In this document: positions 1-52,042 of the stretch, in pieces
Position numbering within the stretch: position 1 is the stretch's first letter
Layout: the number at the start of each line of letters is the position of its first letter
Assembly: GCA_023266095.1 (NCBI GenBank)
Contig: JAHFRV010000013.1
Coordinates: 1 to 52,042 of the forward strand
Direction of reading: 5' to 3'
Source: Gammaproteobacteria bacterium
Lineage (GTDB): Bacteria; Pseudomonadota; Gammaproteobacteria; DRLM01
DNA: 52,042 nucleotides
The notes under the pieces: model-generated
Databases searched by the model: none
What the model was told of the DNA's origin: nothing
Seen by the model: the letters and a program-made list of their open reading frames with translations, nothing else
Program-made: the position numbers and the translations under genes

Positions 1-310
1 CTGCACCTGAGACAGAACACGTTTCTTGCTTCCTCCAGAACGTGGAAACACTGGGATTATAAGGCTGGACTTCTATGAAACCCCATTTTGGCACCCACAC
101 TAATCCGCGTAGACCCATTTAAATATCGAGTTGAATAAATAGGCTTATAAAGGACCGGTTTCCTTGTTCTGCCGTCAAAGTCTTCGCGCTACTCGCGCCG
201 GGAACTCGTGCAATTCTATTTTTTAAAATTTAAGGAACGTCCGATTTATTCAGAGATTCTTTAAATTTACCCTTGTGCTCTTGAGCTGGCATGATATCCA
301 TGCGAATTGT
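1..310. other. Intergenic, no gene seen
   Basis: This AT-richer stretch lies beyond the 3' end of the polysaccharide operon. I see no open frame with a ribosome binding site. A 5-bp inverted repeat (GCATG at 289-293, CATGC at 299-303) lies just past the last stop codon but has no T-tract, so I do not call it a terminator. Confidence 0.5.
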
Positions 311-1408
311 TCAGCGTGTGCGTTCGAGAGCTTGGTCGTAAATTGCTTCCAACACGCGCACCGGCTGGGTGGTGAAGTTGCGTTCTACATGTAATCGACC
401 CGCTTCACCCATTTTGGTCCTCAGTTCTTTATTGTCCACCAGTTGACGCAAATGGGTCGCGAAGCCGGTCACATCACCGCGCTCGAAAAGAAAACCCGTT
501 TCACCGTGTACGACGATTTCCGGAATGCCGCCGACGGCCGATGCGACGATAGGACGACGGGAAGCGCCGGCTTCGATGTTAATCAGGCCGAACGGCTCAT
601 CCCAGCGCGATGGCATGACCACGATGTCGGATGAGCGATAGATGTTTTGAATGTCGGATCGATAACCCACATACCGGATGCGCGGGTCGTGCGCGATGTC
701 GGCTGCCAAGCTCTCAGGCGTGTAGCTGTCAGGAAAACGGTTCTTATCCCGGCACTCACCCACGATAAGAAAACGCGCGCGAGGTTCCGGGATGGTGGCG
801 GCGGCGTCGATTAGCAAGTCGACACCTTTGTTTCTGCGCACTTGGCCGGCGAAGCTGATGACGATGTCATCGGGCCCCACGCCTAACTCATCGCGTATAT
901 CAACTGCGGCATCATAGCGGTCGAGATCGACAATGTTATGCATGACTGCAACCGGGACGCCGCCGAGATTAGATGTCTGGGCGGTGAAGCGTGAGTTGGC
1001 TATAGCGAGCGTGCAACGGCGGAATGACGGTCCGGGTTGTTCGCTGACCAAGCGCAGATGAGTGAATACTGGAATGCCGAGCAGGCGGGCGCCCTCGACT
1101 TCCGCCATCCGCCAGAATCCGCCGTAGTTGATATGAAGTAAATCGACACGCTCGCGGCGAAACAATTTAGCCGCACGGATGATATCGCCGAGATAGGTCA
1201 GTGGATTGGTGTAATGATGCTGTGGCCAGATCAAATAGCGGATGCCCATCCGGGTCAGCACGTCGAGTATCGGTCCTTCCGAGGGGAAGAGCACCAGCGG
1301 TTCGAAACGAGTCCGGTCGATGCTTTTGAGCAGCACGAACAGCGAACGACTCGCGCCGCCCCAGTCTCCGGCGCTGGTGGCCATGTAGGCGATAATGGGT
1401 TTTTTCAT
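311..1408 (-). CDS. GT4-family glycosyltransferase
   Basis: A predicted retaining GT-B glycosyltransferase of 365 residues. The N-terminal acceptor half begins MKKPIIAYMAT and has a glycine-rich GDWGGASRS loop. The C-terminal nucleotide-sugar half has FAGQVRRNKGVDLL near residue 190 and the EPFGLINIEAG motif of GT4 enzymes. The start at 1408 is chosen because GGAGAA stands just upstream; an in-frame extension reaches back into the preceding gene and looks spurious. It is the last gene of the polysaccharide cluster, 44 bp after the GT2-phosphatase fusion. It probably adds one sugar to the lipid-linked repeat on the cytoplasmic side. Donor and acceptor cannot be read from the sequence. Confidence 0.88.
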   Translation of the reverse strand: MKKPIIAYMATSAGDWGGASRSLFVLLKSIDRTRFEPLVLFPSEGPILDVLTRMGIRYLIWPQHHYTNPLTYLGDIIRAAKLFRRERVDLLHINYGGFWRMAEVEGARLLGIPVFTHLRLVSEQPGPSFRRCTLAIANSRFTAQTSNLGGVPVAVMHNIVDLDRYDAAVDIRDELGVGPDDIVISFAGQVRRNKGVDLLIDAAATIPEPRARFLIVGECRDKNRFPDSYTPESLAADIAHDPRIRYVGYRSDIQNIYRSSDIVVMPSRWDEPFGLINIEAGASRRPIVASAVGGIPEIVVHGETGFLFERGDVTGFATHLRQLVDNKELRTKMGEAGRLHVERNFTTQPVRVLEAIYDQALERTR

Positions 1409-1452
1409 TGGTTCTCCACGTAGAATTCGGGTCGTCAACATACCCTGAACTT

Positions 1453-4400
1453 TCAGGAACGTGCTTCCACGATCCATAACAATAAGGCTTGGCGCAGTTG
1501 CGCGGCAATCTCCGGGTATTGTTCCGCTACATCTATCCGGCATTCCGGATCGTTGTACAGATTGAACAAACGCAGCAGATAATCGCTTTCCAAAGGTTGA
1601 TACACCAGTTTCCAATCACCATGGCGGATCATACGATCTTTGGCGAGCAGGATCGCTTCGCGATATTGCGGTTTGATCGCGAGTGTTCCACTGTTTCTGT
1701 TTGGTACCTCCATCAATTCCAATAGATCGGGGTAGCGCAGATGCTGATCCGGCAGGCCGGGGATGTCGGCGATCCACATGCCGGTCTCGTTGAAGGCGTC
1801 AAGCTTGGGACAGGCACCCTGCGGTTCAAAACAGGCGGCCAGTGAAATTCCATCCATCGCGGATGCCGGCGTGACGCCGACCAGTTCCAACAGGGTAGGG
1901 ACGAGATCTATGCTCCGCACCACCTGATCGACCTTGCCATGGCCGGCTTTACCAGGATCGCGGATTACCAACGGAATACGCGAACTGAAGTCACCCACAG
2001 CTGAATTGCCCTGGCCCCAAGTGTCGTGTTCAAAGAATTCCATGCCGTGGTCTGAATAAATCACCACGATGGTATTGTTCGTCAGACCGCACGCGTCGAG
2101 ATGGCGCAGCATTTTACCGACTTCATCATCGAACTCGGCCACGCAGCCATCGTACAAATTAATGATTTGATCGAGGTCGAACTCTTCTTTGGGCGCACCT
2201 TGACGGCGGATGATTTCGAAGGGATCGGTAAGCCTGGCCATTGCGAATTTAGATTCTCCCGCATAGGCCGGATCGGCGAAGCGCGTGTACCAAGGCCATT
2301 CGGCGGCAAACGGAGGATGGGTGGTCGAATAAAATATATTGAGAAAAAACGGCTGGGCGTCTTCAGCGAGGCGGGTCAACAAGTGCCGTGCACGCCGGCC
2401 CATCGGCTGGGTGAGCGGCACGCCACCGAGGTAATAAATTTCGGGGAGTAACAATCGTCCCAATCGGTTGTGAGCGAACAGCGACAAAAACAAACGTAAA
2501 TCTTTCGGTCCCTGCCGGATGAAATATTTCAAATTCCATTGGTCTTCCGGCAGATCAGTGTAATCAAAACCAAAGGAGAATTTGCCCATGTCGCCGCCGC
2601 ACCAGTCCGAGATGACCGCGCTGTGATAACCGCGGGCCTTGAGCAGGTGCGGTAAAGCCTCGACTTTCAGCTGGGTGGTTTCGTCCGAGTTAAAATTGTC
2701 ACGGATGCCATGGGTATGCGGCCAGGTGCCGGTCAGCAGCGAAATCAGGCTGGGCGCAGTGCGGGCGCAGGGCACATAACAGTTTGCAAACAGGATGCCT
2801 TGTCCGGCCAATTCGTCGATGTGGGGAGTGAGCGCGCGATGATAACCCAGCGCGCCCAACCGATCCGCACGCAGGGTGTCCGACCCTATCATCAGAATGT
2901 TCGGCGGGGCATCGGCTGCACGCGCCGCCGGACGGCGCGGAGGTCTGGCCTCTGGCAACCAGGCCGCACAGACGATGGTGCCTGCGATAAACAGGAATGT
3001 GGCCCATAACGTGATCAACTCGCCGGTCCGGCCCTGCGTGCTCAAGTGCCAGGAAGCGAGGATCAACAACAGGCCGGTGGCAGTTACCAACAACCACGAT
3101 AGGAAATGAATCCGGCCGGGCGTCATCCAATGCCAGAGGGTATAAAGCCGGCTCATGCGGTAATGCATCGAAGCCACTAACAAACCGGGATTGAAACGCA
3201 GCTTGCGCACGAATTGCAGAGTGGTTGCACCCACGATACCCAGCGCGGCCGCCAGCGTCGCCAAACCTGCCGACCATACGCCGTCCAGGCTGACGTTGAT
3301 CATGTAATACAACAATACGCCGATGCCGCCGGTGAAGAACATGATGGCGAAGGTCCAGGCGGTGAGACGGGCCAACGCGAACAGCGTGTAGCGACGGTAA
3401 TGGGTGAGCACCTCCTGCCGAATGCGTGGCCCGGTCTGCGAAAAATCCGACAGTGACTTGGCCAGCAGTAGCAAGGAAGCCAAGCCCGCTATCGCCATAG
3501 TTGGCAGTACCCCCGTCCAGTGCGCGCCGCCACTGACGAGCCAGGCCAGTGTGCCGCTGACAGTGATTATCAGCGCCAGGGAGCCGATGACCAATGCGCC
3601 ACGATCGGGAGGCAGATCCAATCCTTTTTTACGATAGTGACCGGGACTATCGGCGAAACTGAGATCCTCCGCCGATGCCACGCCCATATACGCTATTTGC
3701 CGCCGGATATAATCGGAATCGACAACACGGTCCCAGCGGCCGAGGATAAATCCATATAGATTCACGATTCGCACAAACTCCATTACCGCGATCACCCGCA
3801 GTCGCATACCCCAGCCTTTCGCCACGGTGGCAACCGTCGCTTGCGGTAATAGATGTTTGTGGATATGCCAGCCGAGCAAAGCGGACGCGGCAAGCAGTGC
3901 AGCGGGGAACCACGGACTGGTTAACAGTAACGCGGCGAGCAACCCATGGATACGCAGGTTGATCAAGTAACCGCTCATGCCTATGCCGACCCGCGCATTG
4001 CCACGCGAGAAATTGATGCGTTGCCGGGCGAGCGAGCGCCAGGTCTCGCGGGGTCGCCAGCGCACGATAGCGTCGCGGCAAAATACGAAATGACAGCCGA
4101 TCTGCCGCATCCGTATATTGAAAAGGGTATCTTCCGCGGCATACAGCCATTCCGGATAGCCGCCGGCCTGCTCCCAGGCCTGCTTGGTGAAGGCCACCGA
4201 GCGGCTGGAAGGGTAATAACGCGCGGTTTCGCTGTCGTCGCGGTTGGGTTGAAAGGTGGCGCGGATTACCGCATCTTCGAATGGCGTATGGGTTTCGAAG
4301 CGGAAATTTCCGGCCACTACATCGGCGGCGGGATTAGCGATGAAACACTCGGCAAGCTGCGCCAGCCAGTCAGGATTTACCCAACAACCCGCATCGGTAA

Positions 4401-4665
4401 TCGCCAGATGCGTACCGGTTGCGGCGGCGATACCCAGATTTCTGCCTTGGGCGATATTGCAGGGCCGGGAGATGACCCGGAGCAGGCCTCGCCTGGCGTA
4501 ATCTTCAAGTATCTCACGTGTGCCATCCGTGCTGGCGCCATCGACGATGATGATTTCATCCGCCCGGCGGGTTTGCTCGAGCAGTGACCCCAGGAATTTC
4601 TCAATGGTGTTTTTTTCGTTGCGAACGGTGGCAACGACGGAGATCCTGAGCGAGTCGTTCACCAT
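1453..4665 (-). CDS. GT2 glycosyltransferase / membrane / alkaline-phosphatase-superfamily fusion
   Basis: An unusual three-part protein of 1070 residues. Residues 1-240 are a GT2 domain (SVVATVRNE, VDGASTDGT, DAGC near 91). Residues 240-575 hold about eight hydrophobic segments. Residues 588-970 are a sulfatase-type (PF00884) domain with the metal-site patterns GSDTLRADRLG (Asp596) and YSDHG (Asp872, His873). The nucleophile motif reads TAPSLISLLTG with Thr636 where sulfatases carry the Cys or Ser that becomes formylglycine. By analogy with LtaS/EptA-like enzymes, this favours transfer of a phospho-substituent (phosphoglycerol or phosphoethanolamine) over sulfate hydrolysis. AAGG precedes the ATG at a good distance. 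I infer that one polypeptide adds a sugar and also decorates the glycan on the periplasmic side. Confidence 0.85.
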   Translation of the reverse strand: MVNDSLRISVVATVRNEKNTIEKFLGSLLEQTRRADEIIIVDGASTDGTREILEDYARRGLLRVISRPCNIAQGRNLGIAAATGTHLAITDAGCWVNPDWLAQLAECFIANPAADVVAGNFRFETHTPFEDAVIRATFQPNRDDSETARYYPSSRSVAFTKQAWEQAGGYPEWLYAAEDTLFNIRMRQIGCHFVFCRDAIVRWRPRETWRSLARQRINFSRGNARVGIGMSGYLINLRIHGLLAALLLTSPWFPAALLAASALLGWHIHKHLLPQATVATVAKGWGMRLRVIAVMEFVRIVNLYGFILGRWDRVVDSDYIRRQIAYMGVASAEDLSFADSPGHYRKKGLDLPPDRGALVIGSLALIITVSGTLAWLVSGGAHWTGVLPTMAIAGLASLLLLAKSLSDFSQTGPRIRQEVLTHYRRYTLFALARLTAWTFAIMFFTGGIGVLLYYMINVSLDGVWSAGLATLAAALGIVGATTLQFVRKLRFNPGLLVASMHYRMSRLYTLWHWMTPGRIHFLSWLLVTATGLLLILASWHLSTQGRTGELITLWATFLFIAGTIVCAAWLPEARPPRRPAARAADAPPNILMIGSDTLRADRLGALGYHRALTPHIDELAGQGILFANCYVPCARTAPSLISLLTGTWPHTHGIRDNFNSDETTQLKVEALPHLLKARGYHSAVISDWCGGDMGKFSFGFDYTDLPEDQWNLKYFIRQGPKDLRLFLSLFAHNRLGRLLLPEIYYLGGVPLTQPMGRRARHLLTRLAEDAQPFFLNIFYSTTHPPFAAEWPWYTRFADPAYAGESKFAMARLTDPFEIIRRQGAPKEEFDLDQIINLYDGCVAEFDDEVGKMLRHLDACGLTNNTIVVIYSDHGMEFFEHDTWGQGNSAVGDFSSRIPLVIRDPGKAGHGKVDQVVRSIDLVPTLLELVGVTPASAMDGISLAACFEPQGACPKLDAFNETGMWIADIPGLPDQHLRYPDLLELMEVPNRNSGTLAIKPQYREAILLAKDRMIRHGDWKLVYQPLESDYLLRLFNLYNDPECRIDVAEQYPEIAAQLRQALLLWIVEARS

Positions 4666-4698
4666 CTTCGGTTACCTTCGTTTGCTGATCCGCGCCGT

Positions 4699-5463
4699 TT
4701 ATTCGGTTGCCGGGTGGGCGAGAAAATACCAGTCGCGGCTGCTGATGAATTCGTGTTGGGTCAGGCAGCGTTTATGATGCAACCAATTTTTCAGGAGAGA
4801 GAGCTGTAATCCACATTGATCGACCAGCAAGTCATAAATATCCCCCGACGAGAAACCGAAGGGTTTCGATGAGGCGTCACCGTGTTCGAGGATGACGTAA
4901 GGCCGATTGCGGATGAGTGTGTCGCGGCCGCCCATGATGACCAGGCCTTCGGCGCCTTCGACATCGATTTTGATGAGATCTATTTTGGTTTCCCGCGGAA
5001 TGATGTCGTCCAGCCGCTCGGTGCGAATCTTGATTTCCTGACGGGGTTTGTCCGGAGAGAGGAATTCCCGCGCATTCAGGCCGCTGAGTGCGGGGGAGTC
5101 CGGAATGACATAAAAAGGCGTGTCCGCCGCGGTATTGCTTACGGCGTAGGGATAGACGGTCACCGAAGGAAACCGGTCCATCAGCAGCCGAGCGAGTTGC
5201 GGTATCGGTTCAAATGCAAAATGCCGCCCGTTTGGCGCACACTTGATGAACTCTTTAAGAAACTGTCCCTCATGGCAGCCGATATCGATGGCATTGGAGT
5301 GCTCTGTTAGTACGTACCGAATCACATCGGTTGCCTGACGGTCATAAATTTCATTCTTTACCAAATCGAATGGCATGTGGATGCCCCGCATTCTTTTCAC
5401 CAGCCAGCGGGTGTAAGGTTCTGCGCGGGTGTCTTTGATATTCTTTTTGATTAGTTCTCGCAT
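4699..5463 (-). CDS. FkbM-family SAM-dependent methyltransferase
   Basis: 254 residues with the FkbM layout: motif I AIDIGCHEGQFLKEF near residue 58 and the diagnostic IDLIKIDVEGAE near residue 162, followed by YVILEHG. Members usually O-methylate sugars or other secondary metabolites. In this cluster a glycan hydroxyl is the likely target, but that is inference. GGAG six bases upstream of the ATG supports the start. It lies between a GT2 gene and the large GT2 fusion, in the same direction and with short gaps, so it is probably co-transcribed with them. Confidence 0.87.
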   Translation of the reverse strand: MRELIKKNIKDTRAEPYTRWLVKRMRGIHMPFDLVKNEIYDRQATDVIRYVLTEHSNAIDIGCHEGQFLKEFIKCAPNGRHFAFEPIPQLARLLMDRFPSVTVYPYAVSNTAADTPFYVIPDSPALSGLNAREFLSPDKPRQEIKIRTERLDDIIPRETKIDLIKIDVEGAEGLVIMGGRDTLIRNRPYVILEHGDASSKPFGFSSGDIYDLLVDQCGLQLSLLKNWLHHKRCLTQHEFISSRDWYFLAHPATE

Positions 5464-5520
5464 GCCGCACTCCCGTAGAAAGTGAGTTTCACTGCCGTGC
5501 CAACCAAGGAATGATATAGC

Positions 5521-6474
5521 TTAACCATGTTTGAAGGTCTTCGTAGCGTGCAGGGCTCGATGGCGCTGGTGCAGTCCTCTGATTAGTCCCAAGGCATGGG
5601 TCGCGTTCATAGCCTGGCGCAGTAGCCCGGGTTTGTTGAGTAGCAGCAGAGTAAAGGTTTTGATAGTGTGTGATACCGCTTGGCGAAACAAGTAAGGTGG
5701 AATGCCCAAGAAAGACTGCGCGTGGCTCGGCAGCTCATGCAAGCCCTTGCGCGTACCGGCTTGGTGATGCAGGCGTAAAAAATAACGGCGCTGCAGACGC
5801 CGCGGTTCCACACTGTGCAATACCACCATCTGTGGGCAGTAGCGCAGCCGGGCGCTCTGATTCAGGAGGCGTCGGAACATCATGACATCTTCTCCACCGC
5901 CGAATGCGTATCCTTCGCGGTTGTAGCGCTGGTCGAATCGCAGTGTCGGATCGTTACGGAATAGCCGCGTATCGTAAGCGATGTTGCCGGTCCAAATGGG
6001 GGTGCTATCGTCGGTGATCCAGAAAGGCTTGAAGCCATGGTTGGCTTCACCCAGAAAACCGAGCAAGCTGTCGTCCAGCCAGGACGGTCGGCGATAGGGC
6101 GTGAAGTCCACCTCCACCCGTCCACCGACACATTGCGCTCCTTCGTTGACAATAGCGTGATGCGCAGCCGTCAGCAAACCTGGTTTGGGGGTTTCGTCGT
6201 CGTCGATGAACACCAAAATGTCGCTGGTCAGCGCCTCGGCAATGACACGGTTACGGGCTGGAACGATCCCCGGCGTTTGCTCGGTGACGAACCGCAATGG
6301 GGCGCCGGGTAAGCCGGCGAGTTTTTCCAATACGGCAAGGGTAGTATCGGTGCTGTTGTTGTTGACGGCCAGGACTTCAAAAGGAATCTGACAATCCTGC
6401 GCACGTATGGCACTCACCAAGCCTTCCAGCCGGTGAGCACGGTTGTATGTGCAAAAGGCGAACGTCAACATCAT
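5521..6474 (-). CDS. GT2-family glycosyltransferase
   Basis: 317 residues with a GT-A fold signature. It starts LTFAFCTYNRAHRL, has the nucleotide-binding NNNSTDTT near residue 38 and the metal-binding triad FIDDDETP near residue 91. A GGGEDVMMFRR stretch near residue 193 matches the ED motif near the catalytic base in this family. The C-terminal third is basic and amphipathic and may touch the membrane. The start lies two bases after the stop of the upstream GT2 gene, so the two are almost certainly translated from one mRNA. The donor sugar is unknown. Confidence 0.88.
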   Translation of the reverse strand: MMLTFAFCTYNRAHRLEGLVSAIRAQDCQIPFEVLAVNNNSTDTTLAVLEKLAGLPGAPLRFVTEQTPGIVPARNRVIAEALTSDILVFIDDDETPKPGLLTAAHHAIVNEGAQCVGGRVEVDFTPYRRPSWLDDSLLGFLGEANHGFKPFWITDDSTPIWTGNIAYDTRLFRNDPTLRFDQRYNREGYAFGGGEDVMMFRRLLNQSARLRYCPQMVVLHSVEPRRLQRRYFLRLHHQAGTRKGLHELPSHAQSFLGIPPYLFRQAVSHTIKTFTLLLLNKPGLLRQAMNATHALGLIRGLHQRHRALHATKTFKHG

Positions 6475-6476
6475 GT

Positions 6477-7436
6477 CTAGTTATCTGGGGGGTATGAAGT
6501 CTTGCCGGGATTGTTTGACCTCGACAACAAGAAACCGTGCAGCCGTGTAGGCAATAGTGCGGGCAGCATGTATAACCAATCCTTAGTACTGCCGTAGCCC
6601 GCGCGCATGACCCTGCGGAAAATCGTACGCGCGGCCGGCAAGTCGCGTTTCCAATAACACGTGTAACCTTGGCGCAGCAGATTACCATAGAGTAACTCAC
6701 GCCGACGTGCATGGTCGAGTTGCGCCGCGAAGTCCGGATGTCGGGTCAGGTAGGCCTGCTGGGCGGAGAGCAGCTGCAGCGCCGCGCGCGCATGCTGACT
6801 GGATGCCTGGCCGCCGCCGTGGAAATGATAACTGGCCAAGACTTCCGGTACCCGCACGATGGCGGCGGTGCCGGCGATTTCCAGCCACAGCGCGTAGTCC
6901 TCGGCATTTTTAAGGCCGGGATCGAATCCGCCTACCCTGATAAGGGCGGCGCGTCGGGTCAGTGCGGCGTGGATGGGCCAGCGACAGCCGGTGAACAAGG
7001 TCTCGCGTTTTGCCGGGGTTTCGTAGTCCGGGGGGATGAAGGGTTTGCCGGGTTTACCGAGCAGCCCCACATTTTGCCAACCGCAGTAGGCCAGCACTGC
7101 GTCGGGCCGTGTTTCCAAAGTGGCCGACAAGGTTTCCAGAAAGGTTGGCACCCAGGTATCGTCGGCGTCGAGAAAGGCCACATACCGGCCCTGCGCCTGT
7201 TTCAACCCAGTATTGCGGGCAACACTTACACCCTGATTGACCTGGGTGTGCACCTGAATGCGCGGATCGGTTTGCGCGCCTAGCCAAGTCAGTGTGGTGT
7301 CATCGGAACCGTCATCCACCGCGATCAATTCCCAATCGGAAAACGTTTGGGCCAGCACACTGCCCACGCTGTGGGGCAAGTGGGCCGCTGCGTTGAAGCA
7401 GGGCATGACGATGGATATCTGAGGGACAAACACCAC
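6477..7436 (-). CDS. GT2-family glycosyltransferase
   Basis: 319 residues. The N-terminal GT-A domain has ISIVMPCFNAA, VDDGSDDTT and the DXD-type FLDADDTW near residue 90, followed by GCRWPIHAAL and NAEDYALWLE, typical of family 2 transferases of O-antigen and exopolysaccharide clusters. The C-terminal 100 residues resemble the helical tail of such enzymes. It is preceded a few bases upstream by the deacetylase gene and followed immediately by another GT2 gene. It is predicted to act on the lipid-linked glycan at the inner face of the cytoplasmic membrane. Specificity is not readable. Confidence 0.88.
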   Translation of the reverse strand: MVFVPQISIVMPCFNAAAHLPHSVGSVLAQTFSDWELIAVDDGSDDTTLTWLGAQTDPRIQVHTQVNQGVSVARNTGLKQAQGRYVAFLDADDTWVPTFLETLSATLETRPDAVLAYCGWQNVGLLGKPGKPFIPPDYETPAKRETLFTGCRWPIHAALTRRAALIRVGGFDPGLKNAEDYALWLEIAGTAAIVRVPEVLASYHFHGGGQASSQHARAALQLLSAQQAYLTRHPDFAAQLDHARRRELLYGNLLRQGYTCYWKRDLPAARTIFRRVMRAGYGSTKDWLYMLPALLPTRLHGFLLSRSNNPGKTSYPPDN

Positions 7437-7442
7437 AGTACC

Positions 7443-8249
7443 TCAGGACAAGCGCAGCCGATGCGCCAGCCTGCCGGCGTAATACGCCGCAAGCTGACGC
7501 CAACTGACATCGTTGTCAGCGAACACCAATTTTCGGGCAACGGTGGATAATGTGTCTCCCGCGAAAATGCTGATGCGACGTATCCTCAATGGATGCCCAT
7601 CGCGCAGTGCCCAGCCAGGGCGGGTAGTACAGGCCGTTTGATAGCCGGCTTCGCGCACGGCTGTAACAGCCGCGTCGTCAAATTGGCCGTAGGGGTAGGC
7701 GAAACTGGTGACCGGCTGACTTAGAATCTGCTCTAACTGCTGTCGCGATCGGACCAGCTCCTCAGCCACCGTCGCTGCGTTCGCCTTGAGTAAACGGCAA
7801 TGGCTGAGCGTATGAGATCCGATTTCCATGCCGGCCGCATGCATGATTCTGAGCTGTTCCGCACTCAGCATGGGTTGGGGTGGAACCTCGTCGGCCCAGC
7901 CCGACTTCTGACCGATGTCCCGTGTCACCATGAACCAGGTGGCCCGCATCCCTCGCTTGGCCAGTTCTTCGAACGCGGCATAGTTGTCGGCATAGCCATC
8001 GTCAAAGGTGATGACTACCGTCTTCTCGGGCAGCGGCCGGGTGGGCAGCAACTCCGTCAAGTTTGCGGTGGTCCAGCCGTGGGCTTGCAGCAAGTCCAGT
8101 TGCTCGATAAATCGCGTCATCGACACCGCCCATCGCCAGGCAGGCGCGCTCTGTCCGGGTACGACGGAGTGATACATCAGCACCAAGGGGCCATGCGGTA
8201 CGCTGCGCGCCAGCAGTCGCTGTGTCAGTGGATCGAGACGCTGGATCAT
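7443..8249 (-). CDS. NodB-type polysaccharide deacetylase
   Basis: 268 residues of the carbohydrate esterase 4 (NodB homology) family. The catalytic and metal motifs are visible: TFDDGYADN near residue 80 (motif 1), GSHTLSH near 147 (motif 2, two metal-binding His) and FAYPYGQFDD near 187 (motif 3). No signal peptide is evident, although LVLMYHSVV near residue 22 is the usual start of this domain. It would remove N-acetyl groups from a sugar of the glycan. The start codon overlaps the stop of the upstream GT4 gene by four bases (ATGA), which indicates translational coupling. Similar deacetylases occur in many exopolysaccharide loci. Confidence 0.9.
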   Translation of the reverse strand: MIQRLDPLTQRLLARSVPHGPLVLMYHSVVPGQSAPAWRWAVSMTRFIEQLDLLQAHGWTTANLTELLPTRPLPEKTVVITFDDGYADNYAAFEELAKRGMRATWFMVTRDIGQKSGWADEVPPQPMLSAEQLRIMHAAGMEIGSHTLSHCRLLKANAATVAEELVRSRQQLEQILSQPVTSFAYPYGQFDDAAVTAVREAGYQTACTTRPGWALRDGHPLRIRRISIFAGDTLSTVARKLVFADNDVSWRQLAAYYAGRLAHRLRLS

Positions 8250-9577
8250 CGCTGTGATTTCCTGGGCGCGGATGCCCTTTTCCGCAACAAATTTCGGGCG
8301 CGTTGTATGAAACTCGGTCTGGGTGTTTCGATCTTTCGCAGCCGCTCCTCCGTGCGTGCCAATTGAGCGAGCAGCCCCTCGATCACCCCGACGGCACCCC
8401 GCTGGGCGGGAGGCGGTCCCAAACGTAGTATGGCCTGGGCGGCATCCATGAACTGCGCGGCGAACACCCGGTTGGAAAAGCGTGCCTCCACCGTTTGCCG
8501 GGCGATCTTGCCCACGTGTCGCGCCAGCTCGCTGTCATCCAACAATCGGGCGACGGCCTTCGCCGTGCCTTCCACGTCACCCAAGGGCGCCAGCAGGCCG
8601 TCAACGCCATCGGTCACACATTCCCGTAGGCCGACACAGGCCATGGCGACTACTGGTTTGCGGAGTGCCATCGCTTCCAGTGTGGTAAGCGGATGACCTT
8701 CAAAAATCGCAGTGGACAGAAAGAGGTCGGATTGCCTCAATAAACTGGGCGCATCCAATCTCGCGCCTAACATAAAGATTCGTCCCTCCAGACCGGATGA
8801 GGTAATTTGACGGGCGAGTTCCTCGGCATGCGCGCGGCTTTCAGGCGGGCCCGCGATCAGGAAATAGACATCGCGGCGGGTCATCGCCAGGCGCTCGGCC
8901 ACCCGCGCAAACGTGGCGAAATCCTTCTGGGCGGAGATGCGGCCGATACCGATCACCAACCGCGCCGCCGCGGGCAGCCCCAGCTCGCGGCGGATATCAC
9001 CGCCAAGGCTGGAGCGCCGCTCCAAATCCATTTCATCCACGCCGTTGTGCACCACAAAAAGCCGCTCGACCGGCACGTGCGCGGCGAGTGAATCACGAAT
9101 GTCTTCGGAGACGGCCACCACCCCGCTGCCCAGGCTGGAAAGTATCCATGCATAAGCGTCTTCGCTCATGAAGCCGCTATAACGCGAAAAGTCCACCTCG
9201 AACGGCGAATGAATGTGCCAGAGTACCGGTATGCCGGTGTGCGCGGCGGCAAGCGCGCTGTCCAGCAGGTGGCCGGTGTTGAGGTGCATCAGTTCAGGCC
9301 GGTGCTGTGCGAATGCCGTCAGCAACGTGCGCCGACGGGCGTCCGCTTTGGCCAGGTAGCGCAGCTCTGCCTTTGCGGTGTTACCACGGCAGCAGTCGAT
9401 GGCCGCGCATTGATAAGGGATGCCAAGGTTACGCAAAGCCTCGGTGACCGCGCCCTCGGCGGGCACGAGCGCGCGCGGGGCATGGCCTTGAGCCTTCAAC
9501 GCGGCGACGAGAGTCAAAGTGATCCGGTCCACTCCGTTGGTGAGGTCGCTGCCGTGGAAGACATGAAGCGCTTGCAT
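8246..9577 (-). CDS. GT4-family glycosyltransferase
   Basis: About 443 residues with a GT-B fold. The N-terminal half starts MQALHVFHGSDLTNGVDR. The C-terminal half holds IGIGRISAQKDF near residue 205 and the family motif EGHPLTTLEAMALRKPV. The last 60 residues are basic and may contact the membrane. GGAG lies nine bases before the ATG at 9577; another in-frame ATG at 9583 is only three bases from it, so 9577 is preferred though either is possible. The 3' end overlaps the deacetylase start by four bases. It is likely one of the sugar-adding steps of the locus. Confidence 0.87.
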   Translation of the reverse strand: MQALHVFHGSDLTNGVDRITLTLVAALKAQGHAPRALVPAEGAVTEALRNLGIPYQCAAIDCCRGNTAKAELRYLAKADARRRTLLTAFAQHRPELMHLNTGHLLDSALAAAHTGIPVLWHIHSPFEVDFSRYSGFMSEDAYAWILSSLGSGVVAVSEDIRDSLAAHVPVERLFVVHNGVDEMDLERRSSLGGDIRRELGLPAAARLVIGIGRISAQKDFATFARVAERLAMTRRDVYFLIAGPPESRAHAEELARQITSSGLEGRIFMLGARLDAPSLLRQSDLFLSTAIFEGHPLTTLEAMALRKPVVAMACVGLRECVTDGVDGLLAPLGDVEGTAKAVARLLDDSELARHVGKIARQTVEARFSNRVFAAQFMDAAQAILRLGPPPAQRGAVGVIEGLLAQLARTEERLRKIETPRPSFIQRARNLLRKRASAPRKSQR

Positions 9578-9659
9578 CGACATTATCTCCAATGCGTTCT
9601 GCGCATGGCACGGCATGTTTCAGGGATAGGACTGGCGTTAAAAACCATTTTGAACCCCT

Positions 9660-10619
9660 TCATTCCCGCTTCCCCGTGAACAGGCCACGCATCCTTTCTC
9701 TATACCAGGCCAGCGCCCGCCGATGACGCCTCGGCAACGCGCCCCACAAGAGCGAGACATAGGGTGCCCCTGTTGTGGGACGTGTTCGCAGGGCACGCAG
9801 CCAATAACCGCGCGCCTCGTCGTGCCGGTCAGACCTTTCCAACAGCCGCGCCGCCTCGCTGTAAACCGAAAAGAGTTTCGCACGGACGATTGCGCTGTCG
9901 ACCGTCCCGGGATGTTCGCGTATGAAGGTTTCGACCACCCGGATCTCGGCTTCCTGCATTTTTAGAAGATTGCGGCTTTCGTTGTGCGAATGGACACGAT
10001 AACACGCCGTCACCGCATCAACGAAGCCGATAGGGTGGTTTGCCGCGATCCGCAGCCAGAGATCCCAGTCGTCGGCCGGCGCCAGTTCCTGCCGAAACAA
10101 GCCGGCTTGTTCAAGCGCACGCTTGCGTATCAGAACGGTACAGGTGCAGATACTGTTCCGTTCAACCAACGCCGGCAAAACCTGTCCCGAGGTGGGGGCG
10201 ACCCACGCCCATTCCGGATCGGGAATGCGGTCACCCGTCTCGTCGATGAAATGGATATTCGAATGAACCAAGGCAATCTCTGGATGTTCATCCAGGTATT
10301 CAACCTGGCGCGCCAGCTTATCCGGCAGCCAGAGGTCATCTTGATCCACCAGCGCGATGTACTCGCCGGCCGCGAGGCGGATTCCGGTGTTACGTGCCGC
10401 CGCCACCCCGGCGTTTTGTTGGCTAACCAGGCGGACATTGGCATGATGCAGGTAACCCGCAATCACCGCTTGGCTGGCGTCCCGTGAGCCATCATCGACG
10501 ACCACGATTTCTTTTGCGGTGTAAGTTTGCGCAAGGACGCTGTCGATCGTGCCTGCGAAATGCCGCTCTCCGTTATATACGGGAATAATGACGCTGACGC
10601 GCGTAGCAGGTGACGTCAT
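9660..10619 (-). CDS. GT2-family glycosyltransferase
   Basis: 319 residues from the ATG at 10619, which has AGGA seven bases upstream; an ATG nine codons earlier is less well placed. GT-A motifs are VSVIIPVYNGERH at the N-terminus, VVDDGSRDAS near residue 33, and LVDQDDLWLPDKL near residue 87, a close match to the DXD region of Wb-type rhamnosyl/glucosyl transferases. APADDWDLWLR near 175 supplies the conserved catalytic acid. The C-terminus is Arg-rich. It sits in the same-direction series of transferases, 82 bp before the GT4 gene. Confidence 0.87.
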   Translation of the reverse strand: MTSPATRVSVIIPVYNGERHFAGTIDSVLAQTYTAKEIVVVDDGSRDASQAVIAGYLHHANVRLVSQQNAGVAAARNTGIRLAAGEYIALVDQDDLWLPDKLARQVEYLDEHPEIALVHSNIHFIDETGDRIPDPEWAWVAPTSGQVLPALVERNSICTCTVLIRKRALEQAGLFRQELAPADDWDLWLRIAANHPIGFVDAVTACYRVHSHNESRNLLKMQEAEIRVVETFIREHPGTVDSAIVRAKLFSVYSEAARLLERSDRHDEARGYWLRALRTRPTTGAPYVSLLWGALPRRHRRALAWYRERMRGLFTGKRE

Positions 10620-10741
10620 GCCGCTGTCCTTCGTCGATGCCGCCACAGTAAATGGGTGTCGAAGAACAAACCGGTCATCTCCAGCGCCTTTGGAATGAAA
10701 TTACCAGTCACTTTATTACGTTCTACAAAGATAGACATCGC

Positions 10742-11785
10742 TTAACTTGAGCGGGGTGTTTTAGGGCTAAGTCTCCACTTCACATGCCTGGCATACCAAT
10801 GTCTAATCTCGACGAGGCGCATATACCATGAATTCTCAAGCAGAGGATACCTTGCCACCAGTTCGTCCCATTCCCGCAACTCCCGGTAATTCCCATCAGC
10901 ATGATCACCGCTCAATCTTTTTGCCGTGTTGCGCACCCAATAGGCGAATTCTGCCATGTCTAGCTTTAAGTTGATTGGTGGAACGCACTGGCGGCTGAAA
11001 TGTCGGATTGGAGAAAAGAATTTGTTATACGCCAGCTCATGTTTCAAGAGTAACTGGTCCAGCAATATCATTCTAAAGTGACGACCTTCCCGGTTGCCCG
11101 AGCTGGTGGCGCCGCCATGAACCCGGAAAGTGGCCAAACTCTCCGGCACGCATGCAACACCGATGTTACAGGCGACGCGTAACCAGTACTCCCAATCACA
11201 AATTTGTATGAATGCCGGATTAAATTTTCCAAAACGCTCAAATACGGTACGGTGTAGCATAACCCCAGTGGGCTCGCCCACAAGATTGGCCCCGGGATAA
11301 TGCAGCGCCATCTGAGATATATTTTGTGGATTAATATAAGGGATGTCGCCAAAAATTGACCAAAGAGTCGGTGACTCATTCAGTTCCCGCTTCAACTGCG
11401 GGTCAGTGGCTTCTTCAAACTGGAATTCGCGACGGCAAATCACAAACTGAGCGGATTGCTCTTGCGCCGTAGCACACAGTCTCTCTAGACACGTCGGCGC
11501 GATCAGATCGTCCTGGAAGACGAATTTGATCCATTCCCCTCGCGCCAATTCAATGCAATGGTTCCAGTTGCCTACCAGTCCACGATTGCGCTCATTGCGG
11601 ACCAGTCGGATTCGCGGATCGCGGGCTGCATAACTCTCCACGATTTCGAGAGTGGTATCGGTCGATCCGTCATCGACCACCAGTATCTCAATATCTTTAT
11701 ATGTCTGACTCAAGACGCTGTCCAAGCAGGCTGCCAGATATCGGGCACCGTTATATGTGGGTATGCAAATGCTAACTTTAGTCAT
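10742..11785 (-). CDS. GT2-family glycosyltransferase
   Basis: 347 residues starting at MTKVSICIPTYNGARY, with GGAG eight bases before the ATG. A longer in-frame reading would overlap the neighbouring methyltransferase and is less likely. The GT-A motifs are VVDDGSTDTT and FVFQDDLIAP, with QICDWEYWLRVA as the catalytic region. The gene and its upstream neighbour look lower in G+C than the transferases on either side, which suggests separate acquisition within the cluster. A 122-bp gap separates it from the next downstream transferase, the widest space in this part of the operon. Confidence 0.87.
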   Translation of the reverse strand: MTKVSICIPTYNGARYLAACLDSVLSQTYKDIEILVVDDGSTDTTLEIVESYAARDPRIRLVRNERNRGLVGNWNHCIELARGEWIKFVFQDDLIAPTCLERLCATAQEQSAQFVICRREFQFEEATDPQLKRELNESPTLWSIFGDIPYINPQNISQMALHYPGANLVGEPTGVMLHRTVFERFGKFNPAFIQICDWEYWLRVACNIGVACVPESLATFRVHGGATSSGNREGRHFRMILLDQLLLKHELAYNKFFSPIRHFSRQCVPPINLKLDMAEFAYWVRNTAKRLSGDHADGNYRELREWDELVARYPLLENSWYMRLVEIRHWYARHVKWRLSPKTPRSS

Positions 11786-11843
11786 GTATGGCACTCCGAA
11801 AAACGTTCGGTAGCCACCGAAGTCATTAATGCTTGCCTCAGTA

Positions 11844-12851
11844 TTATTCTGTTTTTCGGAAAAAGAAGCATGCTCGCCCGCATTCATCCTGTTCGTTTAC
11901 TTGACGTGCCATATTCTTGAAGCTTTCAATTTCCTCTTGGGTAAAAATCTGGTTGTCGTGGTTTAGCCAATATGAATTTTTGGCTGTAAGTGGGATGCCT
12001 CGCAAATATTGCTCGCTGCCATAGAATTCAAGATCTAATGAGTCGCAAATTGTGGCATAAAGATTGAGCCCCAATTTCTCGGCCAAAAACCGAATGCTTT
12101 CCCTAGAATGAAGGTAAAGATGACGTGGAGGATCCATTTCTACCCAATTGGTACGATAGTGCCGCCAAGAATAGGAGGAGACGATGGGAATACGCACGAG
12201 GATGACTCCATTTGGAGCCAGCAGACGACAGGCAGAAGCAAGCGCTGCTTCTTGATCTGGAATATGCTCAAGGGAGTGGTGGAAGGTAATAAAGTCAAAA
12301 GACCCTGTCATCTCATTAAGTTGACGCTTGAATATTGTAATGCCATCGCAATTTACATCAGAGTTGATGAAAGGATCAGCCCCGAAGAGTTGCCGGAATC
12401 CCATGGTACGTAAGTTGGCTAACCAAAGAGACCCGCTACCACAACCTACGTCGAGAAAGCGAGCGGAGAAATTACGGATACCGGCTTGCTGCAAGACCTT
12501 TACCACTGGCAGTACTGTATCGACTCGCAATTCTGGCATCTTGATCCAGTTAGATAGCAGTTGATTCAGTTTGTAACCGCGACCAAACACCGCATTTCGA
12601 AAGCGCTGCTTGAGAAGCATGGCTCGTAACGGCGAAGATTGATTGCGACTTGGGGCTGTTAGCGAGTAATAGCTAGTGGGGTAGAATTGTCCTAGATCGT
12701 GGGGGATGCCTGCGATCTGTAGACAACCACAAGAATTGCATTGGAAATATTCAAACTCTTCCCGCGTACCAAACATCATTTCGCGTCCGACGAATGTGGG
12801 GTGGTTGCCAACGGCACAGCAAATGCGACAGGTATGCTGAGATATGGTCAT
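11844..12851 (-). CDS. Class I SAM methyltransferase with N-terminal zinc-ribbon-like region
   Basis: 335 residues. The N-terminus holds two Cys pairs (CRIC near residue 8 and CNSCGC near 38), as in C-methyltransferase-like sugar-modifying proteins that bind zinc. A Rossmann methyltransferase core follows: FLDVGCGSGSLW near residue 133, then DFITFHHSLEHIPD near 186, typical of the Methyltransf_23 family. The start is four bases beyond the Wzt stop, so it is probably translated with the transporter genes. Its position beside Wzt recalls systems in which a terminal methyl group caps the chain and is read by the Wzt C-terminal domain. That role is inference. Confidence 0.82.
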   Translation of the reverse strand: MTISQHTCRICCAVGNHPTFVGREMMFGTREEFEYFQCNSCGCLQIAGIPHDLGQFYPTSYYSLTAPSRNQSSPLRAMLLKQRFRNAVFGRGYKLNQLLSNWIKMPELRVDTVLPVVKVLQQAGIRNFSARFLDVGCGSGSLWLANLRTMGFRQLFGADPFINSDVNCDGITIFKRQLNEMTGSFDFITFHHSLEHIPDQEAALASACRLLAPNGVILVRIPIVSSYSWRHYRTNWVEMDPPRHLYLHSRESIRFLAEKLGLNLYATICDSLDLEFYGSEQYLRGIPLTAKNSYWLNHDNQIFTQEEIESFKNMARQVNEQDECGRACFFFRKTE

Positions 12852-12855
12852 GAAG

Positions 12856-14112
12856 TTAAGCCTGAACCGTTGAGATAATCGGGATTACTGCTGCTTCGTC
12901 GTCATCTACTGCCCAATGTGCATCCAATGCGAAGAATCCATCGCGCACTGTTATCGGCACGTCACCCACCACCTGGAAATGCTTCAGGTTCTCGCCATAA
13001 AAGATGGTGCGCGCCGCTTGACCGGCAGTTGCGCCAAAGCGCAGTGAATAGACGCCTGGCAGAAGTGGCAAACCGGTGATTTTGCATAGCACTTCATGCT
13101 CACCCGGCGGAAGGTGACGGATATGGAGTTGCTCTTCACTGTTGTGGGTGGTCAGATATAGAAAGTCTGTCGTATGGAAGCCGAAGCCAAAGGTGACTTC
13201 GTCCAAACTCTGGAGTACCCGGATTTTGAAATTAACCACACAGTCGTGATCATACGAAAGGCGGTCAGCTCTTTGACCATTATGATCCAGCAAATGCAGT
13301 TCCAACAGCTCGATTTCGCCGCTGGTGTCGGTGCGGGTCTTGGCAAGGGCAGTACTGGCCTTGATCTTCTCGTCACTCTGTTCGTAGAAGCTGTCGCATA
13401 CCGCTTGTGGAGCCCCTTCTTTATTGACTCGTCCATGGTTAAGCATGATGACTCGGTTACACAGCCGCTGTATCTGACGGATGTTGTGGCTGACCAGCAA
13501 AACAGTCTTCCCCTGCCGCTTGATTAAGTCCTCCATCCGGTCAAAGCACTTCCGCTGAAACGCGAGATCCCCCACCGCCAGCACCTCGTCCACGATCAGA
13601 ATGTCCGATTCCACGCTGGTGGCGATGGAAAATCCCAAGCGCACCTGCATTCCCGATGAATAGCGTTTTATGGGTGTGTCGATGAACTCTTCCAGTTCGG
13701 CGAAGGCGACGATGTCGTCGAACTTACGTTTTATTTCTGCTTTGGAGATGCCGAGGATGGCAGCGTTTAGAAAGATATTTTCACGTCCGGTGAGATCACC
13801 TACCAACCCAGCGCCGACTTCGATCAATGGTGCTACTTTGCCATGTACTTTAACGTTTCCTCGGGTGGGTACGCTGATTTGCGCCAGCATTTTGAGTAGT
13901 GTGCTTTTACCCGCGCCGTTATGGCCGATGATGCCCAGCACTTCACCTTCTTCTACCTTGAAATCCACGTCGTCCAAGGCCTTGAATAAGGGGCGATTGG
14001 GCACGGACTCGCCGCGCAGGCGAGATAAGGTGTTGAACATGGATTGTTTGAAGCTGTGCAGGGCGCCGAGCCGGAATTCCTTGGTGACGTGGTTGACTTC
14101 GATGATGGCCAT
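12856..14112 (-). CDS. wzt: Polysaccharide ABC exporter ATPase Wzt, with C-terminal glycan-binding domain
   Basis: 418 residues. The ATPase domain carries Walker A GHNGAGKST (63-71), the signature YSSGMQ (151-156) and Walker B ILIVDE (171-176). Residues from about 270 to 405 form the extra C-terminal domain seen in Wzt proteins of the O8/O9a type, which binds the modified non-reducing end of the glycan and makes export depend on termination. Its length of about 420 residues, against about 250 for short capsule-type ATPases, supports that. It works with the Wzm permease encoded seven bases upstream to flip undecaprenyl-linked polysaccharide across the inner membrane. Confidence 0.93.
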   Translation of the reverse strand: MAIIEVNHVTKEFRLGALHSFKQSMFNTLSRLRGESVPNRPLFKALDDVDFKVEEGEVLGIIGHNGAGKSTLLKMLAQISVPTRGNVKVHGKVAPLIEVGAGLVGDLTGRENIFLNAAILGISKAEIKRKFDDIVAFAELEEFIDTPIKRYSSGMQVRLGFSIATSVESDILIVDEVLAVGDLAFQRKCFDRMEDLIKRQGKTVLLVSHNIRQIQRLCNRVIMLNHGRVNKEGAPQAVCDSFYEQSDEKIKASTALAKTRTDTSGEIELLELHLLDHNGQRADRLSYDHDCVVNFKIRVLQSLDEVTFGFGFHTTDFLYLTTHNSEEQLHIRHLPPGEHEVLCKITGLPLLPGVYSLRFGATAGQAARTIFYGENLKHFQVVGDVPITVRDGFFALDAHWAVDDDEAAVIPIISTVQA

Positions 14113-14119
14113 GGCGCGC

Positions 14120-14938
14120 TCAGATAACGTCGGCGAAATGCGATTCCGCCCGTTTGAAGATCAGATAACTGATAGGCAGCAGAACCAGGGTGAGTACCAT
14201 GCCCGGCCACATCGCTGACAAATCCGGCGGTAAACCACGCAATACCACGTGCTGAAACGCGTCGATGATACCCGCCAGCGGATTGAGCGTGTATACGGTA
14301 TACAGAATATTAGACCATTCCCCCGCGGCCTGATTGACCAATAATTTCTCCTTGACCAGGGTCAGCGGGTAGATCACCGGGGAAGCGTACATCAGCAGGG
14401 AAAAGGCCACCGGCAAGGCGGTCGCCACATCCCGGTAATAGACATTCATGGCGGCGCCCACCATGGCGATGCTCAGCACCACCAAGATCGTATAGCCGAT
14501 GATCAGGGGTACCCATAACAGATAAATCGTCGGGGCCATTTGATAATAAACCATCAAGCCAGCGAGTAGCAGGAAGTTTATGCCCAATTCCACCAGCTTG
14601 GTGACGACGCTGGTGAGCGGGAAGATTTCGCGGGGGAAGTAAATCTTGCGGATGAGGCCGGCATTGCCCACCACGCTGTTGACCCCCTCGGAGGCGGCTT
14701 CCTGAAAGAATATCCACGGCATGAGCGCGGCGAAGGTGAGAATGGGATAGGGTATCTCGCCACTGTCAATGCCAATAAAGCTCTTCATCAAAGTAAAGAT
14801 AAGCACGAGCATCAGCGGTTTTATCACCGCCCAGGCGATGCCGAGGTAGGCTTGCTTGTAGCGCACGGTGATATTTTTCCATGCGAGCGCCATCATCAAT
14901 TCTCGGTAGGCGTAGAGATTGGTTGCTGTCTTGATCAT
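14120..14938 (-). CDS. wzm: Polysaccharide ABC exporter permease Wzm
   Basis: 272 residues with six predicted membrane helices and the ABC-2 layout. The N-terminal amphipathic WKNITVRYKQAYLGIAWAV precedes the first helix. FPREIFPL near residue 105 and YTLNPLAGIIDAFQ near 215 are typical of O-antigen and teichoic-acid exporter permeases. It forms the channel with Wzt. Together they show that this polysaccharide uses the ABC-transporter-dependent route and not Wzx/Wzy: no flippase or polymerase gene is seen in the window. A gap of about 235 bp with no recognisable gene separates it from the VanZ-heparinase gene upstream. Confidence 0.93.
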   Translation of the reverse strand: MIKTATNLYAYRELMMALAWKNITVRYKQAYLGIAWAVIKPLMLVLIFTLMKSFIGIDSGEIPYPILTFAALMPWIFFQEAASEGVNSVVGNAGLIRKIYFPREIFPLTSVVTKLVELGINFLLLAGLMVYYQMAPTIYLLWVPLIIGYTILVVLSIAMVGAAMNVYYRDVATALPVAFSLLMYASPVIYPLTLVKEKLLVNQAAGEWSNILYTVYTLNPLAGIIDAFQHVVLRGLPPDLSAMWPGMVLTLVLLPISYLIFKRAESHFADVI

Positions 14939-15173
14939 TAACCCAGTTTCAGTTGTTAACGCATCCGCCTATGGCGCGCGATGCCCGGTCGGCAAGCTGG
15001 TGACTGGCAAGGGACTGAATTGCCGATTCGCATAGGATCCAACTTTGTAAAGTGTCGGCTGGCGGTCGTAAATCATTAATTGTCGCGGCACAAATTCGGC
15101 GGGATTCACGTTGGTTTTCTTACCGTTTGGTGTCCGTCCCATGCAGCGGCTTGCATTATACCTATCGGAACCG

Positions 15174-18100
15174 CTAATTGGCAGGATTAAGGTCATAGCT
15201 CTGTTGCTCGCTCGCGGTAATGACTTCCACCCGGGCGTCCCCTTGCGCAGCCCCGAACCGCCACCGGGTGGTACGGTGCGGCCCGACGATTTCCACGCCG
15301 ACGCCATCGGTCATTTTGAGCTGATGTACTTGGTGAGTGGGTGAATTGGCGCCGAGAGTAGGAAGCAGCACCACCAAAAATTCATCCGTTTCATGAGGTG
15401 CATCGGGCAGGATCTCTACCCGCCACGCTCCCGCCTCCGCCAACGGTTTCTTTTGGAGGGCGTCCGCTACGCCTTCGTCATAGTTTTTGTCCTCGACGAA
15501 GTAGTTGAATCCGGGACCGCCCATTAATTGGATATAGCGACTGGCGGGGAGCAGAACGTGGGCCTCCATGCGGCCGCCGGCATGGCCGGCTTGCGGAGCG
15601 GAGGGGGTGCGGACGATGAAGCCTTGGTTGGTGATCTCCGGTTTTTGCAGAGTATGCAGCAACCAGCGTTTACGGAAGTCCGCGTCGGTGGCGGTCACCC
15701 GGTCGTAGATGACGATGACATCGTCGATGTTGTCGTAGCCGAATAGGCGCCGAAATTCCTCCACCCGGCGGGTGCGGTGGGAAAAGCTGCCTTTACCGGA
15801 TAACTGATTGGTGTAGGCGGGGGTGAGGTCGGCGCTGGCTACGGTGAGGCCGTTTTCTATCAGTGTTTTTTCGATGCGGCCGGTGTGGTAGATGTCGCGC
15901 TTCTGTTGCCATTCGCTAAGGTCCAGCGGTGCGGCTTCCACGCCCCAGCCGGAGCCGATCCGGCGTTGGCCGCCGTCATTGGCGATGTCCCTCGGCGGTT
16001 TTTTGTCTCGGGCGGGGGTGGGTACGATGTCGTCGGGATCGGTGACGGTGAGGGTGTTGTGGGCAATCGTCTGGTAGGTGTAGTTCATGTGATGGTCGGC
16101 GCCATAGCCGGGGCCATAGAGACCACTGTCTATGGCCAGCGCCCCGCCTTTGTATACGGTGAAGGCCCCTTGGTCGAGATGGCTGTGCGACCAATAGTTG
16201 TCGCCGGCCTTGAAGGTGATATAGGTGGCATCCGGGCTCCAGTCGCTGCGCGCCACGAGAAGACCGAGACCATCGAAGTGGGCGGTGAGGGGTAGATTTT
16301 CGATGGCATGGGGGTTCTCCAAGCTGGCGTCGGTGAGCGGCCCCCAGGGCCAGCTGGTGGGTACGGGTGCCTTGTGTGGCGCTGGCAGGTTATAGGCGGC
16401 GGCATGCCGAAATTCCATAGCCAGGGCCAGTCGATCAGGTATCAATTTGTCGAAGAAGCCGGCGTCGCCCAGTCGCATATGCGTGCCGTCCGGACGGGTG
16501 CGATACACCAGAAAATCCAAAAAGCCGCGGATGCCCGGCTCGGTTTTGAAGTAGTCTTCGCCGGTGGCCTTGCGCCACATGGCGGGTAGTTCGTAAATCG
16601 CCTGGCCGATGCCGATGCCCACGTATTCGCCGCCTTCATGCCAGCCGCCGTTTTTGCCCATGATCTGTCGCCATACCGGCAGCACGCGATTCTTCCAGTA
16701 ATCGGCGGTGAAGGCCATCACCGGGTCGCCGCGCGGGTCATCGCCGTAGAGGGCGATCGCGCAGGCCATCAGCGCTTGCAAGGGGCTGTTGTAGAGATAC
16801 ACGTTGTAGGGTGACAAGCGTTCCTCGCGGATATAACGGATCTGGTATTCGCAACCCTCGGCGAGTTTGGCGCGTAACTGTGTCCGTTGCGTTTCATTCC
16901 ATTGGTCGTAGAGCCAGTCGTAGGCCACCGCCAAGGGTTTGGTTTGCTCGTGCCCGCGCCAGGTGAATTGCAGGGCCAATAATTTGGACAGCAATGCCGT
17001 CAAGTCTTGGCTGCCGGGTTCGATGTAGGCTTGCAGCAGACTGTGCTGGAGTCGTCCCTGGCCGGCGAATAAGCGTTGCTGGGCGAGATAGTCCGGGTTT
17101 TCTTTGTGTAAGCGCGCAATGTCCGCCTGACTGGGAGCGGGCAGGCGCGGGTGGCTGTGGCGGAAGTTGGGCAGCGGCAATAAGCGCAGATCTTCAGGCG
17201 CGGGCAGTTGCGTGACGGCAGGTTGCCGGCCCTCGGCGGGCGGTTCGTCGCGGAGTTCGTCGGTGGGTATCAAGCGCCAGCCCGCGAGCAGGCCGAAGGT
17301 AATGAAGACGAGGAATAGCGGGACGGTCTTTATCGAGTGATGCTTGCCGTGGTGCGGTGCAGAGATAGGACTATCGATTGCCGGCGCGACGGCTTCTCCA
17401 TAACGCGGGAGTAGCCAGGGTAGCATCCATCCCAGGACGGCGAGACAGGCATCGGTGAGATCGGGGTAGCGGCCCGGTATATAGGTCTGCAGCCACTCCA
17501 GGCCTAGCGTGTAGGCGAACACCAATACTCCTCCGATCAAGAAGACATTGCGGGGATGGAGGAACAGAGTGAGGTAGGCCAAGGCCGCGAATGGCCAGAG
17601 GTTGCTCGTGATATCCGCTATGCCATTGAGATTCTCCATGTGTTCGCTGAAGGGAATCCAATTCATGGCCAGCAGTGGCGCGTTGGGATCGGGCCCCGCA
17701 CGCAGTTGTTCGACGGCGTAGGCTGACAACACCAGCAAGCCGGCGAGTAATGCCTTGCCTTTTCTGGGCAGGTAGAGCAGCAGGGAGAATAACAAAAGTG
17801 CGACGGCGACCCCGGCCACCGCTTCGAACGACAGCTGGCGGCTGACCACGGGGATCTTGAGCACCAGCACCAGCAGAACAAAAGCAGCGTAGTGTCTCAG
17901 CACGGCTTGACCGGGTTTGAATACGGTGGCTGCCAGCAAGCCCAGTCCCGCCGCGCCGAGGCCATAGCCGAGCGCCTGGAGGGGGTTGAACTCCGCGGTG
18001 TGGTGAACCAGGACTTGGAGCAGAGGGCGTATACCGTCGACGAGGTTGCCCCTATCGAAGGAGGGTACCAACGGTGCCAGTTGCGAGAATGCCCACAGCC

Positions 18101-18728
18101 CCAGGACAGTGAGGCCGATGTTGGGCAAAGCACCGGCCAAGAACCAACGATGGCGCCAACGGTGGAGGTGTCCGCCGCTATAGCTATGTGCCTGGATGAA
18201 TTTGGCGAACAAGGCGCCAAGCAGGGTTCCCGTGACATTCAGCGCCGTATCGAGCAGCGACGGCACCCGCTGTGGTAGATAGCTTTGCAGGTATTCCAGA
18301 CCGAAACTCAAACCGCCGCCAAGCAAGGTGGCGAGGGCGATGGTGGACCAGCCACCGTAGCGCGGCCGCCAGGACAACATCAATAGCAAACCCAAAGGCA
18401 GATACACCACCAGATTGGTAATCACATCGCTACGGGAAACTTGGGTCGGCCAGATGATGGGAAACAGAGCGTGGAGACCGCCCCTCATAGTGTCCCAGCC
18501 GCTGAGCGGGAATAGCGCTCCATAAATCAGCAGCAACAGATAAGCCGTGGCCAGCTTCCAATATGCCGCACCCCGCGCATCCAGCGACGGATGCGATGCG
18601 GGGTGTTGCTCTGTCACGGTTTCGCTCACGCTTGGATAACCTCTAAGGAACGGCTGGGCTATAGGGGGAGTCCCGGTGATGGTGATCTTGGACCGAGCAA
18701 TATTGCGGTATCGGCTTATCAGGGCCAT
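15174..18728 (-). CDS. VanZ-VanZ-heparinase II/III fusion membrane protein
   Basis: A protein of up to 1184 residues. A multi-helix membrane part contains two VanZ-like segments: DVITNLVVYLPLG with LEYLQSYLPQRVPSLLD (about 100-165) and FAYTLGLEWLQTYIPGRYPDLTD (roughly 400-430). From about residue 520 there is a soluble heparinase II/III-type polysaccharide lyase: a helical toroid, then YWSHSHLDQGAFTVYKGG and IDSGLYGPGY, the conserved His/Tyr-rich core of PF07940. The lyase half probably faces the periplasm and trims or edits the glycan exported by Wzm/Wzt. The first gene of the operon. The ATG at 18728 has no clear SD and is 43 bp from the divergent protease start; a GTG at 18629 preceded by AGAGG may be the true start. 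Confidence 0.85.
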   Translation of the reverse strand: MALISRYRNIARSKITITGTPPIAQPFLRGYPSVSETVTEQHPASHPSLDARGAAYWKLATAYLLLLIYGALFPLSGWDTMRGGLHALFPIIWPTQVSRSDVITNLVVYLPLGLLLMLSWRPRYGGWSTIALATLLGGGLSFGLEYLQSYLPQRVPSLLDTALNVTGTLLGALFAKFIQAHSYSGGHLHRWRHRWFLAGALPNIGLTVLGLWAFSQLAPLVPSFDRGNLVDGIRPLLQVLVHHTAEFNPLQALGYGLGAAGLGLLAATVFKPGQAVLRHYAAFVLLVLVLKIPVVSRQLSFEAVAGVAVALLLFSLLLYLPRKGKALLAGLLVLSAYAVEQLRAGPDPNAPLLAMNWIPFSEHMENLNGIADITSNLWPFAALAYLTLFLHPRNVFLIGGVLVFAYTLGLEWLQTYIPGRYPDLTDACLAVLGWMLPWLLPRYGEAVAPAIDSPISAPHHGKHHSIKTVPLFLVFITFGLLAGWRLIPTDELRDEPPAEGRQPAVTQLPAPEDLRLLPLPNFRHSHPRLPAPSQADIARLHKENPDYLAQQRLFAGQGRLQHSLLQAYIEPGSQDLTALLSKLLALQFTWRGHEQTKPLAVAYDWLYDQWNETQRTQLRAKLAEGCEYQIRYIREERLSPYNVYLYNSPLQALMACAIALYGDDPRGDPVMAFTADYWKNRVLPVWRQIMGKNGGWHEGGEYVGIGIGQAIYELPAMWRKATGEDYFKTEPGIRGFLDFLVYRTRPDGTHMRLGDAGFFDKLIPDRLALAMEFRHAAAYNLPAPHKAPVPTSWPWGPLTDASLENPHAIENLPLTAHFDGLGLLVARSDWSPDATYITFKAGDNYWSHSHLDQGAFTVYKGGALAIDSGLYGPGYGADHHMNYTYQTIAHNTLTVTDPDDIVPTPARDKKPPRDIANDGGQRRIGSGWGVEAAPLDLSEWQQKRDIYHTGRIEKTLIENGLTVASADLTPAYTNQLSGKGSFSHRTRRVEEFRRLFGYDNIDDVIVIYDRVTATDADFRKRWLLHTLQKPEITNQGFIVRTPSAPQAGHAGGRMEAHVLLPASRYIQLMGGPGFNYFVEDKNYDEGVADALQKKPLAEAGAWRVEILPDAPHETDEFLVVLLPTLGANSPTHQVHQLKMTDGVGVEIVGPHRTTRWRFGAAQGDARVEVITASEQQSYDLNPAN

Positions 18729-18770
18729 TATTCATGATTCATATTGAATTGTATCAGAGGTATTTTTGTG

Positions 18771-19571
18771 ATGGTTGATGATTGCACACTATGCAATCCC
18801 GCGCCGCGGCGTCGGGCTTGGCGGGTGACGATGATGTTATGTATCTTGAGCGTCGCCGGCCAGGCGCCGGCTGATACCTTGCCTGACACCGTGGCGCGTC
18901 TCAAGGCCAGTGTGGTGGGCGTGGGCACCTTGGAGCGCACCCGCCGGCCGCCGGCGCAGTTGCTCGGCACGGGTTTCGTGGTGGGGGACGGCCGCCATGT
19001 GTTGAGCAACGCCCATGTGGTGCCCGACAAGCTGGATAAAGATAAACAGGAAAGCCTGGTGGTGTTCGTCGGCGGCGGCCCGGCGCCGGAGGTGCGGTTG
19101 GCCACTAAAGTGGCGGAGGATCTCGATCACGATTTAGTGTTGTTGAAGATCTCCGAGGCGCCGCTACCGGCGCTACAGCTGGGCGATTCCGCCGCGGTGC
19201 GTGAAGGCGAGGTCTATGCCTTCACCGGTTTCCCCCTCGGCGCGGTGCTCGGGCTGTATCCCGTCACCCACCGCGGTATGGTCGCGGCGATCACTCCCAT
19301 GGCGGTCCCCCCTGCTAACGCCGGGCAGCTGACCCCGGATTTGCTGCGGCGCCTGCAAGCCAATTACGCCGTATTTCAGTTGGACGCCACAGCGTATCCC
19401 GGCAACTCCGGCAGCCCCCTCTACGACATGGCTACCGGTACGGTGATGGGTATAGTGAATAAAATCTTCGTGCAGGAAAGCAAAGAGAACGTGCTGCATA
19501 AGCCCAGCGGGATTTCGTATGCGATGCCGATCAATTACGCGAAGGAGTTATTAACCAAGGCCGGTTTGTAG
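18771..19571 (+). CDS. Exported trypsin-like serine protease (no PDZ domain)
   Basis: About 266 residues with a signal peptide (hydrophobic MMLCILSVAG near residue 20, likely cleavage after APA). The catalytic triad is visible: His in LSNAHVV, Asp in DLDHDLVLLK and Ser in YPGNSGSPLYD. The spacing is that of the HtrA/trypsin-2 clan, but the protein ends soon after the protease domain, so there is no PDZ module. AGAGG stands ten bases before the ATG at 18771; an upstream TTG in frame is rejected. It is divergent from the polysaccharide operon and probably works in the periplasm. Substrate unknown. Confidence 0.85.
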   Translation: MVDDCTLCNPAPRRRAWRVTMMLCILSVAGQAPADTLPDTVARLKASVVGVGTLERTRRPPAQLLGTGFVVGDGRHVLSNAHVVPDKLDKDKQESLVVFVGGGPAPEVRLATKVAEDLDHDLVLLKISEAPLPALQLGDSAAVREGEVYAFTGFPLGAVLGLYPVTHRGMVAAITPMAVPPANAGQLTPDLLRRLQANYAVFQLDATAYPGNSGSPLYDMATGTVMGIVNKIFVQESKENVLHKPSGISYAMPINYAKELLTKAGL

Positions 19572-19589
19572 TCAGTTTGTTTGGCCCAG

Positions 19590-19615
19590 AAAAGAAAAAG
19601 GCGGCTTACGCCGCC
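19590..19615 (-). terminator. Rho-independent terminator, better read on the minus strand
   Basis: A 6-bp GC stem (GGCGGC at 19600-19605, GCCGCC at 19610-19615, TTAC loop) is flanked on its left by an A-rich tract. Read on the minus strand, this becomes a T-rich tail directly after the stem, the canonical order. The plus-strand tail has only scattered T. No minus-strand protein gene lies upstream, which is why I suspect a small RNA. Confidence 0.6.
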
Positions 19616-19735
19616 GTTGAAGTTCTTCTTTGTTTCAAAACTATTTAGTTATTGTTATCCCCAACTGTCTTATGCGTCGCCGTACTGTGAACAGTACGTT
19701 CCCCCGACTGCCACCACTGAGACCCAGTGTGCAAT
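19590..19735 (-). ncRNA. Candidate small RNA
   Basis: On the minus strand three stem-loops follow each other: CACTG/CAGTG (19715-19729), a perfect 7-bp CAGTACG-type stem with a 4-nt loop (19681-19698), and the terminator hairpin with T-tail (19590-19615). The A-rich single-stranded stretch between the second stem and the terminator resembles an Hfq-binding linker. It lies in a 620-bp space between the protease and cytochrome c4 genes with no convincing protein gene. A TAATAA hexamer near 19737 could be the -10 but no good -35 is seen. It does not resemble 6S RNA, tmRNA or Csr-type RNAs. Inference from structure only. Confidence 0.3.
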
Positions 19736-20192
19736 TTATTAGGCATGGATCGGGCCAATTTTGGCTGACGATCACTATTTCAATAGCTTAGTTGTTTGGT
19801 GTGCCGTTTTTCAGCCATGCGGCTTCGCAATCTGTAAAAAAAATCGACGGCTGTCGACCGGCTTGCGGGGAATTGCGAAGTGCAGAGTGCGTGGAAGACG
19901 TCCGGATGAGTTCGGCCGGACGGATTTCGTTATGATTCGGCTACCGGCTCGGATGTGAATCGTGTAACTCAATATATGGTCAAGATAATCCTGAGGCAGC
20001 CAGTGCATGGCGAACTTTGCTGTGTGTGCATGCCACAGGATAAAACCGTTGCCGATGCGGTGCGGTGCAGAGGGATGCGGATTGACGCATCGCGCAGAGC
20101 CTGTAATATACGAAACTTCCTTAGCTTTGGCAGAACAAAAAAAACCGAGGCGCAGTGGGGTATAAACCGATAGGCAGCGAGAGGGGTGGACC

Positions 20193-20837
20193 ATGTGGAA
20201 CAAGATGCATGTGTGGTTGGGGGTTGCGGTAATGATGATGGGTGCCTCCATGGTGCAAGCGGCGGATTCACTACCGGGCGATCCCGCCGCCGGTGAGGCG
20301 AAGGCGGGCCTGTGTGGCGGTTGCCACGGCTTCGACGGTAATAGCGAAGATGCGACCTTCCCGCGTCTGGCCGGGCAATATGCTAACTACATCGCCAAGC
20401 AAATCCGGGATTTTCAGCGCGGTCTGCGCACCAATAATGAAACCATGGCGGGTATGGCGGCCATGGTGGAGAGTGAGCAGGACGCCCGTGACATCGGTTC
20501 CTACTTCCAGAAGCAGAAGATGGCCAAGGCCCCCTTGTCAGCCGCCGACAAAAAATTGGTGGAGCAGGGCGAAAAAATCTTTTACCAGGGTAATCCCAAG
20601 ACCAACGTGTACGCCTGCGTAAACTGCCATGGCGAACGCGGCCGCGGTAAGGCGCCCAATGTGGCGGTGTTTCCGGTGATCGGCGGTCAGCATCGCGATT
20701 ACCTGCTCAAACAGCTCAATAATTTCCGGGCCGGGGAACGTAGCAATGATCCCGCCGGAATGATGTCCGACATCGCCAAGTCGCTCAGTGAAGAAGAGAT
20801 GCAGGCGGTGACGGCCTATCTGTCCAGCCTGCTCTGA
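20193..20837 (+). CDS. Cytochrome c4, dihaem
   Basis: 214 residues with a signal peptide ending at VQAA and two homologous cytochrome c domains. The haem sites are CGGCH near residue 41 and CVNCH near 142. Met residues in the MAGMAAM and PAGMMSD stretches are candidate axial ligands. The repeated pattern YIAKQIRDFQRG / YLLKQLNNFRAGER is the hallmark of cytochrome c4. It shuttles electrons in the periplasm, usually to terminal oxidases. GAGAGGGGTGG precedes the ATG. It is a single gene closed by a strong hairpin. Confidence 0.93.
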   Translation: MWNKMHVWLGVAVMMMGASMVQAADSLPGDPAAGEAKAGLCGGCHGFDGNSEDATFPRLAGQYANYIAKQIRDFQRGLRTNNETMAGMAAMVESEQDARDIGSYFQKQKMAKAPLSAADKKLVEQGEKIFYQGNPKTNVYACVNCHGERGRGKAPNVAVFPVIGGQHRDYLLKQLNNFRAGERSNDPAGMMSDIAKSLSEEEMQAVTAYLSSLL

Positions 20838-20861
20838 AAAATTAGATTATTTATGGCGTGC

Positions 20862-20894
20862 AATAAGGGGCGGACCGAGGGTCCGCCCCTTATT
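20862..20894. terminator. Convergent hairpin terminator
   Basis: A perfect 15-bp inverted repeat (20862-20876 with 20880-20894) has a 3-nt GAG loop. The outer pairs are A/T-rich on both sides, so it can stop transcription from cytochrome c4 on the plus strand and from the ABC ATPase gene, which ends at 20944, on the minus strand. Confidence 0.8.
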
Positions 20895-20943
20895 ATTTGC
20901 GTTATTTGCGGCTTAACTGCTGGTGTGTTGCCGACTGCGGCGT

Positions 20944-21996
20944 TCAGTCGCGAGGAAAAGCCACTAGATGTTGCGCGTCGATGCGGATGCCCGCTTCCTG
21001 GCCTTCGGCGTAGTCGAAGTGGCTGGGAAAGAGCGACAACACGGTGGTACCGCCGGGTAGACGCAGGGTGTAAAGGATCTCGGCGCCTTTGAATATCTTG
21101 CGGAGGATACGGCCGCGTAGCGGGCTGGTCGGGTCGTGCACCACGTCGTCGGGGCGCAGCAGCACCTCCACCGCCGTGCCCGGCCGCCATCGATAGGCGC
21201 GGTCGCCGGCGATGATGCCGATGTCGGTTTCGATGCTGTCGGCGGTGCGCACCGTGCCCGGCAGGAACACGCCCTGACCGATGAAATCCGCCACGAAGCG
21301 GTCGATGGGTTCGTGATAGATATTGCTGGGCGTGTCCCATTGTACGATGCGCCCGGCGGACATGATGCCCACCATGTCGCCCAAGGCGAAGGCCTCTTGT
21401 TGATCGTGGGTCACCATCAGCGCGGCGATGCCTTGATCCTTGAGGATGGCGCGCACCTCGCCCCCCAGCCGTGCCCGCAAATCCACATCCAGGTTGGAGA
21501 AGGGTTCATCCATCAGTATCAATTCCGGCCGCGCCGCGAGTGCGCGGGCGAGGGCGACCCGTTGTTGCTGGCCGCCCGACAGCTCGTGGGGATAACGGTC
21601 GCCGTAACCCTCCAGGCCCACGACTTTCAGCAGGCGAGCCGCGGTGTCGCGGCGGGCGGCGTTCGACATGTCGCGCAGGCCGAAGCAGATGTTGCGGGTC
21701 ACGTCCAGGTGCGGGAACAACGCGTAATCTTGAAATACCATACCCAAGCGGCGTTTCTCGGGGGCGAGAGTGTAACCGGCCCGCGAGACGGTGACCCCGC
21801 GTAGCAGGATTTCACCCTGGCTCACCGCTTCGAAACCGGCGATGGCGCGCAGCACGGTGGTCTTGCCGCAGCCGCTGGGGCCGAGCAGGCAGGCGATGCT
21901 GCCTTTGTTGATGTGGAGGGTGAACGCGTGCACCACGGGGTTGCGGTCGTAGCGGCATTCGATGTCTTTGATTTCCAGCAGCGCGTTCACGGCCAT
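20944..21996 (-). CDS. FbpC/PotA-like ABC transporter ATPase
   Basis: 350 residues. Walker A is GPSGCGKTT near residue 39, the signature LSGGQQQR near 139 and Walker [14 protein letters not shown] near 160, with the switch His in [10 protein letters not shown]-terminal TOBE-type regulatory region follows from about residue 235. [16 protein letters not shown] is typical of ferric-iron and polyamine import ATPases. No matching permease or binding protein is adjacent. It follows modC by 68 bp on the same strand and may be expressed with it. No clear SD precedes the ATG. The substrate (iron, sulfate/molybdate or polyamine) cannot be decided. Confidence 0.85.
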
Positions 21997-22064
21997 GACG
22001 ATGGGTTAATTCGGCAGGACACAATAGTAGGAAAGGGCGCGACTGTCCAATGCCGGCGCGGGCT

Positions 22065-23168
22065 TCACGTCATCAGCGCCACGCTTTTGATGAGGGCGTA
22101 TACCGGCATGCCGGCGCGCAGTGCCAGGGCCTGCGCGGATTTTTGGGTGATGCGCGCCAGCAGGGGCTGGCCGCCCACTGCGAGTTTGACGATGACTTGC
22201 CCCGGCTGGCCGGCAGGCGCCAGCTCGACCAGGGTGGTCGAGATGATATTGAGCAGTGTGCTGTGGCACGGGGGTTCGAGGCTAAGCGCCACGTCGCGGG
22301 CGTGGATGCGCAGCCGCAGCGTCGCGCCTATCGCGATATCTTGGCGGCCGATGCTCAGTTGCTGGCCGGCGAGATCGAGGTAACTTAAATGATGTGCCTC
22401 ATCATGGCCCGTCAGCCTGGCTGCGATCACCGCGCCGGCGTCGTCGTGCTGGGCCAGCGACAGATCGACCCGCGCCAGCAGGGTATCGAGTGGGCCGTAA
22501 GCGGCGAGGCGGCCTGCTTCCAGCAACAATAAATGATCGGCGCTGGCCACCAGTTCGTCGAGGCTGTGGCTCACGTACAAAATCGGAATCGCCAGCGTCT
22601 CGCGGAGTAGTTTGAAGTAGGGCAGGGTCTCTTGTTTGCGGCGCTGGTCGAGGGCGGCGAGTGGCTCATCGAGTAGCAGCAGCCGGGGTTGGGCGAGCAG
22701 GGCCCGGCCCAGCGCCACCCGCTGCCGTTCCCCGCCGGACAGCGAGGCGGGCGCGCGTTCGAGCAGTGCATCGAGATTCAACCAAGTCACTACTTGCTCC
22801 AAGCTCAGCCGCCGTTCCGCGACGGGCACGCGCCGATAACCGTATTCAAGATTGCCACGCACATCGAGGTGGGGAAACAGTCGGCTGTCCTGAAACACCA
22901 TGCCCACCCCGCGCTGGTGTGGCGCGATGAACACGCCCCGTGCCGTATCCTGCCAGCAGTGCCTGCCCAATTGCACTACGCCCCGGCAGGCGGGTTCCAA
23001 ACCGGCCAGACAACGCAGCAAACTGGATTTGCCCGCGCCCGAGGGGCCGAACACACCCACTACACCGCTGATTGCGTCTTGCCAGTCGACGTCCAAACAA
23101 AAAGCGCCGAGGCGGAGCGAGAGTCGCGCCGATAACTGTGCGAGTTGAGCGGGGGATGCGTGTGGCAT
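22065..23168 (-). CDS. modC: Molybdate ABC transporter ATPase ModC
   Basis: 367 residues. Walker A GPSGAGKSS near residue 40, the signature LSGGERQR and Walker B RLLLLDEPLAALD are complete. The C-terminal region from about residue 300 (STLLNIISTTLVEL, then QVIVKLAVGG and LLARIT) is a Mop/TOBE domain, which identifies ModC among CUT-type ATPases. The start lies three bases beyond the modB stop, so the two are translated together. It powers molybdate uptake for molybdopterin enzymes. The gene for the binding protein ModA is not in this window. Confidence 0.92.
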   Translation of the reverse strand: MPHASPAQLAQLSARLSLRLGAFCLDVDWQDAISGVVGVFGPSGAGKSSLLRCLAGLEPACRGVVQLGRHCWQDTARGVFIAPHQRGVGMVFQDSRLFPHLDVRGNLEYGYRRVPVAERRLSLEQVVTWLNLDALLERAPASLSGGERQRVALGRALLAQPRLLLLDEPLAALDQRRKQETLPYFKLLRETLAIPILYVSHSLDELVASADHLLLLEAGRLAAYGPLDTLLARVDLSLAQHDDAGAVIAARLTGHDEAHHLSYLDLAGQQLSIGRQDIAIGATLRLRIHARDVALSLEPPCHSTLLNIISTTLVELAPAGQPGQVIVKLAVGGQPLLARITQKSAQALALRAGMPVYALIKSVALMT

Positions 23169-23171
23169 GGG

Positions 23172-23855
23172 TCAGCGCGCGGGCTTGGTGTCAGGCTGAC
23201 GGGTCAAGGTGTAGATCGCCAGCAAAGCGATGAAGGAAAAGATCAACAAGCCGGCGGATAACAGATGGGCCTCGTGATACTGCAAGGATTCCACCCGATC
23301 ATAAATGGCGATAGACAGTACCTGGGTCTGGCCGGGGATGTTGCCGCCGATCATTAGCACCACGCCGAACTCACCCACGGTATGGGCGAAACCCAACACG
23401 GCGGCGGTGAAAAAACCGCGCCGTGCCAACGGCACCGTGACGCTGAAAAAACGGTTGAGCGGCGAAGCGCGCAAGGTGGCGGCGGCCTCCAAAATATCAT
23501 CACCCACTTGAGCGAAGGCGGTTTGCAGCGGCTGGACCACGAAGGGCAGCGAATAAAGGACTGAGCCGATCACCAGGCCGGTAAAGCTGAAGCTGAGCGT
23601 GTCGCCGGTGAGACTGGCCCACGGCCCGCCGATCATCCCCTGCGGACCCAAGGCCAGCAGGAGATAGAAACCTAGCACGGTGGGTGGCAGCACCAGGGGC
23701 AGCGCTACCAGTGCCTCGATCGGTGTTTTGAGCCGCCCGCGACCGCGGGCCAGCCACCACGCCAGCGGTGTGCCGAGCGCGAGCAGTATCAGGGTCGTGA
23801 CGGCGGCGAGTTGTGCCGTGAGCAAGAGTGATGACCAGAGGGCGGCGGTATCCAT
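23172..23855 (-). CDS. modB: Molybdate ABC transporter permease ModB
   Basis: 227 residues with about five membrane helices. PLVLPPTVLGFYLL near residue 53 and the EAA-loop stretch ILEAAATLRASPLNRF near 140 are characteristic of ModB/CysT-type permeases. HTVGEFGVVLMIGGNIPG near 177 is a strong ModB signature. It is the first gene of the modB-modC pair. The 165 bp upstream contain no modA and I did not find a clear ModE operator there. Confidence 0.92.
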   Translation of the reverse strand: MDTAALWSSLLLTAQLAAVTTLILLALGTPLAWWLARGRGRLKTPIEALVALPLVLPPTVLGFYLLLALGPQGMIGGPWASLTGDTLSFSFTGLVIGSVLYSLPFVVQPLQTAFAQVGDDILEAAATLRASPLNRFFSVTVPLARRGFFTAAVLGFAHTVGEFGVVLMIGGNIPGQTQVLSIAIYDRVESLQYHEAHLLSAGLLIFSFIALLAIYTLTRQPDTKPAR

Positions 23856-24019
23856 GCCGACAGTGTAAACGGGAATGGCCGCAGGGGAAGAGCTGGCCGG
23901 TGTTGGGGTGGTTGATGCGGTGGTTTATACCGTAGGCAATTAATCGGAGCCGGTGAGGGGGCTCAGCGGCCTGACATGCGCCGATGTCGGCTGACGCGAT
24001 GTCGATACGCTGCTTCAGC

Positions 24020-24925
24020 TCAAGCGCGCAGCAACAGCTCCAGCAAGGCCTTCTGCGAATGCAGGCGGTTTTCCGCTTCGTCCCACACCACGCTTTGCGG
24101 ACCTTCGATGACCTCGTCGCTCACTTCTTCGCCGCGGTGGGCGGGCAGGCAGTGCATGAACAGCGCGTCGGCCTTGGCCTCGGCCATCACCGTCGCGGTG
24201 ACTTGATAGGGCGCGAAGGCGAGACGGCGCGCCTGTTCTTCTTCCTCCTGGCCCATGCTGGCCCAGACGTCGGTGACCACCAGGTCCGCACCGCGGGCGG
24301 TGGCCAGCGGATCGTGGCCGAGGGTGACGCGCGCGCCCCCGGCGCCCACGATGTCCGGGTCGGGCGCATAGCCGGTCGGGCAGGCGATGCGCAAATCGAA
24401 GTCGAGCAGCTGCGCGGCATGGATGTAGGAGTGGCACATATTATTGCCGTCGCCCAGCCAGGCCACGGTTTTACCGCGGATGTCGCCGCGTTGTTCGAAA
24501 TAGGTCTGCATGTCCGCCAGCAATTGGCAGGGGTGTTCGCGGTCGGTGAGGGCGTTGATCACCGGCACCCGCGAGTGGGCGGCGAACAACTCCAGCTTGC
24601 TGTGTTCGTAGGTGCGGATGGTGACGATGTCCACCATCCGCGATAACACCCGCGCCGTGTCCTGGATCGGCTCGCCGCGGCCGAGCTGGGTGTCGCGCGG
24701 CGAGAGAAAGATCGCGCTGCCGCCGCATTGCAACATCGCTCCTTCGAAGGCGACGCGGGTGCGGGTCGAGGATTTCTCGAAGACCATGCCTAGCACCTTG
24801 TGGCGCAGGATGTCGTGGCTGAGGCCGCGTCGGCGCTCTTCGCGCAGTTCAATGGCGCGGCTGATGAGGGCGCGGAATTCCGCGCCGGTCAACTCCAATA
24901 ACGAAAGAAAATGACGCACGGCCAT
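24020..24925 (-). CDS. argF: Ornithine carbamoyltransferase
   Basis: 301 residues. The carbamoyl-phosphate site STRTR is at 53-57, the [12 protein letters not shown] stretch near 127 and the ornithine/catalytic [11 protein letters not shown] near 258. The length matches the anabolic pseudomonad-type enzyme. It converts ornithine and carbamoyl phosphate to citrulline in arginine synthesis. It starts nine bases after the argD stop, so argD-argF is an operon. Confidence 0.96.
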
Positions 24926-24934
24926 GGCGAGCGC

Positions 24935-26134
24935 TTAAATCCGTTCGCCGCGGACGAAGTCCGTCACCAGGTCCGCCACCCCGTCGGCGATCTGGTCGGC
25001 CTCGGCGTCGCTCAAGATCAGCGGCGGCAGCAGACGGATCACCCGCTCGGCGGTGACGTTGATCAGCAGGCCGCGTTCCAGCGCCTGGCCCACCAGTTCG
25101 CCGCAGGGACGATCGAGCTCGATGCCGATCATCAGGCCGCGATGGCGGATATCGTTGACGAGTTTGCCATTCGCGGTTTCACTGGGTTGGAGTCGCGCGC
25201 GCAAGCGGTCGGCGATGCGCTCGCCCAACAGCGCCGCACGCTCGGTGAGGCGGTTGTTCTCGATGGTATCGATCACCGCCAGCGCCGCGCTGCACGCCAG
25301 CGGATTGCCGCCGAAGGTGGAGGCGTGATTGCCGGGTTTGAAAGTGTCGGCCGCCGCGCCGCGCGCCAGACAGGCGCCGATCGGCACGCCGTTGGCGAGG
25401 CCTTTGGCGAGGGTGATGACGTCGGGCGTCACGCCGCTGTGCTGAAAGCCGAACCAGCGGCCGGTGCGGCCCATGCCGGTCTGCACCTCGTCGAGCATCA
25501 TCAGCCAGCCGTGCTGATCGCACAAGGCGCGCACGCCGGCGAGGTAATCGTCATTGGGAATATTGACGCCGCCTTCACCCTGTACCGGTTCCAATAATAC
25601 CGCCACCACTTCGGCGCTGTTCTTGGCGATATTGTGCAAGGCGTCGAGATCGTTGTAGGCGACACGCAGAAAGCCACGCACCAGCGGTTCGAAACCGGCC
25701 TGCACCTTGCGGTTGCCGGTGGCGCTCAAGGTGGCGAGGGTGCGGCCGTGAAAGCTGCCTTCCGCGACCACCACGGTGGGCAGGCCGATGTCTTTTTTAT
25801 GGCCATACAGGCGGGCGAGCTTGATGGCGGCCTCGTTGGCCTCGGCGCCGGAGTTACAGAAAAAGGCCTTGTCCATCCCGGCGAGGCGGGTGAGCCGTTC
25901 GCCCAGTTGTTGTTGTTTGGCGATACCGTACAGATTGGAAGTGTGGACCAGGGTGCGCGCTTGTTGGCACACCGCGTCGGCCACCGCCGGATGGGCGTGG
26001 CCCAAACCGCACACGGCGACACCGCTGATCGCATCCAGGTATTTTTTACCCGTGGTATCCCACAGCCAACCCCCTTCACCGCGCTCGAAGGTGACCGGCA
26101 GGCGGGAGTAGGTCGACATCAATGCCTCGGTCAT
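24935..26134 (-). CDS. argD: Acetylornithine aminotransferase
   Basis: 399 residues from the ATG at 26134, a class III PLP aminotransferase. It shows SGVAVCGLGHAHP near residue 35, FCNSGAEANEAAIKLAR near 100, the MLDEVQTGMGRTG cofactor segment and the Schiff-base Lys in ITLAKGLANG near 245. It transaminates N-acetylglutamate semialdehyde in arginine synthesis. A second start at 26119 has GAGG five bases upstream and is an alternative; the reading frame continues open far upstream but is not plausible as protein. It is followed by argF and divergent from phoB. Confidence 0.94.
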   Translation of the reverse strand: MTEALMSTYSRLPVTFERGEGGWLWDTTGKKYLDAISGVAVCGLGHAHPAVADAVCQQARTLVHTSNLYGIAKQQQLGERLTRLAGMDKAFFCNSGAEANEAAIKLARLYGHKKDIGLPTVVVAEGSFHGRTLATLSATGNRKVQAGFEPLVRGFLRVAYNDLDALHNIAKNSAEVVAVLLEPVQGEGGVNIPNDDYLAGVRALCDQHGWLMMLDEVQTGMGRTGRWFGFQHSGVTPDVITLAKGLANGVPIGACLARGAAADTFKPGNHASTFGGNPLACSAALAVIDTIENNRLTERAALLGERIADRLRARLQPSETANGKLVNDIRHRGLMIGIELDRPCGELVGQALERGLLINVTAERVIRLLPPLILSDAEADQIADGVADLVTDFVRGERI

Positions 26135-26205
26135 CGTTTTGATACCATCCACCAAAAAAGCAAAAAGACAGCCGCATGGGAGGCCGCCGCCAGACCAAAG
26201 GAGTA

Positions 26206-26234
26206 ATGTTACATACTCTCTTTGAGACTGGCAA
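26206..26234 (-). promoter_or_regulatory. Candidate sigma-70 promoter of argD-argF
   Basis: On the minus strand TTGCCA (26229-26234) and TAACAT (26206-26211) are separated by 17 bp. Transcription would begin near 26199, leaving a leader of about 65 nt before argD. I saw no clear arginine-repressor box. Confidence 0.5.
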
Positions 26235-26262
26235 ATGCCGCCGGGTGCGTTATTTGTCAGCC

Positions 26263-26284
26263 CCGCGGCGGGCGCCCGCCGCGG
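26263..26284. repeat. Perfect 22-bp GC-only palindrome
   Basis: An uninterrupted palindrome of 11+11 bases, all G and C, is centred between 26273 and 26274 and lies upstream of the argD promoter candidate and of the phoB Pho box. It has no T-tail on either side. It could be a two-fold operator, a cruciform or a divergence insulator. Function unknown. Confidence 0.5.
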
Positions 26285-26346
26285 CTTAAATTTAGGGTTG
26301 AACTTAATGAGGGTGAATTGAGTGGCTAACGCATTTAGTGTGAACA

Positions 26347-26364
26347 GTGTCATATCACTGTAAT
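26347..26364 (+). promoter_or_regulatory. Pho box upstream of phoB
   Basis: GTGTCATATCACTGTAAT matches 14 of 18 positions of the PhoB site CTGTCATAAAACTGTCAT. A further half-site (CTGTAAC, 26370-26376) follows with the 11-bp helical spacing. This predicts autoregulation of phoB-phoR under phosphate starvation. Confidence 0.75.
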
Positions 26365-26409
26365 ATTTTTCCTGTAACAAGGTGCGGGTTTCTTACGTGG
26401 CGCAGACTT

Positions 26410-27099
26410 ATGGCGGTAAAAATTCTTTTTGTTGAAGATGAAACGGCGATCCAGCAGATGGTGGATTTGGCCTTGGGCCGGGCCGGTTTCGAGGTCATCT
26501 TGGCTTCCGACGTAGCGCAGGCGCGGGCGCGGATCGCTTCGCAGCGACCGGACTTGATCCTCTTGGATTGGATGTTGCCGCAGGTGAGCGGCTTGGAATT
26601 CGCGTGGCAGTTGAAGCAGGACGGCGAGACCCGCGATGTTCCCATCATCATGGTGACCGCCTGCGGCGAGGAGTCCGATAAGATTCGCGGTCTCGACAGC
26701 GGGGCGGATGATTACGTCACCAAACCGTTTTCACCGCGCGAACTGGTGGCGCGTATCAATGCGGTGTTGCGCCGTGCCGCGCCGCATGCCGCCGAGCAGG
26801 TGGTGGAGGTGGAGGGTCTGCGTCTGGACTCGTCCAGTCATCGCATCACCGCGGTGGGGGATGAATTGGTCATGGGCCCCACCGAGTTTCGCCTCTTGCA
26901 ATTTTTCATGACCCATCCGGAGCGGGTTTACAGCCGCAGCCAATTGCTCGATCGGGTGTGGGGCGGCGACGTGTATGTCGAGGAACGCACGGTCGATGTG
27001 CATATCCGCCGTCTGCGCAAGGCGCTGGGCTTGCATGGACACGACCGCCTCATCCAGACTGTGCGCGGGGCAGGATACCGTTTTTCAGCACAGGGGTAG
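26410..27099 (+). CDS. phoB: Phosphate regulon response regulator PhoB
   Basis: 229 residues. The receiver domain has the acidic pocket ED (residues 9-10), phospho-acceptor Asp53 in LLDWMLP and Lys105 in VTKPF. The winged-helix DNA-binding domain (about 130-229) shows [21 protein letters not shown] and [14 protein letters not shown], as in PhoB. When phosphorylated by PhoR it binds Pho boxes, three of which are visible in this window. The ATG at 26410 is chosen by homology; the SD is weak. The phoR gene follows three bases after the stop. Confidence 0.96.
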
Positions 27100-27102
27100 G
27101 GA

Positions 27103-28395
<1,293 letters not shown>

Positions 28396-28403
28396 AGCGA
28401 CCC

Positions 28404-28437
28404 TTGTCATCTAACTGTCATACATTCTTCGTACACT
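28404..28437 (+). promoter_or_regulatory. Pho box and -10 element of pstS
   Basis: TTGTCATCTAACTGTCAT (28404-28421) matches 15 of 18 positions of the PhoB site. A -10 element TACACT (28432-28437) begins 11 bases after the box, the usual geometry at PhoB-activated promoters where the box replaces the -35. The leader to the pstS ATG is about 80 nt. Confidence 0.82.
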
Positions 28438-28526
28438 GACCCCGTGCCGTCGCAAAGACCAGGAGCATCGAGTTCGGACCGGTCCGCGTGGCGGACCGTG
28501 TATCCCAAATAGCCAGGAGTGAAATA

Positions 28527-29498
28527 ATGCGTTTACTTAAGTTGGTTGCTGCTATGAGTGTCGTGGCTGCGACATCGGCCGCGTTCTCTGTGTCGGCGGC
28601 GGAAGTCGATGCGGCGCTGCCGGATTACAAAAAGGCCAGTGGTGTGTCGGGTAACCTGTCCAGCGTGGGTTCCGATACGCTTGCCAATCTGATGACCCTC
28701 TGGGCCGAGGAGTTCAAGCGCGAATACCCCAACGTCAACATCCAGATTCAAGCGGCGGGTTCTTCCACCGCGCCGCCGGCCTTGACCGAAGGTACGTCCA
28801 ACCTGGGGCCGATGAGCCGGGCCATGAAGAGCAACGAGATCGAGGCCTTCGAGAAGAAATACGGTTACAAGCCGACTGCGGTGCGCGTCGCTATCGATGC
28901 CCTGGCGGTCTTCGTCAACAAGGACAATCCGATTAAAGGCATGACCCTGCCGCAGGTGGACGCGGTGTTTTCCAGTACGCGCAAGTGCGGCCACCCCGAA
29001 GACATTAACCGTTGGGGTCAGCTCGGCCTGACCGGCGCCTGGCAGACACGGGACATGCAGTTATTCGGCCGCAACTCGGTGTCCGGTACCTACGGCTATT
29101 TTAAAGAACATGCCCTGTGTAAAGGCGACTTCAAGTCCGGCGTAAACGAACAACCGGGTTCCGCCTCGGTGGTACAGTCGGTGACGGCGTCGGTCAATGG
29201 CATTGGTTACTCCGGCATCGGTTACAACACGTCCGGCGTCAAGGCCGTGCCTTTGGCCAATAAACAAGGCGAAAAATTCGTGGAGGCGACCGACGAAAAC
29301 GTCCTGGCCGGTCATTACCCCTTGGCGCGTTTCCTTTACGTCTATATCAACCAGCAACCCAACAAGCCCTTGCCGCCGCTGGAGCTGGAATTCGTCAAGC
29401 TGGTATTGTCCAAGGCTGGTCAGCAGGTCGTGGCCAAGGACGGCTATATTCCCTTGCCGGCGAAAGTGGTCATGGACGAGTTGGCCAAGCTCAAATAA
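28527..29498 (+). CDS. pstS: Phosphate-binding periplasmic protein PstS
   Basis: 323 residues with a signal peptide ([18 protein letters not shown], cleaved before AEVD). Phosphate-pocket motifs of the PstS family are visible: [17 protein letters not shown] near residue 45, [11 protein letters not shown] near 75, [11 protein letters not shown] near 95 and the [15 protein letters not shown] loop near 190. AGGAGT six bases before the ATG fixes the start over an upstream ATG. It captures phosphate for PstCAB. A terminator follows, so high-level pstS mRNA can be made separately from pstCAB. Confidence 0.95.
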
Positions 29499-29525
29499 CT
29501 TACGGCCATTCTGAAATGGTATGAG

Positions 29526-29555
29526 AACGTCCCGCTCCGGCGGGACGTTTTTTTT
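29526..29555 (+). terminator. Rho-independent terminator of pstS
   Basis: A 9-bp stem AACGTCCCG / CGGGACGTT with a 6-nt loop ends in a run of T, 28 bases after the pstS stop. Confidence 0.85.
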
Positions 29556-29708
29556 GTGTTCAAATCGACCCGCTGTGTTCTTGGTGGTTTGCATCCGTGG
29601 TTTTCAGGATCATCGGCTACGAGTATCGCCCGTTGGCGAGCGGATCCTATCATGTCATCTCGTGCGTGAAGCAGGTTTGCGGGATGATCGACGCGGTGAC
29701 CTACAGAC

Positions 29709-29729
29709 AAAAAAAGCCCTGCGGAGGGC
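29709..29729 (-). terminator. Rho-independent terminator of the PilZ gene
   Basis: Read on the minus strand, GCCCT-CCGC-AGGGC is followed by seven T. It lies about 45 bases beyond the PilZ stop codon. Confidence 0.75.
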
Positions 29730-29773
29730 AGGACGTAGCAAGGATGAGAGGGGACGCTACTAAAAACTAAAAA

Positions 29774-30112
29774 TCAGGCGGCGGCATCTATGAATATCCG
29801 CATGGCGGATCGTAAATCTTCCAGAGCGAAATCCTTGAATAACAGCCCATGGCGGTTGCCAGTGAGCCGATTGTCACTATGGTGCACGACCAAGGCCTCC
29901 GTTTGATAAAGCCGTTGCTTGCCGTGGATGCCAATGGCGAAAGTGATATCTACGAGCGCCTGCGGCGGCAGGGTGATGCAGCCGGTGTCGATCAACGCGC
30001 CGTCGACACTGAGGTTCAACACCTTGCCGCGCAGCAGTCCCAGCGGGCGGTGCAGTATGATGGCTTGTACCTGTACCGGCTTGCGTTGATGCCAGCGATG
30101 TTCCAGACCCAT
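29774..30112 (-). CDS. PilZ-domain protein, predicted c-di-GMP receptor
   Basis: 112 residues consisting of a single PilZ domain. The two c-di-GMP-binding elements are present: RWHQR near residue 6 (RxxxR) and NLSVDG near residue 33 ((D/N)xSxxG). AGGAGG five bases before the ATG is a strong SD. The gene stands alone on the minus strand inside the pst locus and has its own terminator. The window also encodes one intact and one degenerate GGDEF protein, so a c-di-GMP link is plausible. Its output partner is unknown. Confidence 0.85.
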   Translation of the reverse strand: MGLEHRWHQRKPVQVQAIILHRPLGLLRGKVLNLSVDGALIDTGCITLPPQALVDITFAIGIHGKQRLYQTEALVVHHSDNRLTGNRHGLLFKDFALEDLRSAMRIFIDAAA

Positions 30113-30123
30113 GGTGCCCTCCT

Positions 30124-30278
30124 CGCGCTATTTAATCTTGTCCCCATCCCGGGGGCGTACGTTTTATCTCTGATCCGGCTTGCCGGTGTTCAGCAGAATA
30201 AGGGGCTAGGGTGACGGTAGCGGGACCGTTTTATTATTTATTTATGACAGCAAGTGTAGGGGTAACATCCGCCGCGCC
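30124..30278. repeat. Diverged direct repeat, copy 1
   Basis: Collinear with 31474-31632 at an offset of about 1350 bp. Shared features in order are CGCGC, GTCCC-ATCC, a CCGGC/GCCGG hairpin, TCAGCA-AT, GTGACG and a 22-nt block (30228-30249 against 31584-31605) with one mismatch. This copy begins just upstream of the PilZ gene and brackets the immunity/effector cassette on its left. Confidence 0.65.
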
Positions 30279-30468
30279 AAGGATAGCGAAGCGAAGGGTT
30301 TCGCGTATCGTTTCCTGAGGGTTGCGACACATCGACGGCCGTTTCGACTTTAAGCAGCCTCATGCTACAGTTTTTGAACTTGTGGCTTTAAACCGCCCGC
30401 TCTGAATATTATATTGGCGTCTACTTTGACCTATACATGAAATGCGGTTCATTTTCAGAGGAAGAAAG
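30279..30468. other. Upstream region of the immunity/effector pair
   Basis: This sequence grows AT-richer towards the immunity gene and holds no open frame. It should contain the cassette promoter, but I cannot point to a convincing -35/-10 pair and see no Pho box. Confidence 0.4.
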
Positions 30469-30900
30469 ATGAACAGACTCATCGTTATGATAAACAAGTT
30501 CTTATGCGATTCAATTCCCTGGTGCTTGACCATGGTGTTGTGGGTTGCGCCAGCGTCTTTAGCCCGTGCCGACGAGCGTGCAATTCCATCTGACTTTGAA
30601 ATACAGGCGAGAGATGGGATTACATTTGATAGCATCAATTTGACGGCTAAACGTTTTTTCAAGTCCTATATGAGCGGTTCCGCTGATGAGAGAAAAAGTG
30701 CCAGACTGTATCTGCTGGGCGTACTGGATGCGACCGAAGGAAAATCCTGGTGCGACTACCAAACGTTCAAATCCATTACACTAGGGGAGACCGTTTTTTT
30801 AGCTTTCAAGAAACTGAATAGCCAGCAACTCAATGAACGTGCATCCCATGTCATCGCGGATATTCTAAGTCAGAGTTACCCTTGCAGGAGGGCGAAATGA
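30469..30900 (+). CDS. Tai4/Rap1a-like type VI immunity protein (predicted)
   Basis: 143 residues. A signal peptide (hydrophobic [15 protein letters not shown], cleavage near residue 34) predicts a periplasmic location, where a peptidoglycan amidase would act. The mature part is small and helical. [20 protein letters not shown] and a final Cys near the C-terminus match the layout of the Rap1a/Tai4 immunity family. GAGGAAG precedes the ATG at 30469. The stop overlaps the start of the Tae4-like effector gene by four bases, which secures co-production. The assignment rests on pattern and on the neighbour. The gene is lower in G+C than the pst genes around it. Confidence 0.72.
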
Positions 30901-31385
30901 AAGTGAATTATGCTCTTTTAAAGAGCAAACACTACTCATCCAATGAGTCGAGCGCGAGCTTTAAATCTCAAGAAGATGTATACAGCGAGTTTGGATATAA
31001 CTTTGACGATTTGATGATGCAAAATCCAGCATATGAAAACACATGCGCGGTTCGCATGAGTCTCGCTTTGATCAAAGCGGGCGTCCGTTTTACCGGCCGG
31101 CTGAAAATTAAAGATGGTCCGCATAAAGGCAAGATGATCGAGCCGGGCGCGAAACTATTGGCTGATCAATTGGCCCGCCCCACCCTGTTTGGGAGGCCGG
31201 CGATCTTTTCATCCAGGGACGCCATAACTCGACTACGCGGAAAGAGGGGGGTGGTTTTGTTCAGGAAAATGTCAGGTTACGGTGGCGGGCATATAGACTT
31301 GATAGAAATAGCCACGACGGTCCAGGTTTGTCATTCCGCATGCCCCGACGCGTCCAAAGAGATTTGGTTCTGGTCCTTGTCGTGA
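30897..31385 (+). CDS. tae4: Tae4-like type VI secretion amidase effector (predicted)
   Basis: 162 residues without signal peptide, as expected of a type VI cargo. The catalytic dyad is Cys50 in [12 protein letters not shown] and His132 in GGHIDL, with Asp134 beside it. Cys145 and Cys149 are spaced like the disulfide seen in Tae4 enzymes. The family cleaves the D-Glu-mDAP bond of peptidoglycan stem peptides in rival cells. AGGAGG five bases before the ATG and the ATGA overlap with the immunity gene support this start. No type VI machinery, VgrG, Hcp or PAAR gene lies in the window, so this is an orphan effector cassette. A NlpC/P60 housekeeping role is less likely because of the paired immunity gene. 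Confidence 0.78.
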
Positions 31386-31435
31386 AAGCGAGTGTATCAA
31401 TGGATTCCCCCCGCGTTGCAAGACCCAGCAAGGGG

Positions 31436-31466
31436 AGCCCGGATGGAGTGAAACGGAATCCGGGCT
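31436..31466. repeat. REP-like palindrome
   Basis: A perfect 9-bp stem, AGCCCGGAT (31436-31444) with ATCCGGGCT (31458-31466), encloses a 13-nt loop. The form resembles dispersed REP-like palindromes of proteobacterial genomes. A second small inverted repeat (AACATC/GATGTT, 31467-31484) adjoins it. Together they may end the effector transcript, but no T-tract follows. Confidence 0.5.
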
Positions 31467-31473
31467 AACATCA

Positions 31474-31632
31474 CGCGCGATGTTAAACCTCGTCCCATCC
31501 GGGAGCGTTCTTCGTATTCCTAACCGGCGCAGGCGTGCCGGTGATCAGCAATATTAGAGGCCCACCGTGACGATGAGGGGGCAGTTTTATTATTTATTGA
31601 TGACAATTGGGGGCGGGAGACTGGCGCCGCCG
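31474..31632. repeat. Diverged direct repeat, copy 2
   Basis: Partner of 30124-30278. The hairpin is kept in both copies with different loops: CCGGC-TT-GCCGG in copy 1 and CCGGC-(8 nt)-GCCGG here. That suggests the structure is maintained and not merely the sequence. This copy runs up to the pstC Pho box. Confidence 0.65.
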
Positions 31633-31639
31633 AGTTCGA

Positions 31640-31657
31640 TTGTCACATTTCTGTCAT
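31640..31657 (+). promoter_or_regulatory. Pho box upstream of pstC
   Basis: TTGTCACATTTCTGTCAT matches 13 of 18 positions of the PhoB site, including the whole second half-site. It lies 24 bases before the pstC ATG. A -10 at the usual distance (TATGGT, about 31668-31673) would give a very short leader. It gives pstCAB-phoU its own PhoB control despite the interruption after pstS. Confidence 0.7.
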
Positions 31658-31681
31658 ATTTCTTAGGTATGGTGGGCGGCC

Positions 31682-33958
31682 ATGATTTCCGAGCCCTCCC
31701 ACCCGACGGTTTCTCCGTCAGCCGCAACCCATAATCTGCGGCGTTGGCGCTGGCGCATGGCCAAGGATGTGATGGCCCGTTACGGCGTGGCCGCGGGTGG
31801 TGTCGGGGTGATCGTCGCTATTCTGCTCATCTTTTTCTATCTCTTTTATGTCGTAATCCCCTTGTTCAAACCGGCGGAAACCACCGCGGTGGGCAGTTAT
31901 GGCGTGCCGGTGCCTGCCGCGGGCCCCACGGCCTATCTGGCGTTGGAAGAGCAGACTGAGATCGGCGTGCGTTTCACCACCGCCGGACAGGCGATTTTTT
32001 TCCGTACCTCCGACGGCGTCGTTCTAAAAGAAGAGGGACTGCGACTGGCCCCCGACGTGACGGTGACCAGCAGCGCAGCCGGCATCGCTCCGCGCGGGGT
32101 AGTGGCTTATGGTCTCTCCAATGGCCGCGCGGTGCTGATAAGGCATGTCTACCAGGTCACTTTTCCCGAGAATAAACGCACCATCACCCCCGCCGTGGAA
32201 TATCCCCTGGGAGAAGTGCCGTTGGTGATCGATGCCGCCGGCCGGGCCTTGACCCGTCTCGCGGTGCAAAGCGATGAAGACCAGGCAACGCTGTTGGCAT
32301 TGACCGCCGACGGCGAGCTGGTGCTCAGCCACGTAGAGCGCGAAGAATCCTTTCTCAGCGAGGGCGAAGGCTGGAAAACCATTACGGCGATTCTGCCCCG
32401 TCCTCCGATCAGCGTCGACTATCTGCTGATCGACCCCGATCAGCGTCATGTCTATTTCGCCAACAAGGACGGCGAGTTGTATTTCTTCGACATCGGCGAC
32501 AAAGTCTCGCCGCGGTTGATCCAGCGTTTGCGGGTGGTGCCGCAGGGCAAGCAGATCACCGCGCTGCGCTTTCTTGCCGGCGGCACCTCGCTGCTGGTGG
32601 GTGAAAGCGGTGGGGTCATTTCACAATGGTTCCCGGTGCGCGACGCCCGCAATGACATGGTGTTGACCCGCATCCGCGACTTCACCGATCAGCACGGCGC
32701 GGTGAACGCCATTGCCGCGGAATATGCCCGCAAGGGTTTTCTCGCCGCCGATGCCGGCGGCAAAGTGGCGATTTATCACGCTACTGCCCACCGCACCTTG
32801 GCGGTGGCCGAGATCAGCGCCGCGCCCTTGCTCAATCTGGCGGTGGCGCCGCGGGGCGATGCCTTATTGGCGGAGTCGAATGACGGTCAGGCGCACTTCT
32901 GGCGCGTCGAAAACAAACACCCGGAAATTTCCTGGTCGGCGTTGTGGGGCAAGGTCTGGTACGAGGGGTATGCCGAGCCCACTTATACCTGGCAATCATC
33001 GTCGGCGAGTAACGAGTTCGAACCCAAGTTCAGTTTGACCCCGATTTCCTTCGGCACGTTGAAAGCGGCCTTTTACGCCATGATATTGGCCGCGCCGCTG
33101 GCCATTCTCGGTGCCATCTACACCGCGCACTTCATGGCGCCGCGCATGCGCCGGGTGGTGAAACCCAGCGTGGAAGTGATGGAGGCCTTGCCCACCGTGA
33201 TTCTGGGTTTTCTCGCCGGGCTGTGGCTGGCGCCTTTCGTGGAGGACAGTCTGCCGGGCATCGTCACCATGTTGCTGGTAGTGCCCATGGGTATCGTGGT
33301 GACGGCCTATGTATGGACGCTCTTGCCGGAACGGGTGCGGTTATTGGTGCCCGATGGCTGGGAAGCCGCCTTGCTGATACCGGTGGTCTTGGTGCTGGGC
33401 TGGGGCTCGTTGGCCATCAGCCCGGTTTTTGAAACCGCATTTTTCGGCGGCGACATCCGCCAATGGCTGACCAACGAAATGGGGCTGGCCTTCGATCAGC
33501 GCAACTCTCTGGTGGTGGGCTTGGCCATGGGCTTCGCGGTGATCCCCAATATTTTCTCCATCGCCGAAGACGCCATTTTCGGCGTGCCCAAGCATCTCAC
33601 CCAAGGCTCGCTGGCCCTGGGCGCCACGCCGTGGCAGACCATGTGGCGGGTGGTGTTGCTCACCGCCAGCCCCGGCATCTTCTCGGCTTTGATGATCGGC
33701 TTCGGCCGTGCGGTGGGCGAGACCATGATCGTGTTGATGGCCACCGGCAACACGCCGGTGATGGATTGGAGCATTTTTCAGGGCATGCGCACCCTGTCGG
33801 CCAATATCGCGGTGGAGATGCCCGAGTCCGAAGTCAACAGCACCCATTACCGCGTGTTGTTCCTCGCGGCGTTGGTGTTGTTCATATTCACCTTCTTCTT
33901 TAATACCATGGCGGAAGTCGTGCGCCAGCGCCTGCGGCGCAAGTACAGTTCACTTTAG
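31682..33958 (+). CDS. pstC: Phosphate ABC transporter permease PstC, long form
   Basis: 758 residues against about 320 in E. coli. One N-terminal membrane helix (about 37-60) is followed by a periplasmic domain of some 380 residues rich in short beta strands, propeller-like, and then the permease proper from about 455. The permease carries LEVMEALPTVILGFLAG-type pore motifs and the EAA loop [20 protein letters not shown] near 645. Long PstC proteins are known in Pseudomonas and related bacteria. The ATG at 31682 has only a weak SD; an internal ATG at 31757 is possible. pstA follows after 15 bases. Confidence 0.92.
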   Translation: MISEPSHPTVSPSAATHNLRRWRWRMAKDVMARYGVAAGGVGVIVAILLIFFYLFYVVIPLFKPAETTAVGSYGVPVPAAGPTAYLALEEQTEIGVRFTTAGQAIFFRTSDGVVLKEEGLRLAPDVTVTSSAAGIAPRGVVAYGLSNGRAVLIRHVYQVTFPENKRTITPAVEYPLGEVPLVIDAAGRALTRLAVQSDEDQATLLALTADGELVLSHVEREESFLSEGEGWKTITAILPRPPISVDYLLIDPDQRHVYFANKDGELYFFDIGDKVSPRLIQRLRVVPQGKQITALRFLAGGTSLLVGESGGVISQWFPVRDARNDMVLTRIRDFTDQHGAVNAIAAEYARKGFLAADAGGKVAIYHATAHRTLAVAEISAAPLLNLAVAPRGDALLAESNDGQAHFWRVENKHPEISWSALWGKVWYEGYAEPTYTWQSSSASNEFEPKFSLTPISFGTLKAAFYAMILAAPLAILGAIYTAHFMAPRMRRVVKPSVEVMEALPTVILGFLAGLWLAPFVEDSLPGIVTMLLVVPMGIVVTAYVWTLLPERVRLLVPDGWEAALLIPVVLVLGWGSLAISPVFETAFFGGDIRQWLTNEMGLAFDQRNSLVVGLAMGFAVIPNIFSIAEDAIFGVPKHLTQGSLALGATPWQTMWRVVLLTASPGIFSALMIGFGRAVGETMIVLMATGNTPVMDWSIFQGMRTLSANIAVEMPESEVNSTHYRVLFLAALVLFIFTFFFNTMAEVVRQRLRRKYSSL

Positions 33959-33973
33959 GACGGGACACGGATC

Positions 33974-35647
33974 ATGAAGTGGGCAAAACGCGGCAAATTC
34001 AACACCTGGGTCGGCACCGGCACGCCGTGGGTGTGGTTGAGCGCGGGGGCGGTGAGCATCAGCCTAGTGATGGTGTTCGGCCTGCTGGCACTGATCGCCG
34101 TCAAAGGACTCAGTTATTTTTGGCCGCACGATATTCTGGAAATCGACTACCGTGAAAACGGCGCGGTGGTGCGTCTGGTCGGTGAAATCCACGGCAGCGA
34201 AGAGCTGAGTGCGGAACGTTTGCGTTCGGCGGGAGCGGACCTGCCCGCCCATGAGCATATGGTGACGCGCTACATCCTCAAGACCGGCAACCGTGATGTC
34301 AGCGGCGCGGATTTTCGTACCATCATCAAACCCCAGATAGTAAAACGGCAGCAGCCCGAGGGTTTGCTTGCCATTGAACGGCGCGAGTGGGGTAATCTCT
34401 ACGGCTATCTGCACGCGGTGAAGGAAAAAGGCGTGGTAGTCGCCGAGGGCGCTGCGGCTTGGGACGAGTTTCAGCGCCGCCTGGCTCATGTGCAAGCGCG
34501 CGTGGATGAGATCCGCCGCATTGAAAAGGGTGAGATCGGCGCAATCAACTATCAATTGGAACGCTTGCGCATTCACGAGCGCGGCTTGGATATCAAGGGC
34601 CGGCTCGACGCCGCGGCCCACGCCGATCTGGACGCGGAGCGGGCCTTATTGCAACAGCGTTATGAAGGACTGCAACAGCAATTGGCCGGCCTCTACACGC
34701 AATTGCGGGGCGATAGTTACACCCTGGAAGTCGCGAGCGGCGAGCGCCGCGATTTCCCGCTCGACAAAGTGGTGCGGGCCTATCGCCCCAACGCCATGTC
34801 GGTGTTCGACAAGACGCGGCACTATTTCACCAAATTGTGGGAGTTCGTCAGCGACGAGCCGCGCGAGGCCAATACCGAAGGCGGTATCTTCCCCGCGATC
34901 TTCGGTACGGTGATGTTGGTGATCATCATGTCGGTGTTCGTCACGCCGTTCGGCGTGGTGGCGGCGGTGTATCTGCGTGAATACGCGCGGCAAGGACCGT
35001 TCACCCGCCTGGTCCGCATCGCGGTTAACAACCTCGCCGGCGTGCCGGCCATCGTTTACGGCGTATTCGGCTTGGGGTTTTTCGTGTATTTCCTCGGCGG
35101 CAATATCGATCAACTTTTTTACCCCGAGGCCTTGCCCGCGCCGACCTTCGGCACGCCGGGTATTTTGTGGTCGTCGCTGACGTTGGCGATACTCACTTTG
35201 CCGGTGGTGATCGTCGCCACTGAAGAAGGCTTGACGCGGGTGCCGCGCGCGGTGCGCGAGGGCTCGCTGGCCCTGGGCGCGACCAAGGCCGAGACTTTGT
35301 GGCGGGTGGTGCTGCCGATGGCCAGCCCGGCGCTGATGACTGGTTTGATCCTCGCGGTGGCGCGTGCCGCCGGCGAGGTCGCGCCCTTGATGCTGGTCGG
35401 CGTGGTGAAACTCGCGCCTTCGCTGCCGTTGGACGGCGATGCGCCGTACCTGCATCTCGACCGCAAATTCATGCATCTCGGCTTTCATATTTTCGATGTG
35501 GGCTTCCAAAGCCCCAACGTGGAGGCGGCGCGTCCCCTGGTGTACGCCACGGCCTTTTTGCTGGTAGTGGTGATAGTGGTCTTGAACTTGGCGGCGGTGG
35601 CGATCCGCAACCGTTTGCGGGAAAAATACCGCGCTCTTGAGAGTTAA
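33974..35647 (+). CDS. pstA: Phosphate ABC transporter permease PstA, long form
   Basis: 557 residues against about 300 in E. coli. After the first helix (about 25-47) there is a periplasmic insertion of about 250 residues. Its middle part (about 160-245) is rich in Glu, Arg, Leu and Gln and is a probable coiled coil. The permease from about residue 300 shows [38 protein letters not shown] and the EAA loop [20 protein letters not shown]. The insertion probably pairs with the extra domain of PstC. The stop overlaps the region just before pstB. Confidence 0.93.
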
Positions 35648-35672
35648 ACGACAACAGCGTACGGTGAATGAC

Positions 35673-36509
35673 ATGAACGACAATGCCCCGCGTACCCATG
35701 CGGTTGACATGAGCGCCCTCGGTCGGGGGCGCGGCCGCTTGCGGATGGCCGATGAACAATTGGCGCTGGAAGTAAAGGAGTTGAACCTTTATTACGGCGA
35801 CAAAAAGGCGCTCGACGGCGTGAATATGGTCATCCCCCGCCACCGGGTCACCGCCTTCATCGGTCCCAGCGGTTGCGGCAAATCCACACTGTTGCGCTGC
35901 TTTAATCGCATGAACGATCTGGTGGAGAACTGCCGGGTCGAAGGCGAGATCATGTTGGACGGCAACAACATCTACGCCAAGGGCGGCAACGTGGTGGAAT
36001 TGCGGAGGCGAGTGGGCATGGTGTTTCAAAAGCCCAATCCCTTTCCCAAGTCGATTTATGAAAATGTCGCTTACGGCCTGCGCCTGCAAGGGATGAGCGA
36101 TCGCCGGCGCATGGATGAGGCGGTGGAACGATCCCTGCGCGCCGCGGCCTTATGGGATGAAGTGAAAGACCGCTTGCACGACAGCGCCCTCGGCCTGTCG
36201 GGCGGTCAGCAGCAACGCTTGGTGATCGCCCGCGCCACCGCCGTGGAACCCGATGTGTTGCTGCTGGACGAGCCGGCCTCGGCGCTCGATCCGATTTCGA
36301 CATTGAAGCTCGAAGAATTAATTTATAAGCTCAAGGATCGCTACACTATCGTAATCGTCACCCACAATATGCAGCAGGCGGCGCGGGTGTCCGACTACAC
36401 CGCCTTCATGTATCTCGGCCAATTGGTTGAATACGCGGATACCGACACTTTATTCACCAATCCGCAGAAAAAACAAACGGAAGATTACATCACAGGACGT
36501 TATGGTTGA
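35673..36509 (+). CDS. pstB: Phosphate ABC transporter ATPase PstB
   Basis: 278 residues. Walker [10 protein letters not shown], the PstB-typical RCFNRMNDL just after it, [19 protein letters not shown], the signature LSGGQQQR and Walker [16 protein letters not shown] are all present, with the switch His in VTHNMQQA. The ATG at 35673 is preferred; a TTG 12 codons upstream overlaps pstA. A basic, low-complexity N-terminus of about 25 residues precedes the ATPase. It powers phosphate import and is part of the PhoR signalling complex. Confidence 0.95.
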
Positions 36510-36567
36510 TGTAACAATAAGCGCCGCGCCGGTTGCTGACCTCGCGCGGCCACGATGAGGAACGACA

Positions 36568-37302
36568 ATGGATAGAATCAATATTGGTCATCATATTTCG
36601 CAACAGTTCAACGCCGAGCTGGAAGATGTGCGCAATAAGGTGCTGGCCATGGGCGGCCTGGTCGAGCAGCAGCTCAACGATGCGATGAAGGCGATCACCC
36701 ACGGCGACAGCGGCCTCGGTCATATCGTCATCACCAACGACTACAAGGTCAACGCCCTGGAAGTGGCCATCGATGAGGAGTGCACGCAGATTCTGGCGCG
36801 GCGTCAGCCCGCGGCCAGCGATCTGCGGCTGATCGTCGCCATCATCAAGACCATTACCGATCTGGAACGCATCGGCGATGAGGCGGAGAAGGTGGGCCGT
36901 CTCACCGTGCATATGGCGCATCTGGCGGGACTGGAGCACACCAAGTCGGAATACCCGGAAATCAAACACCTTGGCGATCATGTGCGGCAGATGGTGCATG
37001 ACGCCCTCGACGCCTTTGCCCGCACCGATGCCGAGGCGGCGGTGCGGGTGGCCAAGGAGGACATCAACATCGACCGCGAATACGAGGCGCTGATGCGGCA
37101 ATTGATCACCTTCATGATGGAGGATCCCCGTTCCATCCGCCGCGCGCTGGACATGATGTGGGCGGCACGCGCGCTGGAGCGTATCGGCGACCACGCCAGT
37201 AATATCTGTGAATACGTGGTGTATCTGGTGAAGGGTAAAGATGTGCGCCACACCAGTCTGGAACAAATGGAGCGCGAGGCGCGCGGTAATTCCGGTCCGT
37301 AA
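36568..37302 (+). CDS. phoU: Phosphate signalling protein PhoU
   Basis: 244 residues forming two three-helix bundles with the repeated PhoU metal motif, E/DxxxD around [15 protein letters not shown] near residue 63 and [13 protein letters not shown] near 165, plus [14 protein letters not shown] and [16 protein letters not shown]. It links PstB to PhoR and represses the regulon when phosphate is plentiful. GAGGAACGACA precedes the ATG. It is the last gene of the pst operon and is closed by a bidirectional terminator. Confidence 0.96.
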
Positions 37303-37325
37303 CTACCGCGGCGGGTTCGCGAATA

Positions 37326-37357
37326 AAAAAGGGGAAGGTTCACGCCTTCCCCTTTTT
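37326..37357. terminator. Bidirectional terminator between phoU and sodB
   Basis: A stem of 13 bp including the A/T arms (37326-37338 with 37345-37357) has a 6-nt TTCACG loop. It offers a T-run to both the phoU and sodB transcripts. Confidence 0.88.
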
Positions 37358-37394
37358 GTTTCCACTGACTCGGCGGTTAAAAGCCGCGCTAATA

Positions 37395-37973
37395 TCAGCC
37401 CGCGTAGTTTTTCGCCACGAAATCCCAGTTGACGATTTTCCAAAAGGTCTCGACGTATTTGGCGCGGGCGTTGCGGTAGTCGATGTAATAGGCGTGTTCC
37501 CACACGTCGCACGTCAGCAGCGGTTTTTTGCCGTCGGTGAGCGGGCAGCCGGCGTTACCGGTGCTGACGATCTCCAATTCGCCCTTGGCGTTTTTCACCA
37601 GCCAGGCCCAGCCGGAACCGAAGGTGGTGATGGCGGTCTGGGTGAATTTTTGTTTGAATTCGTCGATGGAGCCGAAGGATTTCTTCAAGGCCTCGGCCAA
37701 GGCGCCGCTGGGCTCACCGCCCTTGGGCGCCAGCGAGTTCCAGTAGAAGGTATGGTTCCAGATTTGCGCGGCGTTGTTGAAGATGCCGCCGGAGGATTTT
37801 TTGATGATGTCTTCCAGGCTCATGTTCTCGAATTCGGTGCCGGGAATGAGTTTGTTGAGATTGTCGACGTAGGTCTTGTGGTGTTTGCCGTAGTGATACT
37901 CGAGCGTCTCTTTGGAGATATGGGGTTCGAGGGCGGTCATGGCGTAGGGCAGTTCGGGCAGTTTGTGTTCCAT
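37395..37973 (-). CDS. sodB: Superoxide dismutase, Fe type
   Basis: 192 residues. Metal ligands are His27 (in [14 protein letters not shown]), His74 (IWNHTFYW), Asp156 and His160 (DVWEHAYY). Gln70 just before the second ligand is the outer-sphere residue of Fe-SODs; Mn enzymes carry it elsewhere. It is a cytoplasmic enzyme that removes superoxide. GGAG seven bases before the ATG supports the start. It is convergent with phoU and divergent from grxD. Confidence 0.96.
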
Positions 37974-38692
37974 GGGAATTCTCCTAGCACAAGTTCAATG
38001 GGTGGCCGGTGGTTCAAATAATAGCAGTGGCGCGGCGCCGCGAAATGGCGCGGGTGTGAGACCTGACATTACACAAATAGAATGGCGCTGGAATAACCGC
38101 GATTAACCGAGTACAAAGCTTGGGAATAAGTCTAAAGCAGGCGGCGGCTTGGTGCAAGGTTGGCGCCGAGCCGCCGGCATCGTTTGCTAGGTGTGAAAAT
38201 GAATGTCATCGCAGTTTGTTTTCCAGTCGCATGCGGTGGTGTGCGACGAGATGGGCGCCGTGCTGCAACGCGCCGCCTGGTCGCCCAACGTCTAAAGACG
38301 TTTGGATTATTCCTGCGCGGTATTTCAATGTCGAGGGTCTGCATTCCGCGCAGGCCCACGACGCCCCAAGTCGAGGGCAACATCAATTGTCCGCTGTCGG
38401 TGGCCGCGGCCGCAGTCTACTAGGCCTTTCCGTTGCCTGCTCCCCGCGCCTGCGGTCGCAACAGGCATCAAGGGATTGATCTGCCCGGGAAAGTGAGTTT
38501 GTGGCCGCCGCCAGCGATCGTCTGGAAATTTCCTCACCGGGCGGGGGCGGCTGGGCAGCAACCGAGTCAGCTGCCCCTTTCGGATAATTCCTTACTGGTT
38601 TACTCTTAAAAATAAGAGCAGAGACGTTTACACTGGCGGAATGATAGCCGTCACCAATCCCATCATAATTATTACTTTGAGGTAGCAGACCA
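37974..38692. other. Long intergenic region between sodB and grxD
   Basis: About 720 bp with no convincing protein gene. Structured elements are AACGTC-TAAA-GACGTT (38287-38302) and a 9-bp inverted repeat CCTGCGCGG (38312-38320) / CCGCGCAGG (38346-38354) around a 25-nt loop. An AT-rich patch (TCATAATTATTACTTT) just before grxD resembles part of a Fur-type site but is too weak to call. Confidence 0.4.
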
Positions 38693-39022
38693 ATGGACGC
38701 GATGGAATTTATTAAACAGCAAGTCGAGACCAATCCGGTGGTGATCTTCATGAAGGGGACTCCCGAGTTCCCTCAGTGCGGGTTCTCTAGCCGGGCCTCG
38801 CAGGCCCTGGCCGCTTGCGGCGAGGATTTCGCTTACGTGAACATCTTCGATAACCCGGAAGTGCACCGCAACCTGCCGCGTTTCTCCAACTGGCCGACCT
38901 TCCCCCAAGTGTTCGTGGGTGGGCAGTTGGTGGGTGGTTGCGACATCACCCTCGAATTGTTCGAGCGGGGTGAGTTGCAGACCATGGTCAAAGAGGCTGT
39001 GGCGAAGACCAAGGGCGGGTAA
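38693..39022 (+). CDS. grxD: Monothiol glutaredoxin, CGFS type
   Basis: 109 residues. The active motif FPQCGFS is near residue 30, preceded by the MKGTPE glutathione-binding segment, with WPTFPQVFVGGQLVGGCDI as the cis-Pro and GG elements. It carries and delivers iron-sulfur clusters. In E. coli grxD is near both sodB and rnt, and the same three genes recur here within 7 kb. GAGG lies ten bases before the ATG; a second in-frame ATG at 38702 is possible. Confidence 0.94.
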   Translation: MDAMEFIKQQVETNPVVIFMKGTPEFPQCGFSSRASQALAACGEDFAYVNIFDNPEVHRNLPRFSNWPTFPQVFVGGQLVGGCDITLELFERGELQTMVKEAVAKTKGG

Positions 39023-39049
39023 TCCATCTCTCGGTCATGGTTGATCTCG

Positions 39050-39080
39050 AAACGGGGGCGCTGAGTCCCCGTTTGTTTTT
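39050..39080 (+). terminator. Rho-independent terminator of grxD
   Basis: AAACGGGG (39050-39057) pairs with CCCCGTTT (39067-39074), followed by GTTTTT, 28 bases after the grxD stop. Confidence 0.82.
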
Positions 39081-39397
39081 GCGCGCGCGTACGGCCTGCC
39101 GCCGTCTTCTTTAAGTTTCGATTCAGCAAGTCCGGTTAAACTTGATCATGAATTAGATCGGCGCTATTGCGCCGGTGGCCGGTAAGCAGGTAAAGGCGGG
39201 GGCATAGGCATCGAGCGGTAAGGCGCGTTCGAAGAAGTTTGTGCAGCCTCCATCTTCTCATCCTGGGGTTGCCAGCACTACTTTTATCGGGAGTGTTGCT
39301 TGAAAGTAGGTTGCATAAAGATAAGCGGGCGCGTGTCCTGTTCAGCGGCTGCGAACAGCGTAGCGATTCATTGCTATTATCCGTGGAGGCGATACCC
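39081..39397. other. Region upstream of the PepSY-two-component operon
   Basis: About 317 bp with no convincing gene. One small hairpin (GGCGC/GCGCC, 39160-39173) is visible. The operon promoter should be here, but I could not choose a convincing one. Confidence 0.4.
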
Positions 39398-39706
39398 GTG
39401 AAGGTCTGGGTTGTGCTGGGCGCGGGTGTGCTGGCTGTTTGGAGTGTGTTGGCCGGCGGCACTCCGCGGGAGGGCCAGGAAGTCGATAATATCGACATCG
39501 AGTCCGCCGCGCCCTTGGAGCCGGTACTGGCAGAGGCCAAGACGCGGCAGCCGGGGCGGGTGATCGGCGTGGAGTTCGAGACCTATCGCCAGCGGGTCGT
39601 CTATGAAATCGAAATCCTCGATGCCCGCGGCCGGGTCTGGGAATTGTTCTTCGACGCCAAGACCGGCGCGTTCATCGAACGGCGCGAAGAGCACGACCAT
39701 AAATAA
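39398..39706 (+). CDS. Small PepSY-domain membrane or periplasmic protein
   Basis: 102 residues from a GTG start with GGAGG eight bases upstream; a longer in-frame reading without SD is rejected. One N-terminal hydrophobic segment (VWVVLGAGVLAVWSVLAGG) serves as anchor or signal peptide. A single PepSY-like unit follows: RQPGRVIGVEFETYRQRVVYE with YEIEILDARGRVWELFFDAKTG. Such proteins often sit just before OmpR/PhoQ-like pairs and may act as periplasmic modulators or signal inputs. The response-regulator gene follows after 11 bases. Confidence 0.78.
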   Translation: MKVWVVLGAGVLAVWSVLAGGTPREGQEVDNIDIESAAPLEPVLAEAKTRQPGRVIGVEFETYRQRVVYEIEILDARGRVWELFFDAKTGAFIERREEHDHK

Positions 39707-39717
39707 GGAGATCCAAG

Positions 39718-40383
39718 GTGAGGATACTGGTCGTTGAAGACGATATCTTGCTGGGCGGGAGCTTGAAGAAGGAAATCGGGCAGGCCGGCTATGCGGTGGA
39801 CACGGTGGGCGACGGCATCGACGCCGAGCATCTGGGACGGGAAGAGCCTTATGACGCGATCGTGCTGGATCTGGGTTTGCCGCGGCGTTCCGGGCTGGAG
39901 GTCCTCCGCCATTGGCGCCGTGACGGCATCCGCGTGCCGGTGATCATCCTCACCGCCCGCGACGCTTGGCACGAAAAGGTCGATGGCTTCAAAGCCGGCG
40001 CCGACGATTACCTCGCCAAACCGTTTCACAGCGAAGAACTGCTGGCCCGTCTCAACGCGCTGATCCACCGCAGCCACGGCCAAGCCGGCAGCGGACTGCA
40101 AACCGGCGGCTTGCTGCTCGACGAAGATCGGCAGTGTGCCACCCTCGCCGGCGGCGGCGTGGTGGAACTCACCGGCATCGAGTTTCGTCTGCTGCGTTAT
40201 TTCATGCTGCATCCTGGGCAAATCCTCTCGAAGAGCCGTTTGACGGAACACGTCTATGAATTCGACGCGGATAAAGACAGCAACGTGATCGAGGTGTACA
40301 TCAATCGCCTGCGGCAAAAACTCGGCAAGGAGATCATCGCCACTCGGCGTGGCCAGGGTTATGTGTTCAGGACGGCCGAGTAA
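39718..40383 (+). CDS. OmpR/PhoP-family response regulator
   Basis: 221 residues from a GTG start behind AGGAGATCCAAG. The receiver has acidic residues ED (7-9), phospho-acceptor Asp51 in VLDLGLP and Lys101 in LAKPF. The C-terminal winged helix carries ELTGIEFRLLRYFML and SNVIEVYINRLRQKL, closest in pattern to PhoP/QseB regulators. It is coupled to the downstream kinase by a TAATG stop-start overlap. Targets are unknown. It might control the PepSY gene in its own operon. Confidence 0.9.
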   Translation: MRILVVEDDILLGGSLKKEIGQAGYAVDTVGDGIDAEHLGREEPYDAIVLDLGLPRRSGLEVLRHWRRDGIRVPVIILTARDAWHEKVDGFKAGADDYLAKPFHSEELLARLNALIHRSHGQAGSGLQTGGLLLDEDRQCATLAGGGVVELTGIEFRLLRYFMLHPGQILSKSRLTEHVYEFDADKDSNVIEVYINRLRQKLGKEIIATRRGQGYVFRTAE

Positions 40384-41717
40384 TGCGTTCTTTGCAGGCG
40401 CGGCTGGGTCTCGCCGTGGTGGTCAGCGTGGTGGTGTTGTTCGCGGCGCAGTGGCTGGTAGTCAACCAGGCGCTGCTGAAACTGACGGAACACTATTTCA
40501 CGTCCCGCCTCGAACATGACATGGAGAATCTGCTCGCCGCCCTGAGTTTCGACGGTGAGGGACGTCCGGAATTGGCTGAGGGCCAAACCGATCCGATTTT
40601 TCACCGGCCCTTTTCCGGCCATTATTTCGAGATTCACGCGGCTGGCCAGGTATTACGTTCCCGTTCCTTATGGACTTCCACGCTGGCGATAGCCGCTTTG
40701 TCCGCCGGCAGCGAAAAACTTACGCGCGCCGTCGGTCCGCAAGGGCAGTCGCTGGTGTTACTGGTGGGGGGGTTCGAGAAGCGCGGCCGCGCCGTCACCA
40801 TCGGCGTCGCCGAGGATTATTCACCCGTCGCGCAACAGTACCGCGATTTTCAATGGCGTTACGTGTTCATCAGCGCGGCGGCCTTGCTGGGATTGATCCT
40901 GTTGCAGATGTGGTTGGTACGCTTGAGCTTGCGGCCCTTGGAACAAATGCGTGCCGACATGCAGCGGCTGGCGCAAGGCGAGATTACCCAGCTCACCACC
41001 GTGGCGCCGGCCGAAGTGGCGCCGCTGGTCGCCGAACTGAATCGTTTGCTAACGGTGTTGGGTCAGCGCCTGGCACGTTCGCGCAACGCCTTGGGCAATC
41101 TCGCTCATGCCTTGAAAACACCTTTGACCGGGTTTAATCAGCTATTGAACAGCGATGAACTGAGCAGACATGCGGCGCTCCGCGAACAATTGCGCGCGCA
41201 GAGTGACATCCTCGGCCGTCTGGTTCAGCGTGAACTCAGGCGGGCGCGGCTGGCGGGTTCCGCGCTGCCCGGCCAGCGTTTCGACGCCGCGCAAGAATTG
41301 CCACCGCTGGTCGACATGTTCAAAAAAATTTATCGCGATAAGTCTCTCGAGATCACCGCGATCATTCCCGGCGAACTGCGCCGCGCCGCGGAACGGGAGG
41401 ATATGCTCGAACTTTTCGGCAACCTGTTGGACAACGCCTGTCAGTGGGCGGCGCAGCGCGTGTCGTTGACGGTTGAAGATAAAGCGGGCCTGGTATTTAG
41501 CGTGGAAGACGACGGACCCGGCGCGCCGGAGGCGATGTTGGCGCAACTGGCGCAGCGCGGCGTGCGCGCCGATGAGTCGCTGGGCGGGCATGGCCTGGGT
41601 CTGGCGATCGCCCAGGAGGTCGTCGAACACTACGGCGGGCGAATCGGTTTCGAACGTTCGCCGCTGCTCGGCGGTTTCCGGGTGTGGGTGAGTATCCCCG
41701 CGCCGGCGCCGGAATAA
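40383..41717 (+). CDS. PhoQ-like sensor histidine kinase
   Basis: 444 residues. Two membrane helices (about 8-30 and 160-180) enclose a periplasmic sensor of about 130 residues. HAMP follows (RLSLRPLEQMRADMQRLAQG), then an H-box LAHALKTPL near residue 240 of the PhoQ type, with His-Ala in place of His-Glu. The ATPase domain has NLLDNACQWA and a GGHGLGLAIAQEVVEHYGG G-box. The start overlaps the regulator stop by one base. The PepSY protein in the operon is a candidate ligand or modulator. The signal is unknown. Confidence 0.9.
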   Translation: MRSLQARLGLAVVVSVVVLFAAQWLVVNQALLKLTEHYFTSRLEHDMENLLAALSFDGEGRPELAEGQTDPIFHRPFSGHYFEIHAAGQVLRSRSLWTSTLAIAALSAGSEKLTRAVGPQGQSLVLLVGGFEKRGRAVTIGVAEDYSPVAQQYRDFQWRYVFISAAALLGLILLQMWLVRLSLRPLEQMRADMQRLAQGEITQLTTVAPAEVAPLVAELNRLLTVLGQRLARSRNALGNLAHALKTPLTGFNQLLNSDELSRHAALREQLRAQSDILGRLVQRELRRARLAGSALPGQRFDAAQELPPLVDMFKKIYRDKSLEITAIIPGELRRAAEREDMLELFGNLLDNACQWAAQRVSLTVEDKAGLVFSVEDDGPGAPEAMLAQLAQRGVRADESLGGHGLGLAIAQEVVEHYGGRIGFERSPLLGGFRVWVSIPAPAPE

Positions 41718-41731
41718 GCCTGGCGTCGAGT

Positions 41732-42682
41732 TCAGCAAATGAGGCGGTTTCTACCTTGTTGCTTGGCCTGGTAGAGGCAATGGTCGGCTTTTTTCACTAA
41801 TTCGTCCGGGGAGATCAGCAGGTCGTTTTTCGAATACGAGGCGACGCCGATCGAGGCGGTGACGGGCATGTCGCCTTCCGAAGTCTTGATGGGATTTTGA
41901 GAAATGCTGCGGCGGATACGCTCGAAGAGTAGCGGGGTAAATTTGGCTGGATCCGGATGGTAGGTCAGGATGGCGAACTCTTCGCCGCCGACGCGGGTTA
42001 CCACGTCGGTGGGTCGCACCGACCAACGCAGCCGCTGGGCGAAGCCGCACAGCACCTCGTCGCCTACCGGGTGACCGTAGCGGTCGTTGACCAGTTTAAA
42101 GTGATCGATATCGACCATCGCACAACTCGCCACGCCGCCGCGCGCCACGGTTTCATTGAGTAGAGATTCCAGATGGGCTTGCATGAAACGGCGGTTGCCT
42201 AAGCCGGTGAGCGGATCGGTAGTAGCCAATTCATGGAGCCGCTGGTTGTCGCGGCGCAGGACATTGACGGTACGCAAGGCCGTGGTGTGCAATGTTGCCA
42301 CGCGTGCCACGCCCTGAATGCGGGCGATCAACTCACGCTCATTGATGGGTTTGCGCAGATAATCATCCACGCCTCTGCTGAAGGCCTCCTCCAAGGGTTC
42401 GATGCCTTCCTTGGAGGTGAACAGAATAATGGCGCTGTAGCGTTGTTGCGATTCATCGAGCTGGCGAATCGACTCCGCCAGCTCCAGCCCATCCATGCCG
42501 GGCATGATCCAGTCCGCCAACACCACGTCCGCCGGCTGCCTGCCGAGTTGTTCCAAGGCCTGTGGGGCGGTGGCCGCGTAGCGCAATTTGCCATAACCGG
42601 CGCGGCTGAGGACACTGGTCAGGCTTTTACGGACTATTTCCGTGTCATCGACGATGAGGATGTCGAGGTCTTGTTTGGTCAT
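41732..42682 (-). CDS. Response regulator with active GGDEF domain (diguanylate cyclase)
   Basis: About 316 residues. The N-terminal receiver has VDD (11-13), phospho-acceptor Asp57 in LADWIMP and Lys in LRKPI. The C-terminal GGDEF domain has DPLTGLGNRR at its start, the active-site GGEEF and an I-site RxxD (RPTD) five residues before it. It is predicted to make c-di-GMP with product inhibition. Several Met codons crowd the N-terminus (42697, 42685, 42682); I chose the last, by alignment with receivers. It follows its degenerate homologue in the same operon. Confidence 0.9.
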   Translation of the reverse strand: MTKQDLDILIVDDTEIVRKSLTSVLSRAGYGKLRYAATAPQALEQLGRQPADVVLADWIMPGMDGLELAESIRQLDESQQRYSAIILFTSKEGIEPLEEAFSRGVDDYLRKPINERELIARIQGVARVATLHTTALRTVNVLRRDNQRLHELATTDPLTGLGNRRFMQAHLESLLNETVARGGVASCAMVDIDHFKLVNDRYGHPVGDEVLCGFAQRLRWSVRPTDVVTRVGGEEFAILTYHPDPAKFTPLLFERIRRSISQNPIKTSEGDMPVTASIGVASYSKNDLLISPDELVKKADHCLYQAKQQGRNRLIC

Positions 42683-42725
42683 AAGCATTCTTAACACCTG
42701 TGCCGGATAATCCGCGGCGAATCAC

Positions 42726-43649
42726 TTACATCATCAAACTATTCCCACCCGCCTCTTGCGCCTCGCGCAGCTTGCCGCTGGCTTCCGCCAGCATGTCGAA
42801 GGCGGTGTGTTCGGCGCGACCGTCATCGCAGGCGACGCCGATGGAGATGCTGATGGCGATTTCGTGGAGCGTAGTGGTGAACGGCGGGTAATTAATGCCG
42901 CGCAAAAGACGTTCGAAAATCCACGGCCGGATATGATCGCTGTCCGGATAACGCAAGGCCACGCCGAACTCGTTGTCGCCGGTGCGTGCCAGAAAATCCG
43001 CCGGCCGTAATGCCTCGCGCAAACGCTTGGCCACCGCGCGCAATAATTCATTTTTGAAGGCCTGGCTATGCCGTTCGCCAAGTCGGGCGAGCTGATCGAT
43101 GCTGAGCAAAGCGCAGCAGGCCAAGCCGCTGCGCGCGCGTGTCTCCTGCAGCAGTCCTTCCAGATGACTTATCAAGTAGCGCCAATTGCCGAGGCCGGTG
43201 AGTGAGTCTTGCAAACTGCTTTCGTTGGCGGGGGAGAGTGGTTTGCACTGCTGCAGGTGGGATTCCAGCGCCGCGATGCGGCCCGCGATTTTCAGTCGTA
43301 AGGGCAATTCTCCGCCAGTGAAGGGGACCTGCAGATAATCATCGACCCCGGGCATGAGAACCGGCGGCACGGCGCGCAGTTGGTCCGCCGTCACGCATTG
43401 CACGACGGCGGTGTAGCGGCTGGATAGCTCATCTTGGCGGCGCAGATTATTGATGATGGTGGAATGGAGACTGCCGGGTTGGAGATCGGCGAGTATCACC
43501 ACATCGGCTGTTTGCTCGGAGCACAACGCCGGAACACCGCTCAAACTGGGTGTGCGCCGCAGGTCTTGAATACCGGCGTTTTCCAGCGCCAATTCGCCGT
43601 GGGGATCAAGTTCCCCGACTATAACAATCGAGATCTGCTTATCAGTCAT
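42726..43649 (-). CDS. Degenerate receiver-GGDEF protein, probable non-catalytic c-di-GMP receptor
   Basis: 307 residues with the same two-domain plan as the downstream gene. The receiver is altered: the acidic pair is lost (VGELD) and the conserved Lys is replaced (YLQVPF). The active-site motif reads GDNEF in place of GGDEF, so catalysis is unlikely. The I-site RxxD is kept (RPAD, five residues upstream), as in GGDEF proteins that have become c-di-GMP receptors. It probably arose by tandem duplication and may sense the product of its neighbour. It follows rnt on the same strand by 42 bp. Confidence 0.85.
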   Translation of the reverse strand: MTDKQISIVIVGELDPHGELALENAGIQDLRRTPSLSGVPALCSEQTADVVILADLQPGSLHSTIINNLRRQDELSSRYTAVVQCVTADQLRAVPPVLMPGVDDYLQVPFTGGELPLRLKIAGRIAALESHLQQCKPLSPANESSLQDSLTGLGNWRYLISHLEGLLQETRARSGLACCALLSIDQLARLGERHSQAFKNELLRAVAKRLREALRPADFLARTGDNEFGVALRYPDSDHIRPWIFERLLRGINYPPFTTTLHEIAISISIGVACDDGRAEHTAFDMLAEASGKLREAQEAGGNSLMM

Positions 43650-43691
43650 AGCAAAACCTATGCGAAATCCTTAGCTGAGCGATATGCCTAT

Positions 43692-44345
43692 TTATCTATC
43701 GGCCAGCACCTCGTCACCATGAGCGGCTTGTCGGGTTTCGGAAAGACCCGTCCATAAATTCACGATTTGGCAAAACAGTTCGGCGGTGCGCTCCGCGTCG
43801 TAGATGGCGGAATGGGCCTCGCGATGATCCCAATCGATGCCGGCCGCCTGCACGGCGCGGGCCAGCACGGTCTGCCCGAAAGCCAGTCCACCCAAGGTCG
43901 CGGTGTCGAATGTACTGAAAGGGTGAAAGGGATTGCGTTTAATGCCGCTGCGTCCGGCGGCGGCGTTGACGAAGGCTAAATCGAAAGAGGGATTGTGTCC
44001 GAGCAGAATGGCGCGGCTGCAGAGATTGTCGCGGATCGCCTTGCGGATCGGCTGAAAGATCCGCTGCAAAGCGTCGTGTTCATTCAAGGCCTCACGAAAC
44101 GGGTGATAAGGGTCGATACCTGTAAAGGCAAGCGCCGCGGGTTCAAGCCGCGCGCCGGGAAAAGGCGCGACGTGGCAGGCGAAAGTCTGGTGCCTATGCA
44201 AACGGCCCGCTTCATCCATGCGCAGCGTGACGGCGGCGATTTCTAAAAGTGCGTCGGTTTGTGGATTGAATCCACCCGTCTCGACGTCTACCGCTACGGG
44301 CAGGAAACCACGAAAGCGGGTGGTTAATGTAGGCGATTGTGACAT
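43692..44345 (-). CDS. rnt: Ribonuclease T
   Basis: 217 residues of the DEDDh exonuclease family. Asp20 and Glu22 are in AVDVETGGF, further acidic residues in HNPSFDLAF, and the catalytic His with the last Asp is in EAHSAIYDAERTAELF. RNPFHPFSTFDTATLGGLAFGQT is specific for RNase T. It trims 3' ends of tRNA and other small RNAs. It is divergent from the GumN-family gene, and the two GGDEF genes follow on the same strand. Confidence 0.95.
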   Translation of the reverse strand: MSQSPTLTTRFRGFLPVAVDVETGGFNPQTDALLEIAAVTLRMDEAGRLHRHQTFACHVAPFPGARLEPAALAFTGIDPYHPFREALNEHDALQRIFQPIRKAIRDNLCSRAILLGHNPSFDLAFVNAAAGRSGIKRNPFHPFSTFDTATLGGLAFGQTVLARAVQAAGIDWDHREAHSAIYDAERTAELFCQIVNLWTGLSETRQAAHGDEVLADR

Positions 44346-44420
44346 GGCGACAGCATACGGGATTCAGCGTGTATTGGCGATGGGGCCGCCCCTTGACGGT
44401 TGAAGTGTGAGGATACATTT

Positions 44421-45368
44421 ATGAGCAGGCAGAGCATGAAAAGTCACATTGGCCGCGGTTTTCAAATAGGCTTGGCGTTGTTGCTGACCCTGTTGTTGGG
44501 TAGTTCGGCATGGGCCGCGGTCGGGGGATACACGCGCGGAGAAACGGGTTTGCTGAAGACCGCCGTGGTGACCGATAAAACCTTGCTGTGGCGGGTGGAA
44601 CGCAGTGGTCTGCGGCCGAGTTATGTGTTCGGCACTATCCAATCGGAAGACCCGCGGGTGGCCGAGTTGCCGCCGTCGGTGATTCAAGCCTTCCGCCTCT
44701 CCGATGCCTTCGCCATGGAAATGATTCCCGACCAGACCGCTCTGGCACGCATGAGCGCGGCGATGTTTATCAGCGAGGGACCCAATCTGCACGAAATGCT
44801 GGGCGAAGAATGGTTCCAGCGCACCGCGGCCCTGGTCGCGCAGTACGGTGTTCCGCCCGCGATACTTTCTTCGCTCAAACCTTGGGTGGTGTTCACGGCC
44901 TTGACCATGCCCAAAGCGGAAGAGGGAATGTTTTTGGATGTTATTCTGTACGGTGCCGCGTTGAGCGACGGAAAATACATTCATGGCCTCGAAACCGCCG
45001 ATGAACAGGTAGGCACTTTCGAGAGTATCACCTTGGACGACCAGGTGGCGATCCTCAAGGATGTGGTGGTCAATCACGAAGCGATCGGCCATCTCAATCA
45101 AGAATTAGTGAACAGTTACACCCGCGGTGACCTCAACGCCATCGCCTCCCTGCAATCGCAGTATATGGCTAACGGCGATCAACGCCTGGAACAGATGTAT
45201 CAGCAACGCACGGTCGATGACCGCAATCTGCGCATGGTCGAACGCATGCTGCCGCGCATCGAGGAAGAAAACACCTTCATCGCCATCGATGCTTTGCATT
45301 TACCCGGTGTGAACGGCGTGCTGCATCTGTTGGAGCAGCGCGGTTACCAAGTGTCGCCTGTGCAATAA
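44421..45368 (+). CDS. TraB/GumN-family (Tiki superfamily) exported protein
   Basis: 315 residues. The signal peptide has a hydrophobic LALLLTLLLGSS core cleaved after AWA. The TraB/GumN pattern LLWRVERSGLRPSYVFGTI near residue 50 and the C-terminal IDALHLPGVNGVLHLLEQRGYQV place it in the family of metal-dependent protease-like proteins. The usual His of the GTIH motif is Gln here (GTIQ), which may weaken activity. GAGG eight bases before the ATG at 44421 fixes the start. It is probably periplasmic. Substrate and pathway are unknown. Confidence 0.82.
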   Translation: MSRQSMKSHIGRGFQIGLALLLTLLLGSSAWAAVGGYTRGETGLLKTAVVTDKTLLWRVERSGLRPSYVFGTIQSEDPRVAELPPSVIQAFRLSDAFAMEMIPDQTALARMSAAMFISEGPNLHEMLGEEWFQRTAALVAQYGVPPAILSSLKPWVVFTALTMPKAEEGMFLDVILYGAALSDGKYIHGLETADEQVGTFESITLDDQVAILKDVVVNHEAIGHLNQELVNSYTRGDLNAIASLQSQYMANGDQRLEQMYQQRTVDDRNLRMVERMLPRIEEENTFIAIDALHLPGVNGVLHLLEQRGYQVSPVQ

Positions 45369-45746
45369 TCGGTATGCAGATATAGAAAGCGGCCTGAGAT
45401 TGTGGAACCTCGAACTGACGGTTGGCTGAAAAATACTAATCCGGCCCAATGAATTTCCTCTCCTTGGAAGGAAAAGGTTGCCCCTGCGGAGTTTTTGCGT
45501 TCCCTCATCACGGCCAATTGCGGATGTTTGCACTGTCTCGGCCTATCAACGCGCACTTCCCGGTCCGGGAAATGTTTTGTAAGTTTTTCTCAAGCGTCGC
45601 GGCTTATCGGTCGATACAAGAAACGCTGTTGGCACATATCCTATCGAAAGGAATCCTGGTGAACTCTATCCGCTACCTAAATGCCAACGCCATGTCCCGC
45701 GTGCACGCTGGGGCGTTCTCGTGTTCATGCTCGTAGCGATAAGCCG
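45369..45746. other. Decayed region before the CHASE kinase
   Basis: No intact gene. The perfect palindrome TTCCCGG-T-CCGGGAA (45557-45571) could be an operator. The stretch probably holds the eroded 5' part of the substrate-binding-protein gene whose tail survives downstream, but I could not recognise it in any frame. Confidence 0.4.
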
Positions 45747-45927
45747 TGCGCCCGGTGCCAGGGTCGACGCTGCACCCGCCATACGCGGCGGCAAATCGCC
45801 TGCCGATATCCCCATCGTGGCCAACCTGCGCTGGCAGATTTATGTCAATCCTTCTCGGCTCAAGCAAGCGAAGCTTTCCCTGCCCTCGGACATCCAGCAT
45901 AAAGGCATCCAGGCCAGAGTGCCATGA
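45747..45927 (+). pseudogene. C-terminal remnant of an ABC transporter substrate-binding protein
   Basis: About 60 codons read APAIRGGKSPADIPI and then a FELVVN-like strand (WQIYVNPSRLKQAKLSLPSD). This is the standard C-terminus of the PF04392 family of uncharacterised substrate-binding proteins (ILRGGKPADIPI, then VNLKTAKALGL..P). The rest of the gene is missing. The stop overlaps the start of the histidine kinase by four bases, the normal link in operons where such a binding protein feeds a membrane kinase. Inference from motif similarity. Confidence 0.6.
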
Positions 45928-48065
45928 TCCAGCGCCGCCTGCTGACTCCGCTCGCGTTGCTGACCGGTGCCACCGTCACAGCGGCGACCGTGGGGCTTGC
46001 TCTGTTCAGCATCATCGGCACGGAAAAGGATTTATTCCATGCTCAGGTGCAGCAAGTCCGGGATGTCTTCAGCGTCCGCCTCGGCAATGCCGACGAGGCC
46101 ATACACGGCCTGGCAAGTTTATTCAACGCCAGCACCCATGTGGATGCCGATGAGTTCCGTATCAGCACCGAGGAAATTTTACGCCGCCATCCCTACATCG
46201 ACACCGTAAGCTATTTTCCGCTGGTTTCCGCCCAAACTCGCGCCGCCTTCGAACAGGAGATGCGCAACGACGGCTACGTCACTTTCTCGATCAATGGGCG
46301 CAATGCGGGTAAATACGCGCCTATGCCAGAGCAGGAACGCTATTTCCCCGCGATGTTCGTAGAGCCGTTCAGCCCCGCGTCATCGCACGAAATCGGTTTC
46401 GACGCCCTGGCCGAGCCCCTCTACCAGGAAGCGATCCGCGCAGCGATCGCAGGCGGCAAAGCCGTGGCGTCTTATGCCATCATTGGGGAGCACGGACGTG
46501 AGGTCATGCTGTTCAAGGCGCTGTACGCCGGCAAGGGCACACCTGTGGATGAGAGCGAACGTCTGGCCACGGTCAATGGCTTGCTCGGGGCGCGCATCAA
46601 CATTCACGGCTTGATGGCGGGCATAAAAAAAGCCGATCATGCGAATATCGCGCTGAGCCTGGATCAGGGCCCTGGCATGACTACGACGGTTTCGGCCGCC
46701 GAGTCGGAACAGGCAGACGATGACCATTCCGGTACGCTGACGCAGCTGGCCGTGTACCAGGAATTACCGCTTGCCGGCCAGCACGTCAGCTTCTCCGTGA
46801 CCAAGGACATTCGCTGGCCTGCGGCCAACCCCGCGTTATTGATCGCCATGGCGCTAATGGGTATCGGTGTTGCGGTCTTGGTCTATGTTCTCGCCCGCGT
46901 ACTCGTGCGACGTGCCGAAGACCTTGAGGAACGCAACATAGTCATTGCGCGGCAGGTGACGGAACAGACCCGCGAACTCGACCTGGGGCATCGTTATCTC
47001 GAAAACATCCTAGGCTCCATGGCCGATGCGCTGTTCGTCATTGATCCCGAGCACCGCATCCAACGCGTGAACAGCGCCGCGACGGCGCTGTTGGGCCAGG
47101 CTGACGGAAACCTCAACAACACTGACATGTGCGACCTGTTCGCCGACCCCGTGGAGCTGGAGCGGGTCTGCGGCGCGCTGATGCATGACGGCACCGTGCG
47201 CAACTGCGAAGTGCGGTTGCGCCGGGGCCCCAACGACACGACCCCCGTATCCCTTTCCGCCGCGATCATGCACGATGAAGCCGGCACCCACATCGGCACT
47301 GTGTTGGCGGCGCAGGACATCAGTGCGCGGGCCGAGGCGCAGGCCGCCTTGGCGGCCAAGAATGCCGAGTTGGAACGCATCAACGCCCATCTGGATCAGT
47401 TCGCCTATGTGATATCACACGACCTCAAGGCCCCGCTGCGTGCCATCGAGAACCTCTCCAAGTGGATCGCAGAGGACCTGGGTGATAGTTTGAGCCACAG
47501 CGTGCGCCAGCATATGGATCTAATGAGCAACCGTGTGCACCGCATGGAAGCGCTGATCAACGGCGTGTTGGCTTATTCGCGGGCCGGCCGTGTGGATAAT
47601 GAAGAGGTGGACGTGGATATCGGCCAAATGTTGGCGGACATCAAGGATTCCATGCCGGTTCCGCCCGGCTATCAGATCATCATCCATGTCGGCATGCCAC
47701 AACTGCACACGGCGGCCACACCGCTGAGCCAGGTGTTCTCCAACCTCATCAGCAACGCCATCAAATACCGCTCACGCGACGATGGCAAGGTGGATATCAC
47801 GGTACGCGACGCCGGCCGATTCTACGAGTTCGCGGTCACCGACGATGGCCCGGGCGTCGCAGCGGAACACCACGAGCGGATCTTCGGCATCTTCCAGACG
47901 CTGGATTCCAAACGTAGCGACAGCACGGGTGTGGGACTCGCGCTGGTCAAGAAAATCGTCGAAAGCCAAGGTGGGACTATCATTGTCGAATCCGCGCCAC
48001 GGGCCGGCGCCACCTTCCGTTTTACCTGGCCCAAGCAGGCCGCCGAGAAAAGACGTGCTGCGTGA
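45924..48065 (+). CDS. CHASE-PAS hybrid-type sensor histidine kinase
   Basis: 713 residues. An N-terminal helix (about 7-32), a periplasmic CHASE domain (about 60-285, with RHPYIDTVSYFPLV and ERYFPAMFVEPF) and a second helix (about 293-320) form the sensor. A short coiled coil and a PAS domain (about 350-465) follow. HisKA has the phospho-acceptor His in FAYVISHDLKAPLRAI near residue 500, of the bacteriophytochrome-like subgroup, and the ATPase domain ends with GVGLALVKKIVESQGG. There is no receiver domain and no regulator gene beside it. The upstream binding-protein remnant suggests that its original ligand partner has been lost. Confidence 0.9.
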   Translation: MIQRRLLTPLALLTGATVTAATVGLALFSIIGTEKDLFHAQVQQVRDVFSVRLGNADEAIHGLASLFNASTHVDADEFRISTEEILRRHPYIDTVSYFPLVSAQTRAAFEQEMRNDGYVTFSINGRNAGKYAPMPEQERYFPAMFVEPFSPASSHEIGFDALAEPLYQEAIRAAIAGGKAVASYAIIGEHGREVMLFKALYAGKGTPVDESERLATVNGLLGARINIHGLMAGIKKADHANIALSLDQGPGMTTTVSAAESEQADDDHSGTLTQLAVYQELPLAGQHVSFSVTKDIRWPAANPALLIAMALMGIGVAVLVYVLARVLVRRAEDLEERNIVIARQVTEQTRELDLGHRYLENILGSMADALFVIDPEHRIQRVNSAATALLGQADGNLNNTDMCDLFADPVELERVCGALMHDGTVRNCEVRLRRGPNDTTPVSLSAAIMHDEAGTHIGTVLAAQDISARAEAQAALAAKNAELERINAHLDQFAYVISHDLKAPLRAIENLSKWIAEDLGDSLSHSVRQHMDLMSNRVHRMEALINGVLAYSRAGRVDNEEVDVDIGQMLADIKDSMPVPPGYQIIIHVGMPQLHTAATPLSQVFSNLISNAIKYRSRDDGKVDITVRDAGRFYEFAVTDDGPGVAAEHHERIFGIFQTLDSKRSDSTGVGLALVKKIVESQGGTIIVESAPRAGATFRFTWPKQAAEKRRAA

Positions 48066-48378
48066 AACTGATCAGCTGCGACGACGGTCATCAGTGTACG
48101 CAGGAGAATAACACCGCTCAATACCATGCCACGCCGGGTTCACCGCAAATAAGCGGGGTAGAATGGGCAAGTTTTCATGTAACCCTACCTACGCCGCGCC
48201 GTCATATCCGCGCATAACGCTACGCCCCTAGTCTCAATATGCCGCCGTTTGCCGTGCAGGGGCAAACCACAAAGCCGCTTGTTACGCTATTCAAATCCGT
48301 TATCTTCACAGAGCATGATATCGTGTGGTTCCTGCGGTTCTGCGCCGTTAATTGTATTTCTATTATTAAGGTGGATCG
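48066..48378. other. Intergenic region upstream of the NnrU-family gene
   Basis: 313 bp without a convincing gene or strong hairpin. A TTG..CAA arrangement near 48280 has the wrong spacing for an FNR/NNR site. Confidence 0.4.
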
Positions 48379-48954
48379 ATGATAATCATGCTGCTCGGGC
48401 TAATCATTTTCTTCGCGGTGCATTCGGTGTCCATCGTCAATGAAACTTGGCGAGACCGAATGGTCGCCGAGCTGGGTGAGTGGCCGTGGAAGGGGATGTA
48501 CGCGCTATTGTCCATCGCGGGCTTCGCGCTCATGGTGTGGGGCTACGGGCTGGCGCGTGAGACACCGGTGATAATTTATTCGCCACCGCAGTGGCTACGC
48601 CATGCGGCGATGTTGCTGTTGCTGCCCGTCTTTCCACTCCTGCTGGCCACCTACTTGCCTGGACGCATCAAGATCATCACCCAACATCCCATGCTGGTGG
48701 CCACCAAGTTGTGGGCCTTCGCGCATCTGCTGGCCAACGGCATGCTGGCTGACGTGCTGCTGTTCGGTAGCTTTCTGGCATGGGCCATGGTGGATCGCGT
48801 TTCCATGAAACACCGTAGCCAGCGTATTATCCCTAGCGCCCCGCTCTCCAAAGCGAACGACATCATCGCCGTGGTGGGCGGGCTTGCACTGTATGTCGCC
48901 TTCGTGTTCTGGGTGCATACCAGCTTGATCGACGTTGCACTGATTCGCCTTTGA
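48379..48954 (+). CDS. NnrU-family integral membrane protein
   Basis: 191 residues with about five membrane helices. The family pattern is visible in GLIIFFAVHS at the N-terminus, KGMYALLSIAGFALMVWGYG near residue 38 and the central ITQHPMLVATKLWAFAHLLANG near 100, whose His residues could bind haem or metal. NnrU proteins were first linked to nitric-oxide and nitrite reduction in denitrifiers. The related plant and cyanobacterial 15-cis-zeta-carotene isomerase is haem-dependent. No denitrification genes are nearby. AAGGTGGATCG precedes the ATG. Confidence 0.85.
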   Translation: MIIMLLGLIIFFAVHSVSIVNETWRDRMVAELGEWPWKGMYALLSIAGFALMVWGYGLARETPVIIYSPPQWLRHAAMLLLLPVFPLLLATYLPGRIKIITQHPMLVATKLWAFAHLLANGMLADVLLFGSFLAWAMVDRVSMKHRSQRIIPSAPLSKANDIIAVVGGLALYVAFVFWVHTSLIDVALIRL

Positions 48955-49059
48955 TGGATTATAGGAAATGGGGGCGCCATTACATTGCTGAGTTATCAGG
49001 TAATCGATCTAACGTTTCGGCCACTGTGTTTGGAGTCACTACAGGTGACTGAGCGTGAC

Positions 49060-49474
49060 GTTGTCGCCTCAACTGTTTTCATCATGCGGCTTTTGGCATT
49101 CCATATCGGTTCGCCGTTGTCCTAACGCAGTATCGGGGGTTCCAGCTCTGTTCGGCCGTGCCGGTGCGCTGTATCGGCGTGGCAGCGTGTTCTCCTTCTC
49201 CGGTTCGTTGACCGCCCAGCCGACGGCTTTACGGCAATAGCTGTCTTTAATCAGATAGAGGTAGTAGTACTGTCGACGCAAGGCGGTGGGCCAATAGGTG
49301 ATGTCCCAAGATCAAACCTGCTTGGCCGCTGTGGCACTGTACTGGTCGGTGGCGTTAGCTGGTGCTGTGGCGACGCCCCGACCACGCCGATGACCAAGTT
49401 CTTCGGCCTTGAGTGCGCGATAGAAGGTGGACTCCGAAGCCAGTCGATACCTTCTCGGCCAGTTTGGGCACGAC
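49060..49474 (-). pseudogene. IS3-family transposase remnant (OrfB, rve domain)
   Basis: Read on the minus strand, KVVPKLAEK, then after a frameshift near 49445 YRLASESTFYRALKAEELGHRRGR, then AAKQV-stop-SWDITYWPTALR and QYYYLYLIKDSYCRKAVGWAVNEPE. This is the usual order of an IS3-family OrfB. The conserved Trp before SWDITYLP has become a TGA (49312-49314). A further DNGEPI near 49110 is the second catalytic region, preceded by another stop. The C-terminal part and any inverted repeats are gone. It is not functional. Confidence 0.75.
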
Positions 49475-49624
49475 TTTACGGGGCAGTCCGTAAATATCAC
49501 GCGCCGTGAAAACGGGCGAAACCTTCCAATTTTTCCAAGGCGCCAGCCTGTTCGAAGGTTTCGCCATAAAACTCCGTGCGGCTTGGGCGGTGTAGGTGGC
49601 GGCGCAACCGCAAGTGGTTTCTTT
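49475..49624 (-). pseudogene. Fragment of dihydroorotase pyrC joined to the IS3 remnant
   Basis: On the minus strand KETTCGCAATYTAQAA, then after a frameshift EFYGETFEQAGALEKLEGF and ARFHGA, then back in the first frame IYGLPR. The order and wording match the C-terminal third of PyrC (KESSCGCAGCF..., FEE.NAL..FEAF, FYGLP in E. coli). The rest of pyrC is absent on both sides. The reading frame runs on without a break from GLPR into the transposase KVVPKLAEK, so a deletion has joined the two. Confidence 0.6.
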
Positions 49625-49782
49625 AAGCAATTTAAAAATATCGAGCAGGTTCCAACATTGCTCCACTCGATTCGGGTTTATGGCGGATATCAATAAATGT
49701 CGACAGAGGACGAGGCACCTCTGTCGGCGTTAGATTCCTGAACTTAGGGCTTATTGGGATGGGTGTCGAGCCAGCCCTAATA

Positions 49783-49812
49783 AACAAAGGGGGCAGAAGT
49801 GCCCCCTTTGTT
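49783..49812 (-). terminator. Rho-independent terminator
   Basis: A 12-bp perfect stem (49783-49794 with 49801-49812) with a 6-nt loop ends, on the minus strand, in TTTGTTTATT. It lies about 30 bases beyond the stop of the small secreted-protein gene. Confidence 0.8.
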
Positions 49813-49841
49813 ATACAGCGCATGATGATGTTGAGGCCGGC

Positions 49842-50129
49842 TTAGGGAGTCGGTATGGGCGATTCCTTGGAGGCGGGGAAGTTGAATTTCAACTCATACC
49901 CCGCGGGCAGATTGTTGAGATACTCGATGGCCGCCGCTTCGCTGCCCAGCTCGGTAGCCAGCTTATTGAACTGACCCTGGTTGTACACGGCTTGGCCGGC
50001 AGGAGTGAGGTTGCCGTTGGCAACTTCAGGCAGGTTCTTGCTCCAATTGGTCACGTCTTGTTTGGCGTGGACGGTGCCGACCAGGGCCAGGCTGCCGGCG
50101 GCGAGGATAGCGAGTGTCAGTTTTTTCAT
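49842..50129 (-). CDS. Small secreted protein of unknown function
   Basis: 95 residues. MKKLTLAILAAGSLALVGTVHA is a clear signal peptide, and the mature chain of about 73 residues is acidic to neutral with NLTPAGQAVYNQGQFNKLA and GSEAAAIEYLNNLPAGYELKF. I do not recognise a family. GGAG nine bases before the ATG at 50129 supports this start over an upstream ATG without SD. It is a single gene with its own strong terminator, so it may be abundant. It is predicted to be in the periplasm or outside the cell. Confidence 0.75.
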   Translation of the reverse strand: MKKLTLAILAAGSLALVGTVHAKQDVTNWSKNLPEVANGNLTPAGQAVYNQGQFNKLATELGSEAAAIEYLNNLPAGYELKFNFPASKESPIPTP

Positions 50130-50325
50130 TTTAAGTTTCTCCGATAGGGGTTGATATAAAAACGCCAGGATTGAAGAGAAGATTCCATCTCTCTGCAATC
50201 GATACATCCATCAAGGCCACACCTAATAAACAAGGGTGAAGACCTCGTATGTTTTCTCGCCCGGATGAACCTGGCTCGAAAAAGCGGCGGCGTGTCCATG
50301 CCCCGCCAATCTTGAAGCTGTTGGA

Positions 50326-50994
50326 TTAGCGGCGCCCAATTCGCGTGCGGCGCCGCGCGATGGCGGGCCAGGCTAACAACAAAGCCAGCAGCGTAACCCC
50401 TTCCAGTGATCCGCCCCCGCCACCCGCGACGGCGAGGGGAGCGGCGGTGGCGGTGGTTTGGCCGCCGCCGGTGGCCACGGGCGGATTGCTACCCACCGAG
50501 ACCGCGGCGGCCACGGTGAAGGAACGGGGACCGGTGTTGGGGAAGCTGTAACGTGCTTGGGAACCCATGTCGATGGATTGCCCGGTGGTTACGTCGGTGA
50601 GGGTGAGGACGTAATCGGCGGGCAACTCGGCGAGGTTCCACTCCAGGCTTACGTCGCGGCCGAAGAATTCCGACTCTGTTTCAAAAGACCATTGCTGGTT
50701 CGCGGCGATGGCGCGAATGTCATACAGATAGTGGGTGTCAGTGAGGCCCCACTCGGGATGAGGAAAACGCGCGGAGATCGGCGGTGGGGTCAGGGAGGAG
50801 GAATAAACCGGCGCGTCGTATTTGACGTCATAACTGTCGCTGGCGTCGGCGAAGGTTCCCAGCGTGATGATGGAACGGTAATCACCGGTGGCGGTGGTGA
50901 TCTTGACGATCCAGCCTTCATCCACGTTTGCGCCTGCCGGCGCTGCCAGGGCCGCCATTAGAATGCTCAGTGCTGTTATGTGCCGTTTCAACAT
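50326..50994 (-). CDS. Secreted protein with GlyGly-CTERM-like sorting tail
   Basis: 222 residues. A signal peptide (ITALSILMAALAAPAGA) is followed by a beta-rich domain of unknown family containing GWIVKITTATGDYRSIITLG and VLTLTDVTTGQSIDMG. The C-terminus has a glycine run (AGGGGGS), a hydrophobic helix (VTLLALLLAWPAIA) and a cluster of Arg, the layout of GlyGly-CTERM proteins, which are processed by rhombosortase and exported by type II secretion. GGAG precedes the ATG at eight bases. It follows the large FnIII-type protein gene by 63 bp. Confidence 0.75.
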   Translation of the reverse strand: MLKRHITALSILMAALAAPAGANVDEGWIVKITTATGDYRSIITLGTFADASDSYDVKYDAPVYSSSLTPPPISARFPHPEWGLTDTHYLYDIRAIAANQQWSFETESEFFGRDVSLEWNLAELPADYVLTLTDVTTGQSIDMGSQARYSFPNTGPRSFTVAAAVSVGSNPPVATGGGQTTATAAPLAVAGGGGGSLEGVTLLALLLAWPAIARRRTRIGRR

Positions 50995-51057
50995 GGGACT
51001 GTCTCCAGAAAAATCAGGCCGGCGCGCACGGGGCGTACGCCGACCGACTCGTGTCTT

Positions 51058-52042
51058 CTATTTATAAAACCGCAGAATCAGGCTGTCGCCGGTTTCCGCT
51101 CGCAACCACCAACCTTCCCAAGGCGCCAACTTGATCGAGCCATCCGCTACACTTTGGACGTATTCATAAGTGCCGGTGGCGGGGTTGTAACTATAAAGCG
51201 TGTTCAGTAACCAGCGGCTGGTAACCGCCTCCGAGAACGATTTCCAGTCGGTGGCCAATTTGCATCCATTCGACTTGGTGTTGTTACACACCTTGACTTG
51301 GCTGGATTGCAATAAGTCCTTCACTGTCAGGTAAGGATTGCCAATAAGATTGCCGCCGGCTTGGAGGGCAATGTCCACACACTGCACGCCGGGGAAGCTC
51401 GCCGAGTCGCACTGATTGGTGTTCTCAGCATTGAATTGGTCGTCGATCACCGTGCCGTCTTTATAGACCACCAGCCAGTAGGCCTGGCCCGGCAGGGCGG
51501 TGGTGGCGGGGAGATAATAGCCTTCGAATGATCCGGGTACGCCATAGCTGGGCCACGCATAGACCTCCGGTGTCACGCCCAAGTCATCTGACAAGAGGTT
51601 GGTGAAATCATTGGTGGGTGACAGCCGGGTGGGGATGGAGATGAGGTTCCAGCCGCTGTTCAAGGTGATGGTGGCCACCGTGGTGCCGATGGTGACGGTC
51701 ACCGTGGCGATGTTGGAGTCGGCGTTGCCGTCGTTGGCTTTGAATGTAAACGTGTCGGTGCCGGTGACGCCCGGGCGGGGCGCGTAGCGGTAGGTGCCGG
51801 CGGTGGAATTGGTGATCGTGGCGGTCCCCAGACTGCCGTTGCTGACGATGCTGTATTTGAGCGGGTCACTATTGACATCGCTGGCCGAGAGCACGCCATT
51901 GGTGGTGCCGTCCTTGAGCACGCTGAGGTTGCCGTTGAAGGCCGTGGGTTTGAAGTTGGCGAGGGGGGTAGCGCGCGACTCGTTGGAGTTACCCGATTCC
52001 GTGGTGCCGTTGAAGGCGCGGATCACGTAGTAATAAGGCGTG
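51058..52042 (-). CDS. Surface or secreted protein with FnIII- and cadherin/Ig-like repeats (5' end outside window)
   Basis: The gene runs out of the window at its N-terminal side; the frame is open to the last base. The visible C-terminal 327 residues begin with the end of a fibronectin type III unit (YYYVIRAFNGTTESGNSN), then a cadherin-like/Big_9 unit (SDPLKYSIVSNGSLGTATI, GTDTFTFKANDGNADSN), then a C-terminal domain with LNSGWNLISIPTRL and four Cys residues. Such proteins are exported and often adhesive or enzyme-associated. The catalytic part, if any, lies outside the window. It probably forms an operon with the GlyGly-CTERM-like gene downstream. Confidence 0.78.
   Translation of the reverse strand, partial: TPYYYVIRAFNGTTESGNSNESRATPLANFKPTAFNGNLSVLKDGTTNGVLSASDVNSDPLKYSIVSNGSLGTATITNSTAGTYRYAPRPGVTGTDTFTFKANDGNADSNIATVTVTIGTTVATITLNSGWNLISIPTRLSPTNDFTNLLSDDLGVTPEVYAWPSYGVPGSFEGYYLPATTALPGQAYWLVVYKDGTVIDDQFNAENTNQCDSASFPGVQCVDIALQAGGNLIGNPYLTVKDLLQSSQVKVCNNTKSNGCKLATDWKSFSEAVTSRWLLNTLYSYNPATGTYEYVQSVADGSIKLAPWEGWWLRAETGDSLILRFYK

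Follow-up and report, generated by a model that had tools for sequence, protein, structure and literature searches.

A membrane-anchored fusion of VanZ modules with a heparinase II-fold domain at the edge of a variable polysaccharide locus

Architecture, topology and distribution of the VanZ–lyase fusion

The window, a 52,042-nt stretch of contig JAHFRV010000013.1 (GCA_023266095.1) from a gammaproteobacterium of the DRLM01 lineage, holds a minus-strand gene in which VanZ modules are joined to a heparinase II-fold domain. Downstream of it lie genes for Wzm, Wzt, a methyltransferase, GT2 and GT4 glycosyltransferases, a polysaccharide deacetylase, an FkbM methyltransferase and a GT2/PF00884 protein, and this neighborhood bears out the polysaccharide context proposed in the initial annotation. 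The features discussed here are as follows.

1453..4665, minus strand: GT2 with a membrane alkaline-phosphatase-superfamily domain (PF00884); Thr replaces the formylglycine Cys; strongest co-occurring partner of the fusion
12856..14112, minus strand: Wzt-like ATPase with Wzt_C domain (profile match)
14120..14938, minus strand: Wzm-like ABC-2 permease, 235 bp downstream of the lyase gene
15174..18728, minus strand: VanZ, four-helix block, VanZ, anchor helix and heparinase II-fold lyase, 1184 aa; possible true start GTG 18629
15177..17195, minus strand: heparinase II-fold domain, residues 512-1184; Y702, H848, H850, D867, Y871 and H890 conserved; His202 site occupied by N642-V643-Y644
17274..17327, minus strand: 13th membrane helix, residues 468-485, predicted to put the lyase outside
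17403..17768, minus strand: second detectable VanZ copy, residues 321-442; ExxQ, R420, D423 and D426 kept, H2 and H4 Asn lost
17769..18146, minus strand: middle four-helix block, residues 195-320, in the position of the relatives' VanZ copy 2; sequence not detectably VanZ
18195..18590, minus strand: VanZ copy 1, residues 47-178, TM1-4; N105, E145xxQ148, R154, D160 and N164 invariant in 15/15 fusions
18744..19571, plus strand: HtrA-like trypsin-fold protease, a conserved divergent neighbor

The VanZ–lyase gene is a single, open and intact frame, within which Pfam recognized VanZ in two stretches (1.1e-18), DUF4962 at residues 599-755 (6.5e-12) and Hepar_II_III_C at 816-1044 (6.3e-11), and NCBIfam matched HepB over residues 600-1147 (181 bits). 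VanZ modules and a complete heparinase-type lyase thus sit in one polypeptide, as first annotated, and this is the only PF07940 protein of the host genome. Since 15 bp separate the annotated ATG from the divergent HtrA-like frame, the true start may be internal, for example at GTG 18629 (residue 34, behind AGAGG).

The earlier count of two VanZ modules holds for the detectable copies, but a third four-helix block (195-320) sits between them. Profile comparison gave no VanZ match for this block in the window type, and its assignment to VanZ on sequence grounds was rejected; in Thauera-type relatives, all three four-helix blocks match VanZ by the same comparison. From position and helix count, we infer three tandem VanZ modules, one of them degenerate. 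In the Lipocone study, the VanZ-1 site comprises an Asn in H2, ExxQ in H3 and D/N in H4 (PMC12419801). Copy 1 has the four-helix core and carries this site as N105, E145, Q148, D160 and N164 in 15/15 fusions. A fold search with the VanZ module model alone returned no significant match in the PDB, and the solved Lipocone protein PSS1 ranked with the chance matches, at E 4-5.

The AlphaFold model of the whole protein (mean pLDDT 76.7) contains 13 long membrane helices with the lyase at the C-terminus, in line with the membrane-tethered enzyme envisaged at the outset. Across 15 fusion homologs, Lys and Arg account for 305 of 1757 residues in predicted inside loops versus 139 of 2071 outside, and acidic residues show the opposite trend. 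With an odd number of helices, the N-terminus inside and this charge pattern, the lyase domain is predicted to be periplasmic; a cytoplasmic lyase, which the initial annotation had set against its own proposal, is rejected on helix parity and charge distribution. In this predicted topology, copy-1 residues N105, E145, Q148, R154, D160 and N164 fall at or just past the periplasmic ends of the helices.

A scan of species genomes yielded 30 close relatives (L002-L031), including members of Thauera, Aromatoleum, Thiobacillus, Competibacteraceae and Methylothermaceae; VanZ and lyase share one frame in 20 of these 30 loci, all in beta- and gammaproteobacterial records. In an even sample of the class, 12 of 369 genomes, from ten genera, carry the lyase family, and every sampled copy is fused, in an unbroken frame of 1157 aa or more, except for a contig-truncated copy in G003. 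A frameshift or assembly error, raised earlier as a possible source of the fusion, is therefore ruled out, given the intact frame and the recurrence of the fusion in many genomes. Four split lyases (L011, L014-L016) have an adjoining VanZ gene in divergent orientation, so the pair stays together; the L011 lyase bears a single N-terminal membrane helix of its own, matching the position of the anchor helix. L028 is situated at a contig end. Because the split forms fall among the fused ones in the lyase tree, a quick tree with several weak forks, splitting is probably secondary. Some carriers hold further copies: G340 has two tandem VanZ–lyase genes with differing VanZ types (L059:9773-17085, plus strand), and L011 carries, next to its split VanZ and lyase genes, a further multi-copy VanZ protein (L011:3-1913, plus strand), with similar paired VanZ genes in G026, G173 and G280.

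The heparinase-fold domain: lyase or epimerase

The C-terminal domain matches heparinase II (HepII; 2FUQ) at 4e-45, and its predicted model matches the same structure at 1e-21 in Foldseek. HepII was also the best structural match of the predicted model in VIA-align (Z 33.0, rmsd 3.7 over 612 residues, ~22% identity), followed by the alginate lyase Atu3025 and then human dermatan sulfate epimerase 1 (DS-epi1; 6HZN, Z 27.0). The alpha-toroid plus beta-sheet fold extends across the whole domain in the model, and the Pfam matches are above cut-off. The His-rich core noted previously is real (SHSH848-850LD). Residues Y702, H848, H850, D867, Y871 and H890 align with HepII Tyr257, His406, His408, Asp425, Tyr429 and His451; Y702 is conserved in 25/26 aligned lyases, H848, H850, D867 and H890 in 26/26, and Y871 in 25-26/26. 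The HepII set includes the catalytic Tyr257 and His406 together with the metal residues.

The position of HepII His202 differs. No His occupies it in any of the 26 aligned lyases; around the site, Y641, N642, Y646 and N647 are invariant, and the window protein reads N642-V643-Y644. The PL21 HepB equivalog (NF045571) scores 181 bits against a curated threshold of 600 bits. By both its low score and its lack of His202, the lyase is, at the sequence level, a relative of HepB and not HepB itself.

The fold shared with DS-epi1 raises the alternative that the domain is a polymer-level uronate C5-epimerase, which modifies the chain during export and does not cut it. DUF4962 is common to dermatan sulfate epimerases and Gram-negative lyases (PMC8006597), and the domain lies in a biosynthetic and not a catabolic locus, both of which suit an epimerase. 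Of the DS-epimerase triad His205/Tyr261/Tyr473, however, the alignment retains the Tyr pair but not the His, and His205, the counterpart of HepII His202, is essential in DS-epi1 (PMC8006597). Every sequence has the invariant N642 instead, and Asn is the charge stabilizer in GlcA-acting PL33 lyases, with Tyr as acid/base toward GlcA in PL12, PL21 and PL33 (PMC11848413). By sequence, HepII (4.7e-60) is also a much nearer match to the domain than DS-epi1 (0.1). We consider the epimerase improbable and favor a lyase, possibly GlcA-directed, since the His that DS-epi1 needs is absent and PL33 lyases use Asn. Such a lyase would act on a uronate polymer by beta-elimination.

Genomic context and partner swapping of the VanZ module

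The lyase stop and the Wzm start are 235 bp apart, with an insignificant promoter-like match in the gap, and lyase and Wzm/Wzt likely share an operon. The earlier description of the lyase gene as heading this operon comes down to shared orientation and proximity to Wzm. The order ArgD–ArgF–ABC–cytochrome–HtrA–lyase recurs in G002 and G245, which belong to a different family, and partly in G340, and the glycan genes past the lyase differ between loci. The lyase gene lies at the conserved edge (ArgD–ArgF–cytochrome–HtrA) of a variable polysaccharide locus.

Many lyase neighborhoods hold glycosyltransferases, a deacetylase and an exporter or a flippase; some carriers (L007, L009 and L021) have no recognized glycan genes within ~10 kb. 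Each of the 12 carriers has a UDP-glucose dehydrogenase-type gene, although its family is near universal. The PF00884 protein is present in 9/12 carriers versus 12/357 other genomes (p = 2e-10, relatedness ignored). In all homologs compared, Thr replaces its formylglycine Cys (RTAPS), which makes a classical sulfatase unlikely from the sequence. A sulfated polymer, suggested by the PF00884, sulfotransferase and ATP sulfurylase–APS kinase genes, was rejected on this Thr, on a sulfotransferase enrichment that was not significant (p = 0.06) and on the limited occurrence of the sulfurylase–kinase gene, which adjoins the lyase in four loci only (L004, L007, L008 and L017). In those four loci, this bifunctional gene and a DHH-like gene adjoin the VanZ–lyase gene. 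In six others (L027, L030, L057, L061, L062 and L066), an HprK-related kinase and an NTP_transf_5 protein lie beside the lyase, some with a small secreted-looking protein.

The initial annotation tied the fusion specifically to Wzm/Wzt, as a dedicated accessory that would trim or release the glycan on its way out of the ABC exporter. Counting with the window's own Wzm subfamily gave an association (4/12 carriers versus 7/357 others, p = 2e-4, relatedness ignored), and Wzm is adjacent to the lyase in the window and in L018 and within ~7 kb in L010, G092 and G340. Nevertheless, 8/12 carriers are without this subfamily, several hold a MOP flippase in its place, and in G245 Wzm is ~35 kb from the lyase. 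The association thus stands, but the specific tie does not: the Wzm/Wzt-specific reading is too narrow, and we regard a dedicated accessory as unlikely.

With the VanZ module as query, 38 of the 369 sampled genomes gave a match. Nine of these genomes (G095, G330, G252, G299, G316, G111, G128, G226 and G324; loci L088:5354-8689, minus strand, L119-L123 and L125-L127) encode proteins of 1096-1170 aa in which a triple VanZ is joined to a Wzy_C/O-antigen-ligase-like domain. Their C-terminal halves match Wzy_C at E values from 3.5e-10 to 5.5e-3, with 3/9 above the Pfam cut-off, and have many invariant residues in common. The lyase is present in 0/9 of these genomes, although little overlap is to be expected by chance anyway. 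Several of the VanZ–Wzy_C fusions adjoin HtrA, GalE and HprK-related genes, as the lyase fusions do. Stand-alone VanZ modules also exist; for example, G004, from the window's own family, has one with the same HtrA and cytochrome genes as neighbors. The VanZ-1 site residues of copy 1 are invariant across all partner types, and the fusion to a ligase-like protein hints at what VanZ does. Tentatively, the triple VanZ might be an interchangeable cassette that grips the lipid-carrier end of exported glycans, with the C-terminal partner, for cleavage or for ligase/polymerase-type transfer, setting the fate of the chain. If true, this would give VanZ-1 a concrete role in a terminal step of undecaprenyl-linked polysaccharides.

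Proposed role and comparison with known systems

We propose, with belief and doubt about evenly balanced, that the fusion is a periplasm-facing membrane enzyme whose substrate is the acidic, lipid-linked polysaccharide that the cell itself makes; the lyase would clear or trim, and VanZ would handle the carrier end. In this scheme, Wzm/Wzt or a flippase would deliver the undecaprenyl-phosphate-linked glycan to the periplasmic side. The VanZ (Lipocone) module would span the inner membrane, its conserved polar residues toward the periplasmic side, and would bind and perhaps cleave or transfer the undecaprenyl-phosphate-linked end of the glycan, and the tethered heparinase-fold domain would cut the uronate-containing chain by beta-elimination. 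Stalled or surplus polymer might thereby be cleared or trimmed, much as AlgL is reported to clear periplasmic alginate (PMC8829089). We infer the enzymatic activity, the own-polymer substrate, the lipid-carrier chemistry and the clearance purpose. The lipid-linked-glycan reading of the module draws on the invariance of the VanZ-1/Lipocone residues at predicted periplasmic helix ends. Independently, the Lipocone study predicts that VanZ-1 targets polyprenol-linked sugar head groups within pathways for exopolysaccharide (PMC12419801). The Wzy_C/ligase partner, another periplasmic step on lipid-linked glycan, counts toward the own-polymer reading. So do the recurrence of the fusion, the predicted periplasmic side of the lyase, its conserved catalytic residues, the adjacency of VanZ and lyase where they are split, and the glycan genes in many neighborhoods. 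The carriers with no recognized glycan genes nearby speak against it, as does the VanZ model's failure to match the PDB significantly.

VanZ may otherwise be a mere scaffold or anchor, the lyase being an ordinary membrane-bound scavenger of foreign uronates. That would sit well with the partial loss of the predicted site from the middle block and from the second detectable VanZ copy, and with some lyase loci being outside polysaccharide clusters. Yet no sequence has lost a predicted site residue from copy 1, no genes for uptake or uronate catabolism were recognized beside the lyase, tethering to the inner membrane fits an internal polymer, and the module swaps to a ligase-like partner; we hold the scavenger to be rather unlikely and retain the own-polymer enzyme.

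VanZ is widespread, and we found no proven reaction for it. The VanZ–lyase fusions, with their mutable catalytic residues, and the VanZ–ligase fusions offer a direct test of VanZ on lipid-linked glycans, and the former may provide membrane-tethered polysaccharide lyases of new specificity. The words "heparinase" and "lyase" are absent from the main text of the Lipocone paper (PMC12419801), and, at the level of titles and abstracts, the literature on VanZ with heparinase yielded nothing relevant.

Among known systems, HepII (HepB, PL21, Pedobacter heparinus, 2FUQ) resembles the window lyase in fold and in equivalents of its catalytic Tyr, His and metal residues; unlike HepII, the window lyase is without His202, is tethered to a 13-helix VanZ module and lies in a biosynthetic locus. 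Human DS-epi1 shares the fold and the catalytic Tyr/His frame, but its required His205 is absent here. Copy 1 is like the VanZ-1 family of the Lipocone superfamily in its H2 Asn, H3 ExxQ, H4 D...N and exopolysaccharide context (PMC12419801), but here the module occurs in up to three tandem copies and is fused to a lyase. O-antigen ligase/Wzy_C (PF04932), a membrane glycosyl-transfer type domain absent from the window protein, is the alternative C-terminal partner of the triple VanZ. The periplasmic alginate lyase AlgL is soluble and of a different fold and family from the heparinase-fold lyase. Although the two are not homologous, AlgL is encoded with the synthesis genes of its own polymer and works in the periplasm, and the likeness lies in the role proposed here.
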